DNA of 38,436 bases from Acetobacteraceae bacterium (GTDB lineage Bacteria; Pseudomonadota; Alphaproteobacteria; Acetobacterales; Acetobacteraceae), in NCBI GenBank assembly GCA_947475245.1, contig CANJLW010000038.1, positions 1-38,436 on the forward strand. Reading direction: 5' to 3'. Positions 1 through 38,436 of this stretch are shown here, in pieces (the stretch's first letter is position 1; the number at the start of each line of letters is the position of its first letter). The notes under the pieces were generated by a model. The model ran no database searches. It had not been told where the DNA came from and saw only the letters and a program-made list of their open reading frames with translations. Position numbers and translations under genes: made by a program.

Positions 1-35
1 AAGTGACGGCGGCGGATTTCGGCAATCGTATCCAT
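1..35 (-). CDS. possible start of a further gene leaving the window
   Basis: An ATG at 35-33 opens a frame reading MDTIAEIRRRH to the window edge, with GGGGTG about nine bases upstream and GGGAGAG further up. It overlaps, in another frame, the tail of the FkbM reading frame that has lost family resemblance. If real, it means the FkbM gene ends abruptly in what was the leader of this gene. Eleven codons are far too few to identify a product, so this is a weak suggestion only. Confidence 0.2.
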   Translation of the reverse strand, partial: MDTIAEIRRRH

Positions 36-843
36 GTAAAACACCCCAGACTCTCCCGCGTAAACGCCGGAGGATCGCACGGACCAGGGTGGAAACTATT
101 GGACGCTGTTTACCCCCGGAATCTGGAAAGGTTTGCACGCTGTTTTGCAACAGACCGCGCGCGCCCTTCAGGACGGCGAGTTCATGGCCTTCCGTATCGA
201 TCTTCAACAGCCCGATATGGCTTAATCCCAGTCGCGGCGCGACGGTATCGAGCGTTTCGCAGCGGACTTTGCGTGCTTCCGCCGAACGGCGGTGAACTGT
301 CTCGATGACATCGCGATAGACGGAGGCATGTTGCGATCCGGCCTCGTCGGCATAGTCGAAAAATTCGATCTCTCCGGGCTGATCGCTCAACCCGAAACCA
401 TGCGGCGTGATGCGGATATCCGCCGCGATCGCCTGCAGCGCCGCATAGGAAACAGGGTGCGGTTCGAAGGCGTGGATTGTTGCGTTGGGGCCATGCTCAC
501 GCACCGACCGCGCATACTGGCCGGCATTGGCACCGACATCGAGCACCGTCGCCTCGGGGTATTGCTCCAGGAAACGGCGCAGGAAACGATGCTCTCCGCT
601 GATGACGGAATTCTCGTAGTTCAGCACGCCGACGCCGCGCAGGGCGTCACGGTAAACCTCGCCGCGATCGGTGCCGTCGGCGGTGCGACGCCGCAAGGCG
701 ACCGCGAGCATCTGCTCGATCTCCCGCAGGCGCCGCTCCGTCTGTTCATTGGCCAGTCGGCTTGCCTCGACAGCCGTCGGAACACGAAGCAAGGATCGGA
801 GCGGACTCGCAAGACGCGTCAGACGATTGAACGGTGAAACCAC
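1..843 (-). CDS. FkbM-family methyltransferase, partial and probably C-terminally damaged
   Basis: SAM-dependent methyltransferase of the FkbM type, usually acting on hydroxyls of surface sugars or secondary metabolites. I chose the GTG at 843-841 because AAGGA lies six bases upstream. Seen: the SAM-binding motif DVGANAGQY at residues 102-110, FEP at about 126-128, and the family signature IDTEGHE at 215-221 followed by LAVLKGARGLLQ (222-233). After residue 233 the reading frame stays open to the window edge, but the residues no longer look like an FkbM C-terminus, which normally continues with a QFEYG-like strand. Either the gene is truncated by a rearrangement or the end has diverged. It lies 30 bp downstream of the methyltransferase/glycosyltransferase fusion on the same strand, so the two are probably co-transcribed in a surface-glycan locus. 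Family call is firm; substrate unknown. Confidence 0.75.
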   Translation of the reverse strand, partial: MVSPFNRLTRLASPLRSLLRVPTAVEASRLANEQTERRLREIEQMLAVALRRRTADGTDRGEVYRDALRGVGVLNYENSVISGEHRFLRRFLEQYPEATVLDVGANAGQYARSVREHGPNATIHAFEPHPVSYAALQAIAADIRITPHGFGLSDQPGEIEFFDYADEAGSQHASVYRDVIETVHRRSAEARKVRCETLDTVAPRLGLSHIGLLKIDTEGHELAVLKGARGLLQNSVQTFPDSGGKQRPIVSTLVRAILRRLRGRVWGVLHGYDCRNPPPSL

Positions 844-873
844 GGGATATCCTTGAACAGGGATCGATTTTGG

Positions 874-3867
874 TCAGCTGCGATGACGCAGGGCGGCCTT
901 CCGGAGGATACGAACCACAAGCTCGCGCGCCCGCCAGAACGGGCTGGAGCGCATCGCGGCGATGGTGCGGCGCGCCTCATTGAGTTCGCGGCTCGCGGTG
1001 AACCGGGCCGACGATGTCTCCCCATCCTCGCTCACGTCGAGGGTGGGCGTCTGATAATCCCGTTGCGTCCGCCGAAGCTCCGTCCAGCCCGACCCGGGCG
1101 GCAGGCGGCTGCCGTCGCGCAGGCGCCCGCAGGTTGCCTCGAACGCCGCCGCCATATCCCGCGCCATCGTCTCAAAACTGAACCGCTCGGCCTGTCGCAG
1201 CCCGCGCGCGATCAAATCCGCGCGTAGCCCCGGATCGGACAGATCCTGGATTGCCTTGACGATGCCGGCCGGATTGGTCTCGCTGACATACATCGCGGCG
1301 TCGCCGACCACTTCGGGGATGGACGCCTTGCGGCAAACGATCACCGGCGTGCCGCAGGCCAGGCTCTCCAGCAGCGGCATGCCGAAGCCCTCGTAGAGCG
1401 AGGGATACAGCAACGCATGCGCGCCGCCATAGGCCGAACGCAGTTCGACGTCGTCCAGCCGCAGGTGCTTCATCGGGAATTGCGGCGCGAGCTTGCGGAA
1501 CTCAGGCTCGATCTCCCGCGCGCCGCCGACGCAGACAAGCGTAAGACCGGAGTCGGTACCGAGACGAGCAAGGGCACGGAAGGCGATGGCGCAGTTTTTA
1601 TAGCCGCCGAAACCGGAACGCTCGCCGACCATCAGCAGGTAGCCGCCGCGCTTCAGGCCGTGACGAGCTAGGAATTCGTTCAGTTCCGCGTCGGTCGGCG
1701 GGAAGAAAATCCGATCCGCGGCGCAGTAGGTGACATAGGTCGCATCCCTGGGCAGCTCGGGATAGACCAGTTCCAGGTCGCGGGCGGAATTGCGCGACAC
1801 CATGCTATGCCCGGCCGCATGCACGATCGCTCGTCGTTTTTCCTGCCAGGCCTCGTCGTCGAGCGGAAAGCCCAATACTTCCGGGATCATGTCGTGACCC
1901 ACAAAGAACGATGGCGTGGTCGTCGGCGTGGAATAATAGGTGGAAGCGAACAGATCGGCATCCAGCAGGCGGCAGGCACGCTCCAAAGTCAGGCTGTCCT
2001 GGCCGGTCTGGGCGTAATCGTGGGCCGGCACGCTCCAATAGTGCACGCCGGGGATGCGCGGCGCGGTGCCGTCGCGATCCACCACCACCACCGTATCGGC
2101 GAACCCGGTCTTGACCCATTCGCGCAGCAGGTTTTCCCAGACCCGGCCGATGCCGGACGACAGATGCTGCCAGAAAATACCGTCGACAACGATGCGCGGC
2201 CGACGGATGCTCCGTGTCGGGCGGGTGAGGGGCGATGTCGCGGTGTTATCGAACACCCATGCGCCGCCGACCGGGTCGGGCCACGCAATCGGGTCGAACG
2301 GATAATGTTCGGCGCGGTCGAACACGGTATTGTCCGATACCCAGCCGAAATAGTCCTTGAGCGCGCCGGAGGTCGGGCCGGCCTGCAGCGCGCGCCACTG
2401 TTCCCGCGCGCCCTTGTAGCCGTAATAGAGTTCCTTGAAGGCGACCTGCGCTTCCGTTGCATAGGCAAAGTGCTGGAAGACCGCGCCGGCATCCTCCGTC
2501 TCGTCCTGGGTATAGGGGTAGATTTTGGCCAGATCCGTCGGTTTCCCGGTCTTGGCATCGTCGATCGTCAGGATCGGCGGCTCGTGCGCGGCCCAATAGG
2601 CACCGGGACGATAGCGCCAGGTGCGCAGCCATTCCTGGTTCGGATTCTGCGCATAGTTATAGCGGGTGGAGATGATCCGGTCCGGCCCGACGAAGTACCA
2701 GCACCAGTAAAACGCCGCCGTCCGTTCCGGATTGTCCAGGAACATCCGGTGCACGGTCGCGATCTGTTCGGCGGTCCATAACTCGTCGTTGTCGACCTGC
2801 CAGAGCAGGCATTCCTCCGAGATATTCGGCAACGGCGCGTTCACCATCTCTTTCTTGCCGTCCCAGAACGTGTCCAGGGGCTTGCGATAGAGCGTGATGT
2901 TGTCCGGGAAGCGCCTGACGAGATCGTCCAGATAGGCGCTGGTCCCGTCGTTGCTGCGTCCGCGATCGTGGAAGCTGTCGGAGATATGCCCACCGGCGGC
3001 GACGCTCCACGCCGTATCGTGGCGAAGCTGCGCGACGCCCTCCACGATGTGCCAGTGCCATTTCATCTCCAGCCGGCGAAACACTTCCTCGTGAAAGCGA
3101 ATGAACGGTTCGCCGTTCAACACGATGGTGAAAAAATGGATCGGCAACACATCGGTGTCCCGGCGCGGTTCGGCGCGGCGCCGGAAGGCGGAATAGCCGT
3201 TGCGCAGGGCCTGGTCGTCGGCAATCACGTCGTACATCGGGTCCCGCAACAGCAATTCGCGGACCGCGTAACACTTATAGGTGTTGGTGTCGTCCAGCAG
3301 GATCAGGCGAGCACCCCGCACCATCTCGTATTCGACGCTGCCGGTGAATTCGGACCCGTCGATCAGCACCATGTCGAAGGTGTCGATGCCGTGATCGGCC
3401 TTGATCCGCGCGATGGCATCCGCCTCTACCCCGGCCTCGCGCACGTATTGGATATCCTGGCGCAGCCAATCCAACACCTGTTCCAGAGGGTATTGGTTCA
3501 GCGTTGTCTCGACGGTCGTATAAAATTCGGCCACGTCCTGGGGCGACGGGAACTGATCGACCGATACGGTGGAGCGGTTATAGCAATGGACGAACGGATA
3601 GGCCTTGTAGGCTGCGGCCAGCTTCTCGAAGCGCGGCTTGGATATCTCGATGCAGAACAGCTTCGGCGATCCGGGATTGGCCGCAAGCCCGCTCACGAAC
3701 GCCCCCGTGCTGCCGCCGCCGGACGACGAACCGATTTCCAGTACCGAGGACAGGGTTTCAGTCGACGACAGATGCTCGATCAGGGCATGAAACGCATCCC
3801 CCTTGATCTCCGGCGCGATCACCTTGTTAAGGTCGGAGGCTGAGAGGTCGCGTTCCGTATCGGACAT
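874..3867 (-). CDS. methyltransferase / glycosyltransferase multidomain fusion
   Basis: A 997-residue multidomain enzyme, probably cytoplasmic, likely building or decorating a surface glycan. Numbering is from the ATG at 3867, where MSDTERD begins; a GTG at 3927 would add 20 unconvincing residues. Domains: an N-terminal class I SAM methyltransferase (about 35-210) with EIG plus a Ser/Gly-rich loop (44-53) and DMVLIDGSEF at about 165-174; a central region (about 240-540) that resembles a GT-A glycosyltransferase, with a DND motif at 359-361 that could serve as DxD; and a C-terminal GT4 domain (about 558-910) with the hallmark EGFGMPLLE at 826-834 and ACGTPVI just after. The last 90 residues are charged and helical. 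The methyltransferase and GT4 assignments are clear from motifs; the central domain is inference. Acceptor and donor cannot be told. The FkbM gene follows 30 bp downstream. Confidence 0.85.
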   Translation of the reverse strand: MSDTERDLSASDLNKVIAPEIKGDAFHALIEHLSSTETLSSVLEIGSSSGGGSTGAFVSGLAANPGSPKLFCIEISKPRFEKLAAAYKAYPFVHCYNRSTVSVDQFPSPQDVAEFYTTVETTLNQYPLEQVLDWLRQDIQYVREAGVEADAIARIKADHGIDTFDMVLIDGSEFTGSVEYEMVRGARLILLDDTNTYKCYAVRELLLRDPMYDVIADDQALRNGYSAFRRRAEPRRDTDVLPIHFFTIVLNGEPFIRFHEEVFRRLEMKWHWHIVEGVAQLRHDTAWSVAAGGHISDSFHDRGRSNDGTSAYLDDLVRRFPDNITLYRKPLDTFWDGKKEMVNAPLPNISEECLLWQVDNDELWTAEQIATVHRMFLDNPERTAAFYWCWYFVGPDRIISTRYNYAQNPNQEWLRTWRYRPGAYWAAHEPPILTIDDAKTGKPTDLAKIYPYTQDETEDAGAVFQHFAYATEAQVAFKELYYGYKGAREQWRALQAGPTSGALKDYFGWVSDNTVFDRAEHYPFDPIAWPDPVGGAWVFDNTATSPLTRPTRSIRRPRIVVDGIFWQHLSSGIGRVWENLLREWVKTGFADTVVVVDRDGTAPRIPGVHYWSVPAHDYAQTGQDSLTLERACRLLDADLFASTYYSTPTTTPSFFVGHDMIPEVLGFPLDDEAWQEKRRAIVHAAGHSMVSRNSARDLELVYPELPRDATYVTYCAADRIFFPPTDAELNEFLARHGLKRGGYLLMVGERSGFGGYKNCAIAFRALARLGTDSGLTLVCVGGAREIEPEFRKLAPQFPMKHLRLDDVELRSAYGGAHALLYPSLYEGFGMPLLESLACGTPVIVCRKASIPEVVGDAAMYVSETNPAGIVKAIQDLSDPGLRADLIARGLRQAERFSFETMARDMAAAFEATCGRLRDGSRLPPGSGWTELRRTQRDYQTPTLDVSEDGETSSARFTASRELNEARRTIAAMRSSPFWRARELVVRILRKAALRHRS

Positions 3868-4008
3868 CGTTGCAGGGCCTTTTACGCGGGACTCGGGCGA
3901 GGCGCCCGGAACGGTCAAAAAATGCACCCGTATGAACCGTGACGGGCATCAAGTGAGGCCGCTTCGGTAGAAGCTGGGTCCATTGTCGTCAAGCGAAGCC
4001 AATTGTCG

Positions 4009-4845
4009 CTAACGAACAAGGATATAGCGCATCGTAAAGTCGAAGCTGATCGGCTCCGTCACGTCCGACGGCAGGCGGGGCAGGGTGCGGTCGCGAAACA
4101 GCACCAGCAGCGCAAGGTCGAGCCAACGAGACCCGGACCGACCGATCAGTTCGACCGAGGTCACCCGACCGTCGGGATTGGCGGTAATCCGCACCTTCGC
4201 ATTGCCTTGCTCCCCCTGTGACGATGCCTGTTCCGGGTAATAGGCGCGATCGCGGACCCAGGCGCTGAGCGCGTTGCGCCAGTCCGGCCCAGGCTCGCGC
4301 CCGGCGACCTGCGAGAAGGGCGACAAATCCAGCGCGCCGCGAATCGCGGGGCCAAGGGAGAGATCGACCGATCCTGGGGGGCGCGGCGTCGGGGGCAGGG
4401 GACGTGGGGTGTTCTGCCCGAACGAGTAGTTCTGCGGCACCGGAAATGCGTTCGACGGTTGTTTCGGCGGCTGCTTCTGCGGCGTGGTCTTCGCCACCGG
4501 GCGCGGCACCTGACCGTTCGGCGCGGGTTCGGATTGCGGCGGTGGCGGCACCGCCGGCTGAGGCACGGTCGGCGGAGGCGGTGGTGGTGGCGGCGGAGGA
4601 GGAGGCGGAGGAGGTATTGGCTCCGCCCCGGCCGGCGTCGCCGTCGGCGACGGTTCCGGCACCGTGGGCGGTGTCGGTTTGCCGCCGTCGAAGATCATCG
4701 AAACCTGCGACGGCGGCGGCAGCTGTTCGGGCACATCGTCCCTTGGCGGGGTGAACAGCAGCACCGCCAGAACCGCGGCATGCAGCGCCAGCGAGGCCAC
4801 CGCGCAGCGCGCGATCCAGCCTCGCTTACCGTCTCTGCGACGCAT
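4009..4845 (-). CDS. TonB-family energy transducer with polyproline linker
   Basis: A 278-residue inner-membrane protein of TonB architecture: a short basic N-terminus, one membrane helix (about 14-31), a very proline-rich periplasmic linker (about 33-150) and a C-terminal TonB-like domain (about 185-278) with the usual YPEQA helix start and a KVRITANPDGRVTSVELIGRSG strand region (about 216-237). TonB proteins couple the ExbBD proton motor to outer-membrane receptors. The linker has 15 consecutive prolines at residues 78-92, a severe EF-P-dependent stall site. No exbB or exbD of the classical kind is adjacent. It lies 30 bp downstream of the amidase on the same strand, so it may share that transcript, although no functional link is obvious. 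It could equally be a TonB-like envelope protein that does not serve receptors. A second TonB lies at 22201-23091. Confidence 0.8.
   Translation of the reverse strand: MRRRDGKRGWIARCAVASLALHAAVLAVLLFTPPRDDVPEQLPPPSQVSMIFDGGKPTPPTVPEPSPTATPAGAEPIPPPPPPPPPPPPPPPTVPQPAVPPPPQSEPAPNGQVPRPVAKTTPQKQPPKQPSNAFPVPQNYSFGQNTPRPLPPTPRPPGSVDLSLGPAIRGALDLSPFSQVAGREPGPDWRNALSAWVRDRAYYPEQASSQGEQGNAKVRITANPDGRVTSVELIGRSGSRWLDLALLVLFRDRTLPRLPSDVTEPISFDFTMRYILVR
4570..4614 (-). other. 15-codon polyproline run
   Basis: Fifteen consecutive proline codons of mixed type (CCT, CCG, CCA) in the linker of the TonB-like protein, residues 78-92. Mixed codon use argues that the run is kept at the protein level rather than being recent slippage. 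Runs of three or more prolines stall ribosomes and need EF-P, whose gene is in this window at 37318-37884. Confidence 0.9.
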
Positions 4846-4875
4846 GGTGACGCGTCGAAACCCGCCCCGAATGGC

Positions 4876-6294
4876 CTAGGCCAGAACGGGCGGTCGACGC
4901 GTGTGCCAATCCGTATCGCGCTGATAGGCATCGGCGATTTTCAGCACGCGCGCTTCGGCGAACGGCCGTCCGGCGATTTGCAGCCCGATCGGACAGCCAT
5001 TCGGATCCAGGCCGCAGGGGACGCTGACGGCCGGCAGACCCAGATAGTTATACGGCCGGGTGGCGGAGGACACCGACATGAACCGATGCTCCGTGCCCGG
5101 CGGGCCGTGGTCGATGTCGGTTTCAGCCAAGGTCGGCAGCACCGTCCGGATCGTCGGCGAGATCAGCACATCGACCTTGTCGAACACCTCCGCCGCGAAG
5201 GCGCGCAGGATCGGGCCGCGGCGGCTGAGCGACTCGATGTAGTACGGTGCCGGGATCGCGTAGCCCGGATACATCCGCGAACTGATATGCTGCCCATAGG
5301 CCTGTGGATCGTCGCGCATCCATTGGGCGTGGATCGTCGCCGCTTCCACGCGGGAAACGATGGAGCCATAGGCGGCGATATGACCCATCAACGGTAAGGC
5401 CAGTTCGATCACCTCGGCGCCGCGGGCTTTCAGCGTGGCGACCGCCAGCATCACCGCCTCGCGCACGGGGGCGTCGGTGTCGTCGAAAAAGAAGTTGGTC
5501 GGCAGGCCGATGCGCAAACCGCGCAGATCGCCGTCAAGCTCGGCCTCGTAATCCGGCACGGGTTCGCGCGCACTGGTCGGATCGTTCGCGTCGTGGCCGG
5601 CGATCACCGTCATGATCCGCGCGCAGTCGCGCGCCGTGCGCGTCAAAGGCCCGACATTGTCGTGGGAGAACGACAGCGGCATGACGCCGAACCGCGATAC
5701 GCGGGTTTGCGTCGGCTTGATCCCGGTCACGCCGCAGGCGGCGGCCGGCAGGCGGATCGATCCGCCGGTGTCCGAGCCTAACGCCGCATACGTCATGCGC
5801 GCCGCCACCGCCGCGCCGGAGCCGGAGGACGACCCGCCGGTGATGTAGGGCAGGTTCCAGGGGTTATGGCAGTCGCCGAAGGTCTTGTTATGCCCGGTCG
5901 GGTTCTGCGCGAACTCCGCCATGTTCAGCCCGCCGAACGTATAGGCGCCGGCCGCGGCCATCCGGGCGATCACCGTCGCCGTGACCGTCGGACGGAAGTC
6001 CCGCCGCAGCGCCGATCCGCAGGTGCTGAGCTTACCGGCCTGATAATACATGTCCTTGTGCGCCATCGGCACGCCGTGCAACGGCCCGAGTGGCTTTTTT
6101 TGGCTGACCGCCAGATCGGCGGCGCGCGCGGCGGCTTCCGCGCCCTCGCGATCCAGCCAGATCGTCGCGTTCACCCGGGCGTTGGCCTTGTCGAGATTGG
6201 CCCAGCAGGCATTCAACAGGTCCAGCGACGTCGCCTGACCGGAGGCGACCGCCGCGGCCGCTTCGGTCATCGACAGATCGGCCAGCGTGCTCAT
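4876..6294 (-). CDS. amidase-signature hydrolase (AtzE-like)
   Basis: A 472-residue amidase-signature enzyme that would hydrolyse a C-N amide bond in the cytoplasm with a Ser-cisSer-Lys triad. Seen: the lysine in GVPMAHKDMYY (K80), the glycine/serine-rich core GGSSSGSG (153-160, cis-Ser about 155) and SDTGGSIR (174-181) with Ser179 as likely nucleophile. The start is the ATG at 6294, seven bases after a strong AAGGAG; this ATG overlaps the stop of the small AtzG-like gene by four bases (ATGA), a sign of translational coupling. The pairing points to AtzE-type amidases (1-carboxybiuret hydrolase group) rather than GatA, because the partner is not GatC-like and no gatB is near. The real substrate is unknown; triazine or biuret metabolism should not be assumed. 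Confidence 0.88.
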   Translation of the reverse strand: MSTLADLSMTEAAAAVASGQATSLDLLNACWANLDKANARVNATIWLDREGAEAAARAADLAVSQKKPLGPLHGVPMAHKDMYYQAGKLSTCGSALRRDFRPTVTATVIARMAAAGAYTFGGLNMAEFAQNPTGHNKTFGDCHNPWNLPYITGGSSSGSGAAVAARMTYAALGSDTGGSIRLPAAACGVTGIKPTQTRVSRFGVMPLSFSHDNVGPLTRTARDCARIMTVIAGHDANDPTSAREPVPDYEAELDGDLRGLRIGLPTNFFFDDTDAPVREAVMLAVATLKARGAEVIELALPLMGHIAAYGSIVSRVEAATIHAQWMRDDPQAYGQHISSRMYPGYAIPAPYYIESLSRRGPILRAFAAEVFDKVDVLISPTIRTVLPTLAETDIDHGPPGTEHRFMSVSSATRPYNYLGLPAVSVPCGLDPNGCPIGLQIAGRPFAEARVLKIADAYQRDTDWHTRRPPVLA

Positions 6295-6494
6295 GGCTGA
6301 GTCTCCTTCGTCGCCTGCAGCGCCGCTTCGAAGCCTGCGGGTTCGTCTTCGAAGACGATGGTGCCGCGCAACGCCTCGAAGGCCTTGATGGTCAGCGCCA
6401 GATCGGCCGCCATGCGCCGCCCCGGCGCGTTCGGGGCATCGATGCCAAACCAACGATGGATCGCGGCTTCGGTCTCGGTCGGGGAATCATCCAT
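6291..6494 (-). CDS. AtzG-like (DUF4089-type) small amidase partner
   Basis: A 67-residue acidic, helical protein starting at the ATG at 6494, with a near-perfect AGGAGG about six bases upstream. Its stop overlaps the amidase start by four bases. The C-terminal FEDEPAGFEAALQATKE pattern (about 48-64) is typical of the short proteins encoded just upstream of AtzE-like amidases; known AtzG binds AtzE and is needed for its stability and activity, much as GatC serves GatA. Length and position fit that family. The assignment rests on context plus the C-terminal motif and should be confirmed by profile search. Confidence 0.75.
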   Translation of the reverse strand: MDDSPTETEAAIHRWFGIDAPNAPGRRMAADLALTIKAFEALRGTIVFEDEPAGFEAALQATKETQP

Positions 6495-6614
6495 TGGCTG
6501 CCTCCTGTGCTGCATCGCAGTATGGGGGTATGGTGGCGACCTCGCGCAATGGCGAAATCGATCCGTTCGTCGGTTTGACTTGATCCCGCCGAACGGACAG
6601 GGACAATACGGCGC

Positions 6615-8225
6615 ATGAACCGTCATCAACGCAGGCTCGCCGCCAAATCCGGCAACATGCGCCAGGACTTCGCCCGCGTCCTGGCCGCCGCTTTCGCCCA
6701 CCATCAGGCCGGTCGTTCGGCGGAGGCCGAGGCCGGCTATCGGCAGGCCCTGACCATGCAGCCCGACCATGCCGACACCCTGCATTTGTTGGGGGTGCTG
6801 GCTGAACAGACCGGCCGCTCCGCCGTCGCTGTCGAGACGATCGAGCGGGCGATCGCCATCAATCCGACAAACGCCGCCTTTCACTCGAATCTCGGCAATT
6901 CGCTGCGCGCGCTGGGCCGCTTCGCCGACGCGCTGGCGCATTTCGACCGGGCGCTGACATTGATGCCCAACTTCGCCGACGCGTTGTCGAACCGCGGCAT
7001 TCTGCTGCGCGATCTCGATCGGTTGGAGGACTCGCTCGTCGATCTGGATCGCGCGGTGACGCTGAACCCGGATCAGGCTGATGCCTGGTCGAACCGCGGC
7101 ATCACACTGGCCGATCTCGGACGTCCGCGCGACGCGGTTGCCAGCTTCGACCGCGCCATTGCCCTGGCACCCACCCATGTGAACGCGCATTACAATCGCG
7201 GCAACGGGCTGATGCGGTTGCTGCGCTTCGAGGAGGCATTGGCCGCTTGCGATCGGGCCTTGGCAATTCGGCCGAACGATTTGCGGGCCTTGTTCAACAA
7301 AGCCCTGATCCTGCTGCTTCTGGGCCGCTTCGAGCTCGGTCTGCCGCTCTACGAAAGCCGCTGGGCGGTGCAGCGACTGCCGGCGCCGACCGAGCGCTAT
7401 ACGCTGCCGATCTGGACGGGGCAGGAGGATCTGAACGGTCTGACCATCCTGTTGTACGCCGAACAAGGGTTCGGCGATGTGATCCAGTTCTGCCGCTATG
7501 CCGCCGAGGTGAAGGCACGCGGCGCCACCACGATCCTGGCGGTAACGCGCGAACTGACCGCGCTGTTGTATGGCATGGCCGGCGTCGATCATTTGGTCGA
7601 ACTCGGCCAGGAAACCATGCACTTCGACTATCATTGCCCGCTCGCCAGCCTGCCGCTGGCGTGTCGCACGACGATGGAGACCATCCCCGGTGGCGTTCCC
7701 TATATCAAGGCCGACCCCTATCGGCTGCCCTGGTGGCGTACGCGCCTGCCCGCCGGCGACAAGCCGAAGGTCGGCATCGTCTGGTCCGGCAGCCAGCATC
7801 TGAAGAAGCATCTGGGGCGATCGATCCCGCTGACGGCGCTGCGACCTTTGCTCGATTGCGGCGTTTCGCTGATTTCGGTCCAGCGCGACATCCTCGACGG
7901 CGACAAGGCAACGCTCGAAGCGATGCCGGACATTCTGGCGCTTGGGCAGAGCTTCGCCGATTTCGCCGACACCGCGGCGGTGCTCGCGCAACTCGATCTG
8001 GTGATCACGATCGATACCTCCGTTGCGCACCTCGCCGGCGCGATGGGCCGACCGACCTGGATCATGCTGCCCTTTGTGCCGGACTGGCGCTGGTTCCTGG
8101 ATTGCGAAGACAGTCCCTGGTACCCGACCGTTCGGCTGTTCCGACAAGCCGAGCATAATGACTGGGACGGTGTCATCGCCCGCGTCGCATCCGCGCTGCG
8201 CGCATTCGGCGCGGGCAAGGACTGA
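6615..8225 (+). CDS. TPR-repeat glycosyltransferase (GT9-like C-terminus)
   Basis: A 536-residue cytoplasmic protein with an N-terminal array of about six tetratricopeptide repeats (roughly 20-230; units such as AAFHSNLGNSLRALGRFADA and ADAWSNRGITLADLGRP) and a C-terminal GT-B-like half. That half carries GIVWSGSQHLKKHLGRSIPL (about 390-409), a glycosyltransferase family 9-like nucleotide-sugar strand, and TIDTSVAHLAGAMGRPTWIMLP (about 462-483), typical of TPR/glycosyltransferase fusions common in Rhodospirillales. Such fusions are often annotated as O-linked GlcNAc transferase-like or ADP-heptose transferase-like. The substrate is unknown; protein or surface-glycan glycosylation is plausible. 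It is divergent from the amidase pair across a 120-bp gap. Confidence 0.85.
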   Translation: MNRHQRRLAAKSGNMRQDFARVLAAAFAHHQAGRSAEAEAGYRQALTMQPDHADTLHLLGVLAEQTGRSAVAVETIERAIAINPTNAAFHSNLGNSLRALGRFADALAHFDRALTLMPNFADALSNRGILLRDLDRLEDSLVDLDRAVTLNPDQADAWSNRGITLADLGRPRDAVASFDRAIALAPTHVNAHYNRGNGLMRLLRFEEALAACDRALAIRPNDLRALFNKALILLLLGRFELGLPLYESRWAVQRLPAPTERYTLPIWTGQEDLNGLTILLYAEQGFGDVIQFCRYAAEVKARGATTILAVTRELTALLYGMAGVDHLVELGQETMHFDYHCPLASLPLACRTTMETIPGGVPYIKADPYRLPWWRTRLPAGDKPKVGIVWSGSQHLKKHLGRSIPLTALRPLLDCGVSLISVQRDILDGDKATLEAMPDILALGQSFADFADTAAVLAQLDLVITIDTSVAHLAGAMGRPTWIMLPFVPDWRWFLDCEDSPWYPTVRLFRQAEHNDWDGVIARVASALRAFGAGKD

Positions 8226-8299
8226 TCGGCGGGGCCTCCATGGCGCGCAAGCGGGGCAGGCTGTATGGTGCCGCACATCCAAAACAAAGGACTCGGATC

Positions 8300-8686
8300 A
8301 TGCTGCGGATCATCGCCGTACTGCTGTTGGCTTTCGCGACCTGTGGCGGCGCGCTGGCGGCGGACCCGCCGAACCGCAAGTTCGTCGTCTATTTTCAGGA
8401 ATGGTCGGCCGATATCGACGGTGCCGCGACCGACATCGTCAAGCAGGCCGCGACCGCCGCGAAAGCAACGCGCGGCCTGGTGACGGTCACCGGATATGCC
8501 GATCCCACCGGATCGAAGCGCGCCAATGCGCTGGTATCGGAACTGCGCGCCCAGCGGGTGTCCGACCTGATGCAGGAAGCCGGGCTGTCCGTCTCGCGGA
8601 TCAAGCCGATCGGACGCGGGTCGGTAAAGTTTGCCCTGTCGTCCCAGGAAAGCCGGCGCGTGGAAGTGACGATCGGCGCGCGCTGA
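8300..8686 (+). CDS. small OmpA-domain exported protein
   Basis: A 128-residue exported protein: signal peptide of about 20 residues (MLRIIAVLLLAFATCGGALA) and then a single OmpA/MotB-type domain. Seen: FVVYFQEWSADID at the first strand, VTVTGYADPTGSKRANALVSELRA (about 62-85), the helix with RAQRVSDLM and the final RRVEVTIG. These match the peptidoglycan-binding fold, although the classical NxxLSxxRA motif is altered to NALVSELRAQRV. The start at 8300 was chosen because the signal peptide begins there; an in-frame ATG at 8240 would add 20 basic residues. recQ begins 9 bp after its stop, so the two may be co-transcribed. Role is presumably envelope anchoring. Confidence 0.8.
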   Translation: MLRIIAVLLLAFATCGGALAADPPNRKFVVYFQEWSADIDGAATDIVKQAATAAKATRGLVTVTGYADPTGSKRANALVSELRAQRVSDLMQEAGLSVSRIKPIGRGSVKFALSSQESRRVEVTIGAR

Positions 8687-8695
8687 TCGGTTCCC

Positions 8696-10534
8696 ATGGC
8701 GATTACTCAACCGTTTGGCGACGACCCGCTGACGGTACTGCGCCGGGTATTCGGATTTTCCGGCTTTCGCGGCCAGCAGGAAGCCGCCGTCCGCCATGTG
8801 GTGGAGGGCGGCGACGCCCTGGTGCTGATGCCCACCGGCGGCGGCAAAAGCCTGTGCTACCAACTGCCGGCCCTGTGCCGCCCAGGCACCGCGATCGTGG
8901 TATCCCCGCTGATCGCGCTGATGGACGATCAGGTCGCCGCCATGCGTCAGGTCGGCGTCAATGCCGGCGCGCTGCACTCCGAACTTGACCCGGCGGAGGC
9001 ACGTTCCGTCGCGCGCGACCTGTATGAACACAGGCTCGACCTGCTCTACGTCTCCCCCGAACGGCTGCTCAGCGAAGGCACGATCGAGCGTCTGAGCCGC
9101 ATCCCTTTGTCGCTCGTGGCCATCGACGAAGCCCATTGCGTCTCCCAATGGGGGCACGAATTCCGCCCGGAATTCCGCGGCCTGACGCGCATTCCCGACC
9201 TGTTCCCGGGCGTGCCGCGCGTGGCGCTGACGGCGACGGCGGATATGCGCACACGCCAGGACATCCTGGCCGCGCTGCGCATGGAAGACGCGGAAGTCTT
9301 CGTCTCCAGCTTTCATCGCCCCAACCTGCATCTGGCGGCCGAACCGAAGGAAAGCGAATCCGCCCAGCTTCTTTCCTTCCTGTCCCGCCACAAGGGGCAG
9401 TGCGGCATCGTCTATTGCGGGAGTCGGGCAAAAACCGAGCGAACGGCGGCGCGCCTGACCGAAAAAGGCTATCCGGCACTGGCGTTTCACGCCGGCCTTG
9501 ATCCCGTCCACAAGCGGGACTCTTTGATGCGTTTCCGCTCCGGAGAGCCGCTGGTCGTCGTTGCGACCATCGCGTTCGGCATGGGTATCGATCGACCCGA
9601 CGTGCGCTTTGTCGTGCATCTCGACATGCCCGACAGCCCGGAAGCCTATTACCAGCAGATCGGTCGCGCGGGACGGGACGGGGACCCATCCGACACGCTC
9701 CTCCTCTACGGCGGTCAGGACATCGCCCAGGCGCGGCATTGGCTGGGCCAGTCCGGCGCGCCCGAATCGCAAAAACGCGTCATGCGCACCAAGCTCGAAG
9801 AAATCGTCGCGCTGACCGAAGCGGTGAGTTGCCGCACAAGAACGCTGCTGGGTTGCTTCGGGGAGGCGATGGACGCGGATTGCGGCCATTGCGACAATTG
9901 CGACGCCCCGCCAAGCACGGAAGACGCGACGGTGGAGGCCCAGAAGGTCCTGTCGGCGGTCTATCGCACCGATCAGATTTTCGGCGCCCTGCACATCATC
10001 GCCGTCCTGCGCGGCGAAAAAACCGATGCCGTGCTGCGCCACCGCCACGACGGCCTGCCGACCTTCGGCGTCGGTGCCGATCGTTCGGCCACCTACTGGC
10101 GCGGATTGATCCGTCAGTTGATCGCGATCCGCGCGCTGGACGTCGATACCGCCGGCCACGGCGGCCTCTTCCTCGTCCAGGAAGAGGCTCGGCCTATACT
10201 GCGCGGAGAAACCCGCGTGATGATGCGCCAGGACGCCCCGAAACGCGCGCGCGAATCACGTTCGGCGGGCTCCTCGCATGCCGCGCCCGTCGGCGTCGTG
10301 TCGGAACAGGCGGCGACCTTGTTCGATGCCTTGCGGGTTTGGCGCGCGGCCCAGGCCAAGGCGCAGTCGGTGCCGCCCTATGTGATCTTTCACGATACCG
10401 TGCTGCGGGAAATCGCGGCGGTCCGGCCGACCGATCAGGACGAGCTGGGGCAAATCAAGGGCGTAGGGGCGTCAAAGCTGTTGCGCTACGGCGACAGCGT
10501 ATTACGGGTCCTGGCGGATACCGCCGGACGCTGA
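8696..10534 (+). CDS. recQ: ATP-dependent DNA helicase RecQ
   Basis: A 612-residue 3'-5' superfamily 2 helicase that unwinds recombination and repair intermediates. Domains in order: helicase core (about 10-340) with Walker A GGGKS (48-52), DEAH (144-147) and the following [10 protein letters not shown] motif that couples ATP hydrolysis to unwinding; motif [12 protein letters not shown] at about 321-330; a RecQ C-terminal zinc region with four cysteines in [16 protein letters not shown] (about 386-401); a winged-helix part; and a C-terminal HRDC domain (about 535-605) including [13 protein letters not shown]. Length matches the family. Translation starts at the ATG at 8696 without a clear Shine-Dalgarno, which fits coupling to the OmpA-like gene upstream. 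It converges with the maleate-isomerase-like gene with only 6 bp between stops. Confidence 0.97.
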
Positions 10535-10540
10535 GCGATC

Positions 10541-11266
10541 CTACCCCTCGCCGAACAAGCGCCCATACCCCGCGACTGCCCCGCCAACCCCCATCAACCG
10601 CAACCCATGCCACAGCATCACCTGATTGCTCGTGATGACCGGCATCCCAAGCTCGGCTTCCAACGGCGCGATCAACCCGGCGGAGCGGATCGCCGTGCAA
10701 CTGATGAAGCACACATCCGCGCGCACACCGATGGCGCAGACGCGCACGAGATCGCGGATCGTCTCCGGCGCGATGCGCGCCATCTCGGCATTGGTCGCGA
10801 CATCCAGCCAGCCGCCGCTGACGGCCTTCGCGCCGATGGAATCCAGGAACGAAATCTCCCGCGCATGAACCGCTTCGATATACGGCGTGACCAGCATGAC
10901 CTTCCGCGCGTTCAACGTCGTCAGCGCGGCGACGATGGCGTCGGCAGTGGAAAAGGCCGGAAGGTTGCTGGCGGTTTCGATCCGCGCCTTGATGGCCGGC
11001 GCCAGATGCGGCGCGAAGGTGGAAACCGCCGTGCAGTGAAACGCAATCCGGTCGGGGCGCGCATCGGCGAGCAGGCTTGCCGCATCCTCCAACGAATCCA
11101 GCATCCCCATCAACTCGGTCTCCGAACTGCCGGTCAACCGCAGGCGCGTGACGTTCAGCGCCACGCCCGCCGGCAGCATCCCATACAGTTCGGCTTCCGC
11201 GACGCTGTTGCCGGACGGCAGCAGCACGCCCAGGCGCGCAATGTCGCCGTAATCGATCGATGTCAT
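10541..11266 (-). CDS. maleate isomerase / Asp-Glu racemase superfamily enzyme
   Basis: A 241-residue cytoplasmic enzyme of the Asp/Glu racemase fold, closest in look to maleate cis-trans isomerases and arylmalonate decarboxylase-like proteins. The family's two catalytic cysteines are visible: C78 in AFHCTAVS and C190 in FISCTAIR; LLPSGNSVAE (15-24) is the usual substrate carboxylate loop. The ATG at 11266 overlaps the stop of the upstream gene by one base (TGATG); a GTG immediately before would add one residue. It is therefore coupled to the substrate-binding-protein-like gene at 11266-12168, and the two probably act on the same small dicarboxylate or aromatic acid. Which reaction it catalyses cannot be told from sequence. 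Confidence 0.8.
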   Translation of the reverse strand: MTSIDYGDIARLGVLLPSGNSVAEAELYGMLPAGVALNVTRLRLTGSSETELMGMLDSLEDAASLLADARPDRIAFHCTAVSTFAPHLAPAIKARIETASNLPAFSTADAIVAALTTLNARKVMLVTPYIEAVHAREISFLDSIGAKAVSGGWLDVATNAEMARIAPETIRDLVRVCAIGVRADVCFISCTAIRSAGLIAPLEAELGMPVITSNQVMLWHGLRLMGVGGAVAGYGRLFGEG

Positions 11267-12168
11267 CACAGGCTGTTCCTTGCATCGGCCAGCCAGGATC
11301 GATCCATATAGGCGGCGGCGGAGGTCAGGCGGCGGGTCGGCAGGTCGCGGATCAGGCCGCTGGTGTCGATCATGGCCTGAATCCCGGCCTCATTCGCTTC
11401 GCCGTCGATCGGCAGGATCCCGTCGCGCACGAAGTCGTGCCAGGTCCGATCGGCATAGCGCTCCGACAGGCCCGCTTCCTGTTCGGCGATGCGGTTGGCC
11501 GCGGCGCGATCGGCGTGGAAACGCTCGTGCGATCGGATGAAGGCCCGCAGGAAGCGCAGCAGCAGGTCGCGATGACCGGCGGCCCAGTCGGCGTTGACGT
11601 TCAGCGAGGTGAACTGAAAGTCGCGCGCCAGATCGGCGGGACCGGCCAGCGTCGCATAGCCGGCGTCGCGCGCGATCTGATCCATCGGCGCGCCTTGCAG
11701 CCCGGCGTCGATCTCTCCGGCTTGCAGCTTCTCCCACCGCGCCAGGATCGGGCCGCAGGGGATCAGCGTGTAGTCGTCCGGGTAGTGCAAACCGTGCTGT
11801 GCCAGCAGGTTCATCACCAGAGAGGAGCTTCCGGCGCGCAGTGACGACACGCCGATCCGCTTGCCGCGCAGCTCGGCGATGGAGGTGACGGACGGATGCG
11901 CGATCAGCGAAAACGGCAGCTTGTTGACGTTCCCGCCGATGATCGTCTGCTGCCCGCCGGCCTCCGCGTCGAGAATGACATGCTCGGTTACGCCATAGTT
12001 TAACTGGGCGGCGCCGCTGCGCAGACGGTCGTTCACCGCCTCGATCGACTCAATATGCTCGATATCGACGTCCAGACCTTCCCGTTCGAAGTAGCCCAGC
12101 GAGCGGCCGATCCAGACGGGGATATTGAAGTAGTTGCGTGAGACGACGGAGAGTACGAGTGTATCCAT
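11266..12168 (-). CDS. NMT1/THI5-type substrate-binding-like protein lacking a signal peptide
   Basis: A 300-residue protein with the fold signature of NitT/TauT/SsuA (NMT1/THI5-like) periplasmic binding proteins: an opening strand LVLSVVSRNYFNIPVWIGRS then GYFEREGLDVDIEHI, ELRGKRIGV at about 99-107, the hinge segment with LQAGEIDAGLQGAP (about 150-163), and the late helix FLRAFIRSHERF. It starts straight with the first beta strand and has no signal peptide; an in-frame TAA at 12180-12178, four codons upstream, rules out a longer start. No permease or ATPase gene lies nearby. It could be a cytosolic sensor or enzyme on the binding-protein fold (4,5-dihydroxyphthalate decarboxylase is a known precedent). 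The THI5 suicide-enzyme CCCFC motif is absent. Coupled to the isomerase-like gene downstream. Confidence 0.78.
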   Translation of the reverse strand: MDTLVLSVVSRNYFNIPVWIGRSLGYFEREGLDVDIEHIESIEAVNDRLRSGAAQLNYGVTEHVILDAEAGGQQTIIGGNVNKLPFSLIAHPSVTSIAELRGKRIGVSSLRAGSSSLVMNLLAQHGLHYPDDYTLIPCGPILARWEKLQAGEIDAGLQGAPMDQIARDAGYATLAGPADLARDFQFTSLNVNADWAAGHRDLLLRFLRAFIRSHERFHADRAAANRIAEQEAGLSERYADRTWHDFVRDGILPIDGEANEAGIQAMIDTSGLIRDLPTRRLTSAAAYMDRSWLADARNSL

Positions 12169-12185
12169 CCCCCGATGTTACAGAC

Positions 12186-12211
12186 CGCGGGGAAGGGGAG
12201 CCAGCCCCGCG
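12186..12211 (-). promoter_or_regulatory. GC-rich hairpin in the leader of the binding-protein-like gene
   Basis: A perfect 7-bp inverted repeat (CGCGGGG at 12186-12192, CCCCGCG at 12205-12211, 12-base loop) lies 18 bp upstream of the ATG at 12168. It could be an operator or a leader hairpin. No T-run follows, so a terminator is unlikely. In GC-rich DNA such stems can occur by chance. Confidence 0.3.
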
Positions 12212-12358
12212 CCTGTGTCCTGTGCCATTAAATCCGCGCGACGCGAACATCATTATGCCACTTGGCCGAGCGTTAAGTGTATGGCAACTAAGGGCGCGGT
12301 TCGCTGATGCGACGCGGCCCGAATGGCGGCTGCGCGGCTTATCTGTACCTGGATCTCG

Positions 12359-13930
12359 ATGAACCAATCCTCTGCTCGGGCACTTCGAACGGACTATGGC
12401 CTGCGGCCCATGGTCACCATGCTGCTTTTGCTGGGCGTGCTGGGGGTCGTACTGTTCGCCACGCTGCGGTCGCCCCTGAAAGACGACATTGCCTGGCTGC
12501 TGTATGTCGCGCGCCGCTGGATGGCGGGGCGGGAGCTGTATGTCGATGTCGTAGAGGTCAATCCGCCGCTGATCGTGTGGATTTCCGCGCTGCCGCTGAC
12601 CGTATCGCGCTGGCTCGATATCGATGTGCAGTATGTCGCGATGCCCGGCTTCGTGGCGGGCGTGCTGGGCTGCGCGTGGTGGAGCGCGTCGTTGCTCCGC
12701 GCCCATGGCGGGCTTTTCGAGGATCGGGTGTCGGTGTTCGGCATCATCGCGATCGTGCTGCTGGTGGTGCCGGCGGGCGATCTGGGCCAGCGGGAGCATC
12801 TGCTGGTTGCCGCCATCCTGCCTTATCTGATCCTGTTCGCCGGCTCGCTGGAAGGGATACGCCCGTCGGTCTGGTCCGCGGTGTTCGCCGGTGTCCTGGC
12901 GGGATTGGGCTGCGCGCTGAAACCCCGCCACGGCGGGGTGTTCGCGGTGTTCGAATGCCTGGCCTTGGCGCGCGGTCTGCGCCCCTGGCGAGTGCTGACC
13001 CTGTCGGCGGGCATGACGCTGATTGCCTATGCCGGTCTGGTGGCGCTGATCTGCCCGGCCTATCTGCGGCGCGCGGTTCCGATGGCGATGGCCTTGTATG
13101 GCGCGACCGATGTGCCGTTCGCCCGCCTACTGCTCGACAGCGCGGTGCTGATGGCCGGGGAGGCGATGGCCGCCACGCTGATCTGGATGCGCTGGAAACT
13201 TCTGCCGGAGCGTTGGCTGCTGCTGACTCTGGTGCTGTTCGCGGTCACCAGCACGGCGATCTGCTTCGTCGACGGCAAGGACTGGTTCTATCATCGTCTG
13301 CCCGCCACCGTCGCGACGGTGCTGGCGCTGGTCGGTTGGACGATCTCCACCTTCGCGCGTCGGCGCGGTGAGACGAAGCGCATCTGGGTGCCGCTGACGC
13401 TGGCGACGCTCGCCGTGGCGATATTCTCCGTCGCCGCCTACCAGCGTCTGGAACCGCAGGTCGTGCAGGCGGTGGAACCGCAGGGCACGACGGTGGCGAA
13501 GCTGGAAAAGATCATCCGCGAGGAACGCGCGCGGACCTACATCGCCTTTTCCGAGTGGATCGCGCTGGGCTTTCCGGTGGTCAACAATACCGGCGTGAAC
13601 TGGGCTTCGCGCTTCGATTCCATGTGGGCGCTGAAGGGGGAACTCTGGCGCGCCCGCTTCGATCCCGGTGCCGCCAAGGATTGGCCGATCGGTCGCTGGG
13701 TGGTGCACGATTTCATCGCGGGATGTCCGGATATCGCGGTGGTGGATATGCGAGAGGGTGTGAACTACGTCGCCGTGCTCAGCCTGTCCGATCCCGCTTT
13801 CGCCCGCGCCTGGTCGCGCTATCGCCAGATCGCTGCCTTTGACGGGCTGACGGTCTATCGCCGGGGCAAGGCGGGGTGCATCGACCCCTGGGTCGCGGCG
13901 GATACCAAACCCGGCGGCGACGCCAAGTAA
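12359..13930 (+). CDS. polytopic membrane protein, GT-C glycosyltransferase-like
   Basis: A 523-residue inner-membrane protein with about ten hydrophobic segments up to residue 360, then a soluble C-terminal domain of about 140 residues. The first loop carries SPLKDDIAWLLYVARRW and DVVEVNPPLIVWI, the acidic-pair and E-NPP pattern seen in polyprenyl-phosphate-sugar (PMT/ArnT-like, GT-C) glycosyltransferases, where these acids act in catalysis. Such enzymes move a sugar from a lipid carrier onto protein or lipid A on the periplasmic face. I chose the ATG at 12359 (MNQSSARAL) over the one at 12323; the ATG at residue 18 is also possible. It is divergent from the binding-protein-like gene and 45 bp upstream of the copper operon, with no shown link to it. 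Family assignment is inferred from topology and the loop motif. Confidence 0.65.
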   Translation: MNQSSARALRTDYGLRPMVTMLLLLGVLGVVLFATLRSPLKDDIAWLLYVARRWMAGRELYVDVVEVNPPLIVWISALPLTVSRWLDIDVQYVAMPGFVAGVLGCAWWSASLLRAHGGLFEDRVSVFGIIAIVLLVVPAGDLGQREHLLVAAILPYLILFAGSLEGIRPSVWSAVFAGVLAGLGCALKPRHGGVFAVFECLALARGLRPWRVLTLSAGMTLIAYAGLVALICPAYLRRAVPMAMALYGATDVPFARLLLDSAVLMAGEAMAATLIWMRWKLLPERWLLLTLVLFAVTSTAICFVDGKDWFYHRLPATVATVLALVGWTISTFARRRGETKRIWVPLTLATLAVAIFSVAAYQRLEPQVVQAVEPQGTTVAKLEKIIREERARTYIAFSEWIALGFPVVNNTGVNWASRFDSMWALKGELWRARFDPGAAKDWPIGRWVVHDFIAGCPDIAVVDMREGVNYVAVLSLSDPAFARAWSRYRQIAAFDGLTVYRRGKAGCIDPWVAADTKPGGDAK

Positions 13931-13938
13931 CGCATTGC

Positions 13939-13968
13939 TTGCTCGTCGCGACGTCGCGGCTGTATCCT
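13939..13968 (+). promoter_or_regulatory. possible promoter/operator of the copper operon
   Basis: The 45-bp gap before the copper leader ORF contains TTGCTC (13939-13944) and TATCCT (13963-13968) with an 18-base spacer, a weak sigma-70-like pair. Inside the spacer is a perfect 12-bp palindrome, CGCGACGTCGCG (13947-13958), where MerR-type or other repressors often bind. The palindrome is GC-rich and might be chance, and the typical CueR box is not present. Confidence 0.3.
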
Positions 13969-13975
13969 GCGGGCC

Positions 13976-14311
13976 ATGCTCGCCTGGTGCCGCCTGCTGG
14001 TCATGATTATGGGTCTTCTCGGCCTGACCCTTGGCAATGCCGGCGCGCATCCGATGCCGGCCGCCGATCAGGCGGTGCCCTGTCATAGTGAACAGGGCCA
14101 CTCCGGGCATGACGACGCGCCGGCCCCTGACCGTGACCCCTGCGCTGTCTGCTGCGTCGGCTTTTGCGCGATCGGGGCGGCGATCCCCGCGCGATCCGCC
14201 GCGCCGTCGGTCGACCGCGCATCCGTCGCGGTTGCCTATTGCGCCACCACCGCGCGTTGGGCCGAACGCTCCCTCTCGCCCGATCCCGCGCCGCCCAGAC
14301 CGATCGTCTGA
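13976..14311 (+). CDS. CutF/CopL-like copper-responsive leader ORF
   Basis: A 111-residue small exported protein: hydrophobic signal-like N-terminus (about 5-24, ending NAGAH), a His/Cys-rich middle (CHSEQGHSGHD, 36-46; CAVCCVGFC, 56-64) and a proline-rich end, SLSPDPAPPRPIV (99-111). Position and composition match the short ORFs that precede bacterial copper oxidase or receptor genes: CopL of Xanthomonas, CutF of Rhodobacter, DUF2946 uORFs of Bordetella. In the CutF type the nascent chain with its CxxC-type motif and C-terminal prolines is thought to stall and control translation of the next gene. A 10-bp hairpin begins seven bases after its stop, and its 3' coding end holds a possible anti-Shine-Dalgarno (14268-14272). 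Start chosen at 13976; residue 10 is an alternative. Role is inferred from architecture. Confidence 0.7.
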   Translation: MLAWCRLLVMIMGLLGLTLGNAGAHPMPAADQAVPCHSEQGHSGHDDAPAPDRDPCAVCCVGFCAIGAAIPARSAAPSVDRASVAVAYCATTARWAERSLSPDPAPPRPIV

Positions 14312-14317
14312 CGCCGG

Positions 14318-14340
14318 CCCTGCCATCCACGATGGCGGGG
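14318..14340 (+). promoter_or_regulatory. hairpin just after the copper leader ORF
   Basis: CCCTGCCATC (14318-14327) and GATGGCGGGG (14331-14340) pair over ten positions (one T-G wobble) with a CAC loop, seven bases after the stop of the leader ORF. There is no downstream T-run, so it is more likely a leader structure or processing/attenuation hairpin than a full intrinsic terminator. Confidence 0.5.
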
Positions 14341-14430
14341 TACCAACGACGCGTACGCCGAACCGGACCCAAACCGGTCGCACGCGTGCCCTCAGTCGAT
14401 CAATCGCCCGTCCGTCCCAAGGTCCGGCGC

Positions 14431-14447
14431 GGGCGTTCGCCCAGGAG
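14431..14447 (+). promoter_or_regulatory. ribosome binding site of cusF with abutting hairpin
   Basis: AGGAG at 14443-14447, eight bases before the ATG at 14456, is directly preceded by a short hairpin (GGGC 14431-14434, GCCC 14439-14442). GCTCC at 14268-14272, inside the leader ORF, is complementary to GGAGC at 14444-14448, so the site could be sequestered in the leader mRNA and released by ribosome position. The pairing is deduced by eye and not folded. Confidence 0.4.
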
Positions 14448-14455
14448 CAGTTTCG

Positions 14456-14866
14456 ATGTTCAGACAAACAACGCGCCGCCTTGCGCTGGCGGCAGCCGTA
14501 TTGGCGCAGGCCGCTTGTGCCAATCAGCAGGCCATGGCCGTGAGTCGGCCGACGGTGGCGGAGGACATGGGCGCGTCTTCCCGCGTGCCGAAGCGCCCGC
14601 TGCCGCTACCGGTGCATGACGGCAGGGCGGACGCGCATGCGATGGCCGTCGTCAATGCCGTCGATCCCGCGAAGCGGACGATGAATGTCAGCCACGAGCC
14701 GATTCCGGCGATCGGCTGGCCGGCGATGACGATGGATTTCGCCGTGGCCCCGTCGGTCGATCTGACCGCGGTCAAGCCGGGATCGCGTGTGAACATCGCC
14801 ATCGAAAAGGGCAAGAACGGGATTTACGAGGTGCACGGCGTGCAACCCGCCGGCAAGGCGCGATGA
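14456..14866 (+). CDS. cusF: CusF-type periplasmic copper chaperone
   Basis: A 136-residue exported protein with a signal sequence ending near QAACANQQA (a weak lipobox at C21 is possible) and a C-terminal CusF-type beta-barrel (about 60-132). The copper ligands of E. coli CusF (H36, W44, M47, M49) are reproduced with identical spacing: H80, W88, M91 and M93 in SHEPIPAIGWPAMTMDF. CusF binds Cu(I)/Ag(I) in the periplasm through Met/His with a cation-pi contact to Trp; in Cus systems it hands metal to the CusCBA pump, but no cusCBA is present here, so it probably delivers to or protects CopA. Its stop overlaps the copA start by four bases. Confidence 0.9.
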   Translation: MFRQTTRRLALAAAVLAQAACANQQAMAVSRPTVAEDMGASSRVPKRPLPLPVHDGRADAHAMAVVNAVDPAKRTMNVSHEPIPAIGWPAMTMDFAVAPSVDLTAVKPGSRVNIAIEKGKNGIYEVHGVQPAGKAR

Positions 14867-16584
14867 CCGGGCGCGCGCCGATCCTGGGCCGCCGACGCTT
14901 CGTGCAGGCGGCGGCCTGCGTCGTGCCGTTTGCCTCGGTCCAGACCGCGGGCCACGCTTCGGTCCTGCGCGGCCCGACGGTGGCGCTGGAGATCGCCGCT
15001 GTATCGATCGTGGTCGCGGGCAGGACGAAGACGGCGATCGGAATCAACGGCATGTCCCCGGCGCCGACGCTGCATTGGCGCGAGGGGGACACCGTCACGA
15101 TCGCGGTCACCAACCGGCTGGCGGAGCCGACATCGTTGCATTGGCACGGATTGCGTGTGGAAGCCGCCATGGACGGGGTGCCGGGCTTCGGATTTCGCGC
15201 CATCGCGCCGGGGGAGACTTTCGTCTATCGCCTGACTCTGAGACAAGCGGGAACCTATTGGTATCACAGCCATTCCGGGTTTCAGGAGCAGGCCGGCCTG
15301 TATGGGGCGATCGTGATCGACCCGCGCGACGGCTACGCCGAACCGTTCGATCGCGACTATGTCGTGCTGCTGTCGGGGTGGAGCGACACGCGCGCCGAAA
15401 CCATGATCGGCAATCTGAAAGCCCAGAGCGACTACTACAATGCGGGACGGCGCACCGTCGGCACGTTCCTGCGCGACCTCGGTGAAACCGGGCTGGCGGC
15501 GACGCTGGCCGACCGGCGCGCGTGGGGGGAGATGCGGATGACCCCGACCGACATTCTGGATGCCGGCGGATCGGCGTTTACCTACACAATCAATGGTCAC
15601 TCGGCGGATGCGGGCTGGACCGCACTTTATCGTTCCGGCGAACGCGTGCGGCTGCGGTTCATCAATGCGTCGTCGATGACGCTGTTCGATGTGCGCGTTC
15701 CCGGCCTGCCGATGCTTGTGGTGCAGGCCGACGGCAACGATGTCGAACCGGTCGAGGTCGACGAATGCCGTCTCGGCGTCGGAGAAACCTACGACGCGAT
15801 CGTGCGCCCGGACGGCGATCGAGCCTTCGCCGTCTTCGCGCAGGCCATGGACCGCGGCGGCTTCGCGCTGGGCACCCTGGCACCGCGGCAGGGTATGATT
15901 GCCTCTGCCCCACCCATGGATCGCCCCCCGCTGCGAAGCATGGCGGACATGGGGATGAACCATTCTATGCCGGAGGGTGGTGCCCCGATGGAGCACGGCG
16001 GTGCCCATGCGACGTCGACGCCGAACATGCACGACGGCCACGGTTCGGCGGCACCATCGCCGATGGCATCGCAGTCCGCCGCCGGGGCAATCGGGGTCTC
16101 CGTGGATAATGTTGTCGCGAACCCCATCGATCGCCTGGGCGAACCGGGCACCGGCCTGGAGAATAACGGCCGCCGGGTGCTGACCTATGCCCAATTGCGG
16201 GCAACGCGCGCCGGCGACGATCCCCGCCCGCCGTCGCGCGACATCCAACTGCGCCTGACCGGCAACATGGCGCGCTTCATCTGGGGCTTCGACGGCAAAA
16301 CCCATGCCGAGGCCGAACCCATCCCGCTACGGCTCGGGGAACGGGTGCGCTTCGTTCTGATCAACGACACCATGATGGAGCATCCCATCCATCTGCACGG
16401 ATTCTGGAGCGAGTTGGAGAACGGGCAGGGCGCCTATCAGCCTTACAAGCACACGATCCTGGTCAAACCCGCCGAACGGCTGAGCTTCCTGGTCACGGCG
16501 GATGAGCCGGGACGCTGGGCGTTCCACTGCCACATGCTCTTTCATATGGAGACCGGCATGTTCCGCGAGGTGCGCGTGTCATGA
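14863..16584 (+). CDS. copA: multicopper oxidase CopA (copper resistance)
   Basis: A 573-residue periplasmic multicopper oxidase, predicted to oxidise Cu(I) to Cu(II) and bind excess copper. N-terminus GRRRFVQAAACVVPF is a Tat signal (RRxF). Cupredoxin motifs in order: HWHG (93-96), YHSHSGF (134-140), HPIHLHGFW in the third domain, and HCHMLFHMETGM (555-566) giving type-1 ligands C556, H561 and M566 plus trinuclear-cluster histidines. Between the domains is a Met/His-rich insert (about 360-405, with MADMGMNHSM, MEHGGAH and MHDGHGS) typical of CopA/PcoA. ATGA overlaps on both sides show tight coupling with cusF and copB. This is not the P-type ATPase also named CopA. Confidence 0.96.
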   Translation: MTGRAPILGRRRFVQAAACVVPFASVQTAGHASVLRGPTVALEIAAVSIVVAGRTKTAIGINGMSPAPTLHWREGDTVTIAVTNRLAEPTSLHWHGLRVEAAMDGVPGFGFRAIAPGETFVYRLTLRQAGTYWYHSHSGFQEQAGLYGAIVIDPRDGYAEPFDRDYVVLLSGWSDTRAETMIGNLKAQSDYYNAGRRTVGTFLRDLGETGLAATLADRRAWGEMRMTPTDILDAGGSAFTYTINGHSADAGWTALYRSGERVRLRFINASSMTLFDVRVPGLPMLVVQADGNDVEPVEVDECRLGVGETYDAIVRPDGDRAFAVFAQAMDRGGFALGTLAPRQGMIASAPPMDRPPLRSMADMGMNHSMPEGGAPMEHGGAHATSTPNMHDGHGSAAPSPMASQSAAGAIGVSVDNVVANPIDRLGEPGTGLENNGRRVLTYAQLRATRAGDDPRPPSRDIQLRLTGNMARFIWGFDGKTHAEAEPIPLRLGERVRFVLINDTMMEHPIHLHGFWSELENGQGAYQPYKHTILVKPAERLSFLVTADEPGRWAFHCHMLFHMETGMFREVRVS

Positions 16585-17336
16585 ACCGACCCCTGATCGC
16601 CACCCTCGCGTATCTGGTTGTGGGCGTCGCCTCCGCCGCCGGGGCGCAAGCCGCCGATCCGCACGGCATGAGCACACACGGCGATATGCCGCCGATGATG
16701 GACAGCGCCTGGTTCAGCCATGCGCTGCTGGATCGCATGGAAGCGCGCTACGGTTCGGCCGCCCCCGACATGCGCTGGCAAGGACAGGCATGGATCGGCG
16801 GCGACTACGACAAGCTGAAAGTGAAGACCCAAGGCATTCTGAAACCCGGCGGGCGGGTGGAGGACGGTCGGCACGAGTTGCTCTATGACCGGGCGATCTT
16901 CCGCTACATGGACCTGCAACTCGGGGTTCGCGCCGATCTCGATTCCAGGGTCGGGCGCACCTGGGGGGCGGTTGGCATTCAGGGCGTTGCCCCGCTGTTC
17001 ATCGACTATGAATTGACGGCCTATTTGAGCGATCGCGGCCATGCGGCGGCGCGGGTCGCGCTGGCAACGGATGTGTTGTTGACCCAGTCCCTGGTCCTGC
17101 AACCCGAGATCGAGGCGAACCTCTACAGCAAGGCCGATCCGCGGCGGGGCATCGGGACGGGCTTTGCCGATCTCGATGTCGGGTTGCGGCTGCGCTACGA
17201 GATCACGCGCAAATTCGCCCCCTACGTCGGTGTCTCCTACACGCAGAAATTCGGCGAAACCGCCCGTCTCGGCAGCCTGCACGCGGAACACGACACCGCC
17301 TGGCGCTTCCTGATCGGCATCAGGGGGTGGTTCTGA
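16581..17336 (+). CDS. copB: outer-membrane copper resistance protein CopB
   Basis: A 251-residue outer-membrane protein of the CopB/PcoB family. A signal peptide (about 1-24) is followed by a short Met/His-rich stretch (DPHGMSTHGDMPPMMD) and a beta-barrel with alternating strands such as WQGQAWIGGDYDKLKV, DLQLGVRAD and YVGVSYTQKF, ending in RGWF with the C-terminal aromatic needed for barrel assembly. The longer MxxMDH repeat arrays of Pseudomonas CopB are absent, as in many alphaproteobacteria. It works with CopA in periplasmic and outer-membrane copper sequestration. Start overlaps copA by four bases; stop overlaps the cytochrome start by one base. Confidence 0.92.
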   Translation: MNRPLIATLAYLVVGVASAAGAQAADPHGMSTHGDMPPMMDSAWFSHALLDRMEARYGSAAPDMRWQGQAWIGGDYDKLKVKTQGILKPGGRVEDGRHELLYDRAIFRYMDLQLGVRADLDSRVGRTWGAVGIQGVAPLFIDYELTAYLSDRGHAAARVALATDVLLTQSLVLQPEIEANLYSKADPRRGIGTGFADLDVGLRLRYEITRKFAPYVGVSYTQKFGETARLGSLHAEHDTAWRFLIGIRGWF

Positions 17337-17890
17337 TGCCGCGTATCACGAAGCGCGACGTGGGCGTGGCGGTCTGCGCGATTATGTGCGCCTGCCTCCT
17401 CGGGATCGCGATGGGGACGTCGTATCTCTGGTCCGGCCTTTACAATGTCGCCGCCAGCACGCCGCACGCCGATCTGACCCACTGGGTGCTCGAAACCGCG
17501 CGCACGCGTTCCATTCGTGCCCATGCGCGCGGGATCGTCGCGCCGACGGAGGCGGCGTCGGAGGCGCAAATCCTCGCCGGTCTTTCGCATTTCGCCGAAC
17601 ATTGCGCGGTCTGCCATGGCGCGCCCGGCGTTCCCCAGGGCGACATTGCGCGCGGACTGTATCCTCCCGCCCCCGATCTGGCTGGGACCGTTCGACGCTA
17701 CAACGCCGCGGAGACGTTCTGGATCGTGAAGTTCGGCATCAAATCGACCGGCATGCCGGCATGGAGCGATCACGCCGACGACGCGCTTTGGGCGACGGTC
17801 GCCTTCATCCGGATGCTTCCCGGCTTGAGCAAAGAGGATTACGCCAAGCTGTTGATGACGAGCATCATGCAGGGAGGCCACCGCCATTAG
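17336..17890 (+). CDS. membrane-anchored c-type cytochrome in the copper operon
   Basis: A 184-residue protein with an N-terminal membrane anchor (about 10-32) and one class I cytochrome c domain. The haem motif is CAVCH (90-94); M140 in STGMPAW is the likely axial ligand, and DDALWATVAFIRMLP near residue 148 is the usual terminal helix. The tail ends GGHRH. Start is the ATG at 17336 within TGATG, so translation is coupled to copB. A cytochrome is not part of the classical cop/pco operon; it may accept electrons released when CopA oxidises Cu(I), or belong to another electron chain. That role is inference. Confidence 0.88.
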   Translation: MPRITKRDVGVAVCAIMCACLLGIAMGTSYLWSGLYNVAASTPHADLTHWVLETARTRSIRAHARGIVAPTEAASEAQILAGLSHFAEHCAVCHGAPGVPQGDIARGLYPPAPDLAGTVRRYNAAETFWIVKFGIKSTGMPAWSDHADDALWATVAFIRMLPGLSKEDYAKLLMTSIMQGGHRH

Positions 17891-17901
17891 TACGCGCGCA
17901 T

Positions 17902-17934
17902 CGGAGTTCCGTGGGCCTGTGCGCCCGGTCTCCG
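17902..17934 (+). terminator. possible hairpin between the cytochrome gene and oxyR
   Basis: Nested short stems, CGGAG (17902-17906) with CTCCG (17930-17934) and inner GGGC (17913-17916) with GCCC (17923-17926), separated by unpaired bases. No T-run follows. It may mark the end of the copper operon, but support is weak. Confidence 0.25.
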
Positions 17935-17953
17935 CCAACCCAAGGCTCTCGCG

Positions 17954-18877
17954 ATGACGATCCTGCCGAGCCCGCAGCAGTTGCGGTATCTGGTGGCGTT
18001 GGCGGAAAGTCGGCATTTCGGGCGCGCGGCTTTGGCTTGCGCGGTCACGCAATCCACGCTGTCGGCGGGGATACTGGCGTTGGAGCGTCAACTCGACGCC
18101 CAGGTGCTGGATCGCACCGCCGGGCGGCACGTGGTGTTTACGCCCTTGGGTCTCGATCTCGTGGATCGCGCGCGGGCGGCGCTGGCGGCGCTGGAAGCCG
18201 TCAGCGAGACCGCCCTGGCGGCGCGGGAGCCGATGTCGGGCCCGCTGCGTATGGGCGTGATCCCGACCATCGGCCCGTTCCTGCTGCCCCGCTTGATGCC
18301 GGTCCTGCGCGCCGCTTTCCCGCGCCTGCGGTTGTTTCTGCGTGAGGATACCACCGCGCGCCTGGTCGACCGGCTGGAAACCAACCGGCTGGACGTGCTG
18401 CTGCTGGCGCTGCCCTGCGACTGCGGACCGTCGGAGGTGATGCCGATCGGGCGGGACGAATTCGTGGTCGCGCTGCCGCCGGGGCACAGCCTGGCCGGCC
18501 AGCCGACCATTCAGGTCGCCGCGATCGCGAATGAGCGGTTGCTGCTGTTGGAAGACGGGCATTGCCTGCGCGATCAGGCCTTGGCGGTGTGCGGCCTGCT
18601 GGCGGGCGAAAAGGGGGACTCGCAGGACGGCTTTGCCGCGACATCCCTGCATACCCTGGTGCAGATGGTCGCGGGCGGGCTGGGGATTACCTTGCTCCCC
18701 CGCCTTGCGGTCGCGGCCGGCATCGCCGAGGGCACCGGCGTCGTGCTGCGTCCGCTCGCGGGTCCCAGCGCGTGGCGCACCCTGGGCCTGGCATGGCGCC
18801 CGAACGCGCCGCGCGCGGGGGATTACCGGGCCTTGGCGCCGCATCTGTCGGAAACCTGCCGCGAAGTGCTGCGTTGA
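17954..18877 (+). CDS. oxyR: hydrogen peroxide-responsive regulator OxyR
   Basis: A 307-residue LysR-family regulator: N-terminal winged helix-turn-helix (about 6-65), linker, and a sensor domain (about 95-300). The redox motif is present as DGHCLRDQALAVC, with C204 and C213 nine residues apart exactly as C199 and C208 of E. coli OxyR, and is followed by ATSLHTLVQMVAGGLGITLLP, also diagnostic. In known OxyR, peroxide forms the disulfide and switches the tetramer to activate katG, ahpC and related genes. No such target is next to it. Its place after the copper operon fits copper stress producing peroxide, but it may have its own promoter in the 63-bp gap. Confidence 0.95.
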   Translation: MTILPSPQQLRYLVALAESRHFGRAALACAVTQSTLSAGILALERQLDAQVLDRTAGRHVVFTPLGLDLVDRARAALAALEAVSETALAAREPMSGPLRMGVIPTIGPFLLPRLMPVLRAAFPRLRLFLREDTTARLVDRLETNRLDVLLLALPCDCGPSEVMPIGRDEFVVALPPGHSLAGQPTIQVAAIANERLLLLEDGHCLRDQALAVCGLLAGEKGDSQDGFAATSLHTLVQMVAGGLGITLLPRLAVAAGIAEGTGVVLRPLAGPSAWRTLGLAWRPNAPRAGDYRALAPHLSETCREVLR

Positions 18878-18923
18878 GTTCCATGCTGGCCAGCCCGCAA
18901 ATCCTCTGGCAGGCTTCGGTCCC

Positions 18924-19259
18924 ATGACAGACAGCCCCTATTTGTTTCGTGCCGCCGATCACCCGCTTGTCGCGGCTTCGGATCGCCTGCAACTGCGTGA
19001 AGCCGTCAGCGGCTTCGGCATCGCGCTGCGCTATCAGGAGCGCGCGCCGGACCCGCCGGGCACGCCGGAGGGGGCATGGTGCGAGACCGGGCACTCCATC
19101 TTCGTGCTGTCCGGGCGGATCAGCTACCGGTTTGACGACCATACGGTCGAAGCCGGGCCGAACGATATGCTGCACATCCCCGCCGGCCCCGCGCATCGGC
19201 ACAAGCCGAAGGTCGTGGGGACGGAAGTCGTGCGCTACGTGCTGACCGAGTTTTCCTGA
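18924..19259 (+). CDS. small cupin-domain protein
   Basis: A 111-residue single-domain cupin. The conserved barrel motifs are seen: GHSIFVLSGRISYRFDDHTVEAGPNDMLHIPAGPAHRHKP (about 57-96, with histidines H58, H90 and H92 as possible metal ligands). No signal peptide, so cytoplasmic. Small cupins of this kind may be metal-binding enzymes or sensors and the function is not predictable. It starts 46 bp after oxyR on the same strand and might be co-transcribed. Shine-Dalgarno is poor; the start is set by the domain boundary. Confidence 0.75.
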   Translation: MTDSPYLFRAADHPLVAASDRLQLREAVSGFGIALRYQERAPDPPGTPEGAWCETGHSIFVLSGRISYRFDDHTVEAGPNDMLHIPAGPAHRHKPKVVGTEVVRYVLTEFS

Positions 19260-19362
19260 CCCTCCGTAAAACGCGTACAGACCGGGAGCCTACGTCCGGT
19301 CGCCGCCCATAAACCTTTCATTCACATTTTGCTGGCACGCTATCGCGCGGAGGGCGATCGCG

Positions 19363-20259
19363 ATGGGCTTGTCGGCACTGCGAAACTGGTTTGGGCGGGC
19401 GCCGATCCCGCCCTCGATGCTGCATGCCCCGACAGAATCGCGCGCGCGTTCCTCGGCCGATCATTCCGGCGCGATCCCGGACAGCCATTGGACCCAGGCG
19501 CGGATCGCCATCGCCTCCACGCTCTGGGGCGCGGGGTTTCAGCTTCCGGGCGGCGAGATCGAGACCATGCGTCTGGTGAAGCCGATGCCCCTCGCCACGG
19601 CGTCGGACCTGCTGCTGCTCGGGGCCGGCGGCGGTGGTGTCGCCGAAACCCTGGCGGTGCGTCTCGGCGTGACGGTGTTTGGCTTCGAGGCGGACCCCGC
19701 CTTGGTCGCCGCCGCGTCGGCGCATCTGCGCGGCAACAAGCTGGCTCGGCGCGCGAGCGTGTCATTGTGGGACCCGGCGGAACCGGAGTTGGGCACGCAG
19801 GCCTATCACAACTGCTTTGCGCTGGAGCCGTTGCGCGGGCTGAAGATGGAACCGCTGCTGTCCGCGGTGACCGATTCGCTGAAATCGGGCGGCCAAATGA
19901 TCCTGATGGAAACCGTCGCCGACTCCGCCCTGAGCACGCGGGAGGAGGACGTGGCGCGCTGGGCGAGCATCGAGCAGCGCCAGCCCGACAGCCTGCCCAC
20001 GGAGATCGCCATCACACGCGTCCTGGGGCGGCTTGGCTACGAGGTGCGGGCGGTGGAGGACGTCTCGCAACGCCACGTCCAGCAGGCGCTGCTGGGCTGG
20101 CGCACGCTGGCCCGCGAAATCCGGATGAAACGCCCGGAAGGCGAGGACGCCGCCGCCCTGATCGCCGAAGGCGAACGCTGGTCCACCCGTCTCCGCCTCT
20201 TCAGCGACGCTCGCCTGCGTCTGGTACGCTGGCATGTCGTGGGGCGCGGGATGTCCTGA
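19363..20259 (+). CDS. SAM-methyltransferase-like protein of unknown role
   Basis: A 298-residue cytoplasmic protein. A Rossmann-like segment reads LLLLGAGGGGVAETLAVRLGVTVFGFEADPALVAAA (about 83-118), which looks like motif I and the acidic end of strand 2 of class I SAM methyltransferases; SGGQMILMETVADSA (about 175-189) fits strand 5. The motif-IV-like middle is poorly conserved, and the tail (WRTLAREIRMKRPEG onward) is basic and helical. GGAGG lies seven bases upstream of the chosen ATG at 19363. No recognisable partner or substrate. It precedes rpmJ, which has its own promoter. Confidence 0.55.
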   Translation: MGLSALRNWFGRAPIPPSMLHAPTESRARSSADHSGAIPDSHWTQARIAIASTLWGAGFQLPGGEIETMRLVKPMPLATASDLLLLGAGGGGVAETLAVRLGVTVFGFEADPALVAAASAHLRGNKLARRASVSLWDPAEPELGTQAYHNCFALEPLRGLKMEPLLSAVTDSLKSGGQMILMETVADSALSTREEDVARWASIEQRQPDSLPTEIAITRVLGRLGYEVRAVEDVSQRHVQQALLGWRTLAREIRMKRPEGEDAAALIAEGERWSTRLRLFSDARLRLVRWHVVGRGMS

Positions 20260-20284
20260 AGCCATAGCGCGGGTCAGCATCCGC

Positions 20285-20313
20285 TTGACACAAGCGAGTC
20301 ATGCCCCTATCCA
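20285..20313 (+). promoter_or_regulatory. sigma-70 promoter for rpmJ
   Basis: A perfect TTGACA (20285-20290), a 17-base spacer, and TATCCA (20308-20313) lie 36 bp upstream of the rpmJ ATG. The optimal -35 and spacing fit a strong housekeeping promoter for a ribosomal protein gene. Confidence 0.6.
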
Positions 20314-20349
20314 CCGCGCCTCTGATTTCCTCGGGTAAAGCAGCGTATC

Positions 20350-20475
20350 ATGAGAGTTCGTAACAGCCTGAAGTCGGCCAAAGTCCGCGACAAGAACTGC
20401 CGCGTCGTGCGTCGGCGGGGCCGCGTCTATGTCATCAACAAGAAGAACCCCCGCATGAAGTGCCGCCAGGGCTGA
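20350..20475 (+). CDS. rpmJ: 50S ribosomal protein L36, zinc-less form
   Basis: A 41-residue basic protein starting [17 protein letters not shown] and ending in the conserved [12 protein letters not shown] and RQG. It is the small large-subunit protein L36 (bL36). The four zinc ligands of the ribbon form (C, C, C, H) are not all kept: the pattern has only C17 and C38, so this is the C-minus, zinc-independent form usual in alphaproteobacteria. It stands alone, outside the main ribosomal protein operon, which is typical for this form. Confidence 0.95.
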
Positions 20476-20534
20476 TCCTGACGGGTCTTTCGGCAGGCCG
20501 ATAGCGACTCCCGGTTGCGGGTGTCGCGACCTTC

Positions 20535-20565
20535 CCAACCGATCGGCATGCGATCGATCGGTTGG
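20535..20565 (+). repeat. 11-bp perfect inverted repeat upstream of the deaminase gene
   Basis: CCAACCGATCG (20535-20545) and CGATCGGTTGG (20555-20565) form a perfect 11-bp dyad with a 9-base centre. It ends 16 bp before a consensus TATAAT, so it covers the -35 area of the next gene. It may be an operator for the deaminase gene or a rho-independent-like stem ending rpmJ; there is no T-run. Confidence 0.55.
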
Positions 20566-20581
20566 CGATATCGACAGAACA

Positions 20582-20587
20582 TATAAT
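20582..20587 (+). promoter_or_regulatory. consensus -10 box (TATAAT) for the deaminase gene
   Basis: An exact TATAAT at 20582-20587 sits 51 bp before the ATG at 20639, rare in this GC-rich sequence. No good -35 is seen at 16-18 bp; that area is occupied by the right arm of the 11-bp dyad, which suggests activator- or repressor-controlled transcription. Confidence 0.45.
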
Positions 20588-20638
20588 TCGTTCCACCCTG
20601 TTCCGCCGCGTCGCTCCGACGTTTCGCGGAAAGGTGGG

Positions 20639-22162
20639 ATGATGATGCGTCGATATTTGCTTCTGCTTGGATTTCTGACCCTGGTCGGCTGCGCATCGCA
20701 GCCGCCGAACGGGTCCGCGTCGACGCGGTTCGCGGACTATGTCGCGTCACCCCCGTTGCTGCGCGCGTTCCTGTATCGCATGCCCAAGGGCGGCGACCTC
20801 CATAATCACCTCAGCGGCGCGGCCTATGCCGAGGCCAATATCCGCGCCGGCGCGTCCCGCGGGATGTGTGTGCATCCCGTCGCCGCCACCGTCGGCGAAC
20901 CGCCCTGCGTGGCGCCCATGCGCCCCTTATCCGACGCCCTGCGCGATGCGGGGCTGAACAAGACCCTGGTCAACGCCTGGTCCATGCGCGACTTCATCCC
21001 GACCAACGGCAACAGCGGTCACGATCACTTCTTCGCGGCGTTCTCCCGGTTCGGCGGCGTGGCCAAGCCCTCGGACATGGCGGCGGAGGTCGTGGATCGC
21101 GCCGGGCGGCAACGCATGCGCTATGTCGAGCTGATGATTACCTTTCAGGGGAAGGCGGTCGCCGATCTGACCGAGAAGGTGCTGAAGACGACTCCGTGGA
21201 CCGACAATCCGGCGGCGTTCGAGGCGGCGCTGATGGCCGCCGGCCTGCCCGCCGTCGTGGAGGCGGCCAAACGCGACATCGATTCCCTGGAACGGCAGAT
21301 GCGCGCCAATATGGGCTGCGGGACCGCGACGGCCGGTTCGGGCTGCGGCGTGGTCGTGCGCTGGTTGCAGCAGGTCACCCGCACGTCGGCGCGGCCGCGC
21401 GTGTTCGCGGCGTCGCTGTTCGGGATGTTGCTGGCGAAGGCCGACCAACGGGTCGTGGGCATCGACTTCGTGGCGCCGGAGGATAATCCCGTCGCATTGG
21501 CGGACTATACCGCGCAGATGCGGATGTTGGACTACCTGCACGGGCGGATGCCGCAGGCAAACGTCTCACTGCACGCCGGTGAGTTGACGCTTGGCCTGGT
21601 GCGGCCGGAAGACCTGTTGTTCCACATCCGACAGGCCGTCGAACTGGGTCACGCGAAACGCATCGGCCACGGTGTGGATGTGATGTATGAAGAAGACGCA
21701 TTTGGTCTCTTGCGGGACATGGCGCGGAGGCGCGTGGCGGTCGAGGTCAATCTGACCAGCAACGCGCAGATTCTGGGCGTGTCCGGCGCCGATCATCCGT
21801 TCCCGGTCTATCTGGCCGCCGGCGTGCCCGTCGTGCTGTCCACGGATGACGAGGGTATCGAGCGGATCGATCGGACGCACGAATTGCAGCGCGCGGTGAT
21901 GACCTATGGCCTGGGATGGGACGCGCTGATTGCCCTGGAACGCAATACGCTCGAATACGCCTTTGTGACCGGAGCAAGCCTGTGGGCCGATCCGCCCACG
22001 TGGCGGCGGGTGGAGGCCTGCGCCGGGGCCTCGGTTCTGGAGCCTGAATCAGGGGCTTGTGCGGCGTATTTAAAAACTAATCTCAAAGCCTCGCTGCAAT
22101 GGTCGCTGGAACGCGATCTGGCGCTGTTTGACCGAGAGGCCGACACGCTCCGCCCGCGCTGA
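20639..22162 (+). CDS. adenosine deaminase-family lipoprotein
   Basis: A 507-residue exported protein. The N-terminus MMMRRYLLLLGFLTLVGC is a lipoprotein signal with lipobox LVGC (C18 lipidated). The rest is a metal-dependent adenosine/AMP deaminase-type TIM barrel: metal-binding HNH in GGDLHNHLSG (about 51-60), the proton-shuttle glutamate in SLHAGELTLG, H in KRIGHGVDV, and the metal Asp in LSTDDEGIER. It resembles secreted ADGF/ADA-like deaminases rather than cytosolic Add, and carries inserts with several cysteines (e.g. MGCGTATAGSGCGV) that may form disulfides. Predicted to act in the periplasm, perhaps on extracellular adenosine or another purine. Three ATGs in tandem start at 20639; AAGGTGGG lies before them. 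Confidence 0.88.
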   Translation: MMMRRYLLLLGFLTLVGCASQPPNGSASTRFADYVASPPLLRAFLYRMPKGGDLHNHLSGAAYAEANIRAGASRGMCVHPVAATVGEPPCVAPMRPLSDALRDAGLNKTLVNAWSMRDFIPTNGNSGHDHFFAAFSRFGGVAKPSDMAAEVVDRAGRQRMRYVELMITFQGKAVADLTEKVLKTTPWTDNPAAFEAALMAAGLPAVVEAAKRDIDSLERQMRANMGCGTATAGSGCGVVVRWLQQVTRTSARPRVFAASLFGMLLAKADQRVVGIDFVAPEDNPVALADYTAQMRMLDYLHGRMPQANVSLHAGELTLGLVRPEDLLFHIRQAVELGHAKRIGHGVDVMYEEDAFGLLRDMARRRVAVEVNLTSNAQILGVSGADHPFPVYLAAGVPVVLSTDDEGIERIDRTHELQRAVMTYGLGWDALIALERNTLEYAFVTGASLWADPPTWRRVEACAGASVLEPESGACAAYLKTNLKASLQWSLERDLALFDREADTLRPR

Positions 22163-22200
22163 TCGTTCGGCGGGTTGCGTTTGCGTCGGTGACCCGTCCT

Positions 22201-23091
22201 CTAGCGCTGTAGCGCGTAGTTGATCTGCACGGTCACGGTGATGGTCTGCTGCGTCATGTCCATCGGGAAGGCCGGTAGTCGCGCCTTGTTCAGCAGGGCC
22301 AGCACGGCGTCGTCGAGCAATGCAGAGCCGGTCCCGCGCACAAGGGCGACATCGCTGACCTGCCCGTCGCGATTGACGGTGAAGCGGACGGCGGCCGATC
22401 CCTGGTCTCCGCGCGCGCGGGCGGCCTCCGGATAGGTTTTGTTCTGCTGTAGCCAGGACGACAGCGATGCCCTCCAGGTCGCGGAGATCGGGGCCGGCGG
22501 AGCGGGCGCGGCCGCTTGTACCGGCGTAGGCGCGACCGGCGGTTGGGCCTGCGCCTCCGTCGCCGCCGTCGCGGGACGTGGGGCAGGCTGCGGGCGCGGC
22601 TTCGGCGGCGCGGGCTTAGGTTGCGGCGCCGGTCGCGGGGGCGGTTCCGGCTTTGGTTCGGGCGGGGGTTCGGGCGCGGGCTCGGGCGGAGGGGGAGGTT
22701 GCGGGGGCACCTCCGTCGGCATGCTTTCCGCGGCCGGCGGTTCCACCGGTGGGGCCTCCACTGGCGGTTCTTCCACTGGTGGGGCTTCAACCGCCGGCGG
22801 GTCCATCGTCGGTTCCACGACCTGGGTTTCCGGTTCCGCTTGTGCCGGAGCGGCTGCCGGAGCGGCCGGCGCGGAAAACGAAAGCTCGATCGCCATTGTA
22901 TCTTCGGCGGGCGGCATGCGCTGTGGGGCAATGAGCCAGAGCGCGGCGAGCCCGGCATGGACGAGCACTGAAGCCGCGACCCATCCGCACCAGGCGCGCG
23001 CGTCGGTCCGCCGACCGGTCAGGTCGATCGATCGGCGGACCAGAGTCACGGCATCTGCCGAGCAGATTGTGTCAGGGGCATTGATCGGCAC
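22201..23091 (-). CDS. tonB: TonB energy transducer paired with the receptor
   Basis: A 296-residue TonB. The chosen start is GTG at 23091, with GAGG four bases upstream. N-terminal cytoplasmic stretch, one membrane helix (about 37-56, WVAASVLVHAGLAALWLIAP), a long Pro/Glu then Pro/Lys linker (about 75-180, including a tandem EAPPVEEPPVEAPPVEPP block and PKPEPP/PKPAPPKP), and a C-terminal TonB domain (about 205-296) with TYPEAARARGDQGSAAVRFTVNRDGQV and a YALQR end. It lies 79 bp downstream of the TonB-dependent receptor on the same strand, so it is likely dedicated to that receptor. No exbB/exbD is adjacent. Confidence 0.92.
   Translation of the reverse strand: MPINAPDTICSADAVTLVRRSIDLTGRRTDARAWCGWVAASVLVHAGLAALWLIAPQRMPPAEDTMAIELSFSAPAAPAAAPAQAEPETQVVEPTMDPPAVEAPPVEEPPVEAPPVEPPAAESMPTEVPPQPPPPPEPAPEPPPEPKPEPPPRPAPQPKPAPPKPRPQPAPRPATAATEAQAQPPVAPTPVQAAAPAPPAPISATWRASLSSWLQQNKTYPEAARARGDQGSAAVRFTVNRDGQVSDVALVRGTGSALLDDAVLALLNKARLPAFPMDMTQQTITVTVQINYALQR
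22738..22800 (-). repeat. in-frame tandem repeat in the tonB linker
   Basis: Imperfect tandem repeats of about 30 bp built from GGTGG/TCCACT blocks encode repeated (E)APPVEEPPVE units of the proline-rich linker. Such repeats can expand or contract in frame and alter periplasmic reach. Confidence 0.55.
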
Positions 23092-23170
23092 TTATCCTCG
23101 CGCGCCGATATGCCCTTGGGCGGAATGCCCATCCAGCCGTCTCTCCCTGGTCGCATGGCGATGGACGCCA

Positions 23171-25246
23171 TCAGAACGCCATGCGCGCGCCGAAGTAAAC
23201 GCTTCGTCCGTCACCGGGATAGAACGTCTGCGTGCCCGATGCGGAATACCGCGTTACCGGACCGAAGTCGCTGATATAGCGCTTGTCGGTCAGGTTGCGT
23301 GCATCCATGAATACTGACAGGCCGTTGGCGAAGTCGATCCCGGCCTGTAGCCCGAGCAGAATATAGTTCGGCACCCGTTGGGTATTGGCATAGTCGACGA
23401 ACGCGCATGTCGGGACGATATCGAGCGACGGCGCGATATAGAAGCCGCTGGGGTGTGTATAGGACAGCGTCGTGCGGAAGACATGCTCGGGGATACCGGC
23501 CAGGCTATTGTTCCCGTACCGGCGGTCGTTCTGGAAGTGGAAGTGGCTGTAGTTCCACAACTGCCGCAGGACAAGGCGGTCGTCGGCGGCGAAGGCTCCA
23601 CGTGCCAGGTCGATACTGGCCCCAAGTTCGACCCCCTGCAGGATCGTCGTGCCCGCGTTGAACGTTGACGCCGGAACGCTTGAACCGACGCTGTATTGCA
23701 GCAACTGCCCGTCGACGTGGGAACGATAGGCGGTGATGTCCCACGCGAAGCGATCCTGCCGGCCGCGGGTGCCGAGTTCGAGCGTATAGGCGCTTTGCGT
23801 TTTCAACGGCACGAATCCCGACCCGCCGCCCGGTTGGAACTGCGTTAGGTCCAGGAAATCGGGCACGTCGCGACTGCCCGAGAGGTTCGCGAAGACCTGG
23901 ACGTCCTTCTTCGGCTCCCACAGGACTCCGACCTTCGGCACGATACCGTCGAAATCGCGTGTCTTGCGGCTGTAGATGGGGCCGGACGACAGCGGCAACC
24001 CGCCGAAATCGGTGTAGTCGCGGTTGGCATGGAACAGCTTGGCCCCGCCGACCAGCGCCACCGTCGGTAATACGAACAGCCGGTTTTCGACATAGGCTTC
24101 GGCGTTCCAGGCATCCTGGCGCGCGTTCAGCGTCTGGCTCGATCGGCTGCCGCGGCTGTTGAAGAACCAACGTGCCCGGTTGTTGCCGCCATAGATCCGT
24201 CCGCCGATCACGATCTCGTCGCGCAGTCCGGCGAGGTCGAAGCTTCCAGTGTAGCGCGGCGCGAAACCATAGGTGTAGCCGTCGTAGTCCAGAACCATGA
24301 AGATCGGATGGAACAATGTCTGGTGGATCAGCCAGGTGTCGAAGTCCAGTCGCCCGCTTTCCAACCGGATCGACGTGCGGTTTGCCAGCCGCTCGGTCCG
24401 TACGTTGCGGGCCTGATTGCCGGAAACCGCGTCGGCGGATGCCTGACGCGGGTTGGTCAGTGCCTGGTTCAACGTCACGGTACCCGGCAGCTTTTGATCC
24501 GTGACGTAGATTCCGGCGTAGAACCGCGTTTCGACATCCGGATTGATCCGGAAACCGATGTTCGCGTTAAACTGCGCATATTTCTGCGTCATGTGTTGCC
24601 GATAGCCGTCGGCATGGCTCAGCGTACCGTTGATCAGGAAATCGACATCGCCCATTACGCGCGATACCTGCGCGCTCACACGCGCAGTACCGAAGCTGCC
24701 GGCATCGAAGCGCACGATATTGGGCGCGATCGCGGTATGCGCGGTCGGCGTCACGAAGTTGATCGCTCCCCCCAGTGTCATCGATCCGAACGGCAGGGCG
24801 TTTCCGCCCTTATGGATCTCCGCGGAGCGCAGGCCGAGCGGATCGATCTGATAAAAATCGCCGATGCCGTCGGCAAGGTTGGTGGGGATGCCGTCTTGCA
24901 GGATTTCGATGCCGCGCGTGTGAAAGTCGCGCCCCAGGCCGGAGCCGCGCACGGACAGGCGAAGTTCCTGACCGTAGCGTGTTTGCACGAACACGCCGGG
25001 GCTGTCCTGCAGCACGTCGCGCAGATTATTGGCATAGCGTTGCGCGAAGGACTCGCTGTCGACGAAACCGACCGAACCGGCGGTTTTGAACAGGTCTTCC
25101 CGCTGTTGTGAGAGCGCCGGGACCGTGAGCGACCCCGGAGGTGCCGCGACGACCGAAACCGGTGTCAACGTTGTGTGAGTTTGGGCAAACGCGGTGGATG
25201 CCAGCAGCGCTAGGGCGCTGCCGGTCAACAGATGAGCTTTGAACAT
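23171..25246 (-). CDS. TonB-dependent outer-membrane receptor
   Basis: A 691-residue receptor. The ATG at 25246 follows AGGAG by eight bases and begins a clean signal peptide (MFKAHLLTGSALALLASTAFA). A TonB-box-like TLTPVSVVAA follows, then the plug (about 45-180, with NNLRDVLQDSPGVFVQTRYG, LSVRGSGLGRDFHTRGIEIL and GSMTLGGAINFVTP), then a 22-strand barrel ending in GARMAF with a terminal Phe. The plug resembles FecA-type siderophore receptors. The DUF2946-type short ORF 55 bp upstream suggests copper control, by analogy with bfrG of Bordetella, so the ligand may be a copper or other metal chelate; that is inference. No regulator of the FecIR type is nearby. Confidence 0.92.
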   Translation of the reverse strand: MFKAHLLTGSALALLASTAFAQTHTTLTPVSVVAAPPGSLTVPALSQQREDLFKTAGSVGFVDSESFAQRYANNLRDVLQDSPGVFVQTRYGQELRLSVRGSGLGRDFHTRGIEILQDGIPTNLADGIGDFYQIDPLGLRSAEIHKGGNALPFGSMTLGGAINFVTPTAHTAIAPNIVRFDAGSFGTARVSAQVSRVMGDVDFLINGTLSHADGYRQHMTQKYAQFNANIGFRINPDVETRFYAGIYVTDQKLPGTVTLNQALTNPRQASADAVSGNQARNVRTERLANRTSIRLESGRLDFDTWLIHQTLFHPIFMVLDYDGYTYGFAPRYTGSFDLAGLRDEIVIGGRIYGGNNRARWFFNSRGSRSSQTLNARQDAWNAEAYVENRLFVLPTVALVGGAKLFHANRDYTDFGGLPLSSGPIYSRKTRDFDGIVPKVGVLWEPKKDVQVFANLSGSRDVPDFLDLTQFQPGGGSGFVPLKTQSAYTLELGTRGRQDRFAWDITAYRSHVDGQLLQYSVGSSVPASTFNAGTTILQGVELGASIDLARGAFAADDRLVLRQLWNYSHFHFQNDRRYGNNSLAGIPEHVFRTTLSYTHPSGFYIAPSLDIVPTCAFVDYANTQRVPNYILLGLQAGIDFANGLSVFMDARNLTDKRYISDFGPVTRYSASGTQTFYPGDGRSVYFGARMAF

Positions 25247-25252
25247 AACGAA

Positions 25253-25282
25253 CTCTCCTGCCGGTGGCTTTTCGCCGACCGG
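25253..25282 (-). promoter_or_regulatory. hairpin abutting the ribosome binding site of the receptor gene
   Basis: On the minus strand a stem CCGGT-C-GGC / GCC-ACCGG (one bulged C, GAAAA loop; 25282-25261) ends two bases before GGAGAG (25258-25253), the Shine-Dalgarno of the receptor gene. CTCTCC, complementary to GGAGAG, lies in the 3' end of the short ORF upstream (minus strand 25331-25326). Alternative pairings could hide or expose the ribosome binding site. Deduced by eye. Confidence 0.45.
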
Positions 25283-25301
25283 GGATCGAAAACGATGCGG
25301 C

Positions 25302-25700
25302 TTACGCCGCGACGGATAACGATCGGGAGAGGGAAGGGGGCCCGCGCGCGCGCGGGGCGTATAACGGCGGGCCGCGCGGCCCGGCGGAATGTGCCGGGTC
25401 CGCCAGAGTTTCGACCAGCACATGGGGCGGCAGCGGCAGGACAGGCGCCGCGGATAACGTAACCGGATCGACGGCGGTCGCGATCTGGCAGAGCGGGCAC
25501 TGCGCGCCGTGGCGATGATCCTCCGGCACGCCCGGGTCGCCGGTTGTTCCGCCGTCGGGTGAGGCTGCGACGCAGATGGTTGCGTGGTTGCCGGGGTCGA
25601 ACAACGCCCCCGCCCGGATCATGGCAATGGGCAGGCAGATCTGCAGCGCGATTGCGAGCAAGAATGCCGGCAGAGCCGTGAAAGGGCGGGGAAGCGTCAT
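25302..25700 (-). CDS. DUF2946-type exported short ORF, putative copper-sensing leader
   Basis: A 132-residue protein with a signal-like N-terminus (about 8-30), HRHGAQCPLCQ (62-72, CxxC at 68-71) and a C-terminal PRARGPPSLSRSLSVAA (116-132), with an earlier PRGPP as well. CPLC plus terminal RGPP is the hallmark of DUF2946-type small proteins. I recall that such ORFs upstream of TonB-dependent receptor genes in Bordetella act in cis as copper-responsive upstream ORFs. Here the ORF ends 55 bp before the receptor start on the same strand, the same arrangement. SRPBCC gene ends 21 bp upstream. It could instead be a stable periplasmic copper-binding protein. Confidence 0.75.
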   Translation of the reverse strand: MTLPRPFTALPAFLLAIALQICLPIAMIRAGALFDPGNHATICVAASPDGGTTGDPGVPEDHRHGAQCPLCQIATAVDPVTLSAAPVLPLPPHVLVETLADPAHSAGPRGPPLYAPRARGPPSLSRSLSVAA

Positions 25701-25721
25701 CGATTCAGTCGGCGCTAAGGC

Positions 25722-26144
25722 CTAATCCCGCGGCAGCCCGAGCGCCTTCTTCATCGCGCGCAGATTGCCGCGCAGGTTGCGGGAATAGCGTGCCTCGATA
25801 TCGGCGTCCGTCTGCGCCTCCGAAGCGCTCATGTGCATGATCAGCGTGATGCGGCTGGTTTTGGCATCCAGCGGCACGACGGCGACGGTGGAGCGGTAGT
25901 CGCCCATCTCCGGCCGGTCGACCATCGTATAGGTGTAGGAAAACTGCGAACTCGCGGCCAGAAGCTCCTTGACCACGCGGCCTTCCGGCATGTTCAGCGT
26001 GCGCACCTTGCCGGCGGGCGTGTCCTGCACGCTTTCGCCTTCAACCAGCACCGCCCATTTACGAATGCCGCCGAAATCGCCGATCGTCGCCCATACGGTT
26101 TCGGCGGGCAGGGGGACATCCTCGAAGGTTGATACGTCGGCCAT
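25722..26144 (-). CDS. SRPBCC-family (Bet v1-like) protein
   Basis: A 140-residue cytoplasmic protein of the SRPBCC/polyketide-cyclase-like fold with a ligand cavity: N-terminal strand then VWATIGDFGGIRKWAVLVEG (about 18-37), FSYTYTMVD, YRSTVAVVPLDAKTSRITLIMHM, and a long C-terminal helix RNLRGNLRAMKKALG. AGGAA lies seven bases before the ATG. Members of this family bind lipids or aromatic ligands or act as small cyclases/hydrolases; the function here is not predictable. It heads the minus-strand set SRPBCC / DUF2946 ORF / receptor / TonB and is divergent from the seven-helix membrane gene across 169 bp. Confidence 0.75.
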   Translation of the reverse strand: MADVSTFEDVPLPAETVWATIGDFGGIRKWAVLVEGESVQDTPAGKVRTLNMPEGRVVKELLAASSQFSYTYTMVDRPEMGDYRSTVAVVPLDAKTSRITLIMHMSASEAQTDADIEARYSRNLRGNLRAMKKALGLPRD

Positions 26145-26313
26145 GGGTGTTTCCTCGATTGTTGTTCGGTGAAGCGGATTTTACACCGGAATGACGCGGC
26201 AGGCTACGGAGGCGAACACCACGACCGCCCAGGTGCCCGCGAAACCGTTGCGCATCACGCGCCATTCCGGCAAAACGCCGGCCCATATCGCAGGAACAAG
26301 CGGGAGCACCGCA

Positions 26314-27069
26314 ATGACGACGCGGACAAGGACGCCCGACAATGCCGTCGGGGATTGGTTCTATGCCTACATGGCGCTGCTGTGCGTCGCGATCGCCTTC
26401 CTGGGCTTCGCGCCGACCTATTGGGTTCCGTTGATCGCGGGCACGTTCAAGGCGCATCCGCTGATCCACCTGCACGGCCTGATCTTCTTCGGCTGGACAT
26501 TGTTCTTCGCCTGGCAGGCATGGCTCGCCGCGCGCAAGCAATTGCGACGCCACCGCGCGTTCGGCCTGCTGGGCGTATCGCTGGCCACGACGATGACGAT
26601 CATGGGCGTCGTCGCCTCGATCTACCAGATGAAAGTCGCGGCGGCGGCGGGCATGGCGGAAGCCGGGCGCACCTTCGCCATCGTCCCCCTCGCGGGGATG
26701 GCATTCTTTGCCGTTGTCGTCGGCTGCGCGATCGGCCTGGGCCGCCGAGCGGAATGGCATAAGCGATTGATGTTGGTGGGGGCGGTGTCGATCCTGGATG
26801 CGGCGATCGCGCGTTGGTTCATCGTGTTTCTCGCTCCGCCGGGACCGCCCGGCCCGCCGCCCGTCTTCGTCACGCTGCCGCCCGCCTTCATCACGGTCAT
26901 CATCCTGCTGGGTGCCATGGCCTATGATTGGCGTCGCGCGGGGCGCCCGCATCCCGCCTATATCGTCGGCGCGGGATCGCTGTTGGCGATGAAGCTGGCG
27001 CAGGTTCCCTTCAGCGAGAGCGCGGCCTGGCACGCCATGGCCGGCGCGTTGCTGGCCCTCGCGGGATAA
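26314..27069 (+). CDS. seven-helix integral membrane protein, function unknown
   Basis: A 251-residue protein with about seven membrane helices (starting near residues 12, 43, 75, 112, 145, 180 and 208). Histidines lie within or near helix 2 (HPLIHLHGLIFFGW) and a Pro-rich loop APPGPPGPPP precedes helix 6. The HLHGLIFFGWTLFFAWQ segment resembles small membrane proteins often annotated as hypothetical or cytochrome b561-like, but haem ligands cannot be assigned. Start is the ATG at 26314, eight bases after GGGAG. It lies 85 bp upstream of glcD on the same strand and might share its transcript. I do not recognise the family. Confidence 0.6.
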   Translation: MTTRTRTPDNAVGDWFYAYMALLCVAIAFLGFAPTYWVPLIAGTFKAHPLIHLHGLIFFGWTLFFAWQAWLAARKQLRRHRAFGLLGVSLATTMTIMGVVASIYQMKVAAAAGMAEAGRTFAIVPLAGMAFFAVVVGCAIGLGRRAEWHKRLMLVGAVSILDAAIARWFIVFLAPPGPPGPPPVFVTLPPAFITVIILLGAMAYDWRRAGRPHPAYIVGAGSLLAMKLAQVPFSESAAWHAMAGALLALAG

Positions 27070-27154
27070 AGCCCCTGGTTCGCAAGCGCGCATGCACGCC
27101 ACGCTTGCCGATCCCCGCGACGGCGGTCATGTTCGAGGCAGACGGAGACACGCC

Positions 27155-28612
27155 ATGATCCCTTTGCCCGCGCCCAAGCAGGATGTTCTTCAGCGTCGCG
27201 CCGCGATCGTCGCCGGGCTGCGCGATCTGCTGCCGGAATCCGGCCTGATTTCCGAACCCAACCGGCTGAAACCGTATGAGACAGATGGGCTGTCGGCCTA
27301 TCGCATGCCGCCGATGGCCGTGGCGTTGCCGGAAACCACCGAACAGGTCGCCGCCGTGCTGCGCTTTTGCAGCCGGAACGGCGTGCGCGTGGTCCCGCGC
27401 GGGGCCGGTACGTCGCTCTCGGGCGGGGCCTTGCCGATGGAGGATTCCGTCGTCGTCGGCCTGATGCGCATGAACCGCATCCTGGATATCGACTACGCCG
27501 ACCGATGCGCCACGGTGCAGGCCGGCGTCACCAATATCGGCGTCACCAACGCGGTCTCCGCCAACGGCTTCTTCTATGCGCCCGATCCGTCCAGCCAATT
27601 GGCCTGCATGATCGGCGGCAACGTCAACATGAACTCCGGCGGCGCGCACTGCCTGAAATACGGCGTGACCGCCAACAACCTGCTGGGCCTGAAAATCGTC
27701 ACCATCGACGGCGACATCCTCGACATCGGCGGCCACCACCTCGACGCCGCCGGTTACGATTGGCTCGGTTTGTTGACCGGCAGCGAGGGCATGCTGGCCG
27801 TGGTGACAGAGGTCACCGTGCGCATCCTGCGCGCCCCGGAAGGCGCGCGAGCCATGCTCGCGGCCTTCGCCTCCAACGAAGTCGCCGGCGCCTGCGTCGA
27901 TTCGATCATTTCGTCCGGCATCATCCCGGTGGCGCTGGAATTTATGGACCGCCCGGCGATCCATGCGTGCGAAGCCTTCGCCCATGCCGGCTACCCGCTG
28001 GACGCCGAGGCGATGCTGATTATCGAGGTCGAAGGCAGCACCGCCGAACAGGACGATCTGCTGGGCCGGTTGAGCGCGATCTGCAACCGTCACGATCCGA
28101 TCAGCCTGAAGGTGTCGCAGTCCGCCGAGGAGTCTCTGGCGATCTGGAAAGGACGCAAGGGCGCGTTCGGCGCGATCGGTCGGATCAGCCCGGATTATCT
28201 GTGCATGGACGGCACGATCCCGACCAGCCAGTTGCCGCTGGTCCTGCGCCGCATCGGCGAAATGTCGGCCGGCTACGGGCTGGGCGTGGCGAACATCTTC
28301 CACGCCGGCGACGGAAACCTGCACCCGCTGATCATGTTCGACGCCAACGATCCCGCGAGCTTCCATAAGGCGGAAACCTTCGGCGCGGATATCCTGCGCC
28401 TGTGCGTCGAAGTCGGCGGCTGCCTGACCGGAGAGCACGGCGTCGGCGTCGAAAAGCGCGACCTGATGCCCGTGCAGTTCGCCCCCCACGAGTTGGCGCA
28501 GCAACGCCGCATCAAATCGGCGTTCGATCCTGACTGGCTGCTGAACCCGAGCAAGGTCTTCCCCCTGGTCGGCCCCGCGGCCGGTCCCGTTCTGAGCATG
28601 GCGGCGGAGTAG
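27155..28612 (+). CDS. glcD: glycolate oxidase subunit GlcD (FAD-linked)
   Basis: A 485-residue FAD-linked oxidase of the GlcD/LDH-D type, which with GlcE and GlcF oxidises glycolate (or D-lactate) to the oxo acid. FAD-binding domain (about 50-225) with PRGAGTSLSGG, APDPSSQLACMIGGNVNMNSGG and LTGSEGMLAVVTEV; C-terminal catalytic domain (about 230-460) with NIFHAGDGNLHPLI and the HGE-type motif LTGEHGVGVEKRD. Start is the ATG at 27155, preceded by GGAG. First clear gene of a glcDE-x-F operon; glcE follows after 57 bp. Confidence 0.94.
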   Translation: MIPLPAPKQDVLQRRAAIVAGLRDLLPESGLISEPNRLKPYETDGLSAYRMPPMAVALPETTEQVAAVLRFCSRNGVRVVPRGAGTSLSGGALPMEDSVVVGLMRMNRILDIDYADRCATVQAGVTNIGVTNAVSANGFFYAPDPSSQLACMIGGNVNMNSGGAHCLKYGVTANNLLGLKIVTIDGDILDIGGHHLDAAGYDWLGLLTGSEGMLAVVTEVTVRILRAPEGARAMLAAFASNEVAGACVDSIISSGIIPVALEFMDRPAIHACEAFAHAGYPLDAEAMLIIEVEGSTAEQDDLLGRLSAICNRHDPISLKVSQSAEESLAIWKGRKGAFGAIGRISPDYLCMDGTIPTSQLPLVLRRIGEMSAGYGLGVANIFHAGDGNLHPLIMFDANDPASFHKAETFGADILRLCVEVGGCLTGEHGVGVEKRDLMPVQFAPHELAQQRRIKSAFDPDWLLNPSKVFPLVGPAAGPVLSMAAE

Positions 28613-28669
28613 CCGTTCTATGCGCACCCCCTACCGCCCACAAATCTAACCGGGCAGAATACACGGCTT

Positions 28670-29860
28670 ATGGAAACGCACCCTGTCCCCACCCCGGCGG
28701 AAGCCGAAATCGCCGAACGGATCGGATCGGCGGCGCGTGAACGGACGCCGCTGTCGATCCAGGGGAACGCCACCAAGGCCGGGATGCTGCGCCCGGTGCA
28801 GGCCGCGCGGACGATATCGACGGCCGGGTATAGCGGTATCTCTCTGTACGCGCCGAAGGAGCTTATTATCTCCGCCCATGCCGGCACCCCGCTGCCGGAG
28901 ATTGAGGCGGCGTTGGCCGAACAGGGCCAGCACCTGATCGCCGAACCCGCCGATCTGTCCGCCATCCTCGGGGCCTCCGACAAGCCGCAGACCATCGGCG
29001 GGGTTGTCGCCGCGAATCTGTCCGGGCCGCGTCGGGTCGCCTCCGGCGCAACGCGCGATCACGTGATGGGCGTGCGCGTCGTCACCGGGGCGGGGGAGTT
29101 GATCCATTCCGGCGGGCGGGTGCTGAAGAATGTCACGGGCCTCGATCTCTGCAAGCTGCTGACCGGCAGCCACGGCACCCTGGGCGTGATTACCGAAGTC
29201 ACCCTCAAGGTTCTGCCGGCGCCGGAAGCGAGCGCCACGCTGATCCTTCCCAAACTCCCCCCCGACGCCGCAATCCGCGCCCTCTCCCTCGCGCTCGGCT
29301 CTCCCTTCGGCGTGTCCGGTGCCGCCTGGGTACCGTCGTTGCCGGGTTCGGGCGTGCCCGCCGCCCTGCTTCGGATCGAGGATTTCACCGCCTCGGTTTC
29401 CTACCGCATCGAACGGTTGCGGGGTCTGTTGGACGTGGCGGCCGCCGAGATCGTTGCCGACGATGCGTCCCGCGCCCTTTGGCGCGCGGTACGCGACGCA
29501 ACCTTGCTGCCGGTCGGGGCCGACGATGCCGTATGGCGCGTTTCCGTGCGCCCCTCCGCGGGGGCGGAGGTCCTGCGCGCGATGGAAGACGCGTGCGGCG
29601 CGCGTGGCTTTTTGGATTGGGGCGGTGGATTGGTTTGGCTGGCCGCGCCGGCCTCCACGCAGGCCCATGCCGCCGTGGAAGCCGCGGCGCGTCGGTCCGG
29701 CGGCGTCTGGACCCTGATGCGCGCGCCCGTTGCGCTGCGCGGCGCCGTCGATGTCGTGCCGCCGGAAGTGCCCGCCCTGGCGCGGATCACCGCGCGCGTA
29801 AAAGCCGCCATGGACCCGGCGGGCATTCTGAACCCAGGCCGCATCTTTGCGGGTGTATGA
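28670..29860 (+). CDS. glcE: glycolate oxidase subunit GlcE (FAD-binding)
   Basis: A 396-residue second flavin-binding subunit. FAD-binding PCMH-type domain in the first 190 residues with the shortened GlcE signature: SIQGNATKAGML in place of the GlcD GAGTSLSGG loop, SDKPQTIGGVVAANLSGPRRVASGATRDHVMGV and LKNVTGLDLCKLLTGSHGTLGVITE. The C-terminus MDPAGILNPGRIF is typical for the family. It follows glcD and is 7 bp before a small membrane-protein gene that separates it from glcF. Confidence 0.94.
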   Translation: METHPVPTPAEAEIAERIGSAARERTPLSIQGNATKAGMLRPVQAARTISTAGYSGISLYAPKELIISAHAGTPLPEIEAALAEQGQHLIAEPADLSAILGASDKPQTIGGVVAANLSGPRRVASGATRDHVMGVRVVTGAGELIHSGGRVLKNVTGLDLCKLLTGSHGTLGVITEVTLKVLPAPEASATLILPKLPPDAAIRALSLALGSPFGVSGAAWVPSLPGSGVPAALLRIEDFTASVSYRIERLRGLLDVAAAEIVADDASRALWRAVRDATLLPVGADDAVWRVSVRPSAGAEVLRAMEDACGARGFLDWGGGLVWLAAPASTQAHAAVEAAARRSGGVWTLMRAPVALRGAVDVVPPEVPALARITARVKAAMDPAGILNPGRIFAGV

Positions 29861-29867
29861 GGCTGCG

Positions 29868-30146
29868 ATGTTCTTTCCAACCTGGTCCATCATGCTGGTC
29901 GGCATCTTTACCTTCCAGTTCGGCTATATGCAGTTCATGAAGCAGGTCGGCGAGCAATCGATCTACAGCCGCCGCTATGTCATGCTCGCCTGCAATCTGG
30001 TGCTGATGCTGATCACCATCTTCTACAATCGCGGGAACGAGTGGCTGTCGACCGGCCTGTTCGTCGTCGCGCTGTTGTTCGCGCTGTGGGCCTATATGGA
30101 ATACCGCCGGATCCCCAAAAAATTGCCGGTCGAACCGGGCTTCTGA
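29868..30146 (+). CDS. small membrane protein between glcE and glcF
   Basis: A 92-residue protein with three hydrophobic segments (about 5-20, 36-53, 60-78), short basic ends (YRRIPKKLP) and no recognisable motif. It starts at the ATG at 29868, 7 bp after glcE, and ends 3 bp before the GTG start of glcF, so it is embedded in the operon. Because GlcDEF is thought to pass electrons to the membrane quinone pool and GlcF has no obvious helix, a membrane anchor or quinone-side partner is a reasonable guess. I do not recognise the family. Confidence 0.75.
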   Translation: MFFPTWSIMLVGIFTFQFGYMQFMKQVGEQSIYSRRYVMLACNLVLMLITIFYNRGNEWLSTGLFVVALLFALWAYMEYRRIPKKLPVEPGF

Positions 30147-30149
30147 TCC

Positions 30150-31457
30150 GTGCAAACTCATTTCACCACCGAACAACTGCGCGACCCCGACATCGCGTCG
30201 TCCAATCGGGAACTGCGGACCTGCGTTCATTGCGGCTTCTGCACGGCGACCTGTCCGACCTTTCTGTTGCTGGGCGACGAACTCGACAGTCCGCGCGGGC
30301 GCATCTATCTGATCAAGGACATGCTCGAAACCGGGCGACCGGCGACGGAAGACGTGGTGCGTCACGTCGATCGGTGCCTGTCCTGCCTGTCGTGCATGAC
30401 GACCTGCCCATCGGGCGTGAACTACATGCACCTGGTCGATCACGCCCGCGCGTATATCGAGCAGACCTACAAGCGCCCCTGGCCGGAACGGATGATCCGC
30501 GCCGCCCTGGGGGCTTTGATTCCAAACCCCTCCGCCTTTCGCGTGGCCCTTGCCGGAGCGCAGCTTGCCCGCCCGCTTGCCGGGTTGATCCCCGGACAGG
30601 GCATGCTGTCGCAACGCCTGCGCGCCATGCTGCGCCTGGCACCGGCGAGCACGCCGTCGCCCAGCCCGATCGAACGCCCCGCCATCCACCCGGCCATCGG
30701 CCCGCGCAAGGCCCGGGTCGCGCTGCTCGCGGGATGCGCGCAGCAGGTGCTTGCCCCCTCCATCAACGAGGCGACGATCCGCCTGCTGACCCGCCTCGGC
30801 GTCGAAGTCGTGATCGCGCGCGAAGCCGGATGCTGCGGTTCGCTTAACCACCATATGGGCCAGCACGACGCCGCGATGGCCCGCGCCCGCGCGAATATCG
30901 AGGCCTGGAACGCCGAGATCGGTGTCGGCGGGCTGGACGCGATCATCGTCAACGCATCCGGCTGCGGCACGACGATCAAGGACTACGGCTTCATGTTCCG
31001 CGCGGAAGACGCGCCGCTGCGGGAAAAGGCCGAACGCGTTTCGTCCCTGGCCCTGGACGTGACGGAGTTCCTGACCCGCTTCGGCTACACCCCCAGCCGT
31101 CCGGCACCGGACCTGACGGTTGCCTATCACGCGGCATGCAGCCTTCAGCACGGGCAGAAAGTAACCGCCGATCCAAAGACTCTGCTGAAAGCCGCCGGAT
31201 TTCGCGTGGTCGAGCCGGCCGAGGGCCATATCTGCTGCGGATCGGCCGGCACCTATAACCTGTTGCAACCCGCCATCGCCAACCAGTTGCGCGACCGGAA
31301 GTTAGGCAATCTGCGCGCCACGCGACCGGATTTGATCGCCGCCGGCAATATTGGTTGCATCACCCAACTCGGCGGTGACACCCTGCCGGTCGTTCATACG
31401 ATCGAGCTGCTCGACTGGATGGCCGGAGGCCCGCGGCCGGAGCCGCTTAAGAACTAG
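30150..31457 (+). CDS. glcF: glycolate oxidase iron-sulfur subunit GlcF
   Basis: A 435-residue iron-sulfur subunit. Two [4Fe-4S] ferredoxin motifs, CVHCGFCTATCP (C25, C28, C31, C35) and CLSCLSCMTTCP (C76, C79, C82, C86), are followed by two CCG domains: EAGCCGSLNHHMG (about 228-240) and HICCGSAGTYN (about 360-370). It carries electrons from GlcD/GlcE flavins to the quinone pool. Start is GTG at 30150 (QTHFTTEQL follows), as no ATG fits the conserved N-terminus. Four bases separate it from the small membrane gene. Confidence 0.95.
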   Translation: MQTHFTTEQLRDPDIASSNRELRTCVHCGFCTATCPTFLLLGDELDSPRGRIYLIKDMLETGRPATEDVVRHVDRCLSCLSCMTTCPSGVNYMHLVDHARAYIEQTYKRPWPERMIRAALGALIPNPSAFRVALAGAQLARPLAGLIPGQGMLSQRLRAMLRLAPASTPSPSPIERPAIHPAIGPRKARVALLAGCAQQVLAPSINEATIRLLTRLGVEVVIAREAGCCGSLNHHMGQHDAAMARARANIEAWNAEIGVGGLDAIIVNASGCGTTIKDYGFMFRAEDAPLREKAERVSSLALDVTEFLTRFGYTPSRPAPDLTVAYHAACSLQHGQKVTADPKTLLKAAGFRVVEPAEGHICCGSAGTYNLLQPAIANQLRDRKLGNLRATRPDLIAAGNIGCITQLGGDTLPVVHTIELLDWMAGGPRPEPLKN

Positions 31458-31479
31458 GCCAGACCGAAAGGACCGGCGC

Positions 31480-32034
31480 ATGTTTCGAATGGTGCTGTGC
31501 GCGTTGTGTCTGATGCTGCCGCTTGGTGCCCAGGCGCAAAAGCCGGCGGACCGCCGAGCGGATTTGGAGAAGATGCTGGATGCGTTAAGGGTGGCGCCGG
31601 ATGAAGAGTCCGCCGGTAAGCTCGAAGCCCATATCCGCCAACTCTGGTTTGAATCCGGCAGTTCGGCGGTCACGCTGCTGATGGGGCGCGGACTGCGCGA
31701 TATGAAGGCCGGCGCGCACGATCAGGCGGTGGAAGTCTTCGACGACGTGATCGTGCTCGACCCTGCCTTGGCGGAGGCCTGGCACCAGCGCGCCGTCGCC
31801 AAATTCCACGTCGGCGACCGCATGGGCGCGATCCGCGACATCGAGGAAACCTTGAAGCGGGAGCCGCGCCATTTCGCCGCGCTGCGCACCCTGGCGGAAA
31901 TCGCGGCCTCCCGCGAGGACTGGAAAAGTGCCTATGCCGCCTGGATGAAAGTGATCGAACTCAGCCCGAAAATCCCGGGCGGCACCGAACGGATCAAGGA
32001 CCTGAAACGACGCGCGTTGGGCGAGGAAACCTGA
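31480..32034 (+). CDS. exported TPR protein downstream of glcF
   Basis: A 184-residue protein with a signal peptide (MFRMVLCALCLMLPLGAQA, 1-19) and two to three tetratricopeptide-type helical pairs (about 60-165, e.g. AWHQRAVAKFHVGDRMGAIRDI and DWKSAYAAWMKVIELSP). Start at the ATG at 31480 is supported by AAAGGA and the signal peptide. It is 22 bp after glcF and may be in that operon, but its role is likely general protein-protein scaffolding in the periplasm. Its stop abuts the stop of the convergent MotB-like gene with no base between. Confidence 0.8.
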   Translation: MFRMVLCALCLMLPLGAQAQKPADRRADLEKMLDALRVAPDEESAGKLEAHIRQLWFESGSSAVTLLMGRGLRDMKAGAHDQAVEVFDDVIVLDPALAEAWHQRAVAKFHVGDRMGAIRDIEETLKREPRHFAALRTLAEIAASREDWKSAYAAWMKVIELSPKIPGGTERIKDLKRRALGEET

Positions 32035-33630
32035 TCACCGATCCGTGAGGCGGATTTCGATGCGCCGGTCCTTGGCGAAGGCTTCCGGCGTTTCCCCCGC
32101 GCCCAGCGGCTGATATTCGCCGAACCCGGTCGCGGCGAGATGCTGCGGCGGCACGCCGAAGGTGATCAGCAGCTTGACCACGGTAATCGCCCGCGCGGCC
32201 GACAATTCCCAGTTGGAGGCGAATTGCCCGCCGCGCACCGGTTGCGGATCGGTATGGCCGTCGATCCGCAGCACCCAGGGCAGATCGGGCGGGATGGCCG
32301 CCGCGACTTCCTTGATGGTGACCGCCAGGGTGGTCATTTGCGCGATGCCGGCCTGGCTCAGTTCCGCGCTGCCGACGGGAAACAGAACCTCGCTCTGAAA
32401 CACAAACCGATCGCCGACGACCTGCACGCCGGAACGGTTAGCCATCAGCGACCGCAGCTTGCCGAAGAACTCGCTGCGGTATTGCTGCAATTCCTCGACC
32501 TTCGCGGCCAGCGCCGCGTTCAGCTTCTGGCCGAGGTTCTCGATCTGGGTGTCTTTGTCGCGCACCGTGGTTTCGGCGATCTCCAGACCCTTGGCCACCG
32601 CGGCGACCTGCGCCTTTAGCTCGACGATCTGCTGGTTGAGCAGCGCGATCTGTGCCCGCGCGCTTTCGCCCAGGCGCTTTTCGTCGGCGAGTTGCAGCAT
32701 CGTCGCCGCCCGCTGCTGGGCTTCAGTCGTTGCGCGCCCGGCGGCCTCGCGGGACTGTTGTTCCAGTTGATCGCGCAGCGCGGTCAGTGCCCGTACCTGT
32801 TCGGCAAGGCGGGACAGATCGGCGACCTTGGCCTCGATCGTCGCCTTATCGGCGACGACGGTTTTGTTCATCTCCGCGGCGACGCGCTGCAAATCGTCGA
32901 TCCGACGTTCCAGAGCGGCGACGCGATCCTTCGCCGCCGCCAGTTGGCGCCCGACATCCAGCAATTTAGTCTGGGACGCTTCGCGCGCCCGCGTCTCGGT
33001 CGTCGCGGCGGTCGTCGCGGTTTTCAGTTGTTCCTGCAATTCGTCGCGCAAGGCGGCCAAGGCGCGGGTTTGCCCCGCCAACGCCGCCAGTTCGGCCAGT
33101 TTCGCCTCGATCGTCGCTTTACCGACGGTCACGGTCTTTTCCAGTTCCGCCGCCAGTTCGCGGGCATCGGTCAGTTGCTGTCGCGTCGTGCCCAACTGCG
33201 ATTCCAGCCGCTCCCGCGCCGCGGCGCCGGCCTGCAACGCCATCGTCGCCTCGGCGATGCGCTGCGCCAGACGATCGCGTTCGGCGGTCAGGCGCGCCCC
33301 TTGGTCGCGCAGCGCCGAAATCTGAGCGGTCAGGGTATCGCGCGCGTCGGTCGCCGCGGCCAGATCGCGGTTAAGCTGCGAGACCGAGAGTTGCAGTTCC
33401 GACGATCGACCCTTTTCCAGCGACAGCGCGGCGGACAGATCGGCAAGCTGGCGACTGGCCAGATCGAGCGCCTTGTCCCGCCCGGACAGCGCGACCGACA
33501 GAAATCCCTGCGCCAGCACAAAGACCAGCAGCACGAAGATCAACACCATCAACAGCGTGGACAGCGCATCCACATAGCCGGGCCAGGCGTCGAGACCGTT
33601 ACCGGCGGAGCGGCGCGAGCGTTGCGCCAT
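32035..33630 (-). CDS. MotB-like coiled-coil protein with OmpA peptidoglycan-binding domain
   Basis: A 531-residue inner-membrane protein of MotB/TolR-OmpA type. One membrane helix (about 22-46) begins with YVDALSTLLMVLIF, where D21 matches the proton-carrying Asp of MotB. Then a very long coiled coil (about 50-385) and an OmpA-type domain (about 400-531) with FPVGSAELSQAG, RIDGHTDPQPV, NWELSAARAITVVKLL and KDRRIEIRL. The coil has a 91-residue internal duplication (164-201 repeats at 255-292). It lies 4 bp downstream of the ExbB-like gene, so the pair should form a proton-driven stator-like complex spanning to peptidoglycan. No flagellar genes are near; the role in envelope integrity is inference. 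Confidence 0.85.
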   Translation of the reverse strand: MAQRSRRSAGNGLDAWPGYVDALSTLLMVLIFVLLVFVLAQGFLSVALSGRDKALDLASRQLADLSAALSLEKGRSSELQLSVSQLNRDLAAATDARDTLTAQISALRDQGARLTAERDRLAQRIAEATMALQAGAAARERLESQLGTTRQQLTDARELAAELEKTVTVGKATIEAKLAELAALAGQTRALAALRDELQEQLKTATTAATTETRAREASQTKLLDVGRQLAAAKDRVAALERRIDDLQRVAAEMNKTVVADKATIEAKVADLSRLAEQVRALTALRDQLEQQSREAAGRATTEAQQRAATMLQLADEKRLGESARAQIALLNQQIVELKAQVAAVAKGLEIAETTVRDKDTQIENLGQKLNAALAAKVEELQQYRSEFFGKLRSLMANRSGVQVVGDRFVFQSEVLFPVGSAELSQAGIAQMTTLAVTIKEVAAAIPPDLPWVLRIDGHTDPQPVRGGQFASNWELSAARAITVVKLLITFGVPPQHLAATGFGEYQPLGAGETPEAFAKDRRIEIRLTDR

Positions 33631-33634
33631 CGGC

Positions 33635-34780
33635 TTACTGCTGATCCTCGGCCAAGGCGGCGACGGTGCGGGTCAGCAGACGCAGGTCGGACCGCAGTTC
33701 GGCGGTGGACTGGCTGCGCCCCTGTTCGGCCTCGACGATCACGCGTTGCAGCAGCAGTTCGATGGAGCGCAGGTGCCCCCGCGCGAGTTCGTCGCCGCCC
33801 TGCATGTCGGCGAGGCGTTGCAGCGTGGGTCCAAGCGCGATTTGCGCCTCCGCGATGCGCGTCATCAATTGCTGGCTGGTCCGCATCGTTTCCGCCAGGA
33901 CGCCGATGCGCTCATTCAGCGCCATCACCGCCTGATTGGCCTGGATGCGGCTTTCTTCGCCGCGCGACAGGATGCGCTGCAAGCCTTCCATGTTTTCCGC
34001 CGTCTGTTCCAACAGCGCCTGGACATAAACGGGCACCGAGCCGTCGCCTTCGGCCAGCGCGCCGGATGAAAGCCGTGTCAGCCCCGCGAGCCATTCTTCC
34101 AACTCGTTGAAAAACCGGTTCTGCGCCTGTCCGGCGGTCAGATCGAGGAACCCCAGCACAAGCGCGCCGGCAAGGCCGAACATGCTGGCGGAAAACGCGG
34201 TCCCCATGCCGGCGAGCGGCTTGGCAAGGCCGGATTTCAGTTGATCGAACAGAACGGCGACATCGCCGGAACCAATGCTCATGCTCGCGATCACGTCCGA
34301 CACCGCGCCGATCGTGTTCAACAAGCCCCAGAATGTGCCGAGAAGGCCAAGGAAGATCAGCAGCCCGGTCATGTAGCGGGACAGTTCGCGGCTTTCGTCG
34401 AGCCGAGAGCCGATACCGTCCAGCAGGCTGCGCATCGCGGTCGTGGACAGGGTAAAGCGGCCGGGCTCGCCGCCGCGGCTGCTGCCCTCTCGCGCCGCCA
34501 GCATATTGGCCATCGGTGCCAGCAGGTGGGGCGGCGGCAGGGTGGCGAGGCGCGCGCGCGCGGTCTGATAGGTTTCCAGCCAATCCACTTCCGGCGTCAG
34601 GCGCAGCACCTGCCGCAGATTCCACCCGATGCCGATCAGCAAGACGAACAGAATCAACCCGTTCAATGCCGGACTATTGGCGAACGCAACCGACAGGACC
34701 GGGTAGAGCAGGCCGCAGACCGCCAGCACCACGGCCAGGAAGACAGCCATCCGAATAAGATAGCTGGCCGGACGGGTCAT
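33635..34780 (-). CDS. MotA/TolQ/ExbB-family proton channel component
   Basis: A 381-residue inner-membrane protein. Four membrane helices: about 10-30, 37-52, 136-160 (MTGLLIFLGLLGTFWGLLNTIG) and 185-212 (AKPLAGMGTAFSASMFGLAGALVLGFLDL), the last two being the conserved channel helices of the MotA/TolQ/ExbB superfamily. The cytoplasmic loop between helices 2 and 3 is long, and a C-terminal helical extension (about 225-381) is unlike short ExbB. The start overlaps the stop of the OmpA-like gene by four bases (ATGA). It forms a three-gene operon with the OmpA-like and MotB-like genes. Confidence 0.82.
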   Translation of the reverse strand: MTRPASYLIRMAVFLAVVLAVCGLLYPVLSVAFANSPALNGLILFVLLIGIGWNLRQVLRLTPEVDWLETYQTARARLATLPPPHLLAPMANMLAAREGSSRGGEPGRFTLSTTAMRSLLDGIGSRLDESRELSRYMTGLLIFLGLLGTFWGLLNTIGAVSDVIASMSIGSGDVAVLFDQLKSGLAKPLAGMGTAFSASMFGLAGALVLGFLDLTAGQAQNRFFNELEEWLAGLTRLSSGALAEGDGSVPVYVQALLEQTAENMEGLQRILSRGEESRIQANQAVMALNERIGVLAETMRTSQQLMTRIAEAQIALGPTLQRLADMQGGDELARGHLRSIELLLQRVIVEAEQGRSQSTAELRSDLRLLTRTVAALAEDQQ

Positions 34781-35448
34781 CGTACTGCGTTCGCTCCGCC
34801 GGCACCCAGGACTGTGAGATCGGCGCGGTCGGGCGGCCCGCCGGCGGACTGGCTGCCCAAGGCGCGGACATAGACCCGGCTGGAGGTAATGCCGCCGGCG
34901 ATCAGCGCGTTGCGCACCGCCAAGGCGCGCGACAACGACAGACGGCGCGCGACGGATGCATCGTCGCTCGCGCCCGTGGCATAGGCGACGACATTATAAG
35001 TCGCGGAGTCATTCCCCTGCTGGCCGGCCGCCAGTTCCTTGATCGCCGCCGCATTGTCGGCGCTGAGTTCGGTCTGCGCGCCCGTGAACAGGATACGCAG
35101 GTTCGATTGCGCGACGGCGGCGGCGGGTGCCGAAGCGGAGGCGACGGGCGCGGCCGACGGGGGAGGTCCAGAGGGGAGTTGCGCGGCGGGGAGTTGCGCG
35201 GCGGGAAGCGCGATCGACGCCGTCGGGGCGGCCTGCTCTCCGACAGGGGCGGGCACTGGCGGCGGCGTCGGCAACCCGGCCTGCGTCGGGGCGGGACGGG
35301 CCGGTCGCGGCACCTGCGTTGCCGGGCGTTCGGTGCCCGGTCGCGCGGCGGGCAGCGAGTCGAGCGCGTGCAAATCGACGGTCACCTGACCAAGCGCGAT
35401 CGAGGGCAGGGAAACGAGAACGAGGAGTGGACGGATGATGGGATGCAT
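34777..35448 (-). CDS. exported OmpA-like protein heading the stator-like operon
   Basis: A 223-residue exported protein: signal peptide (about 1-20, ending SIALGQ), a Pro/Ala-rich linker (about 35-115) and a C-terminal OmpA-like domain (about 116-215) with LRILFTGAQTELSADNAAAIKEL, VVAYATGASDDASVARRLSLSRALAVRNALI and RVYVRALG. It is probably periplasmic and binds peptidoglycan, acting with the MotA/MotB-like pair encoded immediately downstream. In the linker a 15-bp tandem duplication gives a repeated PAAQL. Confidence 0.78.
   Translation of the reverse strand: MHPIIRPLLVLVSLPSIALGQVTVDLHALDSLPAARPGTERPATQVPRPARPAPTQAGLPTPPPVPAPVGEQAAPTASIALPAAQLPAAQLPSGPPPSAAPVASASAPAAAVAQSNLRILFTGAQTELSADNAAAIKELAAGQQGNDSATYNVVAYATGASDDASVARRLSLSRALAVRNALIAGGITSSRVYVRALGSQSAGGPPDRADLTVLGAGGANAVR
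35176..35205 (-). repeat. 15-bp perfect tandem duplication
   Basis: GAGTTGCGCGGCGGG occurs twice in a row (35176-35190 and 35191-35205). It is in frame in the OmpA-like gene and encodes the repeated PAAQL in its proline/alanine linker. Confidence 0.9.
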
Positions 35449-35508
35449 GTCCGGGCATACTACCGGAAGCCGTCCCCTCGCTCAATCGAGCATCGACGGG
35501 TTTCGCGA

Positions 35509-36411
35509 TCAGCTGCGTCCGGCGCCCAACGACAAAACAAGACCGCCGGTCACGATGAACAGGCCCAAGGTCTGCGCCAGGGTCGGGATTTCACCGACCA
35601 ACGGAATGCCGATCAGGATCGCCGCCACCGGGGCCAGCGCGGGAAACAACGTCGCGCGTCCGGCACCCAGAATTTCCACCGCGCGACCAAACACCACCAG
35701 AGACACAATGCCGGTCAGCAGGCCCTGCACGATCACCTGCGCCAGCAACATCGGCAACGGCAGCGCCAGCAGGCCATCCAGTCCGTGCAGCACCAGGTAG
35801 AACGGCATGAACACCAGCCCGGCAATGACGGTCACCGCGCCTGTCGCCTGCATCGGGCCGACATTCCAACGGCGCGACAGCGCGGAGTAGAGCGCGAACA
35901 TCGCCCCGGCCAGCAGGAACAATCCGTCGCCGATCGGTGTCAGCCGGTCGCCCTGCAGGATTGCCGGCCCCGCGATCAGGCAAAGTCCGACGACAATGAT
36001 TCCAGCCCCGATCAGGCGCAGTGCGCGCAACCGCTCCCGCAGCAGCAATGCCGACAGCGCCATCGACGCCAGCACCATCGCGGAAGGCTGCAACACCGCG
36101 CCATGCGGCAACGGCGCGAAATGGAACCCGCCCATGCTGGCCATGATGAACAGCGGTCCGGCGGCCACGGCCAGTACAAGTGCATGCGACCATGAGGTCA
36201 GCCCCGGCCCGCGCCCGTAACGACGAGCCGTCAACAGCCAGGGAAGCAGAAGGAGTCCGGCGGCACCGGATCGCAAGGCGGCCATGTCGAACCCGTCCAA
36301 CCCCGACGTCGCGCCGGCGCGCGACATGGCGAGTTGACCGCCCCAGATAATCGCCGCGCTGGCCCCATACACAATGCCAAGCCATTCCCGCCGACCGAGC
36401 GTGGCGATCAT
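35509..36411 (-). CDS. EamA/DMT-superfamily transporter
   Basis: A 300-residue inner-membrane protein with ten predicted helices arranged as two EamA repeats (about 10-140 and 155-290). Typical marks: AAIIWGGQLAMSRAG in helix 1, ALRSGAAGLLLLPWLL, FAPLPHGAVLQPSAMVLASMALSALLLRERLRALRLIGAGIIVVG at the end of the first repeat, and the matching ALAPVAAILIGIPLVGEIPTLAQTLGLFIVTGGLVL in the second. Members export amino acids or other small metabolites; substrate unknown. It stands 61 bp upstream of the OmpA-like gene and 62 bp downstream of suhB, all on the minus strand. Confidence 0.88.
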   Translation of the reverse strand: MIATLGRREWLGIVYGASAAIIWGGQLAMSRAGATSGLDGFDMAALRSGAAGLLLLPWLLTARRYGRGPGLTSWSHALVLAVAAGPLFIMASMGGFHFAPLPHGAVLQPSAMVLASMALSALLLRERLRALRLIGAGIIVVGLCLIAGPAILQGDRLTPIGDGLFLLAGAMFALYSALSRRWNVGPMQATGAVTVIAGLVFMPFYLVLHGLDGLLALPLPMLLAQVIVQGLLTGIVSLVVFGRAVEILGAGRATLFPALAPVAAILIGIPLVGEIPTLAQTLGLFIVTGGLVLSLGAGRS

Positions 36412-36472
36412 GGCCGCATGCTAGATGAGATGGGTTCGTTGACCCGAACCTCGGCGCGGTGTCGCCGTCCCG

Positions 36473-37306
36473 TCAACTGCGCGCGGGCGGGTGCATGCCC
36501 TCCAGCACGAAGCCGCGCAGTTTCGGATGCATGTGCGGATTGGCGGCGACAATATTGCCGGTATCGCGCGGCTCCCCTTCCTCGGGATCGGTCGCGTAAC
36601 CGCCGGCTTCGCGCACCAGGATCAGGCCCGCGGCCATGTCCCAGGGCTTGATGCCCAGCTCCCAGTAACCGTCATAGCGCCCGGCGGCGACCCAGGCGAG
36701 GTCGAGCGCAGCCGCGCCGAACCGGCGCACGCCGGCGACATGCGGCATGATCGACGCCAATGTGCGGCTGAACGCATGCCGACGCGGCGGAGAAACCGCG
36801 CCGAAGGGAATGCCGGTCGCGAACACGGCCTCGCTGATCTCCCGGCGCGCGGATACGCGCAGGCGACGCTCGTTCATGAACGCGCCGCCGCCCTTTTCCG
36901 CCCAGAACATCTCATCGACCGTGGGCGCGTAAATCAGCCCGGCCGCCATTTCCGATGTGCCGTCGGGCAAGCGACGTTCCAGACCGATGCTGATCGCCCA
37001 GTGCGGAATGCCGTGCAGAAAATTGGTCGTGCCGTCCAACGGATCGACCACCCAGCGCCAGGCCCAATTGTCGGAACCGGACGCGCCCGACTCCTCCATC
37101 AGGAAGGAATAGCCGGGGCGGGCCTTGTTCAATTCTTCCTTCAACGTCTGTTCGGCGCGCAAATCGGCCTGGGAGACGAAGTCGGACGGACCCTTGATGC
37201 TGACCTGAAGCTGTTCGACCTCCGCGAAGTCGCGCAAAAGCCGTTTCGCGGCCTTTTGCGCGGCGTTGGCCATGACGGTCAGGTTGGGAGAGAGGCGAAA
37301 CGCCAT
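36473..37306 (-). CDS. suhB: inositol monophosphatase family protein (SuhB)
   Basis: A 277-residue Mg2+-dependent phosphatase of the inositol monophosphatase family, hydrolysing inositol-1-phosphate or similar. Metal-site motifs are present: EES at 71-73, DPLDGTTNFLHG (88-99, with D88 and D91) and the C-terminal WELGIKPWDMAAGLILVREAGG. Start is the ATG at 37306 after GGGAGAG. It is 11 bp downstream of efp, so the two are co-transcribed, an arrangement I recall from other alphaproteobacteria. SuhB also has an RNA-polymerase/antitermination role in E. coli. Confidence 0.93.
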   Translation of the reverse strand: MAFRLSPNLTVMANAAQKAAKRLLRDFAEVEQLQVSIKGPSDFVSQADLRAEQTLKEELNKARPGYSFLMEESGASGSDNWAWRWVVDPLDGTTNFLHGIPHWAISIGLERRLPDGTSEMAAGLIYAPTVDEMFWAEKGGGAFMNERRLRVSARREISEAVFATGIPFGAVSPPRRHAFSRTLASIMPHVAGVRRFGAAALDLAWVAAGRYDGYWELGIKPWDMAAGLILVREAGGYATDPEEGEPRDTGNIVAANPHMHPKLRGFVLEGMHPPARS

Positions 37307-37317
37307 GCGTTCTCTCC

Positions 37318-37884
37318 CTAGGCTTTCGCGCGCTCCATGTAGCTGGAGTCCTCCGTCCGAACGACGATGCGTTCGCCGGCCTCGATAAAGGGCGGAACCA
37401 TGCACTTCACGCCGTTGGACAGCTTGGCGGGCTTATAGGACGACGACGCGGTCTGCCCCTTCACCACCGGATCGGCCTCCACAACTTCCAGCACAACGCT
37501 CGGCGGCAGATGAATGGCGACGGGTTCGCCTTCCACCATGTCGACCTCGACCGTCATCTGATCCTGCAGGAACGGGGCGGCATCGCCCATCAGATCGGCG
37601 GGGATGTGGATTTCTTCGTAGGTTTCCGGATCCATCAGCACGAGGTTGGAGCCGTCGGAATACGAGTAGGTGTATTCCTTCTGCTCCGTCGTCAGACGTT
37701 CGACGGTGTCGGCGGTGCGCCAGCGTTCATTGGTCTTGTTGCCGGATTTGAGGCAACGCATTTCGACCTGGATGAAAGCGCCGCCCTTGCCCGGGGTGAT
37801 GATTTGCTGCTTGAGCACGGTCCAACGGCGACCGTCATGCTCGATCACCTGGCCGGCGCGGATCAGATTCGCCTGCTGTTTCAT
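37318..37884 (-). CDS. efp: translation elongation factor P
   Basis: A 188-residue EF-P, which relieves ribosome stalling at proline runs. Three-domain layout with the KOW-like N-terminus (KQQANLIRAGQVIEHDGRRW), the loop PGKGGAF with K33 at the place of E. coli Lys34 (the beta-lysylated residue), and the C-terminal OB domain with AKLSNGVKCMVPPFIEAGERIVV. The genes for the lysine-modifying enzymes (epmA, epmB) are not in the window. First gene of a likely efp-suhB operon. At least three proteins encoded nearby have long proline tracts. Confidence 0.96.
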   Translation of the reverse strand: MKQQANLIRAGQVIEHDGRRWTVLKQQIITPGKGGAFIQVEMRCLKSGNKTNERWRTADTVERLTTEQKEYTYSYSDGSNLVLMDPETYEEIHIPADLMGDAAPFLQDQMTVEVDMVEGEPVAIHLPPSVVLEVVEADPVVKGQTASSSYKPAKLSNGVKCMVPPFIEAGERIVVRTEDSSYMERAKA

Positions 37885-38248
37885 GTTTCAGCCCGTCTCG
37901 ATATAGGAATAGGTCGGGGCTTCTAGACCGAAGGGCCGCACCGGGCAAGCTAATCGCCGCCGCTAAACCGTCACGACCGGCGGACGCGGCGACAGGCGGG
38001 GCCGCGGGCGACCGGCGTGCGGCACGCAAAATATTGATTTTATGAAGCCTTCCAGCGACTGGTTGGCCCGACGGCGTGGCCGAACCCCAACGTCCGGTGC
38101 CGAGCGCCGGCGCTTTGGGATGGCGGGAGCTGGCGCGGAGCCTGTGGATCGACGCCGGGGCAACCCCTTAACGGCCCGCACGCAGCGAATTCCGCGAACC
38201 ACACTGGATGCGCCGTCAGCCCGCCTCCGCCTGCCCGACAGGGTGATC
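37885..38248. other. gap without a convincing gene upstream of efp
   Basis: About 360 bp between efp and the terminal inverted repeat. Frames of up to 140 codons stay open on both strands, but none has a domain, signal peptide or good ribosome site, and those on the minus strand run through the repeat. The first 60 bp should carry the efp promoter; a TATTCCTATAT stretch on the minus strand, about 25 bp upstream of the ATG, is the only AT-rich candidate. I see nothing else supportable. Confidence 0.5.
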
Positions 38249-38436
38249 GCATTTGGCGTCCGGGGGCGCGAATTTTCACCTCTCCCCCTGGGAGAGGTCG
38301 GCGCGAAGCGTCGGGTGAGGGAGGTGCCACCAGCACAACCCATTGTATTCGCATCACCTCCCTCACCCGCGCCGCTTCGCGGCACGACCTCTCCCAGGGG
38401 GAGAGGTGAAAATTCGCACCTTCCGCCGCCAAATGC
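38249..38436. repeat. long imperfect inverted repeat (palindromic intergenic element)
   Basis: A large hairpin-forming element running to the window edge. Perfect 33-bp arms at 38268-38300 and 38385-38417 (left arm contains CTCTCCCCCTGGGAGAGG, itself palindromic) enclose further arms GGGTGAGGGAGGTG (38313-38326) and CACCTCCCTCACCC (38355-38368), leaving a 28-base centre. Outside, GCATTTGGCG (38249-38258) pairs with CGCCAAATGC (38427-38436), with divergent bases between. I recall similar CTCTCCC-GGGAGAG/GGGTGAGGG repeats as widespread intergenic palindromes in alphaproteobacteria. It may continue past the edge. Confidence 0.9.

Follow-up and report, generated by a model that had tools for sequence, protein, structure and literature searches.

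A CutF-like leader ORF with a Pro-Pro-Arg tail as a candidate copper-responsive attenuation signal upstream of cusF-copA-copB in an Acetobacteraceae bacterium

The copper locus

The stretch of DNA analysed here (the window) covers 38,436 nucleotides of an Acetobacteraceae genome and contains a short leader ORF followed, on the same strand, by the genes of a copper operon (Table 1). An original prediction, made from the letters alone, had named this downstream set as cusF, copA, copB and a cytochrome, and profiles bear it out with matches to CusF_Ec, copper_res_A, CopB and a cytochrome c domain. From cusF onward, neighbouring genes overlap by 4, 4 and 10 bases. The four nearest named loci, ranked by CopA, belong to three Acetobacteraceae MAGs and one Rhodospirillales MAG. 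Directly 3' of the operon lies a gene for a LysR-type regulator (17954-18877, + strand), whose top NCBIfam match is OxyR at 254.6 bits against a cut-off of 329. Nowhere in the window did a known RNA family match at Rfam gathering scores.

Table 1. Features of the leader region and the copper operon, in window coordinates
Feature	Position	Strand	Detail or basis
Sigma70-like promoter, TTGCTC-18-TATCCT (predicted)	13939..13968	+	-35 13939-13944, -10 13963-13968
Leader ORF, 111 aa, CutF-like, hydrophobic N terminus	13976..14311	+	stop codon 14309-14311
Putative copper site CAVCCVGFC, residues 56-64, overlapping CxxC and CxxxC	14141..14167	+	
GCTCC, proposed anti-SD	14268..14272	+	not conserved
PPR codons CCG CCC AGA, suspected pause site	14291..14299	+	rare Arg codon
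Spacer from leader stop to cusF, 144 nt	14312..14455	+	C>G around stop, rut-like
Post-stop hairpin, 10 pairs (one G-U), no T-run	14318..14340	+	arms 14318-14327 and 14331-14340
AGGAG, ribosome site of cusF	14443..14447	+	sequence
cusF-like gene (CusF_Ec, PF11604)	14456..14866	+	profile match
copA, multicopper oxidase (TIGR01480, copper_res_A)	14863..16584	+	profile match; Tat-like RRRF start by eye
copB (PF05275, CopB)	16581..17336	+	profile match
Cytochrome c (PF13442)	17327..17890	+	profile match

The leader ORF and its relatives

The first ORF of the locus has the properties originally described for it, namely 111 residues, the motif CAVCC (residues 56-60), a stretch containing His and a C terminus reading PDPAPPRPIV, and its product is apparently exported, to judge from the hydrophobic N terminus. 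The ORF falls under all curated profile cut-offs. Its best Pfam match is DUF2946 (PF11162), at 14.3 bits and an E value of 0.069, below the gathering score of 23.7. A protein search returned a single relative, P0001, with 93% identity. Further relatives came from a rule-based scan 5' of copA and from searching 33 genomes of the genus with a profile, which together supplied 11 more leaders (L112-L115 and L171-L177), or 12 with that of the window. A match to CusF_Ec is found in the next gene of the window and of 10 of the 11 others; in L113 that place is taken by an ORF of 80 codons without a family match, and in L172 the contig stops before the expected position of copA. Three leaders identical to L125 (L126-L128), one lacking a stop (L151) and one with a broken frame (L182) were left out of the leader sets, L156 was dropped from counts of Pro-Pro tails, and the CopL-type loci, L085 and L014 were kept apart from the main set. 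Many of these loci come from related species, and that kinship makes the p values given below optimistic.

Conservation was read from an alignment of 11 proteins, comprising the window leader, P0001, eight of the further leaders and L040. M1, C59, R98, P102, P106 and P107 are invariant, and C56, C60, C64, Y88 and R108 are conserved in at least 90%. DUF2946 is matched at an E value of 1 or better by 8 of the 11 aligned leaders (best 0.0019), and DUF6153 by three of them (best 0.00023). Within the set of 12, a CxxC motif occurs in 10 leaders, L115 and L177 being the two without it, and its last Cys stands 47 residues from the Pro-Pro motif in nine; L176, which lacks the first Cys, has a spacing of 42. 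Exactly four residues follow Pro-Pro in 11 of the 12. Across the wider group of PPR-type leaders the distance is looser, at 44-50 residues in 13 of the 24 that have a CxxC, and is 63-64 in those of the multicopper-oxidase type. Profile A6 had matches in 6 of the 385 class genomes, one of these being the genome of the window. A separate regularity concerns the last codon: in 75 of 78 leaders, drawn from all three tail classes, the final sense codon ends in C, compared with 44 of 139 other genes.

A rare arginine codon after Pro-Pro

The PPR-type set consists of 40 leaders, 39 from Acetobacteraceae plus L040 from an alphaproteobacterial MAG. Pro-Pro is followed by Arg in 37 and by Lys in the other three, and the 37 Arg codons divide into 20 AGA, 13 CGA, 3 CGC and 1 CGG. 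AGA or CGA thus accounts for 33 of 37, as against 103 of 1345 Arg codons (7.7%) in the downstream genes of the same loci and 15 of 99 among the other Arg codons of the same leaders (Fisher p = 9e-16, relatedness ignored). For the second Pro, 37 of the 40 leaders use CCC or CCT. One leader labelled RxPP, L137, is in fact a PPR leader with AGA, and relabelling it brings the count to 34 of 38; L230, matched by profile A6, also reads PPR with CGA. There are exceptions, since in L115 and L177 Pro-Pro is followed by CGC, a common codon, and L014, a PPPR leader of another family, has CGG, contrary to the codon reading. Where Lys follows Pro-Pro, the codon is AAA in all three leaders of the main set and AAA twice and AAG three times among the others read.

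Leaders with other tails give a mixed picture. In RxPP leaders the Arg before Pro-Pro is encoded by CGC in 14 of 29 and by AGA or CGA in 7 of 29 (7 of 28 without L137). In CopL-type leaders the raw count for CGA is 8 of 13, and rare Arg codons therefore seem to extend beyond the PPR class.

An independent set was assembled through multicopper-oxidase homology, with 165 of the 385 class genomes matching and 30 loci listed. Among those 30 loci, 13 have a leader (11 of them distinct) and 17 have none by the rule used. Of the distinct leaders from other families with Arg after Pro-Pro, 7 of 8 use CGA or AGA, against a background of 25 of 275, and in 10 of the 13 the first in-frame oxidase start lies 134-142 nt downstream; the spread beyond Acetobacteraceae is based on these 13 leaders (11 distinct) among the 30 loci listed. 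In L243, L245 and L247 (genomes G420, G365 and G527, from three different families) the leader and stop hairpin ahead of a multicopper oxidase are nearly identical, which suggests recent transfer of the leader-oxidase unit.

A predicted leaderless start

The promoter-like sequence ahead of the leader reads TTGCTC-18-TATCCT-7-ATG (13939-13975 up to the start codon). The predicted +1 coincides with the A of the leader ATG, and the leader mRNA is therefore probably leaderless. None of 200 shuffles equalled the score of this site. The arrangement recurs in the genus: for 10 of the 12 leaders, the best promoter-like site within 100 nt upstream is found 6-8 nt ahead of the ATG, and in 8 of the 12 no more than 1 of 200 shuffles scored as well. 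L175 and L176 showed no such placement in the scan of 100 nt upstream. Scores from the same scan are 6-9 before cusF compared with 9-16 before the leaders. Transcription of the leader may be constitutive, in which case copper would have to exert its control further along. The promoter spacer itself contains a perfect 12-bp palindrome, CGCGACGTCGCG (13947-13958), a possible regulator site.

A hairpin at the leader stop

The hairpin originally placed just after the leader stop is well supported by folding, with a pairing probability of 0.98-1.00 in three folding contexts. Only 2 of 117 control stops have a post-stop hairpin as strong, and none of 12 dinucleotide shuffles of the window's own sequence reaches it. 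When the best single hairpin starting no more than 10 nt past a stop is compared, the 12 leaders have a median of -15.9 kcal/mol, against -7.5 at the 117 other stops (Mann-Whitney p = 5e-7), and they also differ from the 23 stops that have a same-strand gene 60-400 nt further on (p = 9e-6). Taken one by one, only 5 of the 12 leader hairpins exceed all 12 of their dinucleotide shuffles.

Evidence for conservation of the stem depends on how the loci are aligned. In a hand alignment of 10 of the 12, which is biased towards structure, all 50 cells of the five-pair outer stem are paired and both-sided changes occur at pairs 2, 3 and 5. In a machine alignment of six loci, both-sided changes occur at 3 of 10 pairs, compared with 0.7 for shuffled alignments, of which 3 in 500 reached that level; by a second measure, the number of further pair types, the loci did not stand out from shuffles (500 of 500). 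RNAalifold, run on a MAFFT alignment of nine loci, gave six pairs with a covariation term of 0.1, owing to stems that lie out of register in that alignment. The original prediction had staked its hairpins on covariation in relatives, and for this first one compensatory changes are indeed found in close relatives. A covariance model built from six relatives (R1) recovered those six stops and missed the window hairpin; its two other strong matches in the window's genome follow unrelated genes, one of them with a T-run. A hairpin of leader-like shape with a T-run, and thus terminator-like, also lies just past an unrelated gene in two genomes of the genus (L220 and L210).

When the first 45 nt past the stop were folded for 53 leaders, z fell below -1.5 in 21, a proportion that marks the shuffle test as a weak one in GC-rich DNA; at CopL-type loci the corresponding figure is 2 of 13. 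Leaders of other families, taken from the 30 listed oxidase loci, have a stop hairpin at least as strong as -13.7 kcal/mol in 12 of 13, and only 3 of the 13 exceed all 30 shuffles. In a set of hairpins from other families (A8), the single double-changed pair did not stand out from shuffles (293 of 500), while the cells paired (10 of 500) and the covariation score (27 of 500) were above them.

Strand composition and the ribosome site of cusF

In the region of the leader stop C exceeds G. Over 78 nt around the stop, C minus G averages 20.0% in the 12 leaders compared with -2.6% at 171 other gene ends. In the last 20 codons the excess lies above the synonymous mean in 12 of 12 leaders, at 21.8 observed against 13.0, so that most of the signal is due to the amino acids encoded. 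Individually, just 4 of the 12 leaders fall in the top 5% of recodings, with the window outside (57 of 500), and the C excess of L115 is ordinary among its own genes, where 23% of sense windows are as high. CruR, described as using Rho, combines a bubble of C over G with a long intergenic region of 162 bp (PMC9426467). Because the present leaders share that combination of C over G and a long spacer, their composition favours a Rho-type output over masking of the Shine-Dalgarno sequence (SD), the action of Rho here being putative.

Masking is another way in which a leader could control cusF: RNA structure would hide the cusF SD until a copper-stalled leader ribosome opened it, as published for cutF-cutO of Rhodobacter capsulatus. 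The original prediction had offered two structures for the purpose. The first, a second hairpin abutting AGGAG (GGGC/GCCC, 14431-14442), is not supported, with a predicted probability of 0.00-0.01. The second was a pairing of GCTCC in the end of the ORF with GGAGC at the ribosome site. The letters are there, GCTCC and AGGAG alike, and the pairing is not conserved; its probability is about 0.06, 0.14 or 0.90-0.97 according to the length of upstream RNA folded, the highest values belonging to the context 14260-14500. When leader ends were recoded synonymously, with 60 recodings per locus, the window proved unremarkable, since 23 of 60 pair with the SD as much. Two of the 12 loci stand out in favour of pairing, L176 (0 of 60) and L173 (1 of 60), and a tendency is seen in L115 (3 of 60), L175 (4 of 60), L113 (7 of 60) and L177 (7 of 60), whereas L171 (43 of 60) and L172 (46 of 60) go in the opposite direction. 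A ribosome modelled at the stop in nine loci clearly raised SD access in L112, L114 and L173 and changed it little in the other six. Moreover, the gap from leader stop to next start is 105-196 nt across the 12 leaders, compared with 40 bp in cutF-cutO (PMC8456105, partial text). Because the recoding results differ between loci, masking may operate in some species and does not look, from these models, like a shared feature, and as the explanation for the window we consider it unlikely. Of the CutF reading given in the original prediction, the family assignment stands on architecture, and the shielding of the ribosome site finds no support in the predicted structures.

A proposed mechanism and its alternatives

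The reading that we favour, with somewhat more belief than doubt, is that a CutF-like, copper-responsive leader would act in cis on cusF-copA-copB-cytochrome c through a pause at Pro-Pro-Arg and attenuation in the spacer. It draws on ORF conservation, spacing, codon choice, promoter placement, the hairpin and the excess of C over G, from which we infer copper binding, pausing, the direction of the response and the output step. Transcription would start at the predicted +1, and the chain would be exported by ribosomes as it is made. Because of the 47-residue spacing, the Cys site would reach the membrane when Pro106-Pro107 stand at the peptidyl-transferase centre, and the ribosome would pause after Pro-Pro with a rare Arg codon, here AGA, in the A site. 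Binding of copper would alter the length of the pause, probably by lengthening it, as published for CutF. The paused ribosome would cover the C-rich end of the ORF just 5' of the stop-proximal hairpin, and the pause would decide whether RNA polymerase or the mRNA survives across the 144-nt spacer to cusF. Rho-like attenuation or decay within the spacer seems a more likely output than the uncovering of a masked SD.

The hairpin could instead act as a 3'-end or stability element, capping the short leader RNA left by termination or decay in the spacer, with the leader peptide playing little regulatory role. Its stem starts at +3 to +7 in all 10 hand-aligned loci, with no T-run after it, and unrelated genes of the genus have similar hairpins at their 3' ends. 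Such an element would leave the Cys to Pro-Pro spacing, the AGA/CGA bias and the PPR tail unaccounted for, and we regard it as quite improbable. The leader protein itself could also be the functional product, as a small, Cys/His-rich protein comparable with the chaperone initially proposed for CutF (PMC8456105, partial text), although CutF is active in cis only and is degraded upon export (PMC9973294, partial text). To this we assign a low probability, given that conservation is focused on the Cys site and the last 14 residues, that the spacing is near-fixed and that synonymous codons are constrained after Pro-Pro.

Programmed +1 frameshifting at CCC-AGA or CCC-CGA, slippery-looking codons, with the hairpin as stimulator and ribosomes carried through the spacer, was rejected as extremely improbable: the +1 frame is open from 14031 to 14543 (+ strand), through the spacer into cusF, and beyond the spacer in some relatives, but it is not conserved, closing before the stop in L040, L136, L138 and L078. 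In L183 it ends at +4, and in L171-L174 and L114 it runs to +19, within the hairpin. One locus is of separate interest, L176 (genome G007): relative to the leader, cusF there occupies the +1 frame, which stays open through the whole spacer, so that a frameshift could fuse the leader to CusF; among the other leaders L115 alone has a gap of the same phase.

Copper-tuned pausing with spacer attenuation may extend beyond this operon. PPR leaders in general may be codon-programmed arrest peptides, leaderless, furnished with a stop hairpin, tuned by copper and under selection for a rare Arg codon, with attenuation in the spacer as their output, a tentative generalisation that we doubt rather more than we believe. 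If it were true, tRNA supply would join copper in governing arrest, in contrast to the RAPP/RGPP class of CruR, in which Arg comes before Pro-Pro and mostly has an ordinary codon, and a periplasmic metal signal would be coupled to codon-limited decoding in bacteria. A 2024 paper describes ribosome arrest on CutF as undemonstrated, and the Pro-Pro tail of CutF alone caused no arrest in a LepB fusion (PMC9973294, partial text). The rare Arg codon, the Cys to Pro-Pro spacing, the leaderless start and the stop hairpin make a CutF-type mechanism testable.

Comparison with CutF, CruR and CopL-type leaders

By its size, Cys site, PPR tail, 47-residue spacing, position at the head of an operon and conservation, all read from sequence, the leader ORF is a genuine CutF-like member, and its product very probably senses copper during its own synthesis. 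CutF, from the cutFOG operon of R. capsulatus, is likewise a small, putatively exported Cys ORF with a proline-rich tail that stands first before copper detoxification genes, and its C terminus reads PEPEGPPPRL (PMC9973294 and PMC8456105, partial texts). The published rules for CutF-like ORFs, as given in the partial text of PMC9973294, are fewer than 150 residues with Pro-Pro no more than 15 residues from the C terminus, a CxxxC motif or variant, and a Sec signal peptide predicted by SignalP; the window ORF has 111 residues, Pro-Pro at 106-107, CAVCCVGFC and a hydrophobic N terminus, with a fitting neighbour in cusF at +144. Both systems have a stem-loop 3' of the ORF and a similar distance between the Cys and Pro-Pro motifs, about 45 residues by the CutF authors' count (partial text). 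The differences lie downstream, where the window has a 144-nt gap instead of 40 bp (PMC8456105, partial text) and cusF-copAB-cytochrome instead of cutO-cutG. Moreover, its stem-loop lies away from the SD, and by computed folding it does not shield the next SD as that of CutF does.

That CutF-like ORFs precede copper genes, among them cusF, has been published (PMC9973294, partial text). What appears to be new here, judged against an open-licence PMC library, is the rare AGA/CGA codon after Pro-Pro as a common property of most PPR leaders, a predicted leaderless start common to most of the 12 leaders, a hairpin at the stop, distant from the SD, that the leaders have in common, and near the putative stall codons a surplus of C over G larger than the protein sequence accounts for. 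The words 'rare' and 'leaderless' are absent from the main text of PMC9973294, as are 'rare codon', 'codon usage' and 'leaderless' from that of PMC8456105.

CruR of Bordetella pertussis, a DUF2946 protein (PMC9426467), resembles the window leader in its CxxC motif and in a near-identical spacing from there to the proline motif, which comes to 48 on the same count and by the numbering of that paper, as well as in its long intergenic region and the C over G near the leader end. Indeed, the spacing is 46-50 in all 29 RxPP-labelled loci (28 without L137), a range that takes in the 47 of the window. CruR arrests translation in vitro with its Pro-Pro codons in the P and A sites. Unlike the window ORF, with its PAPPR and a DUF2946 score under the cut-off, CruR has RAPP encoded by frequent codons, with Arg before Pro-Pro, and its target, an uptake operon, is repressed. 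The window ORF does not contain the R[AG]PP arrest motif, and a profile of RxPP-type leaders matches it weakly (76% over 36 columns). CopL-type leaders, from Dyella, Luteimonas and others, are also Cys/His-rich small ORFs before copA with Pro-Pro near the C terminus. They differ in ending in LRPP, and their profile reaches the window ORF with an hhalign probability of 42% over 16 columns, short of a match.

The tails fall into two classes that also differ in the genes they precede. At the loci looked at, R[AG]PP leaders head genes for TonB receptors, DUF1775 proteins, PCuAC or a weakly matching binding protein (22.0 bits, cut-off 27.5), and PPR leaders head cusF-copA, multicopper oxidases or YtkA genes; of these neighbours ten proteins were profiled (one without a match, two below cut-off) and the rest were assigned by eye. 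Published neighbours run along the same lines, with RAPP/RGPP ORFs preceding TonB, YcnI, PCuAC and PepSY genes, and CutF-like ORFs preceding efflux genes and cusF (PMC9973294, partial text). The window holds one leader of each kind. About 11 kb from the CutF-like leader lies a second, CruR-like one (25302-25700, - strand), with CPLC, RARGPP and a DUF2946 match of 35.3 bits, above the cut-off; it stands 55 nt before a TonB receptor gene (23171-25246, - strand). If this division is right, the tail alone might predict the direction of the copper response, with PPR pointing to detoxification and RxPP, at the loci looked at, to uptake or copper assembly.
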